This document shows, one piece after another, positions 1 to 64,000 of a stretch of DNA of 64,000 bases. Each line of letters opens with the position of its first letter. Position 1 is the first letter of the stretch. The DNA is taken from positions 414,618 through 478,617 of the forward strand of contig NZ_LMSS01000002.1 of assembly GCF_001429605.1 (NCBI RefSeq), in the 5' to 3' direction. Below the pieces are notes generated by a model, which saw only the letters and a list, made by a program, of their open reading frames with translations, made no database searches and was not told where the DNA came from. Made by a program: the position numbers and the translations under genes. Origin of the DNA: Phycicoccus sp. Soil802 (GTDB lineage Bacteria; Actinomycetota; Actinomycetes; Actinomycetales; Dermatophilaceae).

Positions 1-222
1 GAGGTCGAGGGGCGGGTGGACGTCGACGTGCATCCGGTTCTTGCCGGCCTTCTCCTCCGGCACCCGCTGCAGGATGAACACCGGTCCGGGCGGCTCACCC
101 TCGCGCGGCCGCAGCACCTCGAACTCAGGCAGTGAGAACACCGCGTCGTAGCCGAGCGCCGCCGACCAGAACGGCACGAGCAGGGACAGGTCACGTCCGT
201 CGAGGACGACCGAGAGTCGCAT
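1..222 (-). CDS. VOC (glyoxalase-like) family protein, 3' part cut by the window edge
   Basis: The reverse-strand reading frame starts at an ATG (222-220) with GGGAG a few bases upstream and stays open for 74 codons to the first base of the window. It begins MRLSVVLDGRDLSLLVPFW, followed by a short loop region and a strand with MHVDV. This is the N-terminal beta-alpha-beta half of a vicinal-oxygen-chelate fold, of the glyoxalase-like type that is common in actinobacteria and mostly of unknown substrate. The C-terminal half lies outside the window, so metal ligands and activity cannot be judged. A second VOC gene lies 1 kb away on the other strand, with an AraC regulator between. Confidence 0.75.
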   Translation of the reverse strand, partial: MRLSVVLDGRDLSLLVPFWSAALGYDAVFSLPEFEVLRPREGEPPGPVFILQRVPEEKAGKNRMHVDVHPPLDL

Positions 223-265
223 GGCTCCCACGATGCCGTATGCCGCGTGGCTACGTTCCAGATCG

Positions 266-325
266 CGCCTCAGTCCGCGGCGCCTCAGTCCGCGGCGCCT
301 CAGTCCGCGGCGCCTCAGTCCGCGG
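266..325. repeat. four tandem copies of a 15-bp repeat at the 3' end of the AraC gene
   Basis: The unit CGCCTCAGTCCGCGG is repeated exactly four times in a row. The rightmost unit contains the last codons and the TGA stop (317-315) of the AraC-type gene; the other three units extend beyond the stop. Each unit therefore carries another copy of the stop codon. Confidence 0.95.
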
Positions 326-1160
326 TGGCCCGGTCGCGGTAGGCGCTCGGCGTGGTGCCGACGAGCGCAGTGAAGTCGCGGGCGAACTGGTTCTGGTCGT
401 ACCACCCTGCGGCAGCGGCCAGGTCGGCCAGCGAGCCGTCGTACCCCGAGTCGATCGTCGCCACGGCGTCGTGCAGCCGGCGGCGGGCGACCATCCACTT
501 CGGTCCGACCCCGACGTACTGGCGAAGCAGGCGCTGGAGGCTGCGGACCGACAGCCCGCACCGGTCGGCGAGGTCGTCCACCCGCGTCACCGACGGGTCC
601 TGGAGGTGCTGGACCACGAGACCCACCTGCGCGTAGCCGAGGTCGGGCCCACGACCACGAGCGAGGTCCTCCACGAGGGTGCACAGTGCAGGGCAGGCCG
701 CCCCTGCATCGAGGGGCAGGTCGGCCAGCGACGCCGAGCCCGGGACCAGCCCGTCGGCGAGCCGACTGCGATCCGTGAGCTCGGCCGCCGGGATGCCGGT
801 GAGGGCACTGAACCCACCCGGGTGGAACTTGACGCCGACCACTCCGCCGCGCCCGCGGCATACGGCGTCGAAGCGCCGGGTGGTCACCCCCGTGACCCAC
901 ACGCCCGGACCGGGCGCCCCGTCGCGGTCGACCTCGCCGCGCTCGACGGTGAGGCTCACCGAAGGATGCGGCACGATCGAGTTGACGTGCTCGACGCCCT
1001 CGGGAAGGTCCCATGTCACGGACCACACCCGCTCGACCCAGGGCGCAGCCCCGGCGGTGGGCGCGGTCTCGTCGAAGGCCACGTGGCGAGCCATCTGCTC
1101 CGGTCGCAGCACGCCCTTCGACGACGGCGTCCGGCCTGTCGTGTTTGTGCTAGCCGCCAC
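315..1160 (-). CDS. AraC-family transcriptional regulator
   Basis: 281 residues starting at GTG (1160-1158). The first ~170 residues form a sensor-like domain of the type seen in actinobacterial AraC proteins (around PHPSVSLTVERG and GVKFHPGGFSAL). The last ~100 residues hold the two helix-turn-helix motifs of the AraC/XylS DNA-binding domain: DDLADRCGLSVRSLQRLLRQ and, after a linker, LAAAAGWYDQNQFARDF with a GTTPSAYR tail. It is divergent from the VOC gene at 1218 and probably controls it or itself, though this is inferred from position only. A -10 box six bases upstream and no Shine-Dalgarno suggest a leaderless mRNA. The C-terminal codons lie in a tandem repeat. Confidence 0.9.
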   Translation of the reverse strand: MAASTNTTGRTPSSKGVLRPEQMARHVAFDETAPTAGAAPWVERVWSVTWDLPEGVEHVNSIVPHPSVSLTVERGEVDRDGAPGPGVWVTGVTTRRFDAVCRGRGGVVGVKFHPGGFSALTGIPAAELTDRSRLADGLVPGSASLADLPLDAGAACPALCTLVEDLARGRGPDLGYAQVGLVVQHLQDPSVTRVDDLADRCGLSVRSLQRLLRQYVGVGPKWMVARRRLHDAVATIDSGYDGSLADLAAAAGWYDQNQFARDFTALVGTTPSAYRDRATAD

Positions 1161-1166
1161 GGGCCG

Positions 1167-1172
1167 AGTCTA
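1167..1172 (-). promoter_or_regulatory. -10 box of a leaderless promoter for the AraC gene
   Basis: TAGACT on the reverse strand followed by six bases and then the GTG start codon. The TANNNT box at this distance places the transcription start at the start codon. Confidence 0.55.
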
Positions 1173-1217
1173 GGAAGGTCGGGGGGAGTAGGACCACTGA
1201 CGACAGCAGGAGGACGC

Positions 1218-1607
1218 ATGACCCCCACCACCTCGAGCAGCGCACCCGCGACCCTGGCCATGACGACGATCGACTGTGCGGACCCTGAGCGGGAGGCGAG
1301 GTTCTGGGCGGCGGCCCTGGGCTGGGAGGTGGCCCACGCCGACGGCGACTACGGCATGGTGGTGAACGGTACACAGCGGATCGGGTTCGGCCGGGTCGAG
1401 GGCTGGACGGCGCCGGGGTGGCCCAACGCCTCGGGCACCAAGCAGTTCCACCTCGACCTCGCCGTCGACGACCTGGCGGCAGCCGAGGAGGCCCTGACCG
1501 GGCTGGGCGCGACCCGCGCCGAGCCGCAGCCGTCCACCGACTGGGTGGTGCTGCGGGACCCCGATGGTCACCCGTTCTGCCTCACCAAGGCAGCCAGCTG
1601 GGGCTGA
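1218..1607 (+). CDS. VOC (glyoxalase/bleomycin-resistance fold) family protein
   Basis: 129 residues starting at ATG with the Shine-Dalgarno CAGGAGGA seven bases upstream. The frame is open further upstream but that stretch is the antisense of the AraC gene. The fold shows as two beta-alpha-beta halves: MTTIDCADPEREARFWAAAL at the start and KQFHLDLAVDDLAAAEEALT in the second half, ending in the typical VLRDPDGHPFCL strand with a possible metal-ligand or substrate residue. The family includes glyoxalases, dioxygenases and antibiotic-binding proteins; nothing here fixes the substrate. It is convergent with the permease gene, with 21 bases between the stops. Confidence 0.85.
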   Translation: MTPTTSSSAPATLAMTTIDCADPEREARFWAAALGWEVAHADGDYGMVVNGTQRIGFGRVEGWTAPGWPNASGTKQFHLDLAVDDLAAAEEALTGLGATRAEPQPSTDWVVLRDPDGHPFCLTKAASWG

Positions 1608-1628
1608 GCCAGCAACCCCCCCGGCGCC

Positions 1629-3116
1629 TCAGGTGCTCGTCATGCTGGGCAGCTCGCCCTTCTTCGGGTTCCCCGACAGGCGACTGCTGCGGTAGCCGTA
1701 GGCGAAGTAGATCAGGAACCCGAGCGCCATCCAGACGAGGAACCGGATCCACGTCTCGACCGGCAAGGTGAGCATGAGGTAGGCGCAGATGGCTGCGGAC
1801 ACCCACGGCACCACGGGCGAGAACGGCACCCGGAACGGCCGCTGCAGGTCCGGACGGCGCCGACGGAGAACGGGCACCGCGAGTGAGACGAGGAAGAAGG
1901 CCGACAGCGTCCCGATGTTGATCATGAACTCGAGCTTGCCCACCGGGGTGAGGGCGGCGACCAGAGCCACGACCACCCCGACGATGACGGTGATGCGCAG
2001 CGGGGTGCCGGTGCGGTGGTTGGTCTTGCCGAGCCACGGCGGCAGCAGCCAGTCGCGCGACATCGCGAAGACCACGCGGGAGGTGCCGATCAACAGGGTC
2101 ATGACGACCGTCGTCAGGCCCGCCACGGCTCCTGCGGAGATGAGCGTGGCGTAGCCGGACTTCCCGACGCTCTCGAACGCGGTGGCCAGTGAGGCCTCGG
2201 TGGACAGCTCGGTGAACGGCACCATGCCGGTCAGGACGATCGCCACGGCGCAGTAGAGGACGGTGCAGATGACGAGGGAGGCGATGATGCCGATCGGCAG
2301 GTCTCGCTTGGGGTTCTTGGCCTCCTCGGCCGTGGTCGCGACCACGTCGAAACCGATGTAGGCGAAGAACACCAACGAGGCGGCGGCGAGGATGCCGGGG
2401 ATCCCGAAGTGCGACGGTGCGAAGCCGAATGCCCACTCGATCAGCGGCGACTCAAGGGAGGACTTCGCCTTGGCCGGCTGGCTCGGGGGGATGAACGGGG
2501 AGTAGTTGGCCGACTTGATGAAACCGATGCCCGCGACGATGACGAACAGGACGATGAAGACCTTCAGTGCGACCAGGGCCAGGTTGACGCGCAAGGACTC
2601 CTTGATGCCGATGCTCACCAGGATGCTCAGCACGACGACGAGCAGGAAGGCCGGGAGGTCGAACCTCGACCCGTAGGCCACGGACTCCGGGATGGCCAGG
2701 CCGAGGTGGTCGAGGAAGACGCCGAGGTAGGCCGACCAGCCTTGCGCCACCACGCTGGCGCCCAGCATCAGCTCGAGGAGCAGGTCCCAGCCGATGATCC
2801 AGGCGATGATCTCACCGAGGCTGGCGTAGGAGAACGTGTAGGCGGAGCCGCTGATGGGGATCGACGACGCGAACTCGGCGTAGCAGAGCGCGGCGAGGCC
2901 GCAGCAGACCGCGGCCACCACGAAGGACAGCACGACCGAGGGACCGGCCAGCTCCTTGGCCGCTCGCCCCGCCACGGTGAAGATGCCGGCACCGATGACG
3001 ACGCCGACCCCGAAGACGGTGAGGTCGAGTGCGGTGAGCCGCTTCTTCAGCTGGTACTCGGGCTCGTCGCCGTCACGCAGGGACTGCTCGACTGACTTGG
3101 TGCGGAACATGGACAT
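1629..3116 (-). CDS. APC-superfamily amino-acid permease, cationic amino-acid transporter type
   Basis: 495 residues; start ATG with GGGAGG eight bases upstream. After a charged N-terminus with LKKRLTALDLTVFGVG, the first membrane segment carries the APC signature GVVIGAGIFTVAGR, and about 12-14 hydrophobic segments follow. SGSAYTFSYASLGE and FFAYIGFDVVATTAEEAKNP are typical of the CAT (2.A.3.3) branch, which moves arginine, lysine or other amino acids across the cytoplasmic membrane by proton symport or exchange. The C-terminal YGYRSSRLSGNPKKGE is cytosolic. It stands alone, convergent with the VOC gene. The substrate cannot be fixed from sequence. Confidence 0.9.
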   Translation of the reverse strand: MSMFRTKSVEQSLRDGDEPEYQLKKRLTALDLTVFGVGVVIGAGIFTVAGRAAKELAGPSVVLSFVVAAVCCGLAALCYAEFASSIPISGSAYTFSYASLGEIIAWIIGWDLLLELMLGASVVAQGWSAYLGVFLDHLGLAIPESVAYGSRFDLPAFLLVVVLSILVSIGIKESLRVNLALVALKVFIVLFVIVAGIGFIKSANYSPFIPPSQPAKAKSSLESPLIEWAFGFAPSHFGIPGILAAASLVFFAYIGFDVVATTAEEAKNPKRDLPIGIIASLVICTVLYCAVAIVLTGMVPFTELSTEASLATAFESVGKSGYATLISAGAVAGLTTVVMTLLIGTSRVVFAMSRDWLLPPWLGKTNHRTGTPLRITVIVGVVVALVAALTPVGKLEFMINIGTLSAFFLVSLAVPVLRRRRPDLQRPFRVPFSPVVPWVSAAICAYLMLTLPVETWIRFLVWMALGFLIYFAYGYRSSRLSGNPKKGELPSMTST

Positions 3117-3222
3117 CGGCGCGCCTCCCGAGCTCGGAGCCGAGCCGCAGCGCCGCGACCCGGAGTCCAGCCAACCTAGCGCCGGTGCGGGTGCTGCGCT
3201 CCTCGGCGATCCGGCATGCGAA

Positions 3223-3258
3223 ACGTCCGGGCCGGCCCCTGCGGGCCGACCCGGACGT
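3223..3258 (-). terminator. hairpin downstream of katG
   Basis: Inverted repeat with 16-bp arms (3223-3238 and 3243-3258), one mismatch and a four-base loop, 47 bases past the katG stop. The arms read ACGTCCGGGCCGGCCC. There is no U-tract, as usual in GC-rich actinobacteria. Confidence 0.7.
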
Positions 3259-3305
3259 CGTCGGTGCGGTGTTGCTGCGGTGCTGCTGAGGCTGAGCCGT
3301 GGGGC

Positions 3306-5681
<2,376 letters not shown>

Positions 5682-6179
5682 TCAGGAGGCGGGCTGGTGC
5701 GTATGCCGCGTGGTCGCGACGGGCGCGCTCGTGGCGCTGGCGGGCGCGGTCGTCGCCCCACCGTTCGCGCAGTCGGGGCACAGGCCCCAGTAGACGACCT
5801 CGGCCTCGTCGATCACGAAGCCCTGGCTGTCGGACGCGGTGAGGCAGGGGATCTCGCCCACCGCGCACTCGACGTCGGCGATCGTGCCGCAGCCGCGGCA
5901 TACGACGTGGTGGTGGTTGTCGGCGACGCGGGCCTCGTAGCGGGCCACCGATCCGGCCGGCTGGATGCGCCGCAGCAGCCCGGCTGCCGTGAGGGCGCGC
6001 AGCACGTCGTAGACGGCCTGGTGCGAGACGTCGCCGAGCCCGGCCCGGACGGCGCCGATGATGGTGTCGGTGTCGGCGTGCGGGTGGTCGTGCACCGCGG
6101 TCAGCACCGCGACCCGGGGCTTCGTCACCCGCAGCTCGGCGCCGCGCAGCACCTGCTCGAGCTCGACCGTCGTGGGCAT
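5682..6179 (-). CDS. furA: Fur-family repressor FurA
   Basis: 165 residues from ATG 6179. The winged helix-turn-helix ([20 protein letters not shown]... [21 protein letters not shown]) is followed by the dimerisation/metal domain with [12 protein letters not shown] and, near the end, GLCPDC, giving two Cys-x2-Cys-type sites. The C-terminal tail rich in Ala/Thr/His is specific. In actinobacteria FurA represses itself and katG and is relieved by peroxide or metal change; the order furA-katG here fits this. An upstream in-frame ATG (6197) exists, but a promoter TTGACT-17-CAGGCT ends six bases before 6179, which favours the shorter, leaderless start. Confidence 0.95.
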
Positions 6180-6185
6180 GACCCG

Positions 6186-6216
6186 AGCCTGTCGCATTGT
6201 CTTGAATGAGTCAAGA
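6186..6216 (-). promoter_or_regulatory. furA-katG promoter with FurA-type palindrome
   Basis: On the reverse strand TTGACT (6214-6209), a 17-base spacer, CAGGCT (6191-6186) and six bases lead to the furA ATG. The -35 box sits inside the palindrome TCTTGACTCATTCAAGA (6216-6200), with perfect 6-bp arms. Similar operators are known upstream of actinobacterial furA-katG operons; binding here would block RNA polymerase. Confidence 0.75.
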
Positions 6217-6245
6217 AAACGTCTGGCGCGTGAGACGGTGCGGGC

Positions 6246-7052
6246 TCAGTCGTCCTGGTCGACGCGGCGGCGGGGGCGGAGCGGGATGGGGCCGGTGTCG
6301 GCGCTGCGGTCGCGGGCGCGCAGGTCGGGGCTGCGGTAGAGCGAACCCTGCGCTCGCGAGGTCGGGGACGTCGGCGCGGCGGGGCTGTGCCGCGGGTCGT
6401 CCCACCCGGCATACGGGTCGGGCAGGCCGCCACCCGAACGCCCCGCTCGCGACGGACCGCCGCCGCCGGACGGCGGGTCGTCCCAGCGGTCGTCCGGTCC
6501 CTCGAAGGGCAGGTCGTACGGGTCGCCGTAGTGGTCGTCGAACGGGTTGCGCTCGCCCACCCCGAAGATCTCGGAGCAGATGATGCGGTAGTGGTGGTCG
6601 GGGTCAGGCACGAAGCTGACCTTGTGCAGCGCCTGGTCCTGACCGGCGGACTCGAGCACGAACCGGCCGTAGCCGAAGATCCGCCCGGGCACCGACCGCT
6701 CGTACGCCATGTCGGTGACCTTGGTCAGCGGCATCATCGGGACCCGCCGGGTGATGAACCCGTGGAAGAGCAGCAGCCGCTTGTCGGTGGCGATGAACCA
6801 GTCGTGCCGCCAGTTGACGACCTTCCACCCGGCGCGCAGCACGAGCGCGAACCACGCCCACCACGCCAGCGTGCTGAGGAGGTTGAAGTCTGCGGCCAGC
6901 TTGGCGTCGAGCCATCCCGCGACAGCGAGCCCGGCAAGGGCGGACCCGACCGGCTCGGCGACCCTGCCCCAGTGCTGGTGCACTGCGAACACGATGCGCT
7001 CACCGTCGACGAGGTAGCGCTCGATCTCGCTACGACTGGGCGTCGGGCCCAT
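6246..7052 (-). CDS. PH-domain (bPH2-like) membrane protein with disordered tail
   Basis: 268 residues. An N-terminal segment (SEIERYLVDGERIVFAVHQHWGR) precedes two membrane helices (SALAGLAVAGWLDA and LLSTLAWWAWFALVLRAGW). Then comes the bacterial pleckstrin-homology-like core WFIATDKRLLLFHGFITRRV...PLTKVTDMAYERSVPGRIFGYGRFVLESAGQ, typical of DUF304/bPH2 proteins. The last ~90 residues are Asp/Gly/Pro/Arg-rich and probably disordered. Such proteins are common in actinobacteria; their role is unknown, perhaps in the membrane. It is separated by six bases from the small membrane-protein gene upstream and is likely co-transcribed with it. Confidence 0.8.
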   Translation of the reverse strand: MGPTPSRSEIERYLVDGERIVFAVHQHWGRVAEPVGSALAGLAVAGWLDAKLAADFNLLSTLAWWAWFALVLRAGWKVVNWRHDWFIATDKRLLLFHGFITRRVPMMPLTKVTDMAYERSVPGRIFGYGRFVLESAGQDQALHKVSFVPDPDHHYRIICSEIFGVGERNPFDDHYGDPYDLPFEGPDDRWDDPPSGGGGPSRAGRSGGGLPDPYAGWDDPRHSPAAPTSPTSRAQGSLYRSPDLRARDRSADTGPIPLRPRRRVDQDD

Positions 7053-7058
7053 GGGGGA

Positions 7059-7229
7059 CTACCCGCGGCCGAGCAGGGCGTCGAAGAAGTTGCCGATGCT
7101 GCGAGCGCCGTCGACGATCATGCCCCACGACGTCCTGACGATGTCAGCTGCCTGGTCGGGAGACGTGAAGATGGCGTAGGCCGCGAAGGCGACGAGGACC
7201 CAGAGCACGATCTTCTTCACGCGCGTCAT
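7059..7229 (-). CDS. small single-helix membrane protein, function unknown
   Basis: 56 residues. The chosen ATG (7229) has GAGGAG six bases upstream; the in-frame ATG two codons earlier would be too close to it. The protein has a basic start (MTRVKK), one hydrophobic helix (IVLWVLVAFAAYAIF) and a short amphipathic tail (DIVRTSWGMIVDGARSIGNFFDALLG). I do not recognise a named family. It lies six bases before the PH-domain gene, suggesting a two-gene unit. Confidence 0.7.
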   Translation of the reverse strand: MTRVKKIVLWVLVAFAAYAIFTSPDQAADIVRTSWGMIVDGARSIGNFFDALLGRG

Positions 7230-7407
7230 GCTCATCTCCTCGGTGGGGCGGGACCTCTGTGGCTGAAGTCCGCACTGGATCAGGGGGGTTTGTCGTGCGG
7301 TGGGCGCGCCCGTCAGGCGCACCACCGGGTCCATCCTGACCGATGCCATTGGCCGAACGGGTGAGGCGCGCCGCGCGCCCCGGCCACGCGGCATACGGTA
7401 TCGGCGG

Positions 7408-8046
7408 TCAGACCACGCCGTAGAGGCGGTCGCCCGCATCGCCCAGGCCGGGGACGATGTAACCCTTGTCGTTGAGCCGCTCGTCGAGGGCGCCGGTGAC
7501 GATCGTGATCGGGATGTCGAGGTCGGCGAGCGACTCCTCGACGTGCTTGATCCCCTCCGGGGCGGCCAGCAGGGTGACGGCGGTGATGTCGTCGGCGCCA
7601 CGGTCCGCGAGGTAGCGGATGGCGTCGACGAGCGTGCCGCCGGTGGCGAGCATGGGGTCGACGACGTAGCACTGGCGTCCACTGAGGTCGTCGGGCAGCC
7701 GGTTCGCGTAGGTGATCGCCTCGAGCGTCTCCTCGTTGCGCTGCATCCCCAGGAAACCCACCTCGGCGCTCGGCAGCAGGCGCACCATCCCCTCGAGCAT
7801 CCCCAGCCCGGCGCGCAGGATCGGCACGATCAGCGGCTTGGGGTTGGACAGCTTGATGCCCGTGGTCGGGGCGACCGGCGTCTCGATGTCGAACGGCTCG
7901 ACCCGCACGTCGCGAGTGGCCTCGTAGGCCAGCAGCGTCACCAGCTCCTCGGCCAGCCGCCGGAAGGTCGGGCTGTCCGTGCGCTTGTCGCGCAGGTAGG
8001 TCAGCTTGTGCGTGATGAGCGGGTGGTCGGCAACGTGGACGCGCAT
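7408..8046 (-). CDS. upp: uracil phosphoribosyltransferase
   Basis: 212 residues, the usual length. It converts uracil and PRPP to UMP in pyrimidine salvage. The family's N-terminal [20 protein letters not shown] is complete, followed by [11 protein letters not shown], the PRPP-binding loop [11 protein letters not shown] and the C-terminal uracil-binding [13 protein letters not shown]. The start is the only sensible ATG. A TAAGTT box lies six bases upstream, so the mRNA is probably leaderless. It is divergent from tadA with just 16 bases between the start codons. Confidence 0.97.
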
Positions 8047-8052
8047 AGGCGA

Positions 8053-8058
8053 AACTTA
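8053..8058 (-). promoter_or_regulatory. -10 box of a leaderless upp promoter
   Basis: TAAGTT on the reverse strand, six bases before the upp ATG, in the 16-base gap shared with tadA. Confidence 0.5.
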
Positions 8059-8062
8059 GCGC

Positions 8063-8578
8063 GTGACCTCCACCCGCGGACCCTCGGTCGATGAGCGGTA
8101 TGCCGCGTGGATGGGCCTGGCACTCGACCTTGCCGCAGCTGCGGGCCGCCACGGCGACGTCCCGGTCGGAGCCGTCGTGGTGTCGCCGTCGGGTGAGGTG
8201 GTCGGCGAGGGGCGCAACCTGCGCGAGGTCGAGGGCGACCCGACCGCCCACGCAGAGATCGTCGCGCTCCGGGCCGCCGCGCGAGCGCTGGGGGAGTGGC
8301 GGCTCGAGGACTGCACGCTCGTCGTCACGCTCGAACCGTGCCCTATGTGCGCCGGCGCCCTGATGCTCTCGCGGATCTCTCGGCTCGTGCTGGGTGCGTG
8401 GGACCCCAAGCTCGGCGCGACCGGTTCGGTGTGGGACATCGTCCGCGACCGGCGGGCGACCCACCGGGTCGAGGTCGTCGGTGGGGTGCGGGCCTCAGAG
8501 TGCTCTCAGCTGCTGCTGTCATTCTTCGAGGGACACCGCAACGGCGGCGCAGTCGACCAGCCGGGGGAGCGCGCGTGA
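8063..8578 (+). CDS. tadA: tRNA-specific adenosine deaminase TadA
   Basis: 171 residues from GTG. The zinc-dependent deaminase core is complete: His63-Ala-Glu65 (PTAHAEIVALR) and Cys93/Cys96 (LEPCPMCAGAL). The substrate-binding region (GAWDPKLGATGS) follows. It converts A34 of tRNA-Arg(ACG) to inosine. Alternative nucleoside deaminases share the motif, but the sequence after PCPMCAGAL fits TadA. The stop overlaps the DedA start as GTGA, so the two are translationally coupled. Confidence 0.94.
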   Translation: MTSTRGPSVDERYAAWMGLALDLAAAAGRHGDVPVGAVVVSPSGEVVGEGRNLREVEGDPTAHAEIVALRAAARALGEWRLEDCTLVVTLEPCPMCAGALMLSRISRLVLGAWDPKLGATGSVWDIVRDRRATHRVEVVGGVRASECSQLLLSFFEGHRNGGAVDQPGERA

Positions 8579-9207
8579 GCGGAATCATCAACAGCCTGGT
8601 CAACCAGGTGCTGGGTTCGCCGCCGTGGCTCGTTTACCTCATCGTCGCGCTGGTGGTCTTCGCCGAGGACGCGCTGTTCGTGGGGTTCGTGCTGCCCGGC
8701 GAGACCCTCGCGATCATCGGCGGGGTCACCGCCAGCCTCGGCCACACGTCGCTGGCCTGGGTGCTGGTCGTCGTCATCCTCGCCGCCATCATCGGCGACT
8801 CCGTGGGCTACGAGATCGGGCGGCTGTTCGGGCCGCGGGTGATGGGGCTGAAGATCCTCGAGCGTCGTCAGGAGAAGCTCGACTCCGCGCAGGAGTTCCT
8901 TCGTCGCCGGGGTGGGTCGGCCGTCTTCCTCGGCCGGTGGACGGCGTTCTTCCGGGCGGTCATGCCGGCGCTCGCAGGATTGTCCGGCATGCGCTACCGC
9001 GTGTTCCTCCCCTGGAACGCGATCGGCGGAATCGCCTGGGGCGCAACGGCTGTCACCGCCGGCTACCTCGCCGGCGAGTCGTACCACCGGGTCGAGAAGT
9101 GGCTCGGGCGTGGAGCGGCGGGGATCGTGGCGCTCATCGTGGTGGTGGCCATCGCCGTGTGGGCGGTCCGCCGACACCGCGCGCAGCCTTCCGCCCGGTC
9201 GAGGTAA
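8575..9207 (+). CDS. DedA/SNARE-associated family membrane protein
   Basis: 210 residues from GTG 8575, overlapping the tadA stop by four bases. The sequence has the DedA signature: a re-entrant hydrophobic stretch with EDALFVGFVLPGETLAIIGG, helices around GDSVGYEIGRLFGPR, and the FLGRWTAFFRAVMPALAG arginine motif, then C-terminal helices and a basic tail. DedA proteins sit in the cytoplasmic membrane and act in lipid (undecaprenyl phosphate or phospholipid) translocation and membrane homeostasis. The tadA neighbour does not suggest a specific role. A bidirectional hairpin follows. Confidence 0.93.
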   Translation: MSGIINSLVNQVLGSPPWLVYLIVALVVFAEDALFVGFVLPGETLAIIGGVTASLGHTSLAWVLVVVILAAIIGDSVGYEIGRLFGPRVMGLKILERRQEKLDSAQEFLRRRGGSAVFLGRWTAFFRAVMPALAGLSGMRYRVFLPWNAIGGIAWGATAVTAGYLAGESYHRVEKWLGRGAAGIVALIVVVAIAVWAVRRHRAQPSARSR

Positions 9208-9240
9208 TTCGGGACCCGATTCCGGTCGCGGATTACCTCG
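9200..9240. terminator. bidirectional hairpin between dedA and the MFS gene
   Basis: CGAGGTAAT (9200-9208) pairs perfectly with ATTACCTCG (9232-9240) around a GC-rich inner region. It overlaps the last codons of both convergent genes. Confidence 0.65.
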
Positions 9241-10660
9241 AATCGGCGGCTCTGGCCTTGGGCATGAGGAGGGCGGCGACGATCGTCACGAGGGCAGCCA
9301 CCAGGACGCCGACGAAGACCGCCGCGCCCGCACCGGCCGCAGTGCCCGGATCGGTCTCGGGGTGTCCGGAGCGGGCGATCACGCCGTTCGCGACTGCTCC
9401 GAGCACCGCTGCACCCACCGCGCTCCCGATCGAGCGCGCGAACATGTTGGTGCCCGTGGCGACCCCACGTTCGTGCCACTCGACGCTGGCCTGCGCCGCG
9501 ATCAGCGACGGGCTGGCGACCAGCCCCAGGCCCAGGCCGGTGACGAAACAGGAGACAGCGACCACGGCCACGGAGGGGTGGTGCGCCGTCAGGGCGAGCG
9601 TCCCGGTGCCGAGGACGACGAGCGCCATCCCGACCAGGATCGCCGGTCGGAAGCCGAACCGGAGGTAGAGCAGGCGCCCCGACAGGGTGGCCGAGATGGG
9701 CCAGCCGATCGTCAGGGCCGCCAGGGCGAGGCCGCCGATGAGGGGGTCGATGCCGAGGGAGTTCTCGAGGTAGGTCGGGACGAACGACGTCAGGCCGATC
9801 AGGATGACGCCGACCCCCAGCGCCAGCATCGTCGTCGTGGCGAGCAGCCGGCGGCTGAGCACCCACAAGGGCAGCACCGGCTCCGCGGCCCGGCGCTCGA
9901 CCAGGAGGAAGACGAGCAGCAGCACGCTGCCGGCGCCGAGCACCGTGCAGCTGGTGACCGACGACCAGGGCCAGGCCTGTCCGCCCTCGAGGATGCCGAG
10001 GATGAGCAGTGACATGGCGGCGGTGAGCAGCGCCGCGCCCGCGTAGTCGATGCGGTGCTGCTGGCGCGTCACCCGCTCGTGGAAGTTGCGGGCGATGAGG
10101 GTGCCGGCGACCAGGCACAGCGGCACGTTGACGAAGAAGATCCAGCGCCAGATGCCGAGCTGGGAGAAGATCCCGCCCAGCGTGGGACCGACGACGGACG
10201 ACACCGCCCACACGCTCGCGATGTAGCCCTGCGCCTTGGCGCGCTCGGCCACCGTGTAGATGTCGCCCGCGATCGTGATGGCCATCGGCTGCACGGCACC
10301 CGCACCCAGTCCTTGGACGGCCCGGAAGACGATCAACGAGGTCATGCTCCAGGCGAAGCCGCACAGGACCGATCCCGCGAGGAAGAGCCCGATCCCGAAC
10401 AGCATGAGCGGCTTGCGCCCCACGATGTCGGCGAGCTTGGCGTAGATGGGCACCGAGACGGCCTGCGCCAGCAGGTAGACCGAGAACAGCCACGGGAACT
10501 GCGCGAAGCCCCCGAGGTCACGCACGACCGACGGCACCGCAGTGGCGAGGATGGTCGCGTCCATGGCGATGAGCCCGGTCGACACCATCAGCGCCAACAG
10601 GATGGGCCCGCGGTCCGATCGCAGGCCCACTCCAGCGGTGGTCTCGGTGGTGGAGGTCAT
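9233..10660 (-). CDS. MFS drug exporter, EmrB/QacA (DHA2, 14-TMS) family
   Basis: 475 residues from ATG 10660; an in-frame frame extends to 10750, and no start has a well-placed Shine-Dalgarno, so the start is uncertain. There are about 14 hydrophobic segments. Motif A reads KLADIVGRKPLMLFG between helices 2 and 3, motif C is near SSVVGPTLGG, and IWRWIFFVNVPL is the typical DHA2 signature. Such proteins export drugs or metabolites with protons across the cytoplasmic membrane. The substrate is unknown. It is divergent from tRNA-Ser(CGA) and stands alone. Confidence 0.92.
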   Translation of the reverse strand: MTSTTETTAGVGLRSDRGPILLALMVSTGLIAMDATILATAVPSVVRDLGGFAQFPWLFSVYLLAQAVSVPIYAKLADIVGRKPLMLFGIGLFLAGSVLCGFAWSMTSLIVFRAVQGLGAGAVQPMAITIAGDIYTVAERAKAQGYIASVWAVSSVVGPTLGGIFSQLGIWRWIFFVNVPLCLVAGTLIARNFHERVTRQQHRIDYAGAALLTAAMSLLILGILEGGQAWPWSSVTSCTVLGAGSVLLLVFLLVERRAAEPVLPLWVLSRRLLATTTMLALGVGVILIGLTSFVPTYLENSLGIDPLIGGLALAALTIGWPISATLSGRLLYLRFGFRPAILVGMALVVLGTGTLALTAHHPSVAVVAVSCFVTGLGLGLVASPSLIAAQASVEWHERGVATGTNMFARSIGSAVGAAVLGAVANGVIARSGHPETDPGTAAGAGAAVFVGVLVAALVTIVAALLMPKARAADSR

Positions 10661-10810
10661 CTCCGATGACAAGTGCCGTGGGCGCCCGCGCATTCCCCCA
10701 GCCGCCTCGACCGCGCCCCTGGCGCGCAGCGAGGTATGCCGCGTCGGCACCCCCTCGGAGCCGTCCAGCAGGCGCGATCGGGGCGATTTCGTCGCCGTCG
10801 GCCGCTCTAG

Positions 10811-10816
10811 TAACCT
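10811..10816 (+). promoter_or_regulatory. -10 box for tRNA-Ser(CGA)
   Basis: TAACCT seven bases before the first base of the tRNA; the -35 region (TTTCGT near 10787) is weak. Confidence 0.45.
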
Positions 10817-10823
10817 GCTCCGC

Positions 10824-10913
10824 GGTGGCGTGTCCGAGCGGCCTAAGGAGCACGCCTCGAAAGCGTGTGTGGGTGAAAGCCCACCGTGGGTTCAAATCCC
10901 ACCGCCACCGCCA
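10824..10913 (+). tRNA. tRNA-Ser, anticodon CGA, CCA encoded
   Basis: Acceptor arms GGTGGCG (10824-10830) and CGCCACC (10903-10909) pair perfectly. Discriminator G and encoded CCA follow. The anticodon loop CTCGAAA carries CGA at 10858-10860 on a 5-bp stem, and a long variable arm (GTGGGTGAAAGCCCAC) marks it as a class II serine tRNA. It reads UCG codons. Confidence 0.97.
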
Positions 10914-10920
10914 AAGCGAG

Positions 10921-10950
10921 AAGGACCCGACAGTGATCTGTCGGGTCCTT
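10921..10950 (+). terminator. terminator of tRNA-Ser(CGA)
   Basis: Perfect 13-bp stem (AAGGACCCGACAG with its complement at 10938-10950) and a TGAT loop, seven bases after the tRNA. Confidence 0.9.
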
Positions 10951-10968
10951 CGTCATGGTGGCCCACAG

Positions 10969-11044
10969 AAGTCGGCCAATTGCCCGGTTCCGGGCGCCAC
11001 CTGCGGTCCGGCACCGTGGGAAGTCGGCCAACTGCCCGATAACC
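10969..11044 (+). promoter_or_regulatory. two 18-bp direct repeats upstream of a -10 box, before the ppsA regulator gene
   Basis: AAGTCGGCCAAyTGCCCG occurs at 10969-10986 and 11021-11038 with one difference, 52 bases apart (about five helical turns). The second copy abuts TAACCT (11039-11044), a -10 box 44 bases before the GTG start. The layout suggests a regulator that binds both sites on one DNA face. Confidence 0.5.
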
Positions 11045-11088
11045 TGTCGGGCTGGGCAACCGAGCGGCGACATGGAACGGTGGGGGGC

Positions 11089-11928
11089 GTGATCCCGGAG
11101 CCTGCTGACACGGTCGCCCCCACCCCGGTGTTCTTCCTCGCCGGCGGCACAGGCATCTCGGCCGAGACGCTGGGCAACCTCATGCTGGCGCAGTTCCCCA
11201 GCCTCACCTTCGCGCGCCGCAAGATCCCCTTCATCACCACGGTCGAGCAGGCCCGCGCAGTGGTCGAGGAGCTCGACGCGGCCACCACCGACTCGGTGAC
11301 CGCGCTGGTCTTCTCGACCGTCTCGGACGAGGAGATCCGCAAGGAGCTGCAACGCACCAAGGGTGCGTTCATCGACCTCTTCGGCTCGCACCTCGACACC
11401 GTCGAGCGGGTGCTGCACGTCAACGCGACCCACGGCGTCGGCGCTCTCCACGGAGTCGGCGACACGCGTCGCTACGACCTGCGCATGAAGGCGATCGAGT
11501 TCGCGATGGAGCACGACGACGGCGCCAGCCTGCGCAACCTCGACCAGGCCGACCTGATCCTCGTGGCGCCCTCGCGGTGCGGCAAGACGCCGACCTCGAT
11601 GTACCTCGCCCTCCAGCACGGCCTCAAGGTCGCCAACTACCCGCTCGTCCCCGAGGACTTCGACTCCGACGCGCTGCCGCGGCCGGTCCGGGAGCTCGGC
11701 GCCAAGTGCTTCGGCCTGCTGTCCACGCCCGCCCGGCTGAGCCAGGTGAGGGGGGAGCGACGGCCGGGCTCGACGTATGCCAGTCTCGCCCAGTGCAGCT
11801 ACGAGCTGCGCCGGGCCGAGGCGCTCTACCGGCTGCACCGGATCCCCTCGATCAACTCGGCCTCGATGTCGGTGGAGGAGATGGCGGCGGTCATCATGCA
11901 GACCAGCAGTCTGGGCAACCTCGCCTGA
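11089..11928 (+). CDS. ppsR: PEP synthase regulatory protein (kinase/pyrophosphorylase, DUF299)
   Basis: 279 residues from GTG 11089. The family (PSRP/PDRP) inactivates PEP synthase or pyruvate phosphate dikinase by ADP-dependent phosphorylation of a threonine and reactivates it by phosphate-dependent dephosphorylation. The sequence has the N-terminal FFLAGGTGISAETLGN, ADLILVAPSRCGKTPTSMYLA (the P-loop-like nucleotide site), the conserved YPLVPEDF after it, and a C-terminal VEEMAAVIMQ. It lies 60 bases before ppsA, its expected target, which has the same orientation; the two are likely one operon. Its upstream region holds direct repeats and a -10 box. Confidence 0.93.
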   Translation: MIPEPADTVAPTPVFFLAGGTGISAETLGNLMLAQFPSLTFARRKIPFITTVEQARAVVEELDAATTDSVTALVFSTVSDEEIRKELQRTKGAFIDLFGSHLDTVERVLHVNATHGVGALHGVGDTRRYDLRMKAIEFAMEHDDGASLRNLDQADLILVAPSRCGKTPTSMYLALQHGLKVANYPLVPEDFDSDALPRPVRELGAKCFGLLSTPARLSQVRGERRPGSTYASLAQCSYELRRAEALYRLHRIPSINSASMSVEEMAAVIMQTSSLGNLA

Positions 11929-11988
11929 GTGCCACCATGAAGGACAGCGTCACCACCCGCGGCTCGGCCGCCTGTCGAAAGGAACGTC

Positions 11989-14370
<2,382 letters not shown>

Positions 14371-14385
14371 CGCCGTCCGGCCGAA

Positions 14386-14410
14386 CGGGCGATTCGGGAA
14401 TGAACGCCCG
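14386..14410 (+). terminator. weak hairpin after ppsA
   Basis: CGGGCG (14386-14391) pairs with CGCCCG (14405-14410), 16 bases after the stop. The stem is short and the role tentative. Confidence 0.35.
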
Positions 14411-14416
14411 GCCCGA

Positions 14417-14422
14417 TAGGGT
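14417..14422 (+). promoter_or_regulatory. candidate -10 box for the DEAD-box helicase gene
   Basis: TAGGGT, which would give a leader of about 130 bases before the GTG start. No clear -35 box. Long leaders are known for cold-regulated helicases in other bacteria, but nothing in this leader proves such control. Confidence 0.35.
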
Positions 14423-14560
14423 TGCAACCACTGCGTGCGCACCGTCGTGCACGCCAGGTCGTCTGCTCCGCGCCCCAACTACTGGTTGGCGCCGTCAGCT
14501 CACAGGTTCGTGAGTGGTCCAGCATCTTCGGCCACTCCCTACTGCTGATGAGAGTTCTCC

Positions 14561-16081
14561 GTGTCTTCGCACCACACCGCCCTGCCCTTTGCCGACCTCG
14601 GCATCCATCCCCGCGTCATCGCGGCCCTGAAGGAACGCGGCATCGACCTGCCGTTCCCGATCCAGGCCGCGACGCTCCCTGACTCGCTCGCCGGTCGTGA
14701 CGTCCTCGGCCGTGGCCGCACCGGCAGCGGCAAGACGGTGGCCTTCGCACTGCCCATGGTCTCCGCGCTGGCCAAGTCCGGCCGCCGTCGGGCGCCGCAC
14801 ACCCCGCGCGCCCTCGTGCTGGTCCCGACCCGTGAGCTGGCGATCCAGGTCGCCGAGACGGTGACCCCGCTGGCCGCCGCGCTCGAGCTGCGCACCATGA
14901 CCATCTTCGGTGGCGTGGGCCAGAACCCGCAGGTGGCCGCGCTCCGCCGCGGGATCGACATCGTGATCGCGACCCCTGGTCGCCTCGAGGACCTCATCGG
15001 CCAGGGCCACGTGCGCCTGGGCGACATCGAGGTCACCGTGCTCGACGAGGCCGACCACATGGCCGACCTCGGCTTCCTCCCCGCCGTGAAGCGCCTCCTC
15101 GACGCCACCCCGCGGGACGGCCAGCGGCTGCTCTTCTCCGCGACGCTCGACAACGCGATCGACCAGCTGGTCAAGCGCTACCTGCACAACCCGGTGACCC
15201 ACAGCGTCGACAGCGCCGCGTCGCCCGTTCCCGCAATGACGCACCACCTGTTCAACGTGAGCCGCGACAACAAGCCGGCCGTCGTGCGCGAACTCGTTGC
15301 AGGACAAGGCCGCACGCTTGCCTTCACCCGCACCAAGCACGCCGCCAAGAAGCTGGCCAAGCAGCTCACCGCATCGGGCATCCCGGCCGTCGACCTGCAC
15401 GGCAACCTGTCGCAGGCCGCCCGCCAGCGCAACCTCGCTGCGTTCAGCGAGGGCCACAGCCGGGTGCTCGTGGCCACCGACATCGCGGCCCGCGGCATCC
15501 ACGTCGACGACGTCACCCTCGTCGTCCACGTCGACCCGCCGGCCGAGCACAAGGCCTACCTGCACCGCTCGGGCCGCACCGCCCGCGCCGGCGCCGAGGG
15601 CGTCGTCGTCACCGTCAGCACCCCCGAGGAGCGCGGCGACACCCGCACCCTGATGCGTCAGGCCGGCATCAAGCCCACCGCCGTCGACGTCAGCCCCGGA
15701 CACCCCGCCATCGGCGACCTGACCGGCCCGGTGGCCGAGCTGGTCACCCCGGCCCCGGTGGTCGCGCAGCCGAACAACGGCAACGGCAACGGCGGACGCT
15801 CGCAGCGTGGCCGTGGCGGCTCCGGCCAGCCGCGTCAGCAGGGTGGCGCCGGTCGCTCCTCCGGCGGCGCTGGCCGCGCGTCGGGTGGTGGCGCTCGTGG
15901 CCGTCGCGGTGGTTCGCAGTCCTCGAGCACCGAGTCCTACCGCACCGAGACCCCGCGCTCGGGTGGCTCGCAGGGCGCCCGCTCGCAGTCGTCTCGCGGC
16001 GGTTCGCGGCAGGGTGGCTCGCAGGGTCAGGCCCGCTCCGGCGGCATCGCCGCCTTCTCGGCGGGTCGCCGCGGGCGCTGA
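14561..16081 (+). CDS. DEAD-box ATP-dependent RNA helicase with RGG-type tail
   Basis: 506 residues from GTG 14561. Core motifs in order: Q motif (PFPIQAATLPDSL), Walker A GRGRTGSGKT, PTRELAIQ (Ia), TPGRLEDL (Ib), VLDEADHMADLGF (II, DEAD), FSATLD (III, SAT), TLAFTRTKHAAKKLA (IV), VLVATDIAARGIHVDDV (V) and YLHRSGRTARAG (VI). After about residue 405 the tail is rich in Gly, Ser, Arg and Gln with several RGG/RGR boxes, as in RNA-chaperone helicases, and probably binds RNA nonspecifically. It likely acts in ribosome assembly or mRNA turnover, notably in the cold. A strong hairpin follows the stop. Confidence 0.95.
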   Translation: MSSHHTALPFADLGIHPRVIAALKERGIDLPFPIQAATLPDSLAGRDVLGRGRTGSGKTVAFALPMVSALAKSGRRRAPHTPRALVLVPTRELAIQVAETVTPLAAALELRTMTIFGGVGQNPQVAALRRGIDIVIATPGRLEDLIGQGHVRLGDIEVTVLDEADHMADLGFLPAVKRLLDATPRDGQRLLFSATLDNAIDQLVKRYLHNPVTHSVDSAASPVPAMTHHLFNVSRDNKPAVVRELVAGQGRTLAFTRTKHAAKKLAKQLTASGIPAVDLHGNLSQAARQRNLAAFSEGHSRVLVATDIAARGIHVDDVTLVVHVDPPAEHKAYLHRSGRTARAGAEGVVVTVSTPEERGDTRTLMRQAGIKPTAVDVSPGHPAIGDLTGPVAELVTPAPVVAQPNNGNGNGGRSQRGRGGSGQPRQQGGAGRSSGGAGRASGGGARGRRGGSQSSSTESYRTETPRSGGSQGARSQSSRGGSRQGGSQGQARSGGIAAFSAGRRGR

Positions 16082-16147
16082 GCCCACCCGCCGTCCGGAA
16101 CTGGCGGCCTCACCTCAGCCACACGGCATACCTCCGGCTCCGGGTCT

Positions 16148-16181
16148 GAGCGGAACTTCCGGATTTCCGGAAGTTTCGCTC
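16148..16181 (+). terminator. hairpin after the helicase gene
   Basis: GAGCGGAACTTCCGGA (16148-16163) and its near-perfect complement (16166-16181; one G-T pair) with a two-base TT centre. It lies 66 bases past the stop and 70 before the mannosidase gene, so an operator role for the latter is also possible. Confidence 0.6.
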
Positions 16182-16250
16182 CCAACAGGGCTGGAGCGGT
16201 CGGGGTGACCCTGGGTCGCACGTCGTCCGTCGGCGCGCAAGGGTGGACCC

Positions 16251-19200
16251 ATGCACGACGACACCACCCTGACGACCGGTCGCGTCACCCGCGTCCTCAC
16301 CGAACGCATCTGGCCCGCGGTCCACGCGGTGTCCGTGCCGTTCACCGTCGAGGCCCACACCCTCCCCGGTGAACCGGTGTCACCGTCCGAGGGCCTCGCC
16401 CTCGACTACGAGCCGTATGCCGTGGGCTCACCATGGGGTGCGGCCTGGGGCACCACGTGGTTCCGGCTGACCGGTGCGGTGCCGGCCGAGTGGGCCGGTC
16501 GCCGGGTGGAGGCGGTCGTCGACCTCGGGTTCGACGTGGCCGAGCCGGGGTTCCAGTGCGAGGGCCTCGTCTACCGTCCTGACGGCTCACCGGTGAAGGC
16601 CGTGAACCCTCGCAACCACTGGGCGCTCGTGGCCGCTCCAGCCCAGGGGGGCGAGCGGGTCGAGCTCTACGTGGAGGGGGCGTCCAACCCGGTCGTGTTC
16701 GGGCCGGTGCGGTTCAAGCCGACCACCCAGGGTGACCTGCTCACCGCATCACCCGACCTGCTCTACAGCACCAGGCGGATGGACCTCGCCGTCTTCGACG
16801 AGGAGGTCCACGCCCTCGCCCTGGACCTCGACGTGTTGCTCGGGCTCCAGGCGGAGCTGCCTGCGGGACAACGGCGCAGCCGCATCCTCCAGGCGATGGA
16901 CGACGCGCTCGACCGGCTCGACCTCGCCGACGTCTCCGGCACGGCGACCGCTGCACGCGCCGCGCTGGGCGAGGTCCTGGCCCGGCCAGCGGGCGCCTCG
17001 GCCCACGTGGTCTCGGCGGTCGGGCACGCCCACATCGACTCGGCCTGGCTGTGGCCGGTGCGCGAGACCGTGCGCAAGGTGGCCCGCACGACGGCCTCGA
17101 TGGCTGCGCTCATCGACGAGACCGAGGACTTCGTCTACGGCATGTCGAGCGCCCAGCAGTACGCTTGGGTCAAGGAGCACCGGCCCGAGGTGTGGTCACG
17201 GGTCGTCGCGGCGGTGCAGGCCCGGCGCTTCCTGCCCCTGGGCGGGATGTGGGTCGAGAGCGACACGGTGATGCCGTCCGGGGAGTCGATGGTGCGCCAG
17301 TTCCTCTACGGACAGCGGTTCTTCGAGGAGGAGCTCGGGGTGCGGTCGCAGGGCGTCTGGCTCCCCGACAGCTTCGGCTACTCCCCGGCCCTGCCGCAGC
17401 TGGTGCGCCGGGCCGGCTTCGAGTGGTTCTTCACCCAGAAGATCTCGTGGAACCAGGTCAACACCTTCCCCCACCACACCTTCCTCTGGGAGGGCATCGA
17501 CGGCTCGCGTGTGCTCACCCACTTCCCGCCGATGGACACCTACAACTCCGAGCTCTCGGGAGCCGAGCTGGCCCTGGCGGACCGGCAGTTCCGCGACCAC
17601 CGCATCGCGTCGGGCTCGATCGCACCGGTGGGCTGGGGTGACGGCGGGGGCGGGACGACGCGCGAGATGACCGGCCGCGCCGAGCGCCTCGCCGACCTCG
17701 AAGGCAGCCCACGGGTGCGGTGGGAGCACCCCGACGACTTCTACGTCCGCACGCGTGCCGAGCTGGTGGGTGAGGACGGTCGGCCTCGGCCGGGCACCCC
17801 GGTGTGGGTCGGTGAGCTCTACCTCGAGCTGCACCGCGCCACCCTCACCTCCCAGCACCGGACCAAGGCGGGCAATCGGCGGTGCGAGCACCTGCTCGTC
17901 GAGGCAGAGCTGTGGGCCACCACCGCCGCGGTCCGGGCCGGCGCGGCATACCCGCACGACGAGCTCGACGCGCTCTGGAAGCAGGTGCTGCTGCACCAGT
18001 TCCACGACATCCTCCCCGGCACGTCGATCGCGTGGGTGCACCGCGAGGCGGTGGAACAGTACGCCCGGGTGGAACGTGAGGCAGAGGCGCTCGTGGCACG
18101 TTCCCTGGCCGCCCTCGTCGGTGAGGGGACCACGCGAATCGCACTGAACGGCGCGGCATCCGAACGCGCTGGGGTGCCGTCCGGCGCGGGAGTGGCGAGC
18201 AAGAACCTCGGCGCTGACCTCGGCGCGGACCTCGGCGCGGGTCCTGTCGAGGTCGTCCGCAACGGTGCCGACCTCGTCCTCGACAACGACGTCGTCCGGG
18301 TGACCCTGTCCGCACAGGGTCTCGTCACGTCGGCCGTCGACCTCGCCTCGGGGCGCGACGCCATCGCCCCGGGTCGCGCTGCCGGTCTGCTGCAGCTGCA
18401 CCCCGACCTGCCGAACAAGTGGGACGCCTGGGACGTCGACCGCTTCTACCGCAACACGGTCCGCGACCTCCGCGACGCCGACAGCCTCGACGCGTCGGTG
18501 GACCAGCGTGGCGTGGCCCGGGTCGTCGTCGAGCGCACCATCTCAGCGAAATCGACTGTGCGGCAGGTCTTTTCACTGGCCCCGGGTTCGCGGACGCTCG
18601 ACGTCGAGCAGGTCACCGACTGGCACGAGGTCGAGACGTTCCTCAAGGTGGCGTTCCCGCTCGACGTGCGGGCCGAGCACACCAGCGCAGAGACGCAGTT
18701 CGGGCACCAGCGCCGGCCGACCCACGTCAACACCAGCTGGGAGGTCGCCCGCTTCGAGACCTCGATGCACCGGTTCGTGCACGTCGAGGAGCCGGGCTTC
18801 GGGGTCGCCCTCGTCAACGATTCCACCTACGGCTACGACGTCACGCGTGACTGGGTCGAGGGCGGTGCGCTGGGGACGACCGTGCGGCTCTCGCTCCTGC
18901 GGGCGCCGAGGTTCCCCGACCCCGACACCGACCACGGGGCGCACGCCCACCGCTACGGGCTCGTCATCGGCACCGGGGTCGCGGGAGCCGCCCAGGAGGG
19001 CGTCCGGCTCAACACCCCGGCGCGGGAGGTGCTGGGCGCCCACGGGTTCGAGCCCCTCGTGCGGGTGGAGGGCGACGGCGTGGCCCTGTCGAGCGTCAAG
19101 CTCGCCGCCGACCGCTCGGGTGACCTCGTGGTCAGGGTGCACGAGGTGCTGGGTGGCCGGGCGTCGGGCACCCTCCACGTCGACACCGACGTGGAGTCGG

Positions 19201-19352
19201 CGTCCGCGGTCACCCTCCTCGAGGAGCCCCTGGGCCAGCCGTCGCCTGGCGAGGAGGCGACGAGGGGACGGGGCCCCGCGGTCGTCGACGTCGAGCTGGG
19301 CCCGTTCGAGGTGCGGACCCTGCGCTTCACTCGTCGTCCTCCGCGGAGATGA
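16251..19352 (+). CDS. glycoside hydrolase family 38 alpha-mannosidase
   Basis: 1033 residues from ATG with AAGGG upstream. The catalytic domain begins near residue 255 with GHAHIDSAWLWP (zinc ligands His259 and Asp261-region, Asp263), then GGMWVESDTVMPSGES, the nucleophile Asp373 in WLPDSFGYSPALPQ, and further on LHQFHDILPGTSI, all hallmarks of GH38. The N-terminal ~250 residues and C-terminal beta-sandwich (from about residue 640) match the long cytosolic bacterial enzymes that trim alpha-mannosides. A short repeated GADLGADLGAG linker lies between the domains. No signal peptide is visible. The last 26 bases overlap the convergent GH15 gene. Confidence 0.95.
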   Translation: MHDDTTLTTGRVTRVLTERIWPAVHAVSVPFTVEAHTLPGEPVSPSEGLALDYEPYAVGSPWGAAWGTTWFRLTGAVPAEWAGRRVEAVVDLGFDVAEPGFQCEGLVYRPDGSPVKAVNPRNHWALVAAPAQGGERVELYVEGASNPVVFGPVRFKPTTQGDLLTASPDLLYSTRRMDLAVFDEEVHALALDLDVLLGLQAELPAGQRRSRILQAMDDALDRLDLADVSGTATAARAALGEVLARPAGASAHVVSAVGHAHIDSAWLWPVRETVRKVARTTASMAALIDETEDFVYGMSSAQQYAWVKEHRPEVWSRVVAAVQARRFLPLGGMWVESDTVMPSGESMVRQFLYGQRFFEEELGVRSQGVWLPDSFGYSPALPQLVRRAGFEWFFTQKISWNQVNTFPHHTFLWEGIDGSRVLTHFPPMDTYNSELSGAELALADRQFRDHRIASGSIAPVGWGDGGGGTTREMTGRAERLADLEGSPRVRWEHPDDFYVRTRAELVGEDGRPRPGTPVWVGELYLELHRATLTSQHRTKAGNRRCEHLLVEAELWATTAAVRAGAAYPHDELDALWKQVLLHQFHDILPGTSIAWVHREAVEQYARVEREAEALVARSLAALVGEGTTRIALNGAASERAGVPSGAGVASKNLGADLGADLGAGPVEVVRNGADLVLDNDVVRVTLSAQGLVTSAVDLASGRDAIAPGRAAGLLQLHPDLPNKWDAWDVDRFYRNTVRDLRDADSLDASVDQRGVARVVVERTISAKSTVRQVFSLAPGSRTLDVEQVTDWHEVETFLKVAFPLDVRAEHTSAETQFGHQRRPTHVNTSWEVARFETSMHRFVHVEEPGFGVALVNDSTYGYDVTRDWVEGGALGTTVRLSLLRAPRFPDPDTDHGAHAHRYGLVIGTGVAGAAQEGVRLNTPAREVLGAHGFEPLVRVEGDGVALSSVKLAADRSGDLVVRVHEVLGGRASGTLHVDTDVESASAVTLLEEPLGQPSPGEEATRGRGPAVVDVELGPFEVRTLRFTRRPPRR

Positions 19353-21246
19353 CTTTGAGCACCGCGTTGATCAGCCCGAGGTGGGTGAACGCCTGGGGGA
19401 AGTTGCCGAGGTGCCGACCACTCTTGGCGTCGATCTCCTCGGCGTAGAGGCCGAGCGGGGTGGCCAGGTTGAGCAGTCGCTCGCACAGGTGCCGAGCCCG
19501 CTCCATCTCGCCGACGATGGCCAGGCAGGACACCAGCCAGAACGAGCAGATGGTGAAGGTGCCCTCCTCGCCGGCCAGCCCGTCGTCGGTCTCCTCCACG
19601 CGGTAGCGCAGGACCAGGCCGTCGTCGGTCAGCTCGTCGGCGATGGCCAGCACGGTGGCGTGCAGGCGCGGGTCGTCCGGGGGCAGGAAGCCAACAAGCG
19701 CCAGCAACAGGTTGGAGGCGTCCAGCGCATCCGTCTCGTAGTGCTGGGTGAACACCCCTCGCTCGTCGGTGCCCCGCTCGCAGATCTCCGCGTGCATCTC
19801 GTCGGCAGCGGTCTGCCAGCGCTGGGCGAGCTCGTCGTCCTCACGGACCCGGGCCAGCTTGGCCCCGCGGTCGGCGGCGACCCAGCACATCACCTTCGAC
19901 GAGGTGAAGTGCCTGGGCTCCCCGCGCACCTCCCAGATGCCGCGGTCGGGGTCGACCCAGTGCTTGATGGCCGACTCGACGAACCCGGTGAGGATCGGCC
20001 ACAGCCGCTCGTCGAGGGTGTCGCGCGACTTGGTGTGGATCCACACCGAGTCGAGGATCGCGCCCCAGACGTCGAGCTGCTTCTGGTCGAAGGCCCCGTT
20101 GCCGATTCGCACCGGTCGGGCTCCGTCGTAGCCCGTGAGGTGTTCGAGGAACGACTCGGTCAGGTCCGTGGCGCCGTCGATGCCGTACATGATCTGCAGG
20201 TCGTCCGACGACTCGGCCAGGTCGGCGATGAACCAGAAGAAGTCGCTGGCCTCCCAGTCGAAGCCGAGCGTGTCCAGCGCCCACAGTGCCAACGTCGAGT
20301 CGCGCACCCACGTGTAGCGGTAGTCCCAGTTCCGTTCGCCCTTGGGCGTTTCCGGGAGTGAGGTGGTCGACGCGGCCACGATGGCGCCCGTGGGGGCGTA
20401 GGTCAGGCCCTTGAGGGTCAACGCACTTCGTTCGAGGTGGGTGCGCCACGGGTGGTCGGGGAAGTTGCCGCGCGCCAGCCAGTGCTGCCAGTGGTGGGCG
20501 GTCCAGACCTGCCGCCGGTAGGCCTCCTCGTAGCTCTGCGGCGCCTCGTGGTCGCTCCACGACAGCGCGACGAAGTGGGTGTCGCCCTCCTTGACGAGGG
20601 TGCGGATGGCGGCCTGCGGTCCCTCGAACCCCAGCCGGAGGTCGGTGGTCAGCCACACCTTGTCGTCGTCCTCGCCGTCGGCCTGCGCCACCGCCGAGTG
20701 GTAGCCCTCGGCGGTGTACGACCAGGTCGGCTGGATCCGCCCGTAGTCGAAGACGGGCGTGCAGTTCATCACCAGCTGCACCTCGCCGTTGACGCAGCGG
20801 ATGGTCCGCAGCAGCACGTGCTCGGCGTCGTAGTCGGTCGGCGTCCGCCGGTAGCGGTAGGCGCGCTCGGTCTCGTGGTGCCACGGCCCCATCAGCAGGG
20901 CGTCGCGGACGATGACCCAGCCGGTGGGCGTGCCCCACGAGGTCTCGAGGATCAGCGTTCCCGGGAGGTAGCGCCGCGCGGTGGGCACCATCATGTCGGC
21001 CGGGCCGAGTCGGAAGCCCCCGGCGTCGCGGTCGAGGATGGAGCCGAACACGCTGGGCGAGTCCATGCGGGGCAGGCACATCCACTCCACGTTGCCGCTC
21101 GGTGCGACGAGCGCCGTCACCTGGCAGTCCGAGAGGAACGCGTAGTCAGCGATCGGCGGGAACGGCGATCGCGGCAGCCGCCACTTGGGGGCCGGCTGGT
21201 CGCCGGTCTCGCCCTGCGGCTCAAGGGGGCTGACGGTCGAGGTCAT
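19327..21246 (-). CDS. glycoside hydrolase family 15 enzyme (trehalase/glucoamylase-like)
   Basis: 639 residues; start ATG with AGGAG six bases upstream. The N-terminal beta-sandwich begins FPPIADYAFLSDCQVTALVAPSG and the (alpha/alpha)6 barrel holds RNWDYRYTWVRDS, the IYGIDG-like YGIDGATDL, GIWEVRGEPRHFTSSK with a candidate catalytic glutamate, and the second acid in GEEGTFTICSFW. This organisation matches the mycobacterial GH15 trehalases as well as bacterial glucoamylases; the substrate (trehalose or malto-oligosaccharides) is not settled. No signal peptide, so it is probably cytosolic. It stands alone on the minus strand, divergent from a two-component system across an intergenic region with two large inverted repeats. 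Confidence 0.92.
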   Translation of the reverse strand: MTSTVSPLEPQGETGDQPAPKWRLPRSPFPPIADYAFLSDCQVTALVAPSGNVEWMCLPRMDSPSVFGSILDRDAGGFRLGPADMMVPTARRYLPGTLILETSWGTPTGWVIVRDALLMGPWHHETERAYRYRRTPTDYDAEHVLLRTIRCVNGEVQLVMNCTPVFDYGRIQPTWSYTAEGYHSAVAQADGEDDDKVWLTTDLRLGFEGPQAAIRTLVKEGDTHFVALSWSDHEAPQSYEEAYRRQVWTAHHWQHWLARGNFPDHPWRTHLERSALTLKGLTYAPTGAIVAASTTSLPETPKGERNWDYRYTWVRDSTLALWALDTLGFDWEASDFFWFIADLAESSDDLQIMYGIDGATDLTESFLEHLTGYDGARPVRIGNGAFDQKQLDVWGAILDSVWIHTKSRDTLDERLWPILTGFVESAIKHWVDPDRGIWEVRGEPRHFTSSKVMCWVAADRGAKLARVREDDELAQRWQTAADEMHAEICERGTDERGVFTQHYETDALDASNLLLALVGFLPPDDPRLHATVLAIADELTDDGLVLRYRVEETDDGLAGEEGTFTICSFWLVSCLAIVGEMERARHLCERLLNLATPLGLYAEEIDAKSGRHLGNFPQAFTHLGLINAVLKVISAEDDE

Positions 21247-21347
21247 GGGAACTCCTCACGAGGCGCCGTCGCCGAGCGCGCGGCCCGAACCCAAGCGTCC
21301 CGCAGATGGTCGCCGTCCGCCATGGCTCGGGGGCGCAGTCCGGTCCT

Positions 21348-21381
21348 GCAACCTGAGCGCCCCCGAGGGCGCCCAGGTTGC
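21348..21381. repeat. 15-bp inverted repeat in the divergent intergenic region
   Basis: GCAACCTGAGCGCCC (21348-21362) and its complement (21367-21381), one mismatch, four-base loop. It lies between two divergent start codons, so it is not a simple terminator; it may be an operator, or a structure in the leader of the GH15 gene. Confidence 0.8.
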
Positions 21382-21394
21382 GGAGACGCCCCGG

Positions 21395-21424
21395 CGCGGC
21401 ATACGCCCGCGGGAGTATGCCGCG
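21395..21424. repeat. inverted pair of the GTATGCCG signal
   Basis: CGCGGCATAC (21395-21404) and GTATGCCGCG (21415-21424) form a perfect 10-bp inverted repeat with a 10-base loop, 54 bases before the histidine-kinase start. It contains the octamer that recurs throughout the window. Confidence 0.9.
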
Positions 21425-21464
21425 GTGCCACCGTCGTGGGACGCCACACCCTGGCCGCGTTGCC

Positions 21465-21470
21465 TACGCT
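21465..21470 (+). promoter_or_regulatory. -10 box of a leaderless histidine-kinase promoter
   Basis: TACGCT followed by seven bases and the ATG at 21478. Confidence 0.55.
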
Positions 21471-21477
21471 GGCAGGC

Positions 21478-22668
21478 ATGCGTGAGCCCGACGACCTGGC
21501 CTGGGGCCCCCCGTGGATGCGAGGTCCGCGGGCCGGAGCCGGTCGGACGCACCCTGCTGCGCGCTACGTCCTGGCCTTCGTCGTGGCCGTGATCCAGGTC
21601 GGTGGCAGCTTCGGTGCCTCACACGGCCAGCCCGACCGCCGCGCGCTCGATGCCCTCGCCGTCGTCCTGCTCCTGGTGGCGCCGGTGGCGATCACGGTGC
21701 TTCGGCGGTTTCCGTTGTGGGCCATGGGGGCGACCTCCCTCGCCGCCAGCAGCTACCTCGCCCGTGGCTACGCCTACGGGCCGGTGTTCCTCGGGTTGGC
21801 GATCGTCCTGTTCGCGACGGTCGTGCGTGGCCACCGCGTGGCCGCCTGGCTGGGCGCGGCTGTCGTCCTGGCCGGTGATGCTGCCGGTCGTCTCGCCTTC
21901 GACTCGGCTCCTTGGTCGTGGCAGGCCATGGGCGGGCTGCTGGCCTGGACCCTGGTCGTGCTGGCCGTCGCCGAGGTCGGGCGCAGCTGGAGGGATCGGG
22001 CCGCCACCTACCGGCAGGCAGCCCGCGAGACGAGGCTGCGCCAGGCCGGGGAGGAGCGCCTGCGCATCGCGCAGGAGCTACACGACGTCGTGGCCCACCA
22101 CATGTCACTGATCAACGTGCAGGCCGGGGTCGCCCTCCACCTGGCCGACCGACGGCCCGAGCAGGTCGAGCCCGCGCTCGTCGCCATCAGGGACGCGAGC
22201 AAGGAGGCGCTCTCCGAGCTCCGGTCGCTCATCGACGTCCTGCGCCTCGACGGGGCACCGGCGCCCCGCTCGCCGGTCGCCAACCTGGCCGGCCTCGACG
22301 ACATCGTCGAGCGCAGCGGGCACGCGGGGCTGGCGGTCACCAAGACGGTGACCGGGCAGGCCCGCGCCCTGCCGGCGGCAGTGGAGCTCGCGGCATACCG
22401 GATCGTGCAGGAGGCGATCACCAACATCGTCCGGCACGCGCACGCGACCCGGGCCGCGGTGACCCTCCACTACGGTGACGAGGTGCTCTCCCTGACGATC
22501 GAGGACAACGGCGACGGCGCAGCCAGGCTGCCGAACCTGGTGCAGGGCAACGGGATCAGCGGCATGCAGGAGCGCGCGCGAGCGCTCGGCGGCGAGCTGC
22601 GGGTCGAGGCCGCGCCCGATGGTGGCCTCCGGGTCGAGGGCGACCTCCCGACGGGCGGTCAGCGGTGA
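21478..22668 (+). CDS. two-component sensor histidine kinase, NarL/LuxR type
   Basis: 396 residues from ATG 21478; no Shine-Dalgarno but a -10 box seven bases upstream. The N-terminal ~150 residues hold four to six membrane helices without a large extracellular loop. The HisKA_3 dimerisation domain follows with phospho-acceptor His202 in AQELHDVVAHHMSLINVQ, then an HATPase domain with AYRIVQEAITNIVRHAHAT and EDNGDG and GISGMQERARALGGEL (N, G1, G2 boxes). It phosphorylates the adjacent LuxR-type regulator, whose gene overlaps by four bases. The downstream ABC-2 exporter genes are the most likely target; such units sense cell-envelope stress in other actinobacteria and Firmicutes. Confidence 0.94.
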   Translation: MREPDDLAWGPPWMRGPRAGAGRTHPAARYVLAFVVAVIQVGGSFGASHGQPDRRALDALAVVLLLVAPVAITVLRRFPLWAMGATSLAASSYLARGYAYGPVFLGLAIVLFATVVRGHRVAAWLGAAVVLAGDAAGRLAFDSAPWSWQAMGGLLAWTLVVLAVAEVGRSWRDRAATYRQAARETRLRQAGEERLRIAQELHDVVAHHMSLINVQAGVALHLADRRPEQVEPALVAIRDASKEALSELRSLIDVLRLDGAPAPRSPVANLAGLDDIVERSGHAGLAVTKTVTGQARALPAAVELAAYRIVQEAITNIVRHAHATRAAVTLHYGDEVLSLTIEDNGDGAARLPNLVQGNGISGMQERARALGGELRVEAAPDGGLRVEGDLPTGGQR

Positions 22669-23339
22669 TCCGGGTGGTGCTGGCCGACGACCAGGCCTTG
22701 CTCCGGGCGGGGCTCCGGGCCTTGCTCGACGCCGAGGACGACATCGAGGTCGTGGGTGAGGCGGCCGACGGTGCCGAGGCGGTCGCGCTGGTCAGGCAGA
22801 CCGGGCCCGACGTCGTGCTGATGGACATCCGGATGCCCGGCACGGACGGGCTCGAGGCCACCCGGCAGATCGCCGCCGACGAGCGGCTCTCGGGCACCCG
22901 CGTCGTCATGCTCACGACGTTCGACCTCGACGAGTACGTCTTCGAGGCGGTGCGGATCGGGGCCAGTGGGTTCCTCGTCAAGGACACCGAGCCGGCCGAG
23001 CTGCTGCGGGGCGTCCGTGCCGTGTCGGCCGGCGACGCACTGCTGTCTCCCGGCGTCACCCGACGGCTGATCGGCGAGTTCGCCACCCGCAGCCGCCCCA
23101 ACGCCGCCCCGGCCGCGGACCGGTTGGGCGAGCTGACCGACCGCGAACGCGAGGTCGTCGCGCTCGTGGGCGCGGGCCTCAACAACGACGAGATCGCCCA
23201 GCGGCTCTTCCTCAGCCCGGCGACCGCCAAGACCCACGTCAGCCGGTCGATGATCAAGCTGCACGTCCGTGACCGCGCCCAGCTCGTGGTGCTCGCCTAC
23301 GAGTCCGGCCTGGTGCGCCCCGGGTGGTCGCAGGAGTAG
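22665..23339 (+). CDS. LuxR/NarL-family response regulator
   Basis: 224 residues from GTG 22665 (GTGA overlap with the kinase). Receiver domain: acidic pair in VVLADDQALLR, phospho-acceptor Asp54 in DVVLMDIRMPG, Thr in MLTTFDLDEYVFEA and Lys in GFLVKD. The GerE-type helix-turn-helix near the C-terminus reads LTDREREVVALVGAGLNNDEIAQRLFLSPATAKTHVSRSMIKL. It binds DNA as a dimer after phosphorylation. The 118-base gap downstream contains a small inverted repeat that could be its site. Confidence 0.95.
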   Translation: MIRVVLADDQALLRAGLRALLDAEDDIEVVGEAADGAEAVALVRQTGPDVVLMDIRMPGTDGLEATRQIAADERLSGTRVVMLTTFDLDEYVFEAVRIGASGFLVKDTEPAELLRGVRAVSAGDALLSPGVTRRLIGEFATRSRPNAAPAADRLGELTDREREVVALVGAGLNNDEIAQRLFLSPATAKTHVSRSMIKLHVRDRAQLVVLAYESGLVRPGWSQE

Positions 23340-23420
23340 CAGGCGTCGGTGGCGTACGCCCGGGGGAGCAGGCGAGGTGTCGCCCCGGGTGGGATTCGGA
23401 AAGCATTCTCCCGACGAAGG

Positions 23421-23439
23421 ATTGAGGAGTCAGCTCAAT
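23421..23439. promoter_or_regulatory. candidate operator before the SHOCT/ABC genes
   Basis: ATTGAG (23421-23426) and CTCAAT (23434-23439) form an inverted repeat with a 7-base centre, 18 bases before the SHOCT gene start and just upstream of its Shine-Dalgarno. Possible binding site of the neighbouring response regulator. Confidence 0.35.
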
Positions 23440-23456
23440 CCGACCAAGGAGTCACC

Positions 23457-23741
23457 ATGACCACCGTCATCGCCACCGCGAGCACCCTCGCCGCCCACGA
23501 CCCCTCCTGGAACGGCCCCGGCCCGTGGTGGCCGATCTTCCCCTTCCTGTGGCTGCTGTTCATCATCGGCATCTTCGCCACCTTCCGCTTCTTCGGGATC
23601 CGTCGCTGGCGCCAGGTGCAGGGCTACGCCGGCACCCGTGCAGGCGAGGCCAAGCTGGCCGAGCGTTACGCGGCCGGTGAGATCGACGAGCAGGAGTACG
23701 AGCGCCGGCTCGCCACGCTCAAGCGGATGGGGTCGTCATGA
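23457..23741 (+). CDS. SHOCT-domain small membrane protein
   Basis: 94 residues from ATG 23457 with AAGGAG upstream. One membrane helix (PIFPFLWLLFIIGIFATFRFF) is followed by a basic linker and the short C-terminal SHOCT motif (KLAERYAAGEIDEQEYERRLATLK). SHOCT segments are oligomerisation or interaction motifs found in many small bacterial membrane proteins. The stop overlaps the ATPase gene start (ATGA), so it probably works with, or helps fold, the exporter. Confidence 0.88.
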   Translation: MTTVIATASTLAAHDPSWNGPGPWWPIFPFLWLLFIIGIFATFRFFGIRRWRQVQGYAGTRAGEAKLAERYAAGEIDEQEYERRLATLKRMGSS

Positions 23742-24691
23742 CCCGGTCCGGGACTCGTTCCGAAGCGGTCGTGGAGATCCACGACCTGACCAAGAAGTAC
23801 GGCCAGCTCACCGCGGTGGACAGGCTCAGCCTGACCGTCCACCGGGGGGAGGTGTTCGGCTTCCTCGGTCCGAACGGAGCCGGCAAGACCACGACGTTGC
23901 GGATGCTGCTCGGGCTGATCCGGCCCGGCAGCGGCGACGTCACGGTGCTCGGTGGGCGACCCGGCGACCCGAAGTCGTTGCGCCGCATCGGATCCCTCAT
24001 CGAGGGGCCCGGCTTCTACCCCTACCTCACCGGCCGCACCAACCTCCAGACGATGGCCCGGTATGCCGGTGTGCCGGCTTCCAGCGTCGCCCCCGCCTTG
24101 GAGGCGGTCGGCTTGGCGGACCGCGCGGGGGACAAGTTCGGTTCCTACTCGCTCGGGATGAAGCAGCGCCTCGGTGTCGCTGCCGCCCTGCTCAAGGACC
24201 CGGAGCTGGTCATCCTCGACGAGCCCACGAACGGCCTCGACCCGCAAGGGATGCGGGACATGCGCGAGCTCATCGTCGACCTCGGGCGGCAGGGCAGGAC
24301 CGTCATCCTGTCGAGCCACCTGATGGGCGAGGTGCAGCAGATCTGTGAGCGGGTCGCGGTGATCGACCGCGGCCGGATCGTGCGCGAGGGCACGGTCGAA
24401 CAGCTGCGTGGTGACACCGAGCTCGAGCTCGTCGCGACCCCCTCCGACACCGCCCTCGCCACCCTGCGCGCGCTGTCGTTCGTCGACTCGGTGCGCGTCG
24501 AGGATGGGCGGCTCCTCGTGACGGTGGGCCCGCGTCACACCGCCGAGATCACCCGGGCGCTGGTCCACGCGGGCGTCGCCGTCACTGGCGTGCGCCGGCG
24601 CGAGCGCGAGCTCGAGGACGTCTTCTTCGACCTGACCACCCACCAGCCCGACCACTCCACCCACCCCGACAGGGAGCCCAGCCATGTCTGA
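23738..24691 (+). CDS. ABC-2 type exporter, ATP-binding subunit
   Basis: 317 residues from ATG 23738. Walker A is LGPNGAGKTTTLR, the signature is SYSLGMKQRLGVA, Walker B is LVILDEPTNGLDPQG, and the switch histidine is in VILSSHLMGEVQQ. The C-terminal ~80 residues (REGTVEQLRGDTELEL... RRRERELEDVFFDLT) are typical of the BcrA/DrrA-type exporters for peptides, antibiotics or lipids. The gene overlaps the permease gene by eight bases. The upstream two-component system suggests a bacitracin- or lantibiotic-type stress exporter, but the substrate is not shown by sequence. Confidence 0.93.
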   Translation: MTRSGTRSEAVVEIHDLTKKYGQLTAVDRLSLTVHRGEVFGFLGPNGAGKTTTLRMLLGLIRPGSGDVTVLGGRPGDPKSLRRIGSLIEGPGFYPYLTGRTNLQTMARYAGVPASSVAPALEAVGLADRAGDKFGSYSLGMKQRLGVAAALLKDPELVILDEPTNGLDPQGMRDMRELIVDLGRQGRTVILSSHLMGEVQQICERVAVIDRGRIVREGTVEQLRGDTELELVATPSDTALATLRALSFVDSVRVEDGRLLVTVGPRHTAEITRALVHAGVAVTGVRRRERELEDVFFDLTTHQPDHSTHPDREPSHV

Positions 24692-25541
24692 CCTCGTCAA
24701 CGTCACCCGCGCCGAGCTGGCCAAGCTCGCCCGGCGACCCGCGACCTGGGTCCTGCTCGCCGCTGCCGTCACGCTCAACCAGGTGTTCGGCTTCGTGATC
24801 CCCTACCTGTCCTTCAAGAACGGCTCGGGGGGCGCCATGACCGACGGCCAGACCGGCGCCCAGCTGCTCGCCAGCACCCTGCCCGACCAGGTGGTCACCA
24901 ACACGACCGGGGCCTTCCCGGTCTTCACCGGCGCGCTCGCCCTGGTCCTCGGCGCACTGGTCGCCGGCACGGAGTTCACCGGCGGCACGCTGAAGACCGT
25001 GCTCACGCAGGGGCCGCGTCGCACGTCCGTCTTCGGTGGGCAGCTGGTCGCCCTCGTCATGGCGGTCGGCGGCGGGGTGCTGACGCTGTTCGTCACCTGT
25101 GCCGCCAGTTCCTTCGCGATCGCGCAGGTCGAGGACCAGGCCGTCGTCTGGCCGTCGGTCGCCGACCTCGCTGCCGGCCTCGGGTCAGGCTGGCTCGTGA
25201 TGGCCATGTGGGCCTCCCTGGGAGCCGTCTTCGCGGTGCTGCTGCGTTCGGTCGCACTACCCATCGGCCTCGGCGTGGTGTGGATCCTCGGCATCGAGAA
25301 CCTCGTCTCCGCCGTGGCGCGCACCTCGCTCACGGCCCTGCAGCCACTGCGCGACGTGCTCCCCGGAGTGACCTCCGGGTCGCTGATCAGCTCGGTCCTG
25401 CCGGCCCAGGTCGGTCCGCTGCCGCCCGGGGTGCAGTCCGCCGTCAGTGGTGGCCGGGGCCTGGCGACCGTGGCTGGGTACGCCGTCGTCGCGACCCTCG
25501 CCGTCCTCGTCGTCGGCCGCCGCCGAGACGTCGCCGCCTGA
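24684..25541 (+). CDS. ABC-2 type exporter, permease subunit
   Basis: 285 residues from ATG, overlapping the ATPase gene. Six or so membrane helices: one at the start (RRPATWVLLAAAVTLNQVFGF), a pair flanking GALVAGTEFTGGTLKTVLTQGP (the coupling-helix region typical of ABC-2 permeases), and others to the C-terminal VVATLAVLVVGRRR. An extracytoplasmic loop lies between helices 1 and 2. It forms the membrane channel with the preceding ATPase. Confidence 0.88.
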   Translation: MSDLVNVTRAELAKLARRPATWVLLAAAVTLNQVFGFVIPYLSFKNGSGGAMTDGQTGAQLLASTLPDQVVTNTTGAFPVFTGALALVLGALVAGTEFTGGTLKTVLTQGPRRTSVFGGQLVALVMAVGGGVLTLFVTCAASSFAIAQVEDQAVVWPSVADLAAGLGSGWLVMAMWASLGAVFAVLLRSVALPIGLGVVWILGIENLVSAVARTSLTALQPLRDVLPGVTSGSLISSVLPAQVGPLPPGVQSAVSGGRGLATVAGYAVVATLAVLVVGRRRDVAA

Positions 25542-25653
25542 AACGCGAAGCGGACCCGATGCTGCGGCTGATAGCCAAATCCCTTGGGCGGGAGGAGAAT
25601 CAAGGTGTTCGGCCCGCCTCGGATCGACGGACCGCCTTCAAGGAAAGGTGGTT

Positions 25654-26022
25654 GTGACCACCATGAAGCGATGGAACCATCCACAGGATCTCATTGCTCT
25701 GATCGCCGGCGCCTACGCAGCCCTCTCACCGTGGTGGACCACCACGACTGACCGGGCGACCATGACCATGGTCGTGCTGGGTGCCGCCACCGCCGTCCTG
25801 GCTCTGATCGAGCTGTTCAGGCCGGACATGATGTCCATCGAGGGACTCACGGCACTCCTGGGCGCCGCCATGATCGCGGCTCCCTGGGTCATGGGGTTCA
25901 GCGGCACCCGGCCGATGGGGTGGACCGCCTGGATCGTCGGCGCCGTCGTCCTCGTGGTCGGCGTCGCCGACCTCCAGGTGACCCGCTCGCACCACAAGGG
26001 GACCATGGCGACGTCCCACTAG
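25654..26022 (+). CDS. SPW-repeat membrane protein
   Basis: 122 residues from GTG 25654 with AAGGAAAGG upstream; an ATG three codons later is the alternative. Four hydrophobic helices in two matching halves, each with the SPW/APW motif (AALSPWWT and AAPWVMGFS), as in the SPW-repeat family. The function of this family is unknown. The tail is basic and histidine-containing (RSHHKG). Spacing of 112 bases from the exporter genes suggests a separate unit. Confidence 0.85.
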   Translation: MTTMKRWNHPQDLIALIAGAYAALSPWWTTTTDRATMTMVVLGAATAVLALIELFRPDMMSIEGLTALLGAAMIAAPWVMGFSGTRPMGWTAWIVGAVVLVVGVADLQVTRSHHKGTMATSH

Positions 26023-26040
26023 GCCGCCGGCCAGTCGTCG

Positions 26041-26433
26041 TCAGGTGAGGCTGAGGAGGGCCAGCGCGTAGGCGCACTCGGGGTCAGGATCCGTGTAGGT
26101 CTCGCGCCCCTCCTCGGTCTCCACCGTCACCAGCCACTGCTCCTCCTCGCGGCTCAGCGACACCAGTCGCTCGCCGATCAGGTCGCGCAGCTGGTCCTCG
26201 CGCGGCATCCAGAGCGCGGTGTCGAGCGTCACCGAGTCGAGCGCCCATTCCGTCGTGCCGTTGAAGCCGAGCAGCGGCTGGCCCTTGAAGGTGTGCACGT
26301 CGATCGTCAGGTGGCTGATCCAGAAGACCTCGCCGACCACGTTCGGCTGGTCGATGGTGAACCGGTCGCCCGGCGCGGGTTCCCACAGCACGCCGCCCTG
26401 GTTCAGGCTGCGCGACAGCTCCACCGTGATCAT
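26041..26433 (-). CDS. conserved actinobacterial protein of unknown function
   Basis: 130 residues from ATG 26433; a TAGGCT box six bases upstream supports a leaderless start. It starts MITVELSRSLNQGGVLWEPAPGDRF and is mostly beta-strand in predicted character, with no membrane segment. Proteins of this kind are often labelled CpaE-like pilus proteins in databases, but nothing here (no Walker motif) supports that label, so I leave it unnamed. It ends 19 bases after the stop of the convergent SPW gene. Confidence 0.75.
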   Translation of the reverse strand: MITVELSRSLNQGGVLWEPAPGDRFTIDQPNVVGEVFWISHLTIDVHTFKGQPLLGFNGTTEWALDSVTLDTALWMPREDQLRDLIGERLVSLSREEEQWLVTVETEEGRETYTDPDPECAYALALLSLT

Positions 26434-26439
26434 GGGCCG

Positions 26440-26445
26440 AGCCTA
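26440..26445 (-). promoter_or_regulatory. -10 box of a leaderless promoter
   Basis: TAGGCT on the reverse strand, six bases before the ATG at 26433. Confidence 0.5.
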
Positions 26446-26480
26446 CGTCGCGCCCCGTTCGGGCGCCGCCCCGCGACCAG

Positions 26481-26518
26481 AGGTATGCCGCGCGGCCAGC
26501 GGCCCACGCGGCATACCT
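26481..26518 (-). terminator. hairpin made of an inverted pair of the GTATGCCG signal
   Basis: AGGTATGCCGCG (26481-26492) and its exact complement (26507-26518), with a further GGCC/GGCC pair inside. It lies 15 bases after the stop of the DUF779 gene and probably ends the aldehyde-dehydrogenase operon. Confidence 0.75.
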
Positions 26519-26533
26519 CGGTCCGTGGTGGTG

Positions 26534-26923
26534 TCAGAGCAGGTCGTAGGCGCGCAGCTCACCCTCGCTCATCAGCCGGGACCGGATCAGGAACCGGACC
26601 CCCTCCGGCGCCTCGACCGAGAAGCCGCTACCGCGGCCCTTGACGACGTCGACGGTGAGGTGGGTGTGCTTCCAGTACTCGTACTGGGAGACCGACATCC
26701 AGAACCCGATCGGGTCGAGCAGCCCGTCGATGACCAGGTCGGCCAGGTGGACGTCGGCCTCGCCGGTGATGAACTCGCCTGCGGGGTAACACATCGGCGC
26801 GCTGCCGTCACAGCAGCCGCCGGACTGGTGGAACATGAGCGGGCCGTGCTTCACGGTGAGGCGGCGGAGCAGGTCCGCCGCCTCACCCGTGAAGTCGACC
26901 CGGCTGTGCTCGGTCGTGTCCAC
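26534..26923 (-). CDS. DUF779 family protein, partner of aldehyde dehydrogenase
   Basis: 129 residues from GTG 26923, six bases after the aldehyde-dehydrogenase stop. The family signature is present: LMFHQSGGCCDGSAPMC (a cluster of three cysteines), then VHLADL and GFWMSVSQYEYWKHTHLTVDVV. DUF779 genes usually lie directly after acetaldehyde-type dehydrogenase genes, as here; the role is unknown, possibly metal or redox handling by the cysteines. No membrane segment. Confidence 0.9.
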   Translation of the reverse strand: MDTTEHSRVDFTGEAADLLRRLTVKHGPLMFHQSGGCCDGSAPMCYPAGEFITGEADVHLADLVIDGLLDPIGFWMSVSQYEYWKHTHLTVDVVKGRGSGFSVEAPEGVRFLIRSRLMSEGELRAYDLL

Positions 26924-26929
26924 GACGGT

Positions 26930-28453
<1,524 letters not shown>

Positions 28454-28515
28454 CGCTGTTCTCCCAACGTCCTTGGTGGTGCCCCGCGTGTGCGGGTTGC
28501 CGTGACGGTAGGCAG

Positions 28516-28538
28516 CGCAACGTTGCGACCACGTTGCA
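28516..28538. promoter_or_regulatory. palindrome and half-site upstream of the aldehyde-dehydrogenase gene
   Basis: The 12-bp palindrome CGCAACGTTGCG (28516-28527) is followed by a second half-site ACGTTGCA (28531-28538). Read on the gene strand this gives two GCAACGT sites 12 bases apart, 63-85 bases before the ATG: a likely binding site for the GAF regulator. Confidence 0.55.
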
Positions 28539-28560
28539 CCCGCTCACTCGGGGGGAGGCG

Positions 28561-29760
28561 TCAGGCGCCGAGCTCGCGGTCGAGGCGCGCGATCTGGCCG
28601 ACGACCAGCGGTCGCAACGGGGAGGCCGTGCCCAGGGCGGCGAGCTGGGCGGTCCACATCTCGTGGTCGTCGGTGCCCCACGCCGACCTCGTCCAGGTGG
28701 ACATCAGGTCGGGTTCGCCGCTGGCGAGCAGGGCGCGCCGCAGCTGGCTCTCCACGCTGCCCCGCAACCGCGCGACGCCCGGCGAGGTCGAGGCCGGCAG
28801 CAGCGGTCCGCGGTAGGTGCGCAGGGCCGCGCCGACTGCTCCCGCCGCAAGGTGCGCCTCCACGGCCAGCCAGTCCGCCGTGACCTCGGCCGCGAGCCGG
28901 TAGGGCCGCGACGCCAGCAGGTCGTCTCCGAGCAGTGACCGCAGCCGGTTGAGCTCGGCCCGCAGCGTCGAGGACGTCACGTCCTCCTCGTAGAGCAGCA
29001 CGCCGAGCTCGTCGCCCGAGAGGCCGCGGGGTGCGGACGCCAGCAGGAGCAGGATCTCGCTGTGCCGGCGGCTGAGCCGCACCGTGCGCCGGTGGCCACG
29101 GCCGTCGTCAACGGTCAACAGCGCCTCGTCGCGACCGAGGGCGTGCACCGCCGCGGTGAGCTGCGAGGAGGACTGCTGCGGTTGGTCCGTGCCCCGGGTG
29201 AGCAGCTCTCGGGCCAGCTCGGCCTCGGCCATCCGCGCCGCGGCCCGGACCATCGCCATCGTCTGTGGGACGACGATCTGGTCGCCCCCGGTGATGTCGA
29301 GGACGCCGAGCAGGGACGCGGTGGTCGGGTCGTGGATCGGGGTCGCGGCGCAGCTCCAGCGCTGGACGGAGCGGCGGAAGTGCTCGGCTCCGATGATGTT
29401 GACCGACTGGTCGAGGGCGAGCGCCATGCCGGGGGCGTTGGTGCCGGCGAGCCGCTCGTCCCAGTTGCTCCCCTCAACGAAGCCGATGCTCTCCGCCCGC
29501 CGCAGCACGGCGGGTGTGCCGCAGACCCAGAGGAGCTGCCCGGCGGCGTCCGACACCGCCATGATCGCGTCGCACTCCCGGGCGGCCCGACCGAGGACGT
29601 CGTCGAGCAGGGGGAAGATCTGCGCCAACGGGTGTGCCTCGCGGTGGTCGCGCAGCGCGTCGGCCGGCAGCGTGATCGGCGCCTCCACGCGGTCGGCCTC
29701 GACCCCGGCGGCAGCGGACCTGACCCAGGAGTCGGCCACCTGGGCGCGCACCGCTGTCAT
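28561..29760 (-). CDS. GAF-domain regulator (AcoR-like sensor) with SARP/OmpR-like C-terminal domain
   Basis: 399 residues from ATG 29760; a GTG 15 codons earlier is the alternative. The N-terminal ~200 residues resemble the sensory part of AcoR-type activators: GAF domain with CDAIMAVSDAAGQLLWVCG, EGSNWDERLAGTNAPGMAL and RRSVQRWSCAATPIHDP. The AAA+ sigma-54 domain and Fis-type helix-turn-helix of AcoR are absent. Instead the last ~180 residues form a winged-helix domain with a BTAD-like helical tail (RTVRLSRRHSEILLLLASAP, ELNRLRSLLGDD). It lies upstream of, and in line with, the aldehyde-dehydrogenase gene, and most likely activates it in response to aldehyde or a related metabolite. Confidence 0.85.
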   Translation of the reverse strand: MTAVRAQVADSWVRSAAAGVEADRVEAPITLPADALRDHREAHPLAQIFPLLDDVLGRAARECDAIMAVSDAAGQLLWVCGTPAVLRRAESIGFVEGSNWDERLAGTNAPGMALALDQSVNIIGAEHFRRSVQRWSCAATPIHDPTTASLLGVLDITGGDQIVVPQTMAMVRAAARMAEAELARELLTRGTDQPQQSSSQLTAAVHALGRDEALLTVDDGRGHRRTVRLSRRHSEILLLLASAPRGLSGDELGVLLYEEDVTSSTLRAELNRLRSLLGDDLLASRPYRLAAEVTADWLAVEAHLAAGAVGAALRTYRGPLLPASTSPGVARLRGSVESQLRRALLASGEPDLMSTWTRSAWGTDDHEMWTAQLAALGTASPLRPLVVGQIARLDRELGA

Positions 29761-29880
29761 CGGTTCCACCGCCTCAGTGTGGGTGGGGTTCCAACGCCTG
29801 TCCACGGTCGTCCGGACCGGGTCGGCCCAGCGGCGACCTGCCGCGCCGAGTGGTCGGCCTCCGGTCCGCCCGTGTCAGCA

Positions 29881-29936
29881 GGTGGAGTTCAGCGGGTGGA
29901 GTTCAGCGGGCGGAGTTCAGCGGGCGGAGTTCAGCA
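29881..29936. repeat. four tandem copies of a 14-bp repeat at the end of the LytR_C gene
   Basis: The unit GGyGGAGTTCAGCr occurs four times head to tail. The last unit contains the stop codon and last codons of the LytR_C gene (stop 29933-29931); the other three lie beyond it, each again carrying a TGA in the same position. Compare the AraC gene at 266-325. Confidence 0.93.
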
Positions 29937-30449
29937 GGTGGAGGTGGTGGGCGACGGCGTCTTCTTCGGCGGGGGCGTCAGGGCGGTGAACTTCGCCCCG
30001 AGGACGAGGTCGACCGACGAGTCGGTGCGGCTGTCCTTGACCGCCTTCGCACCCTTCACCAGGGCGAGCACCAGCTTGCTCGACGACGCGCCGGTCGGCC
30101 CGTAGCGGACCTCGGCGGCCCCCTTGACGTCCCGCTGCAACGGGTCGTTGCTGACCGTGGAGATCTTGAACCCACGCTTGCGCACGTCGGCAGCCGTCTT
30201 GGCGGCGAGGCCGGTGCGCTCGGTGGCGTTGTAGACGTTCACGGTGACCTGGGCCGGGGTCTTCACGGTGGAGGTCGCGGTGCAGGTGGGCGCGGGCGCG
30301 GCCTTCGCCTTGTTGCTGTCCTGGTAGTAGGAGTAGGCGTACCAGAACGCGAAGAACAGCATCAGCGCGACCACCCCGAGGGTGATGAGTGCGCGACGGC
30401 GCCGCGCTCGGCGGGCTCGCGACGACCCCGACTCGACGACGTAACTCAT
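29931..30449 (-). CDS. LytR C-terminal-domain protein, membrane-anchored
   Basis: 172 residues from ATG 30449 with GGAGG upstream. A basic N-terminus (RARRARRRR) precedes one membrane helix (ALITLGVVALMLFFAFWYAY). The extracytoplasmic part contains one LytR_C domain (TVNVYNATERTGLAAKTAADVRKRGF...). There is no LytR-CpsA-Psr catalytic domain. Such stand-alone LytR_C proteins are common in actinobacteria, and probably act at the cell wall. A related protein with two LytR_C copies is encoded at 53559. Confidence 0.9.
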   Translation of the reverse strand: MSYVVESGSSRARRARRRRALITLGVVALMLFFAFWYAYSYYQDSNKAKAAPAPTCTATSTVKTPAQVTVNVYNATERTGLAAKTAADVRKRGFKISTVSNDPLQRDVKGAAEVRYGPTGASSSKLVLALVKGAKAVKDSRTDSSVDLVLGAKFTALTPPPKKTPSPTTSTC

Positions 30450-30494
30450 CCACCCACCTCCGCCCGCGTCAGCGCGGCCCCGACATGCCTGAGG

Positions 30495-30791
30495 TCAGTC
30501 AAGCACGAGGACGCGTGCGTGGAGGGTAGGTCGCTGCTGAAGCGCGGCACGTAGCGCGCGGTGCAGACCGTCCTCGAGGTAGAGCGTCCCCTCCCACTCG
30601 ACCACGTGGGCGAACAGGTCGCCGTAGAACGTGGAGTCCTCCGCGAGCAGGTGACCGAGGTCGAGCGTGCGCTTCGTGGTGACGAGGTCGTCGAGCCGCA
30701 CCATGCGCGGAGGCACGTCAGCCCAGTCGCGAGGGGTCGACTTGCCGTGCTCCGGGTAGGGGCGGCCGTCTCCGACTTTCTTGAAGATCAC
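30495..30791 (-). CDS. small ParB-like/VapB-labelled protein
   Basis: 98 residues from GTG 30791. It starts MIFKKVGDGRPYPEHGKST and has RMVRLDDLVTTKRTLDLGHLLAEDSTFYGD... YLEDGLHRALRAAL, a ParB-nuclease-like arrangement (DGxHR motif). Similar proteins are labelled VapB-type antitoxin in databases, but I see no adjacent PIN-domain toxin, so I would not call it an antitoxin. Its promoter (TACAGT six bases upstream) is divergent from the HerA-like gene's promoter, with 27 bases of overlap of the two regions. Confidence 0.75.
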   Translation of the reverse strand: MIFKKVGDGRPYPEHGKSTPRDWADVPPRMVRLDDLVTTKRTLDLGHLLAEDSTFYGDLFAHVVEWEGTLYLEDGLHRALRAALQQRPTLHARVLVLD

Positions 30792-30797
30792 CGTGCC

Positions 30798-30823
30798 ACT
30801 GTAGGTGCACCCCGCACTAGAGT
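30798..30823. promoter_or_regulatory. divergent leaderless promoters
   Basis: On the minus strand TACAGT (30803-30798) lies six bases before the GTG at 30791; on the plus strand TAGAGT (30818-30823) lies seven bases before the GTG at 30831. The two -10 boxes are only 14 bases apart, so the promoters are probably mutually exclusive. Confidence 0.6.
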
Positions 30824-30830
30824 CGCGAGC

Positions 30831-32411
30831 GTGACCGAGAACGCCACCGAAGGCTCGACGAAGTCCGACGCCCAGCTCGCCGAGATCCGCGCCGGGTACT
30901 CCTTCGAAGGTGGGGCCCTGCACTTCGGTGCCGCCGTGATCGACGGCAAGGCGTATCCCGATGCGCCCGTGCGCATCCCGCTGTCGACCCTCAACCGACA
31001 CGGCCTCGTGGCGGGCGCGACCGGCACGGGCAAGACGAAGACGTTGCAGCTCATGGCCGAGCAGCTCTCGGGTCAGGGCGTGCCCGTCTTCCTCGCCGAC
31101 ATCAAGGGTGACCTCTCCGGTCTCGCGACGGCAGGGCAGCCGAACGACAAGGTCACCGCCCGCGCGGCTGACGTGGGGCAGCAATGGGTCGGCACGGCAT
31201 ACCCGACCGAGTTCCTGTCGCTCGGCGGCCTCGGCAACGGCATCCCGATCCGCGCCACGATCACGTCCTTCGGGCCCACCTTGCTCTCGAAGGTGTTGGG
31301 GCTCAACGAGACCCAAGAGTCCAGCCTCGGCCTGGTCTTCCACTACGCCGACAAGAACGGCCTCGCACTCCTCGACATCAAGGACCTTCGTGAGGTCATC
31401 GCGTTCCTCAACTCCGACGAGGGCAAGGCCGACCTGAAGTCGCTGGGCGGACTGTCCTCGGCCACGGCCGGCGTCATCCTGCGCGAGCTGATCGCGTTCT
31501 CCGACCAGGGCGCTGAGGCGTTCTTCGGCGAGCCCGAGTTCGACACGCAGGACCTGCTGCGCACCGCCGCCGACGGCAAGGGGCTCGTCACGTGTCTCGA
31601 GCTGCCGGCCGTGCAGGACCGGCCCGCGCTCTTCTCCACCTTCCTCATGTGGATGCTGGCCGACCTCTTCCACGACCTGCCCGAGGTCGGTGACGTCGAC
31701 AAGCCGAAGCTGGTGTTCTTCTTCGACGAGGCGCACCTGCTGTTCAACGACGCGAGCAAGGCGTTCCAGGACGCGATCGAGCAGACCGTCCGGCTGATCC
31801 GGTCGAAGGGGGTCGGTGTCTTCTTCGTGACGCAGTCGCCCAAGGACGTGCCCTCGGACGTCCTCGCCCAGCTCGGCAACCGCGTGCAGCACGCCCTGCG
31901 CGCCTTCACGCCCGACGACGCGAAGGCGCTCAAGGCGGCCGTCTCGACCTACCCCCACAGCGGCTACGACCTGGCCACGCTGCTCACCTCGCTCGGCACC
32001 GGCGAGGCGGTCGTGACCGTGCTCTCCGAGCGGGGCGCCCCCACGCCGGTCGCGTGGACCCGAATGATCGCCCCGCAGTCGCTGATGGCGCCGTCCGACG
32101 AGGCCACCGTCAAGCAGGTCATCGCCGCGTCCGCGATCGGGTCGAAGTATGCCGCGATGGTCGACCGCGAGTCCGCCTACGAGAAGCTCCAGGCCCGGCT
32201 CCAGCAGGCGCCCACGCCCGAGCAGGCGCCCGCCCCGACGCCGAAGTCCGAGCCACCGGCGCGCGCCCCTCGCCCGGCGAAGGAGGAGCCGGGCATCGTC
32301 GAGCAGGTCGTGAAGTCGAGCGCCTTCAGGTCCATGGTCCGCTCGGCCGGCACGGTCATCGGTCGCGAGATCACCCGCTCGATCTTCGGCACCGCCCGCC
32401 GCTCCCGCTAG
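30831..32411 (+). CDS. HerA/FtsK-like ATPase (DUF853)
   Basis: 526 residues from GTG, leaderless. Walker A is in LVAGATGTGKTKTLQ near residue 70, and Walker B/DEXX reads LVFFFDEAHLLFND, with a sensor arginine region (VFFVTQSPKDVP) and GDLSGLATAGQPND typical of the DUF853 family (HerA-like hexameric ATPase). Family members are soluble and nucleic-acid-linked, but no partner nuclease (NurA, SIR2) is adjacent here. The C-terminal ~90 residues are Pro/Ala-rich then a short helix. The function is unknown; a DNA-translocating or repair role is only inferred. Confidence 0.88.
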   Translation: MTENATEGSTKSDAQLAEIRAGYSFEGGALHFGAAVIDGKAYPDAPVRIPLSTLNRHGLVAGATGTGKTKTLQLMAEQLSGQGVPVFLADIKGDLSGLATAGQPNDKVTARAADVGQQWVGTAYPTEFLSLGGLGNGIPIRATITSFGPTLLSKVLGLNETQESSLGLVFHYADKNGLALLDIKDLREVIAFLNSDEGKADLKSLGGLSSATAGVILRELIAFSDQGAEAFFGEPEFDTQDLLRTAADGKGLVTCLELPAVQDRPALFSTFLMWMLADLFHDLPEVGDVDKPKLVFFFDEAHLLFNDASKAFQDAIEQTVRLIRSKGVGVFFVTQSPKDVPSDVLAQLGNRVQHALRAFTPDDAKALKAAVSTYPHSGYDLATLLTSLGTGEAVVTVLSERGAPTPVAWTRMIAPQSLMAPSDEATVKQVIAASAIGSKYAAMVDRESAYEKLQARLQQAPTPEQAPAPTPKSEPPARAPRPAKEEPGIVEQVVKSSAFRSMVRSAGTVIGREITRSIFGTARRSR

Positions 32412-32530
32412 CAGGCGTCGATCCATGACGGGGACGCCACGGATCGACCTCGATCACCGGTGCGGACGTCCATTGGTGGCTCGAGTGCCACAGATGGACC
32501 AGCGGTGACCGCCCCCGGCTTGGTGACCCC

Positions 32531-33454
32531 TCAGCCGAGGAGGGCGGCCACCAGCAGGATCACCGGCACGGCGCCGATCGTCGTGATGAGGATGGTGTCG
32601 CGGGCCAGGACGGTCGCCCGGTCGTAGCGGGTGGCGTGCACGAAGATGTTCTGGGCGGTCGGGAGCGCCGAGGTGACCACGATCGCCAGGAGCGCGTGGC
32701 CGTCGACTCCCAGCACCACCGACGCCACGAACCACGCGACCGCCGGTTGCACGAACAGCTTGAGCGACGACGTCGTGACCAGCTCCGCGACCGAGCCCGC
32801 GCGCCCGAGCCCGGGCCCCAGTCGCAGCGCGATGCCGTAGGCGACGAGCATCGACGGCACGGCCATGTCGCCGAGCAGGCCCAGTGGCGCCGAGACCATG
32901 GTGGGCAGCGTCCACCCGGTCAGTGACAGCCCGAGTCCGATGAGGGAGCCGACGGTCAGGGGGTTCACGAACGGCCTGGTCAGCAGCCACCACCAGGAGG
33001 ACCGGCCGCCGTGGGCGTCGGCGTCGAGGAAGCCCAGGGCGATGGGCTGGAACACGAGCAGCTGGAAGAGCAGTGTCGGCGCGACGAAGGCCGCATCGCC
33101 CAGGACGTAGCTGGCGACCGGGATCCCAAGGTTGCCGGCGTTGACGTAGGACGACGAGAGGGCGCCGATGGTGGTGTCGCCCATCGAGCGGTGCCAGAGG
33201 GTGCGGGCCAGCAGCACGTAGACGCCCCCGGCGACGACGACGCCGGCCGCAGAGGCGCCGAGGTTCGCGGAGAGCACCTGGTGGACGTCGGCCCGCGACA
33301 GCGTGACCACCATCAGGGCCGGGCTCGCGACGAAGAAGGCGAGCCGCGACAGCACCTGCTGCGCGCCGAGGTCGACGATCCTGAGGTGGGCCAGCAGGGC
33401 CCCCACGGCGATGACCAGGCCGATGGTGGTGAAACCGTTGAGGACTCCCTGCAC
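32531..33454 (-). CDS. AEC (auxin efflux carrier) family transporter
   Basis: 307 residues from GTG. Ten membrane helices in two fives, with the AEC-type NAGNLGIPVASYVLGDAA near residue 107 and the C-terminal TSALPTAQNIFVHATRYD. The family moves small organic anions or auxin-like compounds. A TAGCCT box six bases upstream would give a leaderless mRNA; it overlaps the stop codon of the upstream synthetase gene, nine bases away. The pairing with a PrpE-like synthetase suggests uptake or export of a carboxylic acid used by it, inferred only. Confidence 0.88.
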   Translation of the reverse strand: MQGVLNGFTTIGLVIAVGALLAHLRIVDLGAQQVLSRLAFFVASPALMVVTLSRADVHQVLSANLGASAAGVVVAGGVYVLLARTLWHRSMGDTTIGALSSSYVNAGNLGIPVASYVLGDAAFVAPTLLFQLLVFQPIALGFLDADAHGGRSSWWWLLTRPFVNPLTVGSLIGLGLSLTGWTLPTMVSAPLGLLGDMAVPSMLVAYGIALRLGPGLGRAGSVAELVTTSSLKLFVQPAVAWFVASVVLGVDGHALLAIVVTSALPTAQNIFVHATRYDRATVLARDTILITTIGAVPVILLVAALLG

Positions 33455-33463
33455 CCCGTCAGG

Positions 33464-35371
33464 CTAGGCGGGCGAGGACAGCACGGGGCCGAGGGTCTCA
33501 AGGACCGAGGCATCCTCGATCGTGCCGGGCACCGTGGGCACCTTCCCGTCGGCCATCTCGCGCATCGTCTTGCGCAGGATCTTGCCCGACCTCGTCTTGG
33601 GCAGGGCTGCGACGACGTCGACCCGCTGCAGCGACGCGATCGCGCCGACCTCGTCGCGCACCCGCTGCTTCAGCTCCGTGCGGATGCGCTCCCCGTCGGC
33701 CGCCCCGTCGACTCCGGCCTTGAGCACCACCAGCGCCCGCGGCACCTGCCCCTTGAGGTCGTCGTGGACGCCGATCACCGCGCACTCGGCCACGGCGGGG
33801 TGCCCGGCCAGCGCCGCCTCGATCGAGCCGGTCGAGAGCCGGTGGCCCGCGACGTTGAGCACGTCGTCGGTGCGACCCATCACGTAGAGGTAGCCGTCCT
33901 CGTCGACCAGGCCGCCGTCGCCGGTGAGGTAGTAGCCGTCGAACGCCGACAGGTAGCCGGACACGAAGCGGTCGTCGTCGCCCCACAGGGTCGGCAGGGT
34001 GCCGGGGGGCAGCGGCAGACGGATGCAGATCGCACCCTCCTCGCCCGCGCCGAGCTCCCGGCCACCCTCCCCGAGGATGCGCACGTCGAAGCCCGGGACC
34101 GGCACGGTCGGCGACCCCGGCTTGATCGGCATCGGCTCGAGCCCCCGCAGGTTCGCGGCGATCGGCCAGCCGGTCTCGGTCTGCCACCAGTTGTCGACCA
34201 CGGGCACCCCGAGCCGTTCGGTCGCCCACGCGTAGGTGTCCGGGTCGAGGCGCTCGCCGGCGAGGAACACCGTCTCCAGCGACGACAGGTCGTGCCCCTT
34301 CATCAGCTCGCCTTCGGGGTCATCTCGCTTGATGGCTCGGTATGCCGTGGGGGCGGTGAACATCGCCTTCACACCATGGTCGGCGATCACCTTCCAGAAC
34401 GCGCTCGCATCCGGGGTGCCGACCGGTTTCCCTTCGTACAGAACGGTTGTCGCGCCGGTGAGCAGCGGTGCGTAGACGATGTAGGAGTGCCCGACCACCC
34501 AGCCGACGTCGCTGGCGGTGAACCAGGTGTCGCCCGGCCCGATGCCGTAGATGTTGCCCATCGACCAGCGCAGGGCGACCGCGTGCCCGCCGTTGTCGCG
34601 GACGATCCCCTTCGGCCGGCCCGTCGTTCCTGAGGTGTAGAGGATGTAGAGCGGGTCGGTGGCGCCGACCTCGACGCAGTCGGCGGGCTCGGCGTCGGCG
34701 ACCAGCTCGTCCCAGTCGAGCTCCTCCCAGTCGGTGTCGCGCTCGCCGACGGCGGCCCGAGCCTGCTCGCGCTGCAGGACGATGACCGACTCCGGCTTGT
34801 GCGTGCTGCGGTCGAGGGCGGCGTCGAGCAGCGGCTTGTACTCGACCACCCGCGTCGGCTCGACGCCACAGCTCGCCGCGACGATGACTACTGGCTTGGC
34901 GTCCTCGACGCGGGCCGCGAGCTCGGCCGGCGCGAACCCACCGAAGACCACAGAGTGGACCGCCCCCAGTCGGGCGCAGGCGAGCATCGCGACGACGGCC
35001 TCCGGCACCATCGGCATGTAGATGACGACTCGGTCGCCCTTCTCGACGCCCAGTGACGCCAGCGCCCCGGCGAACGTCGCGACGCGGTCGAGCAACGCGG
35101 CATACGTGATGGTCTGGTGGGTGTCGGTCACCGGCGAGTCGTAGTGCAGCGCCGGCTGGTCGCCGCGCCCCGCGGCCACGTGCCGGTCGAGTGCGTTGAA
35201 GCAGGTGTTGAGGGTGCCGCCGGTGAACCATCGGTAGAACGGCGGCCGGTCGTCGTCGAGCACCCGCGGTGGCGGAGTGATCCAGTCGATCGCCTCGGCG
35301 GCCCGGCCCCAGAACGCTTCCGGGTCCTCGAGGCTCTGCCGGTATGCCGCGCGGTAGTCACCGTTGCCCAT
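33464..35371 (-). CDS. prpE: propionyl/acetyl-CoA synthetase-type acyl-CoA ligase (PrpE-like)
   Basis: 635 residues from ATG 35371 (GTG 35392 possible). AMP-forming ligase with N-terminal DPEAFWGRAAEAIDWITPP (ACS N-domain), the P-loop YTSGTTGRPKGIVRDNGG, DVGWVVGHSYIVYAPL, the adenylation core NWWQTETGWPIA, the hinge DGYYLTGDGG and C-terminal catalytic Lys in LPKTRSGKILRKTMR. The sequence favours propionyl-CoA synthetase over acetyl-CoA synthetase (RDNGGHAVAL, GIGPGDTW). It activates propionate or acetate for central metabolism and may be inhibited by acetylation of the C-terminal lysine. The AEC transporter gene follows closely. Confidence 0.92.
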   Translation of the reverse strand: MGNGDYRAAYRQSLEDPEAFWGRAAEAIDWITPPPRVLDDDRPPFYRWFTGGTLNTCFNALDRHVAAGRGDQPALHYDSPVTDTHQTITYAALLDRVATFAGALASLGVEKGDRVVIYMPMVPEAVVAMLACARLGAVHSVVFGGFAPAELAARVEDAKPVVIVAASCGVEPTRVVEYKPLLDAALDRSTHKPESVIVLQREQARAAVGERDTDWEELDWDELVADAEPADCVEVGATDPLYILYTSGTTGRPKGIVRDNGGHAVALRWSMGNIYGIGPGDTWFTASDVGWVVGHSYIVYAPLLTGATTVLYEGKPVGTPDASAFWKVIADHGVKAMFTAPTAYRAIKRDDPEGELMKGHDLSSLETVFLAGERLDPDTYAWATERLGVPVVDNWWQTETGWPIAANLRGLEPMPIKPGSPTVPVPGFDVRILGEGGRELGAGEEGAICIRLPLPPGTLPTLWGDDDRFVSGYLSAFDGYYLTGDGGLVDEDGYLYVMGRTDDVLNVAGHRLSTGSIEAALAGHPAVAECAVIGVHDDLKGQVPRALVVLKAGVDGAADGERIRTELKQRVRDEVGAIASLQRVDVVAALPKTRSGKILRKTMREMADGKVPTVPGTIEDASVLETLGPVLSSPA

Positions 35372-35468
35372 GTCGCCATCGTGGGCCACCACGCCGCGAC
35401 CCGCCAGAGCCGGAGACCGAGGAGGTGCTGGTTGCGCCGCCCTTCAGGCGCGGCGCTGGGCCGGGCGG

Positions 35469-36023
35469 TCAGTCCTCGGGGTTGCTCTGGTAGCGGATCC
35501 AGGCGCTGGAGTCGCGGTGCCACAAGCGGACGAGCGCCCACCCGCCGACGAGCAACAGACCGAGGGCGAGGGTGCGCGCGAAGGTCCCTGCGGTGGGCAG
35601 CAGCGCGCCGGCGAAGAGGCCGAGCGACACGGGGAAGAGCACACTGGCGATGATCCGAGCCCAGCGCGACCCGCGGGCCGTCGCCCTGGCCATCGCGAGC
35701 CAGATCACGCAGCTGACGACGGCGACCGCCGTAGTCAGGCTGAGCGTGAACCGCAGGACGCCCTCGATGTCGTCGGCGGTGGCCGGCAGCTTGCCCACCG
35801 CGACCTCGTTCCGGATCGCGTCGCGCAGCTGACCGCGGGTGAGAAAGCCGCGCACGACCTCGAGCACCTCGAGCGCGGCGCCGAACTGCATCAGGCGCAC
35901 GGCGTCGACGATCGACCGTGGCGGAACCAGGGGCGAGCCGGGACGCCAGGCGGTGTGGTCCGGACGGCCGTCGCCGGGACCGTCGGGGCTCAGGACGCCG
36001 CGCCAGTTGATCTGTCGGGCCAT
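35469..36023 (-). CDS. membrane protein of unknown function
   Basis: 184 residues from ATG 36023. A soluble N-terminal third (PPRSIVDAVRLMQFGAALEVLEVV) is followed by three or four membrane helices: one near LTTAVAVVSCVIWLAMA, one near ASVLFPVSLGLFAGALL and TLALGLLLVGGWALVRL. The tail carries WHRDSSAWIRYQS. Such proteins are common in actinobacteria; no domain of known function is recognised. It lies 98 bases after PrpE's start, on the same strand and downstream of the tRNA-Ser gene. Confidence 0.75.
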   Translation of the reverse strand: MARQINWRGVLSPDGPGDGRPDHTAWRPGSPLVPPRSIVDAVRLMQFGAALEVLEVVRGFLTRGQLRDAIRNEVAVGKLPATADDIEGVLRFTLSLTTAVAVVSCVIWLAMARATARGSRWARIIASVLFPVSLGLFAGALLPTAGTFARTLALGLLLVGGWALVRLWHRDSSAWIRYQSNPED

Positions 36024-36118
36024 GCGGTGTGGCTCCTCCGGACGAGGCCGGTCCTTGACGGGTCGGCCTCGTCGAGCGTGGTCGACCCGTCTAGCACCCG
36101 AGCACGGGACCTGGGTTG

Positions 36119-36206
36119 TGGCGGAGGATAGGGGATTCGAACCCCTGAGAGCTTTCACTCAACACGCTTTCCAAGCGTGCGCACTAGGCCACTATGCGAA
36201 TCCTCC
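36119..36206 (-). tRNA. tRNA-Ser, anticodon GGA, CCA encoded
   Basis: Acceptor arms pair (GGAGGAT at the 5' end, 36206-36200, with ATCCTCC), followed by discriminator G and encoded CCA (36121-36119). The loop TTGGAAA holds anticodon GGA at 36172-36170, and a long variable arm marks it as class II. It reads UCC and UCU codons. Confidence 0.97.
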
Positions 36207-36213
36207 GCCGAGG

Positions 36214-36219
36214 AGGCTA
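36214..36219 (-). promoter_or_regulatory. -10 box for tRNA-Ser(GGA)
   Basis: TAGCCT on the reverse strand, seven bases before the tRNA 5' end; the same spacing as for tRNA-Ser(CGA). Confidence 0.5.
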
Positions 36220-36319
36220 CCTGAGCCGAACCTCACCACTGAAATCGCTCCCGGATGACCGGGTCGAAACGGCTCCAGGGACGGCCGTCAGCTCGGTGAC
36301 GACGCCGGCGGGGCGTCCG

Positions 36320-36363
36320 TTCGATGTAAACCCGCCGGGATGTGTCCGCGGGTTTACATCGAA
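36320..36363 (-). terminator. long hairpin after the metallophosphoesterase gene
   Basis: Perfect 16-bp arms, TTCGATGTAAACCCGC (36320-36335) and its complement (36348-36363), around a 12-base loop, 17 bases after the stop of the minus-strand gene. The arms are AT-richer than the surroundings. Confidence 0.75.
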
Positions 36364-36380
36364 CCAGCCGCATCAGCGGA

Positions 36381-37196
36381 TCAGCCTGGCCAACCGCGCC
36401 ACGGATGGACCGGTGCGCGGCCGTGCCCGGGGTCCACGCCGATGATGCGCCCACCGGCGAGCGTCGTGGTCTCGTGCCGCGCGGAGCGGTCCACCGAGGT
36501 GACCGCGCGGATCGGCTCAGCGGCCCGGAACCGGTCGCGCGCCCAGTCGAAGACGGTGGAGTGTCCGTGCACCTGGCTGAAGGGCAGTGGTCGATGCAGC
36601 CAGCTCGGCACCAGCTCGGTGGCGGCCGAGGCCCACAGCGGCCCCACGGGTCCTTCGTCAGCTGTTCCGTGCAGCATGACACCCGCACGGAACACGTCGT
36701 CCGAGCCTTGCGCCGCAAGGGAGTTCAGCACCTCCGCCGCATCCGCCGCCGTCCGAGGCGAGCCCAGCACGGTCTCCCAGAACTCGGCCGTCACCCCGGC
36801 ATGGGTCACGAGGTGGACCTCGCCGGCCGACTTGACGGTGGCGGCCATCGCGAGCTGGCCAGAGCCCCACCACCGGCGCATCGTCTCGATCGCGTGCGCG
36901 TGGAGGCGTTCCGGCCACTCGAAGACGGGCTGCCGCAGGTACTGCATCTCGTGGTTGCCCACCAGCTGGGTCCACTGGTCAGGTTGGTGGGTGAGGTAGC
37001 CGTCCACCAGCGCGACGACCTGCTCCGAGTCCGGCCCACGGTGGACGAGGTCGCCCAGCTGGACGACCTGCAGGTCGGCCGGCAGTCGACCGGTCCCGGG
37101 ATCCGCCCCGAGCCGGACGAGCTCGGCGAAGAGGGCGGTGGCGTGGCCCCCGACGTCGCCGATCACCACGCGGCGGACCGCCGTGGGTGCCGTCAT
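36381..37196 (-). CDS. calcineurin-like metallophosphoesterase
   Basis: 271 residues from ATG 37196, overlapping the upstream stop (ATGA). Metal-binding motifs of the family are all present: GDVGGHATAL (Asp, His), VQLGDLVHRGPDS, the central VGNHEMQYL and a C-terminal VHGHSTVFDW. The family contains phosphatases acting on proteins, nucleotides or bis-nucleotides; the substrate is unclear. The operon placement after a cNMP-binding/DUF294 protein gene suggests a signalling or nucleotide-hydrolysis step. Confidence 0.88.
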   Translation of the reverse strand: MTAPTAVRRVVIGDVGGHATALFAELVRLGADPGTGRLPADLQVVQLGDLVHRGPDSEQVVALVDGYLTHQPDQWTQLVGNHEMQYLRQPVFEWPERLHAHAIETMRRWWGSGQLAMAATVKSAGEVHLVTHAGVTAEFWETVLGSPRTAADAAEVLNSLAAQGSDDVFRAGVMLHGTADEGPVGPLWASAATELVPSWLHRPLPFSQVHGHSTVFDWARDRFRAAEPIRAVTSVDRSARHETTTLAGGRIIGVDPGHGRAPVHPWRGWPG

Positions 37197-38677
37197 GGCG
37201 CCGGTCGCGACCATTCGGCCGTCGGGAGGTACACCGACAGCCGGGTCATCCGCTTCTGGACCGAGGCGATCTCCCGGACCGCCTGCGCGACCACGCTGCG
37301 GTCCAGGGGGGACATCAGCTCCTCCGAGAAGGTGTCGGACGGTGGCTGACCGGCTTGGTGCTGCATCAGCTGGTAGCGCAGCCGGAGCCGTTGGAGCGTG
37401 TCGAACACGTCGACGAGCGTGGCGGCGCGGTCATCGGGGAGCATGGTCGACCCGGCCGCCGCCACCAGCCGGTCGCGGGTGCCGAGCGCCTGCGACCCGG
37501 CGCTCAGGGCGGCCCACCGGGCGAGGTTCACCACCGGGAGCAGGGCATGCTCCTTGACGTCGATGTCGGCCGGCCGACGCCGCAACGCGTCGCGGGTCGT
37601 CCGCAGCCTGGCCCGGTGGGCGAGCGACTCCTCCAACAGCAACCGCATGGTCCCGGGGTGCCGACGCAGCTCGGTGAACACCTGCAGCGCGGCGGGGAGC
37701 CCCGGGTCGCCCTCGATAGGACGCCCGTCGACGAGGAGCGAGGCCATGATCGCGCCCTGGTTGAGCTCGGGCGACGCCATCCACCGCAGGGCTGCGGCGC
37801 GCCACTCGGTGTTGGTCCGGGCGAACGGCTCGCGCGAAGCGGTCGCGCCGTTCCAGTCGCGGCTCAGGCCACCACGGGCCAGCACGTCGTGGACCTCCCC
37901 GAACGCGGCGCGATAGGCGGGTAGCAGGTCCACCGGGACGTCGTCGGTGAACGCCACCGCCGAGTCGACGTCGGAGCTGAGCACCGCCTCCTGGCGCCCG
38001 TTGCTGCCGAGCGATAGCCAGGTGAAGGCGTCGCGGTCCAGCTCGGGGTGCGCGGCGAAGACGATCCGGATCGCCCGACGCACGGTCGTGTCGATGATCG
38101 CCGCGTAGAGGGCGATGACCCGTCCGGACGTGAACCCGCCCGCGAGCAGCTCGCCGAGGACGGAGGGTATGCCGCGGGCGAGCCGCGCGAGGTCGTCGAC
38201 CGTCTCAGCGCGGTTGAGCTGCGCGTGCAGGGCGACGTCCGCGGAGGTCGACGGCGAGGCCGCGCCCCTGGACCGCGCCGCGAGGCTCTGGGCGAGGAAC
38301 CGCGCGCCCTGCCGCGACGTGAAGACAGGGGTCGCGAGGACTCCCGGGATCCGCGCGATCCGGGTCTGGCCCGAGGCCACGGCCCGAGGCCCCACCGATC
38401 GCTCGGTCAGCATGGCGGAGAAGCCGAAGACTCCACCCGGCTCGAGGACCTCGTCCGGCACCTCGGCGAGCCGGGCCGGGTCGTTCCAGACGTCCACCCG
38501 GCCCTCGATGACGACGAAGACCTCGACCGTGGGGTCGATGAAGGCGTCGAGGACGAGGTCGCCCCCGCCGTAGTCGACGACCCGGGCGGCGGCAGCGAGC
38601 TCGGCCAGACCGGCCGCCCCGAGGTGGCTGAACGGCCGGTGCTGGCCCAGGAGCTCCGCGAGCTCACCCTCGTCCAG
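37193..38677 (-). CDS. cNMP-binding/DUF294 nucleotidyltransferase-like protein, probably CTG start
   Basis: The canonical-start frame begins only at GTG 38497, in the middle of a cyclic-nucleotide-binding domain. Reading the frame back, the domain continues (LAAAARVVDYGGGDLVLDAF... VFVVIEGR), and the only start is CTG 38677-38675, five bases after GGAGG and right after the preceding gene's stop. This gives 494 residues: cNMP-binding domain (about 10-110), linker, nucleotidyltransferase-like DUF294 (about 220-320; FTWLSLGSNGRQEAVLSSDVDSAV with DxD) and a DUF294 C-terminal helical domain. CBS domains, usual in the family, are missing. It may read cAMP and modify a protein or act as a regulator. 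Confidence 0.8.
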   Translation of the reverse strand: MDEGELAELLGQHRPFSHLGAAGLAELAAAARVVDYGGGDLVLDAFIDPTVEVFVVIEGRVDVWNDPARLAEVPDEVLEPGGVFGFSAMLTERSVGPRAVASGQTRIARIPGVLATPVFTSRQGARFLAQSLAARSRGAASPSTSADVALHAQLNRAETVDDLARLARGIPSVLGELLAGGFTSGRVIALYAAIIDTTVRRAIRIVFAAHPELDRDAFTWLSLGSNGRQEAVLSSDVDSAVAFTDDVPVDLLPAYRAAFGEVHDVLARGGLSRDWNGATASREPFARTNTEWRAAALRWMASPELNQGAIMASLLVDGRPIEGDPGLPAALQVFTELRRHPGTMRLLLEESLAHRARLRTTRDALRRRPADIDVKEHALLPVVNLARWAALSAGSQALGTRDRLVAAAGSTMLPDDRAATLVDVFDTLQRLRLRYQLMQHQAGQPPSDTFSEELMSPLDRSVVAQAVREIASVQKRMTRLSVYLPTAEWSRPAP

Positions 38678-38678
38678 A

Positions 38679-39521
38679 TCAGCCTCCGACGGTCGGCGGG
38701 CTGGGGATGTCGTAGCCCGACGGCCCCACCGTCTTCTCGAGGGCGGTCTTCCATGCTCCGGAGGAGATGTACTCCTTCAGCGCCGCGTTGACCTTGTCCA
38801 CCATGGCAGTGTCGCCCAGTTTCACGCCGACGCCGTAGCGCTCGTCGGTGAAGCCCTTGCCGACGACCTTGAGGACGCCCTTGTACTCCGGCTCCGCGGC
38901 ATACCCGGCGAGGATGAGGTCGTCGGTCGAGACCGCGTCGACGTCACCGTTGGCGAGGTTGCGGACGCACTCGGAGAAGGTGGGCACCTGGCGCAAGGTG
39001 ATCTTGCCGGCATAGTGCGCCTTGACGTAGTCGGCCGACGTCGTGCCCGAGGCAGCGCACAGGATCCTGCCGTCGAGCGTCTCCGGCCCGGTGATCGCCA
39101 CGTCGTTTCGTCGGATGAGCAGGTCCTGGTGGGCCACGAAGTAAGGCCCGGCGAACGACACCTCCTTCTTCCGCTCGTCCGTGATGGAGAAGGTCGCGAT
39201 CACGAGGTCGACCGCGCCGCTCTGCAGGGCCGAGATGCGTTCGGCCGGGTCCACCGGTTTCCACGTGATGTTGGCCGACGGGACGCCGAGCTTCCCGGCC
39301 ACGTACTGAGCCGTCTCGATGTCGAAGCCGGCGTACGTGCTGCCGGACTTCGCGCTCACGCCCGGCTCGTCGTCCGCGATCCCGATGGTGAGCTTCCCGG
39401 TGCCGCTGGCTCCGTTGTCGGTCGTGGGGGCGGCCGGGGTCGACGAGCACCCGACCAGGACGCCCACGACGAGGGACGCGGCGGCGACGGCGACCGCGGA
39501 GCGGCGACGGACGATCGACAT
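38679..39521 (-). CDS. solute-binding lipoprotein for polar amino acids (GluB-like)
   Basis: 280 residues from ATG 39521 with GGAGG upstream; a second ATG at 39572 overlaps the permease stop as TGATG and is possible. A signal peptide ending in the lipobox VLVGC (Cys near residue 25) anchors it outside the membrane. The periplasmic-binding-protein fold (family 3) shows in ADDEPGVSAKSGSTYAGFDIETAQYVAGKLG, VDLVIATFSITDERKKEVSFAGPYF and ILCAASGTTSADYV. It is close to glutamate/glutamine-binding GluB. No ABC permease or ATPase gene is adjacent; the neighbour is an APC permease. Confidence 0.92.
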   Translation of the reverse strand: MSIVRRRSAVAVAAASLVVGVLVGCSSTPAAPTTDNGASGTGKLTIGIADDEPGVSAKSGSTYAGFDIETAQYVAGKLGVPSANITWKPVDPAERISALQSGAVDLVIATFSITDERKKEVSFAGPYFVAHQDLLIRRNDVAITGPETLDGRILCAASGTTSADYVKAHYAGKITLRQVPTFSECVRNLANGDVDAVSTDDLILAGYAAEPEYKGVLKVVGKGFTDERYGVGVKLGDTAMVDKVNAALKEYISSGAWKTALEKTVGPSGYDIPSPPTVGG

Positions 39522-39571
39522 GGGGCCTCCAGAACCCTTGTGGGACAAGGCGCGAGCCACGGTGCGGGACA

Positions 39572-41125
39572 TCAGGCCTGCCCTCCGTCGATCGCGTCGG
39601 GGTTGGCCGCCACGCGGGGCCCGTAGGTCGGTCCGTCGTCCGCCCAGACCGCCCTGAGGCGGTCACCGGTGTTCGCGACGACCTTCGGTCGCACCACCCG
39701 CCAGCCGATCTCCAGGATCGCGAAGATGACGGGGATCCCGATGATGACGACGACGAAGTCGGTCTTGTGCCAGAAGTACGGCGACGACTTCCACCCGGAG
39801 GCGGCCATGCCGACCACCACCATCGCGAGGAAGGCGAGTCCGATGTAGCTGGTCCACGGCGACCCCGGGGCCTGAAAGGCGCTCGGGGGGATGACCCCTC
39901 GGTCGGTGAGCTGCCGAAGTCTCAGCTGGCACAGGAAGATCGTGCCCCAGGTGAAGAGCACACCGATTGCTGCGGCCTCGAGGGCGATCTCGAAGGCGTC
40001 CGGGGTCAGGGCGTTCAGCACCGCGCCGAAGACGTAGACGACGGAGGTGAAGACGATGCCGGCCCAGGGGACGCCGGACCCGCTCATCCTCAGGGTGAAG
40101 CCGGGCGCCTGCTTGGCCATGCCGAGGCTTCGCAGCACCCGGCCCGTCGAGTTGAGACCGGAGTTGAGGCTCGACATGGCCGCCACGATGAGCACGACCT
40201 GGATCAGGTCGCCCATCCAGTCGAGGCCCATCCGCCCGAAGATCGTGACGAACGGGCTGATGCCGGCCTTGAAGTCGCTCGTCGGCAGCATCGAGACGAG
40301 CAGGAAGATCGAGCCGCAGTAGAAGACCGCGATCCGGAAGATGACGGCGTTGACCGCCTTGGGCACCTCGACCTTCGGGTTCGCCATCTCGCCGGCTGCG
40401 ACGCCGACCATCTCGATCGCGGCATACGCGAAGACGACACCCGACATCACGAGAATCGGTCCGTACCAAGCGAAGTCGCCACTCGCCGGCCAGAAGCCGC
40501 CGGGGTTGCCCCACAGGTTGCTCACACCGGCCTTGTGCCCGCCGATGTCGAGGCGCAGCCCCACGACGACGATCCCCACGATGAGGAAGATGATGATCGC
40601 GCCGACCTTCGCGACGGCGGCCCAGAACTCGAACTCACCGAAGGCACGGGCCGACAGCAGGTTGACGACCAGCACGACGGCCAGCGCGATGAGCACGGTC
40701 GCCCAGGTCGGCATCGTGGGCCACCAGTGCTGGACGTAGAGCCCCACGGCGGAGAGCTCGGCAATGCCGGTGAGGGCCCAGTTGAGCCAGTACATCCAGC
40801 CCGTGATGTACGCGGCCTTCTCGCCGAAGAACTCACGCATGTAGGAGACGAACGCGCCGGAGGTGGCGCGGTGCAGCACGAGCTCGCCGAGGGCGCGCAT
40901 GAGGAAGTAGGCGATGACGCCGACGAAGGCGTAGCTCAGCAGCAGGGCCGGCCCGGTGCTGTGCAGCCGGGAGGCCGATCCCAGGAACAGCCCGGTGCCG
41001 ATGGCGCCACCGATGGCGATCATCTGCACGTGCCGCCGCCCGAGGGACTGCTTGTAGCCCACCTGCTCTGCGTCGAGGGAGTGGTGCGACTCCTCGGCCG
41101 CCGTCCCCGTCACGGTGTCACTCAT
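39572..41125 (-). CDS. AAT-family amino-acid permease
   Basis: 517 residues from ATG. Twelve membrane helices. The AAT signature is complete: QMIAIGGAIGTGLFLGSASRLHSTGPALLLSY, RALGELVLHRATSGAFVSYMREFFG and EMVGVAAGEMANPKVEVPKAVN. The family (2.A.3.1) brings in amino acids by proton symport; members include AroP, GabP, AnsP and CycA. The substrate is uncertain: asparagine or GABA-like is plausible. The gene opens a minus-strand operon with the solute-binding lipoprotein; an inverted repeat about 110-140 bases upstream may control it. Confidence 0.93.
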   Translation of the reverse strand: MSDTVTGTAAEESHHSLDAEQVGYKQSLGRRHVQMIAIGGAIGTGLFLGSASRLHSTGPALLLSYAFVGVIAYFLMRALGELVLHRATSGAFVSYMREFFGEKAAYITGWMYWLNWALTGIAELSAVGLYVQHWWPTMPTWATVLIALAVVLVVNLLSARAFGEFEFWAAVAKVGAIIIFLIVGIVVVGLRLDIGGHKAGVSNLWGNPGGFWPASGDFAWYGPILVMSGVVFAYAAIEMVGVAAGEMANPKVEVPKAVNAVIFRIAVFYCGSIFLLVSMLPTSDFKAGISPFVTIFGRMGLDWMGDLIQVVLIVAAMSSLNSGLNSTGRVLRSLGMAKQAPGFTLRMSGSGVPWAGIVFTSVVYVFGAVLNALTPDAFEIALEAAAIGVLFTWGTIFLCQLRLRQLTDRGVIPPSAFQAPGSPWTSYIGLAFLAMVVVGMAASGWKSSPYFWHKTDFVVVIIGIPVIFAILEIGWRVVRPKVVANTGDRLRAVWADDGPTYGPRVAANPDAIDGGQA

Positions 41126-41232
41126 TGGTCAACCTCTGATCTCTCGCTCGGACCGACACCCCCACCGGACCTCCCGCGGTCGCGGGCGCTGGTGACTGGA
41201 CGCATCCCACCACTGCTGCCGCCAGCCCACAA

Positions 41233-41265
41233 TTGGCAAGTTCTGTGCTCGTTTGAGCAAGCCAA
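41233..41265 (-). promoter_or_regulatory. nested inverted repeat upstream of the permease operon
   Basis: Outer arms TTGGC (41233-41237) and GCCAA (41261-41265) enclose TGCTC (41246-41250) and GAGCA (41255-41259) around GTTT. Candidate operator in an AT-richer stretch. Confidence 0.4.
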
Positions 41266-41467
41266 CGTCGACTGACGTGTGTTGACGGGCGTTGGGGTGT
41301 CGAAGCCGCAGGTCAGGGACGGTGCGCACCGAAGCATGAGGGCTGCCGGCCGTCCGTCGGCGGCGGTGCAGGACGGGCGGCAGGTGTTCGACCCGTGGAC
41401 ACTTCGAGAGGTCCCGGGGGACGTGGAAGGGGGTGGCCGAGGGGTGGCCGGCCGCTCCGGGAGGGAA

Positions 41468-41498
41468 TTGGCTGCAGCGGCGGGGGCCCGTCTACACT
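41468..41498 (+). promoter_or_regulatory. promoter of the SRP RNA gene
   Basis: TTGGCT (41468-41473) and TACACT (41493-41498) with a 19-base spacer, seven to eight bases before the predicted 5' end of the RNA. Confidence 0.55.
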
Positions 41499-41505
41499 GG
41501 CCGCA

Positions 41506-41594
41506 GGCACCCCGTGTGGTGGTACCTCTCCGAACTCCCCCAGGGCAGGAATGCAGCAAGGGTAGGAGAGCTCTTCCAGGTACGCGGGGTGTCC
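41506..41594 (+). ncRNA. ffs: small signal recognition particle RNA (4.5S type)
   Basis: The 5' GGCACCCCG pairs with the 3' CGGGGTGTCC, and GTACCT with AGGTAC. The apical domain contains the conserved SRP motif CAGGGCAGGAATGCAGCA (41551-41568): a GGAA tetraloop and the asymmetric AGCA loop. It is followed by a T-run (41595-41598) of a terminator. The RNA binds Ffh to deliver membrane and secreted proteins to the translocon. It lies beside dnaX, as in many bacteria. Confidence 0.93.
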
Positions 41595-41613
41595 CTTTTG
41601 TGCCGGACGCGCG

Positions 41614-43020
41614 TCAGGTGCGGTGGCCCTCGTCGAGCAGCCTGACCCGGCGCCGCCCGAACGCGACGGCGGCATACGAGGCGAGCACCAGGACCATGAG
41701 GGCGTTCGAGGCGGTTGACCTCGTCAGCAGCGCGGTCGCGGCGACGCCGCCGATGATGGTGAGCAGCAGCGGCCGGGAGTACCAGAACGCCACCGACACC
41801 ACGGCCGACCCCGGTGAGAACAGGCTGACCGGCGGTAGTCCCCGGAACGCCGCCATGAGGTGGCCCCCGGCCACGAGCGCCACCATCGCCAGCGGCCAGA
41901 CCACGGCGGCGAAGCCGGCCCCCGGCGTCGTGAGGACGACGGCGCCCCCGGTCAGGAGCGCGACCGCCGAGTAGAGCACCGAGGGCGTCACCAGGTGGGC
42001 CAACGCCTCCCTGCCGTACGCGAGCCCGATCAGCGGCGGCGTGCCGGCGTTGTCACCCTGCAGCCGCAGCCCTTCGGACCAGGCCCCGTAGCCCAGGTAG
42101 CACGAGACCGTGCCGACGAACGCGACGATGTTCGGCACGCCGGGGATGGTCGCGTGGGCGAGAGACCAGCAGCCTGCGGCGACGAGGACGAGGCCGACGA
42201 CCAGGGCGCCGGGCGCGCGCCGGAGCCCCAACAGGTCGCGGCCGGCCAGCACCGCGACCGGCCCGCGGGCCCGGAGCCTGGTCCGCCGCAGGCGCGTCGA
42301 CGGGGAGGCGACGTCGAGCCGGGCCGCGCGCAGGTCGCCGGCCAGGACCGCACCACCCATCGTCACCGCCCGCGACGACTGGGTCCGCAGACCGACGTGG
42401 TGCAGCGCCCGCAACGACCGGGCGCCCCGCAGCACCGTCGAGGCACCGCGTGGTCCGGTCGGCCACGACCGCACCTGGCCCCACAGCCACGACCCGGCGA
42501 ACCCGAGCCCGGCCACCAGGCCACCCAGGCTCGACGGCAGCAGCGCCCACGGCGAGGACACGTCCGCGACGACCATGCCGGTGCCGACGACCGCGCCGGT
42601 GAGCAGGCCGCCGATGAGGCAGCCGAGCAGGCTCAGCCGCCACCAGCGACGCAGCACCACGGCGCGGTCGAGCGAGCTGACGGCGACGTGGTCGAGGTAG
42701 GGCAGGTCCGGCACCACCGGTCCGCGGAGCGATCCCAGCCGGTGCCCGACCAGCCACACGGCGGCGACGAGGACGCCCACGACCAGCACGCCCTGGGCCC
42801 CGGTCAGGTGCCGCGAGATCCAGGCCGGGTCGACGAACATGAAGAACGCCCGCGACGCCGGAACCCCGTAGGTGAGGGCGGCGATCACGGCGACGTACGC
42901 GGCATACACGACGTTGCCGTTGCCCTCCTCGGGCAAGCCGCCGCGGATCACCCGGCGCGCCTGGTCGAGGCGCTCGCGGTCGCTCGTGGGCCCGGCCTCC
43001 TGGGTCGGCGTCGAGCTCAC
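41614..43020 (-). CDS. ABC exporter membrane subunit, multi-spanning
   Basis: 468 residues from GTG, overlapping the stop of the ATPase gene (GTGA). It has about ten membrane helices in two groups, with a soluble middle stretch (SLRALHHVGLRTQSSRAVTMGG... RARGPVAVLAGRDLLGLRRAP). I cannot place it in a named permease family, but the coupled ATPase makes an ABC exporter clear. Substrate unknown. The stop lies about 20 bases from the 3' end of the convergent SRP RNA. Confidence 0.8.
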   Translation of the reverse strand: MSSTPTQEAGPTSDRERLDQARRVIRGGLPEEGNGNVVYAAYVAVIAALTYGVPASRAFFMFVDPAWISRHLTGAQGVLVVGVLVAAVWLVGHRLGSLRGPVVPDLPYLDHVAVSSLDRAVVLRRWWRLSLLGCLIGGLLTGAVVGTGMVVADVSSPWALLPSSLGGLVAGLGFAGSWLWGQVRSWPTGPRGASTVLRGARSLRALHHVGLRTQSSRAVTMGGAVLAGDLRAARLDVASPSTRLRRTRLRARGPVAVLAGRDLLGLRRAPGALVVGLVLVAAGCWSLAHATIPGVPNIVAFVGTVSCYLGYGAWSEGLRLQGDNAGTPPLIGLAYGREALAHLVTPSVLYSAVALLTGGAVVLTTPGAGFAAVVWPLAMVALVAGGHLMAAFRGLPPVSLFSPGSAVVSVAFWYSRPLLLTIIGGVAATALLTRSTASNALMVLVLASYAAVAFGRRRVRLLDEGHRT

Positions 43021-43712
43021 GGGGCGACCACGTCGATGACGCGGTCGGCGATCGCCGCCGTCATCTCGGGGTCGTGGCAGGCCACGACGAGCGCGTCACC
43101 AGCCGCCTTGCGAGCCACCAGGCTCTCGGTGAGCAGGCCGCGCTTGTGGGTGTCGAGGCGCTGCTCGGGCTCGTCGAGGAGCAGCACCCGGGAAGGGCGG
43201 AACAGCACCAGCGCGAGGTGGAAGAGGTGCTGCTGCCCCGACGACAGCTCGTGCGGGAACCGCTCGGAGAGGTGGTCGATCTCGAGGCTGACGAGCAGGT
43301 CGTCGGCCCGCTCGTCCGCGGTGCCGATCGCGCCACCCCACGTGGAGTCGATCAGGACGAGGTGGTCGACCACGGTGAGGTCGCGGTATGCCGTGGGGTA
43401 GCCGATCAGCGCGGCCACCCGGGCGCGGGTGCCCGGGTGGCGTTCGTCGATGGAGCCGCCGTCGAGGGTCGCGCTGCCCTCGGACGCCTCGAGCGTGCCT
43501 GCCAGGATGCGCAGGAGGGTCGTCTTGCCGCTGCCGTTCTCACCCCGGACCACGACGCACTCGCCCGAGGAGACCGCGAGGTCGATGGGGGACAGGAGCA
43601 CGTTTCCGTCGATGTGCTTGCCGACCCCGGTCGCCTCGAGCCGGATGGGTGCAGCGCTCTCGGACCCGCCGGGGGGCGGCTCGGTGGTGTCGTGTCTGCG
43701 GCGTGCGAACAT
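43017..43712 (-). CDS. ABC exporter ATP-binding subunit
   Basis: 231 residues from ATG 43712 (GGAGG close upstream; GTG 43742 is an alternative). Walker A is RGENGSGKTTLL, signature region is HELSSGQQHLFHLALVLF (LSSGQ), Walker B is VLLLDEPEQRL, and the switch histidine lies in VACHDPEM. The second part of Walker B differs from the usual LDEPTxGLD (EPEQRLD). It is coupled to the permease gene and divergent from dnaX. Confidence 0.9.
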   Translation of the reverse strand: MFARRRHDTTEPPPGGSESAAPIRLEATGVGKHIDGNVLLSPIDLAVSSGECVVVRGENGSGKTTLLRILAGTLEASEGSATLDGGSIDERHPGTRARVAALIGYPTAYRDLTVVDHLVLIDSTWGGAIGTADERADDLLVSLEIDHLSERFPHELSSGQQHLFHLALVLFRPSRVLLLDEPEQRLDTHKRGLLTESLVARKAAGDALVVACHDPEMTAAIADRVIDVVAP

Positions 43713-43828
43713 CTGCCTCCCTCGTCCGCGCCAGTCTGCCACCGGGCTCGTCCCGCGCCCGCCGGGGCCGGGGTGAGGGACTGTGGGAGGGGCTGTGGGA
43801 GGGGGACGCGGATGTCATCCGGGGCGAC

Positions 43829-43834
43829 TAGGGT
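43829..43834 (+). promoter_or_regulatory. -10 box of a leaderless dnaX promoter
   Basis: TAGGGT followed by seven bases and the GTG at 43842. Confidence 0.6.
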
Positions 43835-43841
43835 TCCCGAG

Positions 43842-46130
43842 GTGAGCACCGCCCTGTACCGCCGCTACCGGCCCGAGTCGTTCGCCGACGTGATCGGCCA
43901 GGAGCACGTCACCGAGCCGCTCATGCAGGCGCTGCGCACGGGCCGGGTCAACCACGCCTACCTGTTCTCCGGTCCGCGAGGCTGTGGCAAGACGACCAGC
44001 GCCCGCATCCTGGCCCGCTGCCTCAACTGCGAGCAGGGCCCGACGCCGACCCCCTGCGGCACCTGCGACTCCTGCGTCGCGCTGGCCCGCGGTGGCGCCG
44101 GCAGCGTCGACGTCATCGAGATCGACGCGGCCAGCCACGGTGGTGTCGACGACGCCCGAGACCTGCGCGAGCGGGCGTCCTACGGTCCGGCCCAGAGCCG
44201 CTACAAGATCTACATCATCGACGAGGCCCACATGGTCACGCCGCAGGGCTTCAACGCCCTGCTCAAGATCGTCGAGGAGCCGCCGGAGCACGTGAAGTTC
44301 GTCTTCGCGACGACCGAGCCCGAGAAGGTCATCGGCACCATCCGCTCCCGCACCCACCACTACCCGTTCCGCCTCGTGCCGCCCGGCCAGCTGTCCGACT
44401 ACATGGCCTCGCTCTGCCAGCAGGAGAAGGTCGCCGTCGCGCCGGGCGTGCTGTCCTTCGTGACCCGCGCGGGCGGCGGGTCGGTGCGTGACTCGCTCTC
44501 GGTGCTCGACCAGCTGATCGCCGGCTCGGGCGACGAGGGCCTCACCTACGAAGGGGCCGCGGCGCTGCTCGGGTTCACCGACGCCGAGCTGCTCGACGCG
44601 ATCATCGACGCGTTCGCGGCCGCCGATGCCTCGGGTGTCTTCCACCAGGTCGACCGGGTGATCGAGACCGGGCTCGACCCGCGCCGGTTCGTCGAGGACC
44701 TGCTCGAGCGCCTGCGTGACCTCATCGTCGTGGCCGCCGTCCCCGACGGCGCCTCGTCGGTGCTGCGCGGGGTGCCCGAGGACCAGCTCGAGCGGATGCG
44801 CCAACAGTCCGCAGCGTTCGGCGGGGGTGCCCTGTCGCGGGCGGCCGACATCGTCAACGCCGGGCTCACCGAGATGACCGGCGCCACCGCACCGCGGCTC
44901 CAGCTCGAGCTGATCTGCGCGCGTGTCCTGCTCCCCGCCGCCTCCGGCGAGAGTGGGTATGCCGCCCGGCTCGACCGCCTCGAACGCCGCCTCGACGTGG
45001 AGGGCGTGCCGTCAGCCGCTCGCGCGGCTGCGCCGACCCCGCCAGCACCGGCTGCCGCGCCAGCACCGGCTGCCGCGCCAGCACCGGCTGCCGCGCAACC
45101 ACCTGGCGCCGCTCCCTCCTCCAGCGCCGCGGCGGAGGCGACGCCCGCACCGCAGGACGCCCCGTCCGAGCAGGGTGCAGCTGGGTCACCCGAGCCGGCC
45201 GAAGCCGAGCCAGCAGCCGCTGCGCCCGTGGCGCCCCAGCCGGTCGCCGAGCCGGTCGCCCCCGCCGAGCCGGTGGCTGCGCCTGTCGCTGCGGACGCCG
45301 GACCGGTGGAGGAGCCCGCGCCGGCCGCTGCGGGTGGGCAGCCGGGAGCCATCACCGGTGGCCTGGACGTCGCGGCCATCCGGCGCGCCTGGCCAGACAT
45401 CCTCGGATGGATCTTCAAGCACAAGCGCACGACCTGGACGCTGCTGTCCGAGCACGCCACCGTCCACGACTACGACGGCTCCAAGGTGGTGCTCGGCATC
45501 TCCACCGTCGGCATCGCCAACACCTTCCGCCACGGTCCGCACGCCGACCTGGTTCGCCAGGCCCTGATCGACGTCCTCGGCGTGGACGCCCGCGTCGAGG
45601 GCATCCCGACTCCCGATGCTGGGCAGTCCGCCCCGAGCGGGGAGTCCCACCCGACCGTCGTCCCGGCCAACCGCTACCCGTCCGACGACCCGGCAGTGAA
45701 GGGTGACAACCCGGCGCCATCGGGCCGAGGAGGCAGCACCGATGGCGGTGCGGCGGGCAGCGGAGCCGGCCCCGCGGCATACGCCGGCATCGCGGCCTCG
45801 AGCCCGCCCCCGGAGACCGGCGGCGGCTGGGCGACCGCGTCGTCGGGTCCGTCGAGCGGCCCGAGCTGGGCCAGTGACGACGCCCCGGGAGGTCCGGCCA
45901 CGGCGGCTGCGCCCGAGCCCGGTGCGCCCGCCGAGCCGGGCACGGGCTCGAGGCTGGCCGCCGCGAAGGCCGCGGTGGCGGCGGAGGCACCGGCCCGCAC
46001 CCCTGACACCTACGTCGCCGACGACAGTGCGGCCAGTGCCGACGACGAGGACATCGCCGAGCTCGGCGAGGTGGGCCGCCCCGTGATCGAGCGGCTCCTC
46101 GGCGGCAAGGTCATCGACGAAGGACCCTGA
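43842..46130 (+). CDS. dnaX: DNA polymerase III subunits gamma and tau
   Basis: 762 residues from GTG, chosen because the protein start STALYRRYRPESFADVIGQEHV fits the family and a -10 box lies seven bases upstream. AAA+ clamp-loader domain: Walker A FSGPRGCGKTTSAR, zinc site CLNCEQGPTPTPCGTCDSC, Walker B YIIDEAHMVT, sensor 1 ATTEPEKV, SRC-like sensor arginine in GTIRSR. Domain III follows. From about residue 390 to 500 lies an Ala/Pro-rich linker, partly from 18-bp tandem repeats, then a tau-type C-terminal domain (WPDILGWIFKHKRTTWTLLSE) and another disordered tail. It loads the sliding clamp for replication. Confidence 0.97.
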   Translation: MSTALYRRYRPESFADVIGQEHVTEPLMQALRTGRVNHAYLFSGPRGCGKTTSARILARCLNCEQGPTPTPCGTCDSCVALARGGAGSVDVIEIDAASHGGVDDARDLRERASYGPAQSRYKIYIIDEAHMVTPQGFNALLKIVEEPPEHVKFVFATTEPEKVIGTIRSRTHHYPFRLVPPGQLSDYMASLCQQEKVAVAPGVLSFVTRAGGGSVRDSLSVLDQLIAGSGDEGLTYEGAAALLGFTDAELLDAIIDAFAAADASGVFHQVDRVIETGLDPRRFVEDLLERLRDLIVVAAVPDGASSVLRGVPEDQLERMRQQSAAFGGGALSRAADIVNAGLTEMTGATAPRLQLELICARVLLPAASGESGYAARLDRLERRLDVEGVPSAARAAAPTPPAPAAAPAPAAAPAPAAAQPPGAAPSSSAAAEATPAPQDAPSEQGAAGSPEPAEAEPAAAAPVAPQPVAEPVAPAEPVAAPVAADAGPVEEPAPAAAGGQPGAITGGLDVAAIRRAWPDILGWIFKHKRTTWTLLSEHATVHDYDGSKVVLGISTVGIANTFRHGPHADLVRQALIDVLGVDARVEGIPTPDAGQSAPSGESHPTVVPANRYPSDDPAVKGDNPAPSGRGGSTDGGAAGSGAGPAAYAGIAASSPPPETGGGWATASSGPSSGPSWASDDAPGGPATAAAPEPGAPAEPGTGSRLAAAKAAVAAEAPARTPDTYVADDSAASADDEDIAELGEVGRPVIERLLGGKVIDEGP
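45041..45094 (+). repeat. three tandem 18-bp units in dnaX
   Basis: GCCAGCACCGGCTGCCGC repeated three times without change; it encodes the repeating APAAA-type linker of the gamma/tau protein. The unit is a multiple of three, so the frame is kept. Confidence 0.95.
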
Positions 46131-46249
46131 CCGCGGCGATGGGCGAACACCTTGGCGGGGTGGTCGACCAGCTCACCGTAGTCGGGCTGGCTGCGGGGCT
46201 GCGCGAGCGCGTTCGGGGCGGCGTCGTGGGTGGTGACACCCCGAGGGCA

Positions 46250-46255
46250 TAGGCT
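46250..46255 (+). promoter_or_regulatory. -10 box of a leaderless recR promoter
   Basis: TAGGCT, seven bases before the GTG at 46263. Confidence 0.6.
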
Positions 46256-46262
46256 CACCGAT

Positions 46263-46862
46263 GTGTATGAAGGTGTGGTCCAGGACCTGATCGACGAGCT
46301 CGGCCGGCTGCCCGGCGTGGGTCCCAAGAGTGCCCAGCGGATCGCCTTCCACCTGCTGCAGGCCGACGCGATCGACGTCAAGCGCCTGGTCGAGGTGCTC
46401 ACCGAGGTGAAGGCCAAGGTGCGGTTCTGCGAGACCTGCGGGAACGTTGCAGAGTCCGAGCAGTGCCGCATCTGCGCCGACCCGCGCCGGGACGGCACCG
46501 CGATCTGCGTCGTCGAGGAGCCCAAGGACGTGGTGGCCATCGAACGCACTCGTGAGTTCCGCGGTCGCTACCACGTGCTCGGCGGGGCGATCAGCCCGAT
46601 CGACGGCGTCGGCCCCGACGACCTGCGCATCAAGGAGCTGATGACCCGGCTCGCGTCCGCCGAGGTCACCGAGGTCATCATCGCCACCGACCCCAACCTC
46701 GAGGGCGAGGCGACGGCGAGCTACCTCGCCCGGTTCCTGCGCCCGATGGGTCTGCGGGTCACCCGGCTCGCCTCGGGCCTGCCCGTCGGTGGCGACCTGG
46801 AGTATGCCGACGAGGTCACCCTCGGTCGCGCGTTCGAAGGCAGGAGGCTTCTCGATGTCTGA
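46263..46862 (+). CDS. recR: recombination protein RecR
   Basis: 199 residues from GTG 46263, which gives the family's own start ([20 protein letters not shown]). Helix-hairpin-helix [18 protein letters not shown]4 zinc finger [21 protein letters not shown] and Toprim domain with [10 protein letters not shown] and [15 protein letters not shown]. RecR works with RecO and RecF to load RecA at gaps. The neighbouring YbaB/EbfC gene that normally sits between dnaX and recR is missing. Its stop overlaps the next gene by eight bases. Confidence 0.97.
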
Positions 46863-47406
46863 CGACCTGCAGGTGCTGGCCGACGAGTCGGCCCTCGACG
46901 CCCGCGCCTACCTCACGACGTTGACCGAGGTCGCGTCCGGCTCGGCTCCCGACGCCGCCATACCCATGACCCTGTTGGCCCTGTCGCAGGTGCTGGTCAT
47001 GGGCGCGCGGCTCGGGGCGATCGAGGACATCGTGCCGGTCGAGCGGTTCGAGACCGACACCGTGGAGGCCGAGCTCGACCCCTTGCGCACGGGGGTGGCC
47101 AACCTCTTCGAGGGTCTGGATGAGTACGCGGACCTGGTCGACCCCGTCACCTCGACCGAGCTGACGACCGGCTCGCTCTCCAACGACATCACGGTGGTCG
47201 CCGGAGCGCTCTCGCACGGCCTGCGGCACTACGACCAGGGACGCATCTCAGAAGCGCTGTGGTGGTGGCAGTTCAGCTACCTGTCCGACTGGGGTGAGCG
47301 GGCCGCCTCCGCCCTGCGGGTGCTCCAGTCCCTGCTCGGCCACATCCGGCTCGACGCCGACGAGGAGACCATCTCCGAGGCCGAGTTCGACGCCCTCCAC
47401 CCCTGA
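46855..47406 (+). CDS. DUF5063 family protein
   Basis: 183 residues from ATG 46855 with AGGAGG seven bases upstream; it overlaps the end of recR by eight bases. It is an all-alpha-type soluble protein: [36 protein letters not shown], and [32 protein letters not shown]. The family is usually found after recR in actinobacteria; its role is unknown. Confidence 0.85.
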
Positions 47407-47633
47407 CCCGCTGGCCTGACCCGGTCAGGTCCCAGGTCGACGGTGAGGCACATCTGTGCCCTCGGCGGCACGGACGGACCGGACCTCGGGCTGCGGGCGT
47501 CGATCGGTGACGCCAGTGCCCCAGATGGACGCGCCGCGCCTGACCAGCGACGTGGATTAGTCCAATCGCAGGTTCGCGGCGCGGGTCGTCGAGGGGATCG
47601 TGGGCACCGCAGGGACGACTGAAGGGAAGTCCC

Positions 47634-48194
47634 ATGAGGAAGTTGCTGATCTCTGCCTGTGGCGTCCTGGTCCTGGCCTTCGCGATGGCCCTCCCGGCCC
47701 ACGCCGCACCGTTGGAGCGCGAAAACTACAGCGGCTCCGACTCCTTCGACTTCGACGACTGTGGCCCGCTCATCCACGAGGAGGTCACCTTCGAAGGAGT
47801 GTTCATGCTCAAGGCGCCGACCAAGCCGGGCTACCCACCGCGATACTTCGACAACTACGACGTCCAGGAGGTCCTCACCGCCAACGGCAGGACCATGACG
47901 ATCGACCACCAGGGCCTGTACAAGGACCTGCACGCGACGCTGATCTCGGGCACGACCTACCGCTTCGAGGCCATGGAGTCGGGCCAGCCGTTCGTGGCTC
48001 GTGACGAGACCGGTGCGATCCTCTTCCGCGACCACGGCCTCCTCAAGACCACGTTCGTCGATGACACCAAGGGTGACAACGACCTCGACAACGACGTGTT
48101 CATCGAGGGCAGCTTCGAGCTGCTGGCCGACCACGGCAGTCACCCGGCGTTCTACGTCGACTTCTGCGAGGTGCTCGCCGACTACTTCGGCTGA
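47634..48194 (+). CDS. secreted protein of unknown function
   Basis: 186 residues from ATG 47634 with GAAGGGAAG upstream. A Sec signal peptide (MRKLLISACGVLVLAFAMALPAHA) with AxA cleavage site is followed by a compact beta-rich domain. Cysteines at about 43 and 178 may form a disulphide. It contains acidic stretches (DFDDCG, DDTKGDNDLDNDVF). No family recognised. It ends 32 bases before a perfect inverted repeat. Confidence 0.8.
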   Translation: MRKLLISACGVLVLAFAMALPAHAAPLERENYSGSDSFDFDDCGPLIHEEVTFEGVFMLKAPTKPGYPPRYFDNYDVQEVLTANGRTMTIDHQGLYKDLHATLISGTTYRFEAMESGQPFVARDETGAILFRDHGLLKTTFVDDTKGDNDLDNDVFIEGSFELLADHGSHPAFYVDFCEVLADYFG

Positions 48195-48225
48195 CCTCGA
48201 CGCCACGAAGGCTCGAGCGACGGGA

Positions 48226-48262
48226 GGTATGCCGCGTGGCCACCTCGGCCACGCGGCATACC
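48226..48262. terminator. perfect 16-bp inverted pair of the GTATGCCG signal, bidirectional terminator
   Basis: GGTATGCCGCGTGGCC (48226-48241) and its exact complement (48247-48262) with an ACCTC loop. It lies between a plus-strand and a minus-strand gene, 19-32 bases from their stops. No U-tract. Confidence 0.85.
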
Positions 48263-48281
48263 GTCTCGCAGTGGTGCGCAG

Positions 48282-49433
48282 TCAGGCGATGCGGGTGCCG
48301 TTGGGCAGGCGCCGGATCGGCGTCTTCAGCCGGCTGCCGGCCAGGACCGTCGCACCCGCACCGGCCACGAGCAGGAAGGCCAGCCCGTACGGCCAGACCG
48401 GCGCGGTGTCGAGGGCCTTCGAGAACGGGTCGTCGACGCCCTCGTCCGAGCCCTGCAGCGGCTCGTTGACGATGTAGCCGGTGCACTCGTCGTGCACGTC
48501 GCTCGGCCCGTTGCGGGCGGCTCGGACGCCGGCGCTGATCCACCGCATCGGGGTGAACCCGCTGGCGTACAGGCCGTTGTCCTTGCGTGCCTCCGAGGGT
48601 GCGGCGTCGGCCACGACCACGAACGGGTTCAGCGGCAGCATCCACCAGATCCGCTCGGTGTGCGCGACCGTCGAGGTCCGGGTGAACGTGGTGCAGTCCG
48701 CGCGGGTCGGCTGCCGCTGGCTCTTCTGGATCTCCTCGAGCTGCTCGGGAGTCAGGTTGGGGTCGGCAGGGTCGAAGGCCGGCGGCTGGTGCTGCTCCCA
48801 CCAGGTGTCCGGGATGCCGTAGACCTGCTGCTTCTCCTGCTGCGTCACGAGGAACGCGCTCAGCCCGAACCCGATGGTCGTGCCGAAGACGAGCGCGCCC
48901 ATCGTCAGGTAGGTGAGCACCGCCGAGGAGACCGGGCGGGCCGTGAGCGTCGAGAACATCAGGCCGATGGCGCAGACGACGGCCAGCACGAGCACCAGCA
49001 CGAACAGCGACAGCACGATCCGGCCGCCGGAGACACCGCCCTCGGCCCACGCCCACGCCAGGAACGGCAGCGCGGTCGCCAGGAACGCCAGCGCGACCAC
49101 CCACGCGGACAGCAGCTTGCCGAGCGCGATGTCCCACTCGGTGAGCAGGGTGGTCTGGAGCGTGGCGAGCACGCCGTGCTCGCGGTCGCCGTTCACCGAG
49201 GTCGCCGTGAGCGACGGGACGATGAGCATCGACAGTCCGAGGACGAAGAACACGACGATGTCGTACATCGCCGAGCCCGACTGGAGGTCGGGGTCGTTGG
49301 TGGCCCAGTAGGACAGGAAGCTGATGCCCGCGATGAGCAGCACCCAGATCCCGAAGACGATCGGCCACCGCGACGTGCGCAGGCGCTGACGCAGCTCGAG
49401 CGCTGCGATGGTCTTGATCCCGTGCCAGCTCAT
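48282..49433 (-). CDS. ABC-2 type exporter permease
   Basis: 383 residues from ATG 49433, overlapping the ATPase gene stop (ATGA). First helix near TSRWPIVFGIWVLLIAGISF, then EHGVLATLQTTLLTEWDIALGKLLSAWVVALAFLATALPFLAW (the typical ABC-2 coupling element) and several helices; a large extracytoplasmic region follows with TWWEQHQPPAFDPADPNL, and a last helix near the C-terminus. It carries substrate export with the next ATPase; substrate unknown. Confidence 0.88.
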   Translation of the reverse strand: MSWHGIKTIAALELRQRLRTSRWPIVFGIWVLLIAGISFLSYWATNDPDLQSGSAMYDIVVFFVLGLSMLIVPSLTATSVNGDREHGVLATLQTTLLTEWDIALGKLLSAWVVALAFLATALPFLAWAWAEGGVSGGRIVLSLFVLVLVLAVVCAIGLMFSTLTARPVSSAVLTYLTMGALVFGTTIGFGLSAFLVTQQEKQQVYGIPDTWWEQHQPPAFDPADPNLTPEQLEEIQKSQRQPTRADCTTFTRTSTVAHTERIWWMLPLNPFVVVADAAPSEARKDNGLYASGFTPMRWISAGVRAARNGPSDVHDECTGYIVNEPLQGSDEGVDDPFSKALDTAPVWPYGLAFLLVAGAGATVLAGSRLKTPIRRLPNGTRIA

Positions 49434-50344
49434 CGCCGGTCCTCCGTCGCTGCGAGGTAGGCGGACTCCAGGGCACCCTGGCTCGGGGCGAACGCGATCA
49501 CGCGGATGCCGTCCCCGACCAGGTCGGCCAGCAGGCGGGCTGCGTTCTCCTCGCCGGCGACCTCCACCTCGGTGAGGCCGCCACCGACCTTGGTGGCGGG
49601 GACGTGTCTCTCCTCGAGCCAGGTCGCGAGCCGTTCGGGGTCGAGCGAGTCGATCCGCCACGAGGCCGTGGCGGTCGCGATGAACCCAGCGTCGAGGCTC
49701 TGCGTCTCCAGGCTGCGCCCCCGCGCCACGATGACGGCGCGGTCGGCCACCTCCTGCAGCTCGGTGAGGATGTGGCTCGAGACCAGCACGGTCTTGCCCT
49801 CGGCAGCCAGGCCCCGGAGCACGTCCCGCAGCTCGATGCGGCTGCGCGGGTCGAGCCCGGACGCCGGCTCGTCGAGCAGCAGGACCGAGGGGTCGTTGAT
49901 CAGCGCGCGGGCCAGGCCGAGCCGCTGCTTCTGCCCTCGCGACAGGACGCGGGCGCGCCGGTCCGCGAGGTCGTCCAGGTGCACGGTGTGCAGCAGCTCG
50001 TCGGCGCGGGTGCGCGCCTGGTCGGGCGCGATCCGGTATGCCGCGGCGATGGTCAGCAGCACCTCGCGCACCGTCAGCGCGTCCCAGGTGCCGAAGCCGT
50101 CGGGCATCCAGCCGATCTTCGCCCGGACCTCGGTCGGCTGGGTGACCGGGTCGAGCCCGTCGACTCTGATCTGCCCGTGGTCGGGGACCAGCAGCGTCGC
50201 CAACATCAGCAACAGCGTCGTCTTGCCGGACCCGTTGGGACCGATGAGGGCGGTGACCTCGCCCGGTTCAGCCGTGAGGCTGATGTCCTCCACGGCGAGC
50301 ACGTCCCCGAACGCCCGCCGCACCCCCTGCACCTCGATGCTCAT
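49430..50344 (-). CDS. ABC transporter ATP-binding subunit
   Basis: 304 residues from ATG 50344, with a -10 box six bases upstream. Walker A is LIGPNGSGKTTLLLM, signature VLSRGQKQRLGLARAL, Walker B VLLLDEPASGLDPRS, and switch histidine VLVSSHILTELQ. The C-terminal ~80 residues (SWRIDSLDPERLATWLEERHV... GEENAARLLADLVGDGIRVI) are of the exporter type. It pairs with the ABC-2 permease. Confidence 0.93.
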   Translation of the reverse strand: MSIEVQGVRRAFGDVLAVEDISLTAEPGEVTALIGPNGSGKTTLLLMLATLLVPDHGQIRVDGLDPVTQPTEVRAKIGWMPDGFGTWDALTVREVLLTIAAAYRIAPDQARTRADELLHTVHLDDLADRRARVLSRGQKQRLGLARALINDPSVLLLDEPASGLDPRSRIELRDVLRGLAAEGKTVLVSSHILTELQEVADRAVIVARGRSLETQSLDAGFIATATASWRIDSLDPERLATWLEERHVPATKVGGGLTEVEVAGEENAARLLADLVGDGIRVIAFAPSQGALESAYLAATEDRR

Positions 50345-50350
50345 GCGCGA

Positions 50351-50356
50351 AGGCTA
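50351..50356 (-). promoter_or_regulatory. -10 box of a leaderless ABC-ATPase promoter
   Basis: TAGCCT on the reverse strand, six bases before the ATG at 50344. Confidence 0.55.
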
Positions 50357-50443
50357 GCGGCGCAGCCACCTCCTGACCTCCGCTTTCGTACTCACTCGCG
50401 CGTCCGGCATACGACACCCGCGTCCCACGATGAGGACCGCAGA

Positions 50444-50449
50444 TAGACT
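50444..50449 (+). promoter_or_regulatory. -10 box of the lysC promoter
   Basis: TAGACT, giving a leader of about 45 bases before the GTG start. This is too short for a lysine riboswitch. Confidence 0.45.
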
Positions 50450-50499
50450 GACCGCCCGTCCCACCCGCACCTGCCCGCCGTGGTCCCAGGAGAAGCACC

Positions 50500-51771
50500 G
50501 TGCCCATCGTCGTCCAGAAGTACGGCGGCTCCTCGCTCGCCGATGCCGCGAGCATCAAGCGCGTCGCCCGGCGGATCGTCGAGGCGAAGAAGGCCGGCAA
50601 CGACGTCTGCGTGGCGGTCTCGGCCATGGGCGACAGCACCGACGAGCTGCTCGACCTCGCCAACGAGGTGAGCCCCCAGCCGCCCCCGCGCGAGATGGAC
50701 ATGCTCCTGACCGCGGGCGAGCGCATCTCGATGGCGTTGGTGGCCATGGCGATCGCCGACCTCGGCTACACCGTGCGCTCCTTCACCGGCAGCCAGGCCG
50801 GGGTCATCACCGACTCGAGCCACGGCAAGGCGCGCATCATCGACGTCACCCCCGGGCGGGTCACCGACGCGCTCGAGAAGGGGCACATCGTCATCGTGGC
50901 CGGGTTCCAGGGGGTCAGCCAGGACACCAAGGAGATCACCACCCTGGGTCGGGGTGGCACCGACACCACCGCGGTCGCGCTCGCCGCAGCCCTCAACGCC
51001 GAGGTGTGCGAGATCTACACCGACGTCGACGGCGTCTTCACCGCCGACCCGCGAATCGTCCCGTCTGCCAAGAAGATCCACCGCATCTCCAACGAGGAGA
51101 TGCTCGAGCTGGCGGCCTCCGGCTCCAAGGTCCTGCACCTGCGCAGCGTCGAGTACGCCCGCCGCTTCGACATCCCGATCCACGTCCGCAGCTCCTTCTC
51201 AGCGAAGGAGGGCACCATCGTCACGGACAAACCAGCCGAAGGAGACACCGTGGAAGCCCCGATCATCGCCGGTGTCGCACACGACCGCAGCGAAGCCAAG
51301 ATCACCGTCGTCGGCGTCCCGGACCACCCGGGCATGGCAGCCGCGATCTTCCAGACCTGCGCCGACGCCGAGATCAACATCGACATGATCGTCCAGAACG
51401 TGTCGGCGACCGAGACCGGCCTGACCGACATCTCGTTCACCTGCCCCAAGACCGACGGGCAGACCGGCGTGCACGCCCTGAAGAAGGTCCAGGAGTCGGT
51501 GGGCTTCGCGTCCATCCAGTACGACGACCAGATCGGCAAGCTGTCACTGGTGGGGGCCGGCATGCGCTCGCACCCCGGCGTCTCCGCGACCTTCTTCAAG
51601 GCGCTGGCCGACACCGGCGTTAACATCGAGATGATCTCCACCTCGGAGATCCGCATCTCGGTCGTCACGCGGGCCGACGTGCTCGACGACGCCGTCCGGG
51701 CCGTGCACTCGGCGTTCGGGCTGGACTCCTCGGAAGGCGAAGCCGTGGTCTACGGAGGCACCGGCCGGTGA
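50500..51771 (+). CDS. lysC: aspartate kinase, alpha subunit
   Basis: 423 residues from GTG with AGGAGAAG upstream. It phosphorylates aspartate, the first step to lysine, threonine, methionine and diaminopimelate. Kinase domain: [19 protein letters not shown] at the start, [28 protein letters not shown] and [13 protein letters not shown]. The C-terminal third has two ACT domains for feedback control ([20 protein letters not shown]..., [22 protein letters not shown]). Corynebacterial-type control by lysine plus threonine is likely. The asd gene overlaps by four bases. An internal start for the beta subunit is seen. Confidence 0.97.
51250..51771 (+). CDS. lysC: aspartate kinase, beta subunit (internal start)
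   Basis: In frame with lysC, GTG 51250 (codon 251) is preceded by AAGGAG (51239-51244) with a five-base gap, giving a 173-residue protein of the two ACT domains. In Corynebacterium glutamicum the separate beta subunit starts at the same place (about codon 250), and alpha2beta2 enzyme forms. Expressed beta subunit here is inferred. Confidence 0.75.
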
Positions 51772-52859
51772 CCTCACTCGCCTCGAAGGCCCCGCGCCCG
51801 ACCCTCGCCCTGGTCGGTGCCACCGGAGCCGTGGGGGCGGTGACCCAGCAGGTGCTCGCGATGCGAGCCGACATCTGGGGCGAGATCCGCGCTGCCGCTG
51901 CGCCCGAGGATGCCGGGACGGTGCTCACCGTCTGTGGCCGTGAGGTGGTGGTGCAGGAGCTGTCGGCGGAGTTCTTCGACGGCGTGGACATCGCCCTGGT
52001 CGACGTGCCGCCCCCCGTGGCGGCGCACTGGGCGCCCATCGCGGCCGCGCGCGGAGCGGTCGTCATCGACAACAGCTCGGCCCTGCGCGGCGACCCCGAC
52101 ATCCCGTTGGTCGTGCCCGAGGTCAACCCCCTGCAGATCCGCAACCGGCCCAAGGGCATCATCGCCAACCCCGGTGCCACGACCCTGACGATGATCGACG
52201 CCCTCGGGGTGCTGCACGCCGGGTGGGAGCTGACCGAGCTGGTCGTCGCCTCCTACCAGGCCGCCTCCGGAGCAGGTCGCGTCGGGATGGCCCGGCTCTA
52301 CGACGAGCTGGAGGTCGTGGCCGGGCACCGCGAGCTGGGGCACCAGTCCGGCGACGTGCGACGACTGATCGAGCACGAGCTCGGCACGTTGTCGCCCTTC
52401 CCGGCGCCGCTGGCCCTCAACGTCGTGCCCTGGATCGGCACCGCGGCCGAGGACGGCTGGACGTCCGAGGAGCTGAAGATCCGCAACGAGACCCGCAAGG
52501 TGCTGGGGCTGCCCGACCTGCGCGTCTCCGCGACCTGCGTGCGCGTGCCGGTCATCACCACCCACTCGGTGGCCGTCCACGCGACCTTCGCGCGCCGTAT
52601 CGACGTCGCCGAGGCGCGCCAGGCGCTCGTCGAGGCCCCGGCCGTGGTCGTGCTCGACGACCCCGACAGCCTGGAGTTCCCGACGCCGTCCGACATCGTG
52701 GGGTCCGACCCGCGGTTCGCCGGGCGCCTGCGGCAGGCGCTCGACTTCCCGAACACGCTCGACTTCTTCATCTGCGGCGACAACCTGCGCAAGGGCGGCG
52801 CGCTCAACATGGTGCAGGTCGCCGAGCTCGTCGCGAAGGACCTCGCCGTCGTTCGCTGA
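51768..52859 (+). CDS. asd: aspartate-semialdehyde dehydrogenase homologue lacking the catalytic cysteine
   Basis: 363 residues from GTG 51768, overlapping lysC by four bases. N-terminal NAD(P)-binding site [18 protein letters not shown], then [19 protein letters not shown] and [17 protein letters not shown] with the conserved histidine region, and [11 protein letters not shown] at the end. In active enzymes the loop is NPNCTT, with the cysteine forming the acyl-enzyme. Here it reads NPGATT, with Gly136 and Ala137 (codon 52176-52178). All else is as in the family. The gene may encode a regulatory or non-catalytic homologue, or use another chemistry; a second asd would then be needed elsewhere in the genome. 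Confidence 0.85.
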
Positions 52860-52862
52860 GCC

Positions 52863-53393
52863 TCAGTCGTCGAGGGTGGCCCGCAGGCCGGCCGCCCCGA
52901 CCGAGAGCTGGAGCCTGCCCTTCGCGGGCAGGTCGACCACGGCACAGCCCTTGAGGACGTCCACCTGCGGTGCCTCCACGAGCCGGCACACGGTATGCCG
53001 CCCGGTCGCGGTCAGCGCGAACGTCCCGTCCGCGTCGATGCTCGCCAACGACCCCCCGGCGCTGGTGACGTCGTCGTGGAGCACTCGCCCGCCCACGTAG
53101 GGCAGGTCTCCGGTGCTGGGCACGTCGATGCCGGCCCCGGAGAGGAACCCGAGCAGGGCGTCGTCCTCGAACACGGCCACCCAGCCGCCGGCCAGCGGTC
53201 GGTCGCCCTTGCCGGTGTCGTCGACCGCGACGACCTTGCCCTCGAGGTGGTCCGGTCCACCGCAGCCCGCGAGGGCGGCCAGCGCGACGGCCACCGCGAC
53301 GGTGAGCAGCACGGCCGTGGCGGCGGCCAGCCGGCGGCCCCTCGGGACGGCGCCGGGCCGCGCTCGCTGGGTCAGGTGGGCGGGGGAGGTCAT
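52863..53393 (-). CDS. lipoprotein of unknown function
   Basis: 176 residues from ATG 53393. A signal peptide with a basic start and hydrophobic stretch (AATAVLLTVAVAVALAALAGC) ends in the lipobox LAGC near residue 44, then GGPDHLEGKVVAVDDTG and a beta-rich domain with Gly- and Asp-rich turns. No family recognised. It is convergent with asd with three bases between the stops. Confidence 0.75.
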   Translation of the reverse strand: MTSPAHLTQRARPGAVPRGRRLAAATAVLLTVAVAVALAALAGCGGPDHLEGKVVAVDDTGKGDRPLAGGWVAVFEDDALLGFLSGAGIDVPSTGDLPYVGGRVLHDDVTSAGGSLASIDADGTFALTATGRHTVCRLVEAPQVDVLKGCAVVDLPAKGRLQLSVGAAGLRATLDD

Positions 53394-53558
53394 GGGGCGA
53401 CATCCTCGCGCACCGCCGTCCCGCGGCTGCGGCGATCACGGCCGGGTGTCCATCACAGAGCGGTGACGAAACGGGTCGTCAGCGTGTCGCTTGACCTGTG
53501 ACAGATGTGACTGATGTGACTATTGGGACTCAACGGGAGCGCGAGCCAGGGGGCAGCC

Positions 53559-54413
53559 ATGAAGGACGAGAACCTCACACCGACACAGCTGTGGCGCAAG
53601 CACCGGATGCGTCAGGTGATGCTGTTCGTCACCATCCCCGGCGTGATCCTGGGCACCGCCAGCATCACCGCCGCCTACTCGGCCGGGTGGATGACCCCGC
53701 CGACGCCGAAGCCGGCGTGCAACCCGGTGGTCGTGCCCGCCCCGGCCAGGGCCTCGTTCACGGTCAACGTCATGAACGCCACCGGCCGCACCGGCGTCGC
53801 CGGGCAGGTCGCGTCCGGGCTGGGCAAGCGGAAGTTCACCGTCGGAGGGATCAGCAACGCCCCCGAGTCCTGGTACGTCACCCAGTCGGCGGTCGTGCAC
53901 CACGGTCCCGACGGTCTCGACCAGGCCCTGCTCACCGCCTCCCAGATCCCCGGCGCGAAGCTGTTCGCCGACTCGCGCAAAGGCACCTCGGTCGACGTCG
54001 TGGTCGGGCTCGCCTACAAGGACATGGTCGCCATCCCGCCACGGCTCAAGCCGATCCCGAGCGAGGTCAAGGTCAACGTCTACAACACCACCTACAAGAC
54101 CGGGCTGGCCAAGGTCGTCGCCGACGACATCGCCGGCCGCGGCTTCAAGGTCAAGGACGTCTCCAACGACCCCCAGCGCACCATGCAGCTCGGCACCGCC
54201 GTGATCCGCTACGGCGAGCAGGGAGACCTCGCCGCAGCCCTGCTCAAGGGCCACGTGCCCGGGGCACAGCTGGTCAAGGACGACCGCCTCGACGCCACGC
54301 TCGACCTCGTCATCGGCAATGCCTACACCGCCCTCACCCCGACCAGCGAGGTCCCGCCCCTGCCGGCCCGCCCGAAACAGCCCACGCCCACGGTCGCCCG
54401 CCCCTGCACGTGA
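53559..54413 (+). CDS. membrane protein with two LytR_C domains
   Basis: 284 residues from ATG 53559. A basic N-terminus and one membrane helix (MLFVTIPGVILGTASITAAYSAGW) are followed by two LytR_C domains: FTVNVMNATGRTGVAGQVASGLGKRKF and, about 100 residues later, VKVNVYNTTYKTGLAKVVADDIAGRGF. The C-terminus is Pro-rich. No LCP catalytic domain. It is related in layout to the single-domain protein at 29931. Upstream lie three TGTGAC hexamers (53498, 53506, 53515). Confidence 0.88.
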   Translation: MKDENLTPTQLWRKHRMRQVMLFVTIPGVILGTASITAAYSAGWMTPPTPKPACNPVVVPAPARASFTVNVMNATGRTGVAGQVASGLGKRKFTVGGISNAPESWYVTQSAVVHHGPDGLDQALLTASQIPGAKLFADSRKGTSVDVVVGLAYKDMVAIPPRLKPIPSEVKVNVYNTTYKTGLAKVVADDIAGRGFKVKDVSNDPQRTMQLGTAVIRYGEQGDLAAALLKGHVPGAQLVKDDRLDATLDLVIGNAYTALTPTSEVPPLPARPKQPTPTVARPCT

Positions 54414-54482
54414 CCAGCACCTGAGAGCACGGCACGCCCGGACTGGATTCGAGGGGGACGAACAGGGCACAGTGGGTGCCCG

Positions 54483-55400
54483 ATGACCTCTCGCCCCGTG
54501 TATGCCGTGTCCTTGGCTTCCCTCGTGTGCCTCGCCCTCGCGGCGTGCGCGGGTGACCCGGGCGGCTCCGCCGCCCCCACGTCGGTGGCCCCCACCACCA
54601 CGAGCACCACCACGGCCCCCCCGACGACCACGGCGACAGCCAGCCGGACGACGAAGCCCTCGACGACCACGACCAAGGCCACGCCGTCCCGCAGCACGAC
54701 CGTGGCGCCGCCGAAGCCCAAGCCGGTCACGGCGCTCGCCCCCGTGCCGCGGGCCGGTGCCGAGCCGACCGTCCGGTTCCCGAAGAACGAACCCGCCGTC
54801 GGCTCGGGGGCCAACGCATCGGTCGCGCGGGTGCCGGACTCGGTCTGGAACCGCATGGTCGGCGTCTCGTGGACCCAGGGCTGCCCGGTCGGCCGCTCCC
54901 AGCTGCGCTACGTCCGCGTCAACTTCTGGGGTTTCGACGGCAAGCGCTCGCGCGGCTCGCTCGTGGTCAACGCGTCCATCGCCGACGAGACCGCCGCGGC
55001 CTTCGCGCGGCTCTACTCGCTGCAGTTCCGGATCCGCCAGATGAAGCCGATGGACTCGACCTGGGGCAAGAACCCCAAGGGCCCGGGGGCCAACGACTAC
55101 GCCGCCATGGAGGCCGACAACACCTCTGCCTTCAACTGTCGCTACGTCGGCGGCGAGGAGGCCAGCAAGGTCTACAGCAAGCACGCCTACGGCACGGCGA
55201 TCGACGTCAACGACTTCGAGAACCCCTACGTTGCGGACGACGGCACGGTCTACCCCGACCGCTACTGGCTGCATCGTCGTGGCCCCGCCCCCGGGGTCTT
55301 CTCCTCCAGTGGCAGCGCAGCCGTGCGGGCCTTCACCAGCCAGGGCCTGCGCTGGGGCGGCCTCTGGAACAACCCCGACTACCAGCACTTCGACCGATGA
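54483..55400 (+). CDS. M15-family peptidase lipoprotein (D-Ala-D-Ala carboxypeptidase-like)
   Basis: 305 residues from ATG 54483. Lipobox LAAC near residue 22, then a long Thr/Pro-rich spacer, typical of cell-wall-spanning proteins. The catalytic domain has SKHAYGTAIDVNDFENPY (zinc ligands His and Asp in HxxxxxxD) and the final DYQHFD with the third ligand. The family hydrolyses peptidoglycan cross-bridges or D-Ala-D-Ala ends. The next gene overlaps by four bases (ATGA) and encodes a second wall protein with the same layout. Confidence 0.9.
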   Translation: MTSRPVYAVSLASLVCLALAACAGDPGGSAAPTSVAPTTTSTTTAPPTTTATASRTTKPSTTTTKATPSRSTTVAPPKPKPVTALAPVPRAGAEPTVRFPKNEPAVGSGANASVARVPDSVWNRMVGVSWTQGCPVGRSQLRYVRVNFWGFDGKRSRGSLVVNASIADETAAAFARLYSLQFRIRQMKPMDSTWGKNPKGPGANDYAAMEADNTSAFNCRYVGGEEASKVYSKHAYGTAIDVNDFENPYVADDGTVYPDRYWLHRRGPAPGVFSSSGSAAVRAFTSQGLRWGGLWNNPDYQHFDR

Positions 55401-56230
55401 GCCGGCGCTGGATGACCCGACGTCCCGTGCTCGGCGCGCTCGGTGTGGTCGCCGCGGTCCTCCTGGCCGGCTGCGGTGGTGCCGACCCCGAGGCGGCCGC
55501 CCCCACCTCGTCGTCCACAACCGCGACCACGCCCTCGTCGACCACCACGGGCACCACGACCACCGCGACGACCACGACCAAGCCGGTCCCCAAGCCCGTC
55601 ACCAGCACTCGCAAGGCCACCCCGAAGCCGACGGCGAAGCCGAGCCCGAAGCCGACCTCCAGGCCCAAGCCGCCGACCTGCCGGGTGCCCTCGGGGGTGC
55701 GGGCGGCGCAGGTCGTCCTGGTGACGTCGTCCGGTTCCAGCGCAGCCGTGCGCGCCTGTCGTCGCACGGCGACTGGCTACGTTCGTGAGCTCGGTCCGTT
55801 CTACGGCCACGTCGGACGCAACGGCGTGAGCTGGTCCAAGCGCGAGGGTGACCTCAAGACCCCCGCCGGCACCTACCCCCTGCGCGGCGGCTTCGGTGCC
55901 AGGGCGAACCCGGGCCTGGCGCAGGGCTGGTTCCGCGTCGACAGCAACGACGTCTGGGTCGACGACAGCCAGTCGAGCCTCTACAACACCCACCAGCGCA
56001 AGCCGGTCTCCGGTCGCTGGGACTCGGCGGAGAACCTGCTCAACACGCCGGCATACAACTACGCCCAGGTGATCGGCTACAACGAGTCGCGCACCCCGGG
56101 CAAGGGCTCGGCGATCTTCTTCCACGTCGACACCGGCGGTGGCACCGCGGGCTGCGTCTCGCTGCCGACCTCGGCGCTCCTCGCGGTGCTCCGGTGGGAA
56201 CGCTCGGGAGCCGTCATGTCGATCAGCTGA
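55397..56230 (+). CDS. L,D-transpeptidase (YkuD)-like lipoprotein
   Basis: 277 residues from ATG 55397. Lipobox LLAGC near residue 26, Thr/Pro/Lys-rich spacer to about residue 95, then a YkuD-like domain. The active-site loop is HVDTGGGTAGCVSLP (His and Cys of the HxxxTxGC(I/V)S motif), preceded by KTPAGTYPLRGGFG. L,D-transpeptidases form 3-3 cross-links in peptidoglycan. It is translationally coupled to the M15 peptidase gene, pointing to a joint role in wall remodelling. Confidence 0.88.
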   Translation: MSRRWMTRRPVLGALGVVAAVLLAGCGGADPEAAAPTSSSTTATTPSSTTTGTTTTATTTTKPVPKPVTSTRKATPKPTAKPSPKPTSRPKPPTCRVPSGVRAAQVVLVTSSGSSAAVRACRRTATGYVRELGPFYGHVGRNGVSWSKREGDLKTPAGTYPLRGGFGARANPGLAQGWFRVDSNDVWVDDSQSSLYNTHQRKPVSGRWDSAENLLNTPAYNYAQVIGYNESRTPGKGSAIFFHVDTGGGTAGCVSLPTSALLAVLRWERSGAVMSIS

Positions 56231-56285
56231 GCCCACTCCTCAGACCACGGTGGAAGTGGCACCCCCGACACGGCAGAGTGGGCGC

Positions 56286-57485
56286 ATGACCGTCAAGACC
56301 GTCGCCATGCTCACCGCCGGTGGCCTCGCCCCGTGCCTGTCGTCCGCCGTGGGTGGCCTCATCGAGCGCTACTCCGAGGTTGCCCCCGACGTGCGGATCA
56401 TGGCCTACCGCAACGGATATGCCGGTCTGCTCACCGGTGACTCGGTGGAGGTCACCGACGAGGTGCGCGCCAACGCACACCTGCTGCACCGGTTCGGGGG
56501 CAGCCCGATCGGCAACAGCCGGGTCAAGCTCACCAACGTCAAGGACTGCGTCGAACGTGGGCTGGTCCAGGAGGGGCAGGACCCCCTGCACGTCGCGGCC
56601 GAGCAGCTGACCCGCGACGGTGTCGACGTCCTGCACACGATCGGCGGTGACGACACGAACGGCACCGCAGCCGACCTCGCGGCATACCTGCACTCCAACG
56701 GCTACGAGCTGACGGTTGTCGGCCTGCCCAAGACGATCGACAACGACGTCATCCCGATCCGCCAGTCCCTGGGCGCCTGGACGGCGGCCGAGCAGGGTGC
56801 GGTCTTCGCCCGCAACGTCATCGCCGAGCACACCGCCAACCCACGCATGCTCATCGTCCACGAGGTGATGGGACGCAACTGCGGGTGGTTGACCGCGGCC
56901 ACCGCGCAGGCCCACCACCAGTGGGTGCAGGGTGCCGAGTTCAGCGGCTGGGTGGAGAACGCGGCCGAGCGCTGGGACGTCCACGGCGTCTACGTGCCCG
57001 AGCAACCGCTCGACATCGACCGCGAGGCAAACCGCCTGCGCACCGTCATGGACGAGTTCGACGGCGTGAACCTCTTCATCTCCGAGGGCGCCGGCGTCGC
57101 GGAGATCGTGGCCAAGATGGAGGCCGCGGGGCAGGACGTGCCGCGCGACCCGTTCGGCCACGTGCAGCTCGACAAGGTCAACCCGGGGGCGTGGTTCGCC
57201 AAGCAGTTCGCCGACCAGCTCGGGGCAGACAAGGTGCTGGTGCAGAAGAGCGGCTACTTCTCGCGGTCCGCCGCAGCCAACGACGCCGACCTCGCGCTGA
57301 TCAAGGACTGCACGACGTATGCCGTGGACGCGGCCCTGCGGGGTGAGTCCGGTGTCGTCGGACACGACGAGGACCAGGACGACGCCCTGCGGGCGATCGA
57401 GTTCGAGCGGATCAAGGGCGGCAAGGCGTTCGACCCCACGACGGACTGGTACAGCACACTGCTTGCCGACCTCGGCCAGTCGTAG
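56286..57485 (+). CDS. pfp: diphosphate-dependent phosphofructokinase
   Basis: 399 residues from ATG 56286; CAGAGT lies six bases upstream. The N-terminal MLTAGGLAPCLSSAVGG, the nucleotide loop with GGDDTNGTAADLAAYL and PKTIDNDV for fructose-6-phosphate are clear. Aspartate after GGD (GGDDTN rather than GGDGS) and Lys in PKTIDND are the marks of PPi-dependent enzymes, as are in actinobacterial Pfp. It converts fructose-6-phosphate and PPi to fructose-1,6-bisphosphate reversibly. Confidence 0.93.
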   Translation: MTVKTVAMLTAGGLAPCLSSAVGGLIERYSEVAPDVRIMAYRNGYAGLLTGDSVEVTDEVRANAHLLHRFGGSPIGNSRVKLTNVKDCVERGLVQEGQDPLHVAAEQLTRDGVDVLHTIGGDDTNGTAADLAAYLHSNGYELTVVGLPKTIDNDVIPIRQSLGAWTAAEQGAVFARNVIAEHTANPRMLIVHEVMGRNCGWLTAATAQAHHQWVQGAEFSGWVENAAERWDVHGVYVPEQPLDIDREANRLRTVMDEFDGVNLFISEGAGVAEIVAKMEAAGQDVPRDPFGHVQLDKVNPGAWFAKQFADQLGADKVLVQKSGYFSRSAAANDADLALIKDCTTYAVDAALRGESGVVGHDEDQDDALRAIEFERIKGGKAFDPTTDWYSTLLADLGQS

Positions 57486-57498
57486 CAGGGTCGGGTGC

Positions 57499-59232
57499 AT
57501 GGCACCCACCTCGCCCGACGACACCTCTGCCCGCGCCACAGGGCCCGGCACCGCGGCATACCGGGAAGCTCGTGACACCCTCGTCGCGCTCAGTGGACAG
57601 CACGAGCGCGCGGTGCGCGAGTTCCGTTGGCCCGACGTGGGGGAGCGGTTCAACTGGGCGGTCGACTGGTTCGACGAGATCGCCCGCGACAACACCGCCA
57701 CCGCCCTGTGGATCGTCGAGGAAGACGGGTCCGAGCTCAAGCTGAGCTTCGACGAGCTGGCCCTGCGGTCCGACCAGATCGCGGTCTGGCTGGCATCCCT
57801 GGGAGTGGGCAAGGGCGACCGGGTGCTGCTCATGCTCGGCAACCAGGTGGAGCTGTGGGAGACGATGCTCGGGGTGTTCAAGCTCGGCGCGGTGATCATG
57901 CCGACCACGGCAGCCCTGGGGCCGGCCGACCTGCGCGACCGCGTGGACCGCGGTGAGGCAAAGGTTGTCGTGGCCAACGCTGCCGACGCCCCGAAGTTCG
58001 ACGAGGTGCCCGGCGACTACCTCCGCGTGGTTGTCGGCGCGGTCGATGGATGGCACACGTACGCCGACGCCTATGCGGTGGTGGGTCATGAGTTCCAGAC
58101 CACCACCGCCGCCACGGATCCGTTGCTGCTCTACTTCACCTCTGGGACGACCAGCAAGCCGAAACTCGTTGAGCACACGCAGGTTTCGTACCCAGTGGGT
58201 CACCTGTCGACGATGTACTGGATCGGTGCCAGGCCGGGCGACGTCCACCTCGCGATCAGCTCCCCGGGCTGGGCGAAGCACGCGTGGTCCTGCTTCTTCG
58301 CCCCTTGGATCGCGGAGTCGACGATCTTCGTCTTCAACTACACGCGCTTCGACGTGGCCGCCCTGCTCGACCAGATCCGCCGTGCCGAGGTGACGACCTT
58401 CTGCGCGCCCCCGACGGTGTGGCGGATGCTGATCCAGGCCGACCTCAGTGGCGGCAAGGGCGAGCTCCGCGAGCTGCTCGCGGCCGGGGAGCCGCTCAAC
58501 CCCGAGGTGATCACGCAGGTCGAGAAGGCGTGGGGTCTGGTGATCCGGGACGGCTACGGGCAGACCGAGACGACCCTGCAGGTGCGCAACATCGCCGGCG
58601 AGCCGCTCAAGCCCGGGTCGATGGGCCGGCCGATGCCGGGCGTGCCGGTGGCCCTGATCGACCCGCTCACCGGTGAGCTCGCCGACGAGGGGGAGATCGT
58701 CCTCGACCTCTCGAAGCACCCGGTCAACCTGATGACCGGCTACCTCGGCGACGACGAGCGCCAGGCCGAGGCGATGGCCGGTGGCTACTACCACACGGGT
58801 GACGTGGCGCAGCGGGACGCCGACGGCTACATCACCTACATCGGTCGCACCGACGACGTGTTCAAGGCGAGCGACTACAAGGTCTCGCCGTTCGAGCTCG
58901 AGAGCGTGCTGATCGAGCACCCGGCGGTGGCGGAGGCGGCGGTGGTCCCGGCTCCCGACCCGACCAGGCTGGCGGTGCCCAAGGCCTACATCGCCCTGGC
59001 GCCAGGCTGGGAGCCCGATGCGGAGACGGCCAAGGCGATCCTCGGCTACGCCCGGGGCCACCTCGCTCCCTACCTGCGCGTGCGCCGGCTCGAGTTCTTC
59101 GAGCTCCCCAAGACGATCTCGGGGAAGATCCGGCGGGTGGAGCTCCGCGACCGCGAGCAGCACGCCTTCGAGGGCGGCACCTCGCTGTCCGAGGAGTTCC
59201 GCGACGACCAGTTCCCCGACCTCAAGTCCTGA
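57499..59232 (+). CDS. AMP-forming acyl-CoA synthetase (medium-chain/ACSM-like)
   Basis: 577 residues from ATG 57499; a CAGGGT box seven bases upstream. N-terminal domain from WPDVGERFNWAVDWFDE, P-loop LYFTSGTTSKPKLVEHTQ, GYGQTETTLQV, hinge YYHTGDVAQRDADGYITYIGR and C-terminal catalytic lysine in LPKTISGKIRRVEL. The whole resembles medium-chain acyl-CoA ligases rather than acetyl-CoA synthetase. Substrate inferred: medium-chain or aromatic acids. Tandem 11-bp repeats lie just beyond its stop. Confidence 0.92.
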   Translation: MAPTSPDDTSARATGPGTAAYREARDTLVALSGQHERAVREFRWPDVGERFNWAVDWFDEIARDNTATALWIVEEDGSELKLSFDELALRSDQIAVWLASLGVGKGDRVLLMLGNQVELWETMLGVFKLGAVIMPTTAALGPADLRDRVDRGEAKVVVANAADAPKFDEVPGDYLRVVVGAVDGWHTYADAYAVVGHEFQTTTAATDPLLLYFTSGTTSKPKLVEHTQVSYPVGHLSTMYWIGARPGDVHLAISSPGWAKHAWSCFFAPWIAESTIFVFNYTRFDVAALLDQIRRAEVTTFCAPPTVWRMLIQADLSGGKGELRELLAAGEPLNPEVITQVEKAWGLVIRDGYGQTETTLQVRNIAGEPLKPGSMGRPMPGVPVALIDPLTGELADEGEIVLDLSKHPVNLMTGYLGDDERQAEAMAGGYYHTGDVAQRDADGYITYIGRTDDVFKASDYKVSPFELESVLIEHPAVAEAAVVPAPDPTRLAVPKAYIALAPGWEPDAETAKAILGYARGHLAPYLRVRRLEFFELPKTISGKIRRVELRDREQHAFEGGTSLSEEFRDDQFPDLKS

Positions 59233-59255
59233 GGCGGGCGCGCGGTCCTCCCCGT

Positions 59256-59354
59256 GCACCTCCTCTGCACCTCCTCTGCACCTCCTCTGCACCTCCTCTG
59301 CACCTCCTCTGCACCTCCTCCACACCTCCTCTGCACCTCCTCGGCACCTCCCGC
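59256..59354. repeat. nine tandem copies of an 11-bp repeat after the acyl-CoA synthetase gene
   Basis: The unit GCACCTCCTCT is repeated nine times, four inner copies slightly changed. It begins 23 bases past the stop codon. On the reverse strand it reads AGAGGAGGTGC, i.e. repeated Shine-Dalgarno-like tracts. Confidence 0.95.
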
Positions 59355-59496
59355 ACGTCCGCGTCCCACGGGTGACATCCGTCGTTGGCTCAGGCCGGCT
59401 GCTCCTCTAGCATCTTCGGGTCGAACGGGAGCCGGGGACTGCGCCCGCCGACCAACACGTGGCCTGCTCACAGGCCGAACCACCGTGGGAGAAGGC

Positions 59497-59922
59497 ATGA
59501 ATGGGCTGGCCACTGCCGTGCCGCTGACGACGCGTATCGCCGTCCACGTGCTCGGCGTGGACCCGGACCGTCGCGTGCTCCTGGACCGCGCCCGCCCGCC
59601 GTCGGAGCCCGTCTGGGGCCTTCCCGGGGCCGTGGTCGCGCCGGGCGAGGACCCAGTGGTCAGGGCGCGCCGGCTGGTGTCGGACGCAGGGGCGATCGCC
59701 GCGACCAGGGTCGAGGTGATCGACCTCGAGAGCCTCGTCGAGGACGGCCTGCACGTCGTGCACCTGGTCTTCGAGTGCGGGGCGGAGCCCTCGCTGCTGC
59801 GCACCGACGGCACGTCGTCGGCCCTGTGGTGGACACTGCCCGAGATCGTCGGGCTCAGCCTCTCGGCGCGCACCCGCAAGGCGCTGGCCTCGCGCTGGGC
59901 GATGATCTGGCCCGACACCTGA
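59497..59922 (+). CDS. Nudix-fold protein with degenerate Nudix box
   Basis: 141 residues from ATG 59497 with GGGAGAAGG upstream. The fold is Nudix (TRIAVHVLGVDPDRRVLLDRA, WGLPGAVVAPGEDP, LWWTLPEIVGL). The Nudix helix should read RExxEExG but here is RRLVSDAG: both catalytic glutamates and the partner arginine pair are lost. It is probably not a hydrolase, and may be a binding protein. A small hairpin (GGCCTG/CAGGCC, 59461-59476) lies 20 bases upstream. Confidence 0.82.
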   Translation: MNGLATAVPLTTRIAVHVLGVDPDRRVLLDRARPPSEPVWGLPGAVVAPGEDPVVRARRLVSDAGAIAATRVEVIDLESLVEDGLHVVHLVFECGAEPSLLRTDGTSSALWWTLPEIVGLSLSARTRKALASRWAMIWPDT

Positions 59923-60035
59923 TCGGTGCGGTGCGGGATCGCTGCGCTGGTAGGGCATTCCGGCCATTACGGGCATCTGGGTTCCGGTGGGCGTGGTTGG
60001 TCTCAGTGGATGGTCGTTGAGGGCTTTCGAGGCCG

Positions 60036-61364
60036 TTGGACCCCGAGTACCGTGAAATCGGCGGTCCGCCGGGTCCGCTGGGGTATCAGAGCGGGCCGGG
60101 GCTGCCAGTGCGGACTTACCCATATGCGTTTCACGTCGCCCTCGACGGCAACGGACTGAACGGGCTCGAGGGCCGGGCGGGCGTGTGCCTGTTCCACTAC
60201 GACCCCGTCACCGGCGACCACGCCTACAAGGTCACGTACTTCGGCGGAGCGTCCGGTGGGCACGCGCCGAGTGTCGACCCCAGCCGGCGGATCGGCTTCC
60301 TGGGCAACACGGGTCAGCACCTGCTCTTCTACGACCTCGCGACGCTGGAGGAGGCCGACCGGGTCTCGACCCTGCGGTTCGAGGTGCCCGACACCACGAT
60401 CAAGGGCAGCACCCACGTGGTCTGGCTCGACGACACGCAGTTCGTCACGTCGATCGGCGAGCACCTGTGGAAGTTCGACGTCAACCGCCTCACCAAGGCC
60501 GAGCAGGTCGCACCCCACGGGCTGAAGATCCCGCACGCGATGAAGCGCACCGCCTCCGGCCGCTACATCGTCTACGGCGGGATGGACCACCCGACCAGGG
60601 GTGAGGCCAAGGAGGTCGGCATCCTCGACACCGTGACGGGCGAGGTCCGCCGGATCACCCTGCCGACCACCTGCTGGCACGTCGTCTGCCATCCGGTGCT
60701 CGACGTCTTCTACGCGATCTCGTTCAGGGTCAACGCCGCCGACCGCTCGGACTACGAGCACTGGGGCATGGCCTGGCTGCGCCAGTACGCGTTCGAGATC
60801 GACGCCGAGGACGGTCGGGTGGTGCGGCACTGGGCCGCCGACCGCGACCTGCCGGCCCACATCAACTCCGACGTGACGATCTCCGACTCCGAGCTGATCT
60901 TCTGCACCGGCGGCAGCCACACGGTCGTCTTTGTCGACCTGCTCACGCTGAGCCAGCACCGGCTCATCGACGAGCACCCGGGCGCGCTGGAGAGCCTCGC
61001 CCTCACCCGTCAGTCGGCCAACACCGTCGCCGAGTCGGTCATGCGCGGCAACTTCTTCAGCAACTCCAACCTCTATGCCGAGTCGCTGCGGGTGAGCCGC
61101 GGCGCCCTGGTCGACGGCATCTATGCGTGCCAGCTCTCGGCCGACCAGACCCTGCTGTTCACCGCGAACCGCGGCCAGAACCACATCACAGTCTACGACT
61201 ACCCGTCCCTGGCGGTCCGCGACCGGATCGTCATGCCGGAGCTCCAGGAGTTCGACCCACGGTTGGCCGCGTGGGGTGACCCCCGACTCGGGTTCCACCA
61301 CTCCTACCTCGTCAGCCCCGACGCCGCCTCGTCCGAGGCACCCAGTCCCGCAGGAGCCCACTGA
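60036..61364 (+). CDS. beta-propeller-like protein, first gene of an unrecognised cluster
   Basis: 442 residues from TTG 60036; the frame is closed 16 bases upstream (TGA 60018-60020). GAGG lies three bases before, so the start is weak; GTG 60108 is an alternative. The body repeats beta-strand units with conserved turns (GASGGHAPSVDPSRRIGFLGN, GSTHVVWLDDTQFV, TGGSHTVVFVDLLT, GQNHITVYDYP), as expected for a seven-bladed propeller. It is rich in His, Trp and Asp. No signal peptide. I do not recognise the family. The next gene starts at its stop codon (TGATG). Confidence 0.82.
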   Translation: MDPEYREIGGPPGPLGYQSGPGLPVRTYPYAFHVALDGNGLNGLEGRAGVCLFHYDPVTGDHAYKVTYFGGASGGHAPSVDPSRRIGFLGNTGQHLLFYDLATLEEADRVSTLRFEVPDTTIKGSTHVVWLDDTQFVTSIGEHLWKFDVNRLTKAEQVAPHGLKIPHAMKRTASGRYIVYGGMDHPTRGEAKEVGILDTVTGEVRRITLPTTCWHVVCHPVLDVFYAISFRVNAADRSDYEHWGMAWLRQYAFEIDAEDGRVVRHWAADRDLPAHINSDVTISDSELIFCTGGSHTVVFVDLLTLSQHRLIDEHPGALESLALTRQSANTVAESVMRGNFFSNSNLYAESLRVSRGALVDGIYACQLSADQTLLFTANRGQNHITVYDYPSLAVRDRIVMPELQEFDPRLAAWGDPRLGFHHSYLVSPDAASSEAPSPAGAH

Positions 61365-61840
61365 TGGCCGACTACACGATCGACACCACCGTCTTCGGCG
61401 GAAACACGTTCAGCTCCGACGTCACTGCGGACGTGACCTCGAGCCTCACCGGGCTCGACAACATGAAGCTCACCCTCGCGGGTGGCACCACGAACACGAA
61501 CAACGGCGAGAACACCGTCCACAGTGACGCCACCATCACCCTCGAGCCGGTCACGACGACGTCGACGGTCAACACGACCTCGAGCATCGAGTCGAGCTCC
61601 GACGTCACGTCCAACGCCAACGTCGCGACGACGTCGAGCGTCGACCTCAAGCCGGTGGCGGTCGACACCTGCGTGCGGCTCGAGCTCGGACCGCCACCAG
61701 CCACCGAGGTCTGCACGCCCTACGAGCAGACGTGGGGGTGGTCGGTGCTCGGCCTGGAGCTGTTCGCGCTCACCGTCCGCGGCAGTGCCACGGCGCACAT
61801 CCGGCCCGAGCACCACGGCCCCGTCGTGATCGACCTGTGA
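61364..61840 (+). CDS. Ser/Thr-rich beta-repeat protein of unknown function
   Basis: 158 residues from ATG 61364, overlapping the previous stop by one base; GAGC/CAGGAG is just upstream. The middle half is almost all Ser, Thr, Asn, Asp and Val (TSSLTGLDNMKLTLAGG, SSIESSSDVTSNANVATTSS), with a repetitive strand-turn rhythm. Two cysteines lie in VDTCVRLELGPPPATEVC, and the end is TAHIRPEHHGPVVIDL. No signal peptide or membrane segment. Unrecognised. Confidence 0.8.
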   Translation: MADYTIDTTVFGGNTFSSDVTADVTSSLTGLDNMKLTLAGGTTNTNNGENTVHSDATITLEPVTTTSTVNTTSSIESSSDVTSNANVATTSSVDLKPVAVDTCVRLELGPPPATEVCTPYEQTWGWSVLGLELFALTVRGSATAHIRPEHHGPVVIDL

Positions 61841-61847
61841 GCCCGTC

Positions 61848-62549
61848 GTGACCACCGCCCGCCGCAAACCAGCGAAGGCCACAGCCGCCAAGGCCACGGC
61901 CGCGAAGGCCACACCCGCGAAGGTCACAGCAGCGCAGCCGTCATCCGACGCGATCGTGCTGACCGGGCCGCCCGGTCTGCTCAGGGCGACCGTCTCGGTG
62001 GAGAACGCCGTCGACCAGCGCGTCGCGGTGCGGGGACTCACCCTGCACCGCAGCGGGCAGCAGGCCCTCGCCGGCGCCGGCGCGGCCGTGATCGCCCCGG
62101 GTGCCACGGCCCAGGTCCCGGTCTCCTTCCGACTCGAGCCGGACACCCCGCCGGGTGAGTACCCGGCGGAGGTGGAGGTGGGCGGCATCCGTCGGGAGGC
62201 GGTCCTACGGGTCGAGCCCGACCTCTCGATGCACGTCTCGCCACGGCGGGTGATGGCCGAGGTGGGCGGCTCGGCGGTCACGATCACCGTGACCAACGAC
62301 GGCAACCTCCCGATCCCGCTGGCCGCCGTCGTGCGCGCCCGCACCGACGACGGCGGACCCGACCCGGGCCCCGACGTCACCCTCACGCTGACCGACGCGA
62401 CGACTGCCGCGCCGGGCACCACCTCCGTGCTCCGGGGCAGCCTCAGCGTCCCCGACGAGCTCGACCCCACCCGTCGGCACACCGCACGGGTCCCGGTCGG
62501 CACGGCCGACCTCGACGTCATCATCCTGCCTCGCGACCCATCGGAGTGA
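61848..62549 (+). CDS. protein with Lys/Ala repeat and Ig-like module, unrecognised
   Basis: 233 residues from GTG, seven bases after the previous stop. N-terminal repeat of Ala/Lys (AKATAAKATAAKATPAKV). Then two Ig-like beta-sandwich regions with typical turns: LRATVSVENAVDQRVAVRGL... VPVSFRLEPDTPPGEYPAEVEVG and VTITVTNDGNLPIPLAAVVRA. These resemble the CARDB/COG1470-type Ig modules seen in secreted and some cytosolic proteins. No signal peptide is visible. Confidence 0.8.
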   Translation: MTTARRKPAKATAAKATAAKATPAKVTAAQPSSDAIVLTGPPGLLRATVSVENAVDQRVAVRGLTLHRSGQQALAGAGAAVIAPGATAQVPVSFRLEPDTPPGEYPAEVEVGGIRREAVLRVEPDLSMHVSPRRVMAEVGGSAVTITVTNDGNLPIPLAAVVRARTDDGGPDPGPDVTLTLTDATTAAPGTTSVLRGSLSVPDELDPTRRHTARVPVGTADLDVIILPRDPSE

Positions 62550-62554
62550 TCACC

Positions 62555-63439
62555 ATGAGCACCACCGCACCCGAGTACCTCACCTCCCTGCGCGACGGCT
62601 TCGCCGATGCCGTGCAGCAGTGGGTGGACCAGTCGACGACCGCCTGGGACCAGTGGCAGCAGGCCTGGTCGCCGGTCGTCGAGGCAGCAGGGCTCGGTAT
62701 GCCGGGTGCTCCCGGCACAGCCCCCGGTCGCCGGTCGAAGGGTGCGCGCGGCCACGGCCACGGCCACGACCAGCACCACGAGCACGGGCACGACCACCAC
62801 CAGCACGGGCACGACCACCACGAGCACGGGCACGACCACCACGAGCACGGGCACGACCACCAGGGGTGCGGCTGTCACGACCGGTGCGGGTGCGGCGATG
62901 TGTGTGACTGCTGCGTGCCGGCGGCGGACGTGATCGTCCACGCCCGGGCCGGTGAGGTGCGCGTGGTGCCCTTCAGGCTCCACAACCCCTGGCGTCGCGA
63001 GCGCGAGGTGTCCCTCGAGGTCGGGCCCTGGCACGGCTGCGACGGTGACGACCTCGAGATCCGCGCGGTCCTGGAGGAGGAGAAGGTCGTCCTGAAGCCG
63101 TGCGAGGACAGGGTGGTCCGGCTGCTGGTGTCGACCCGCGGCGACGGCTCGTCGACCAGCAGGTCCGCGGACGTGGTCGACAAGGCGGAGCCCAAGGACC
63201 CGGCATCGGACGCACCCACCAAGCCCACCAAGGCGGCCGCAGCCGCAGCTGCGGCGCGTGAGTCCGTGGACGTGGTGGTCGCCTCGAGGAGCCGGACCGC
63301 CGACGTCGACTCGTGCGTGAGTGCCTATGCGGACGTCCGCTTCGAGGGCTGCGCGCGCCCGCAGCGGGTCGCCGTCGTGGTGCTGCCCGCGGAGTGCGAC
63401 GCGGTCGACCTGGGCTGCGACTGCGGATGCTGCTGCTAG
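62555..63439 (+). CDS. His/Cys-rich protein with Ig-like module, unrecognised
   Basis: 294 residues from ATG 62555, five bases after the previous stop. N-terminal helix with Trp and Gln (FADAVQQWVDQSTTAWDQWQQAW), then a His-rich tract of four HHxHGHD repeats (residues 74-101), then a Cys cluster (GCGCHDRCGCGDVCDCC). A beta-sandwich module follows (VIVHARAGEVRVVPFRLHNPWRREREVSLEVGPW), then a Lys/Ala linker and a cysteine-rich C-terminus ending CDCGCCC. The His and Cys tracts are likely metal-binding. No signal peptide. Confidence 0.82.
   Translation: MSTTAPEYLTSLRDGFADAVQQWVDQSTTAWDQWQQAWSPVVEAAGLGMPGAPGTAPGRRSKGARGHGHGHDQHHEHGHDHHQHGHDHHEHGHDHHEHGHDHQGCGCHDRCGCGDVCDCCVPAADVIVHARAGEVRVVPFRLHNPWRREREVSLEVGPWHGCDGDDLEIRAVLEEEKVVLKPCEDRVVRLLVSTRGDGSSTSRSADVVDKAEPKDPASDAPTKPTKAAAAAAAARESVDVVVASRSRTADVDSCVSAYADVRFEGCARPQRVAVVVLPAECDAVDLGCDCGCCC
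62774..62857 (+). repeat. four 21-bp units encoding the His-rich tract
   Basis: Four near-identical 21-bp units (one varies GAG to CAG), in frame, encode HHEHGHD repeats in the His/Cys-rich protein. Confidence 0.95.
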
Positions 63440-63449
63440 GAGGAGTGTC

Positions 63450-64000
63450 ATGACGGAGACGAACAGCACCGACGAGACGCTGGCCCGGATCACCGAGCTG
63501 GCGCGCCAAGCCCTGCAGTCACAGTCGACCCTGGCCAAGCAGTCGCTCGAGCTGGGCCGGGCGGCCCTGTCCGGCGATGTCGACCGGTCCACCACCAGCA
63601 AGGCCTACCTCGACGCCGTGAGCCGCGAGGGCGCGCGCTACTGGCGTGAGGCCAGCGCCCTGGGCCTCGACTACGCCAGCGAGCTCATGGCGCTGGGCAC
63701 CCGGAGTGCGGCCCGCATCATCAGCGACGCCTCCGCTGCCGGCGGCACGCGGGTGCGTCGCGGCACCACCACCTCGCGCACCGGCGCTCCGCCGGCGCCG
63801 CCGGCCGAGCCGGACGACGGGGTCCGCCGCTCACGGGTGCACCTGCGAGCGGCCGTGGGGCAGACCGCCCAGGGCACGGTCACGGTCGTCAACCGGCACC
63901 CACGCGCCCGTCGCGTCGAGCTGGAGCCCAGCGACCTGCGCGACGCCACCGGCACGGTGGTCGCGCTCAGCCTGGAGGTCGAGCCCGAGCACGTGACGAT
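63450..64000 (+). CDS. phasin-like helical protein with Ig-like module, cut by the window edge
   Basis: The frame starts at ATG 63450 with AGGAGG upstream, ten bases after the previous stop, and runs to the end of the window (183 codons, open). The first ~90 residues are helical and amphipathic (ARITELARQALQSQSTLAKQ, SREGARYWREASALGLDYAS), as in phasins or other granule-binding proteins. After a Thr/Pro-rich linker (TRTGAPPAPPAEPDDG) an Ig-like module begins (VHLRAAVGQTAQGTVTVVNRHPRARRVELEPSDL). No signal peptide. The layout matches the 62555 protein, so the genes are related. Confidence 0.8.
   Translation, partial: MTETNSTDETLARITELARQALQSQSTLAKQSLELGRAALSGDVDRSTTSKAYLDAVSREGARYWREASALGLDYASELMALGTRSAARIISDASAAGGTRVRRGTTTSRTGAPPAPPAEPDDGVRRSRVHLRAAVGQTAQGTVTVVNRHPRARRVELEPSDLRDATGTVVALSLEVEPEHVT

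Follow-up and report, generated by a model that had tools for sequence, protein, structure and literature searches.

A conserved actinobacterial gene set combining a five-gene operon for soluble propeller and Ig-type proteins with linked SDR and DUF362 genes

At the right end of the window (i.e., the whole stretch of 64,000 nucleotides that was analysed), five genes, g1 to g5, form one operon. Together with the neighboring genes for an SDR and a DUF362 protein, they constitute an accessory system of some seven genes that is conserved but sporadic among actinobacteria. The set is kept across distant actinobacteria and its five operon proteins fall below family cut-offs, which makes it a defined target for study. 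Its features are as follows (all coordinates on the window's scale).

60108..61364, + strand: g1, a seven-bladed beta-propeller (AlphaFold), 418 aa, with 11 His invariant across 15 aligned sequences
61364..61840, + strand: g2, 158 aa, with a Ser/Thr-rich (28%), repeat-like N-terminal part and a conserved C-terminal segment
61848..62549, + strand: g3, 233 aa, with a Lys/Ala-rich N-terminal tail followed by at least one Ig-type module (related to the g5 module by profile)
62555..63439, + strand: g4, 294 aa, with a helix-like N-terminus (by eye), a His/Cys spacer and an Ig-type domain (g5-related by profile)
62774..62862, + strand: within g4, a 21-bp tandem repeat coding for four HHxHGHD units, in this strain only
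63450..64000 in the window, ending at 64145 (L003:6763), + strand: g5, 231 aa, helices and a PapD/ASH-type Ig domain (AlphaFold of an orthologue)
64093-65226, - strand, beyond the window: SDR
65223-67466 (longest ORF), - strand, beyond the window: DUF362 protein

The five operon genes all lie on the + strand with a GC3 of 0.91-0.95, and they are packed as tightly as an earlier note on this DNA had described (spacings of -1 to 10 bases): g1 and g2 overlap by 1 base, and gaps of 7, 5 (with g4 read from ATG 62555), and 10 bases follow g2, g3, and g4, respectively. The longest ORF had put the start of g1 at TTG 60036, which is probably 72 bases too early; since orthologues begin at a matching codon, GTG 60108 is the probable start. 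From there the operon spans 60108-64145 and ends 145 bases beyond the window. The cluster had been expected to continue past the window, and it does so only just: g5 runs to 64145, and the next genes to the right, which encode the SDR and the DUF362 protein, both point toward the operon (convergent, tail-to-tail). These two linked proteins had been missed by the earlier note. Scanning for promoters and terminators was uninformative. As previously stated, none of the five proteins carries a signal peptide; a hydrophobic leader or transmembrane-like stretch was likewise absent from all of them (top 19-residue Kyte-Doolittle mean, 1.58).

After duplicates were merged by contig coordinates, 24 g1-bearing genomes were counted. 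All five genes occur in 13 of these, two loci are cut off, five pair g1 with g5 but lack g2-g4, and in four, all from Pseudonocardiaceae, the flanking sequence read around g1 contains none of g2-g5. The latter are the only genomes in which g1 stood apart from the other operon genes, and conservation of the neighborhood reaches beyond Micrococcales. Outside Pseudonocardiaceae, all 18 genomes that could be read for g5 have it alongside g1. An SDR gene is found near g1 in 17 of 17 readable genomes. We regard the g1 and g5 pair as the usual core and g2-g4 as an optional block that is gained or lost as a unit.

The description of the five proteins as unrecognised was borne out, as none reached any Pfam or NCBIfam family cut-off and the phage and defence models returned nothing convincing (best E 0.027 for g5 in PHROGs and 0.046 for g1 in PADLOC). 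None of the Pfam or NCBIfam matches of g1-g5 was to a Gvp family, which would mark a gas-vesicle operon. A plasmid collection held no match to g1, to the g2 or g3 homologues of locus L034, or to the DUF362 protein, and viral contigs yielded no relatives of g1 or g4. We found no publication describing this gene set, as judged by title and abstract opening.

The first protein had been called beta-propeller-like, and its AlphaFold model is indeed a seven-bladed propeller (mean pLDDT 79.8). In this model, an invariant His lies at or near the start of the inner strand in six of the seven blades (P 0.0033 when compared with random invariant columns, with test windows set after the model was seen), and this arrangement suggests a metal site within the predicted propeller. 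Candidate metal ligands are H52, H103, H143, H191, H251, and H397/398. Carotenoid oxygenases and nitrous oxide reductase are metallo-propellers with His rings. The modeled g1 resembles them in the placement of its His residues and differs in that a Pfam search up to E 1 gave no match and the PDB offered no convincing sequence relative (best E 0.14); nor did these searches match it to a model of the carotenoid oxygenases or of another named family of propeller enzymes. One match (L008/G056), with 27-30% identity over half of g1, was set aside as general propeller likeness.

In the AlphaFold model of a g5 orthologue (L009, 82% identical), helices predicted at low to moderate confidence (pLDDT mostly 50-73) precede an Ig-like sandwich with pLDDT above 90. 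Foldseek placed this sandwich among PapD/ASH-type folds (best E 4.7e-7), which occur in fimbrial chaperones, CEP192, and ciliary central-apparatus proteins. Identity among the listed matches is, however, 8-21%, and no usher or pilus gene was recognised in the loci read. Whereas a PapD-type fimbrial chaperone is a two-domain periplasmic protein with a leader, g5 has one Ig domain after helices and no leader. The Ig-type modules are common to g4 and g5 and to g3 and g5 according to profile comparison (hhalign probabilities of 90 and 87, respectively), and a g3 profile search gave seven weak matches (E 2.8e-7 to 9.7e-4). The claim that the helices are phasin-like is plausible, resting on faint resemblances: the L018 orthologue matches Phasin_2 at E 0.0011 (19.5 bits, under the cut-off of 24.9), and 1 of 12 g5 members matches the phasin family, at E 0.069.

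Of the linked proteins, the SDR matches Epimerase and 3Beta_HSD, and the larger one matches DUF362 (PF04015) above cut-off and bears a conserved C-terminal domain. This domain is present in 16 of 16 genomes and fused to DUF362 in 15 (not in L036). It appears SRPBCC-like by a sub-threshold match alone (19.1 bits versus a cut-off of 27.4), and its homologues in L024, L021, and L036 match no family. DUF362 shares Pfam clan CL0471, the LarA clan, with DUF2088, and in a study of that clan it serves only as an outgroup (PMC11770544). The protein described here differs from those of that study in its fusion to another conserved domain, and the likeness is one of family match rather than of nickel-pincer chemistry.

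We tentatively propose, as a reading that could well prove wrong, that the system comprises a phasin/Ig scaffold or coat in the cytosol and, served by it, a core of SDR, DUF362 protein, and metallo-propeller that acts on a hydrophobic, non-PHA substrate. Within the cytosol, the enzyme core would oxidise, reduce, or carry a substrate resembling an isoprenoid, polyketide, or lipid, and the channel of the g1 propeller would contain a metal. Amphipathic helices of g5 may bind the hydrophobic phase or product in phasin fashion, g2-g4 would join via their Ig modules to build the scaffold or coat, and the g4 cysteines might harden it or load it with metal. Hints of a hydrophobic substrate come from the family matches of the SDR, from a polyprenyl synthetase gene adjoining the g2-g3-g5 homologues in L034, and from the g1 locus of Pseudonocardiaceae, which encodes an MMPL transporter as well as a small START-like (Polyketide_cyc) protein. 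The MMPL and aminotransferase neighbors are confined to that one family. That the five proteins coat any body at all is something we infer. It is rather unlikely, in our estimation, that the locus specifies a new bacterial inclusion, i.e., a cytosolic non-PHA hydrophobic body or enzyme assembly with a phasin-Ig coat, a Cys-rich Ig layer hardened by metal or disulfides, and a new family of His-ring metallo-propellers acting with the SDR and DUF362 proteins. If an inclusion or enzyme scaffold of this kind does exist, it would represent a PHA-free bacterial compartment of a new type and would add a new family of metallo-propellers.

Equally doubtful is a metal-handling complex, in which Cys-rich g4 would bind Zn, Cu, or Ni and deliver it to the His ring of g1, with the other proteins as structural partners. 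The 12 Cys of g4 that are invariant over nine orthologues, its His/Cys-rich spacer, the g1 His ring, and the zinc chaperone AztD among the g1 fold matches are consistent with this idea. However, the fold matches include many generic propellers, of which AztD (10% identity) is one, and g4 was not found in the g1 flanks of 9 of the 24 genomes. The HHxHGHD segment, proposed earlier as metal-binding, does consist of four exact repeats in g4 (21 bp, 4.2 copies, 97% match), but it is strain-specific, being present in 0 of 13 other loci; the conserved feature of g4, as far as the aligned sequences indicate, is the 12 cysteines.

We consider it unlikely that the genes form a tailoring module for secondary metabolites (type III polyketide or UbiA meroterpenoid) in which g2-g5 would be accessory proteins rather than a coat. 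Such a role would fit four Terrabacter loci (L011, L012, L014, and L016), where the operon is transcribed away from genes for UbiA, a type III PKS, and ICMT, and this genome, in which those three genes are found at a distance of about 83 kb. When family genomes were limited to those at least 90% complete, 4/5 with g1 versus 35/96 without it carried the PKS (p 0.07), but across all 119 family genomes the counts were 4/8 versus 41/111 (p 0.47), and in complete genomes minus the window's genus, 1/2 versus 33/94 (p 1.0). In addition, the PKS occurs in two congeners that lack g1, and an above-cut-off PKS is missing in 5 of 20 genomes checked. The association is striking in Terrabacter and is left undecided by counts across the family.

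A surface or envelope complex whose proteins are exported despite having no classical signal, or else a coat of resting cells, in which the Ig and Thr-rich proteins would form structural layers, seems less probable still. The PapD/ASH Ig-like folds, Ser/Thr-rich g2, Cys-rich g4, and the MMPL exporter adjoining g1 in Pseudonocardiaceae point that way; the lack of any signal peptide or transmembrane segment in the five proteins and the cytosolic enzyme type of the linked SDR point against it.

The coat of a PHA (bioplastic) granule, with g5 and g4 as phasins on polyhydroxyalkanoate, is very improbable because PhaC_N (PF07167) has no match in this genome (99.97% complete), nor in 14 of 19 others checked, and no PHA enzyme was recognised in the loci. 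The survey applied one family model to 20 genomes, some of them drafts (19 with g1, and G511 with g2-g3-g5 homologues), and detected PhaC_N in five. Like Phasin_2 (PF09361) proteins, g5 is soluble, lacks a signal peptide, and has predicted helices, and one orthologue gives the weak match below cut-off; the N-terminus of g4 is also helix-like, and the Lys/Ala-rich tail of g3 presumably resembles PhaF-type tails, which we counted in favor of such a coat. Unlike granule phasins, g5 has a PapD/ASH-type Ig domain after its predicted helices and shares its operon with a propeller gene, and its Pfam matches are mostly Ig-type. What endures from the original interpretation is a soluble, tightly coupled, conserved set, without its metal segment.

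With regard to the scaffold that we tentatively favor, the occurrence of g1 without g2-g5 in the four Pseudonocardiaceae implies that it would not always be needed. Absence of the g2-g4 block from some close relatives also provides a natural comparison with and without the putative scaffold: Terrabacter MAHUQ-38 lacks the block, and its sister Terrabacter retain it.

The operon at the right-hand end of the window (G000:C2:414618-478617; genome G000, 4.29 Mb in 9 contigs) consists of five genes, whose neighbors overlap by 1 base or are separated by gaps of 5-10 bases:

60108-61364, + strand, g1, propeller protein (longest ORF from 60036)
61364-61840, + strand, g2, Ser/Thr-rich protein
61848-62549, + strand, g3, protein with an Ig-type module
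62555-63439, + strand, g4, Cys-rich protein with an Ig-type module
63450-64145, + strand, g5, protein with an Ig-type module

The later g1 start codon (60108, not 60036) is backed by orthologues. Given their GC3 of 0.91-0.95 and their conservation, g1-g5 are real genes. The earlier note's description of five coupled genes on one strand (gaps of -1 to 10 bases) without signal peptides held up, and none of the proteins contains a leader or membrane stretch. None reached the Pfam or NCBIfam cut-offs, with g5 coming nearest (fn3_5, 26.2 bits versus 27.6); the best family matches of g4 were His-rich transporters (E 0.07-0.12). Immediately left of the operon, an 11-bp tandem repeat, TGCACCTCCTC (window 59255-59351, 8.8 copies, 94% match), occupies the 5' end of a Nudix-domain protein's longest ORF.

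The cluster had been expected to continue past the window, and g5 does end 145 bases beyond it, but the next gene lies on the other strand. This gene encodes an SDR with matches to Epimerase and 3Beta_HSD, and its end overlaps g5 by 53 bases (L003:6711-6763); the convergent 3' overlap is equally long in loci L009 and L010. After it comes a large protein whose DUF362 domain scores 27.9 bits (cut-off 24) and whose C-terminal domain gives only a sub-threshold match to Polyketide_cyc2. DUF362 and the lactate racemase family belong to a common Pfam clan; a study of that family included DUF362 as an outgroup only (PMC11770544). Given the end of g5 and the opposite strand of the SDR and DUF362 genes, the operon therefore comprises five genes facing a two-gene partner. 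All 17 readable genomes have the SDR near g1. The C-terminal domain is there in 16 of 16, fused to DUF362 in 15 (not at L036). In G158 the pair lies ~7 kb off, and in Pseudonocardiaceae free-standing homologues of the C-terminal domain flank g1 on both sides.

Together with these partners, g1-g5 almost certainly form a conserved system. Scanning genome contigs for g1 yielded 16 loci. Within the window's class, further searches detected g1 in 5 of 296 genomes; the figures were 8 of 119 for its family and 2 of 66 for the class of G559. G056, among the five from the window's class, shows a 30% propeller likeness and was not counted as a g1 bearer. Merging duplicates via contig coordinates gave 24 g1-bearing genomes. 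The neighborhood conservation that the earlier note had proposed to check was evident in 13 of them, which hold all five genes (G000, G048, G158, G027, L009-L014, L022, G559, and G616). The set is cut off in two (L015 and G908), five have g1 and g5 with g2-g4 absent (L016-L019 and G833), and four, all Pseudonocardiaceae, have g1 without g2-g5 in its flanks (L020, L021, L023, and L024); a g5 profile search of the whole L024 genome gave no match. No g1-bearing genome in which the entire stretch was readable had a partial g2-g4 block. In the g1 tree (midpoint root, with a long-branch warning), full sets occupy both deep branches, and Terrabacter MAHUQ-38, without g2-g4, is nested among Terrabacter with the block; the simplest reading is that g2-g4 were lost as one unit. 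The g1 closest to the window's is that of Pedococcus bigeumensis, followed by Phycicoccus sp. Root101. Among 396 genomes of the phylum, the g5 profile matched 5 and the g3 profile 12 (5 strongly). L019, with g1 and g5, is a MAG titled Acidobacteria, but the sample for the phylum of G654 includes G742, whose g1 match coordinates are identical to those of G048, so the MAG is placed in the window's phylum; its title or binning is doubtful.

The AlphaFold model of g1 agrees with the beta-propeller likeness noted earlier, displaying seven four-stranded blades (mean pLDDT 79.8; assigned by hand from the strand list). Its fold matches are generic propellers, and its best PDB sequence match has an E of 0.14. 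In a set of 15 diverse sequences, invariant residues occupy 134 of the 418 positions, and 11 of these are His. An invariant His lies within -5 to +4 of the inner-strand start in 6 of 7 blades, a range picked after the model was seen; random picks of invariant columns equalled this placement in 0.33% of trials. We infer that g1 is likely a metallo-propeller and probably an enzyme.

The g5 model (L009 orthologue) has helices at 4-43, 49-73, and 79-104, at low to moderate confidence, followed by a disordered linker and a PapD/ASH-type Ig-like domain mostly above pLDDT 90. Profile comparison linked g5 to g4 (probability 90) and g3 (87); g4 and g3 showed no tie (0.6). Nine g4 orthologues share 12 invariant Cys. 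The metal-binding segment previously read from the four HHxHGHD repeats of g4 did not generalize, with such repeats in 0 of 13 other loci by six-frame search (L048 has only part of g4). His counts in nine aligned g4 proteins span 5 to 35, which makes the spacer rich in His in certain other species as well. The HHxHGHD units are encoded by a 21-bp tandem array (97% alike), probably a recent expansion. In g2, Ser/Thr make up 28% and the C-terminal segment is conserved. A 15-bp tandem repeat (window 61872-61934) codes for the Lys/Ala-rich N-terminal tail of g3, whose length varies among species.

As a whole, the set matched nothing described in the literature and libraries searched; its chemistry may be ordinary after all. 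The best single explanation, offered tentatively, is that the set makes a phasin/Ig scaffold or coat in the cytosol, with a core of enzymes whose substrate is hydrophobic. The PHA synthase N-domain was not found in G000, nor in 14 of 19 other genomes checked. G000 encodes a type III PKS (G000:C2:391123-392190, left of the window), adjoined by UbiA-like and ICMT-like genes. The operon is separated from this trio by ~83 kb; the same three genes (UbiA, type III PKS, and ICMT) are divergent from g1 in four Terrabacter loci. Type III PKS occurred in 4 of 8 family genomes with g1 versus 41 of 111 others (p 0.47), and in 4 of 5 versus 35 of 96 when at least 90% complete (p 0.07); leaving out the window's genus, these complete genomes gave 1 of 2 versus 33 of 94 (p 1.0).

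Neighboring genes, among them the SDR with its Epimerase and 3Beta_HSD matches, weakly indicate hydrophobic chemistry. The g1 neighbors in Pseudonocardiaceae include an MMPL transporter, a class-III aminotransferase (these two Pfam-tested in L023), and a small Polyketide_cyc protein (Pfam-tested in L024). In G511 (L034:7950-14838), g2, g3, and g5 homologues adjoin a polyprenyl synthetase and a methyltransferase; g1 was not found in that genome, and g4 was not recognized at the locus, which also has a second helix-plus-Ig protein. This set without g1 is possibly a second use of the scaffold.
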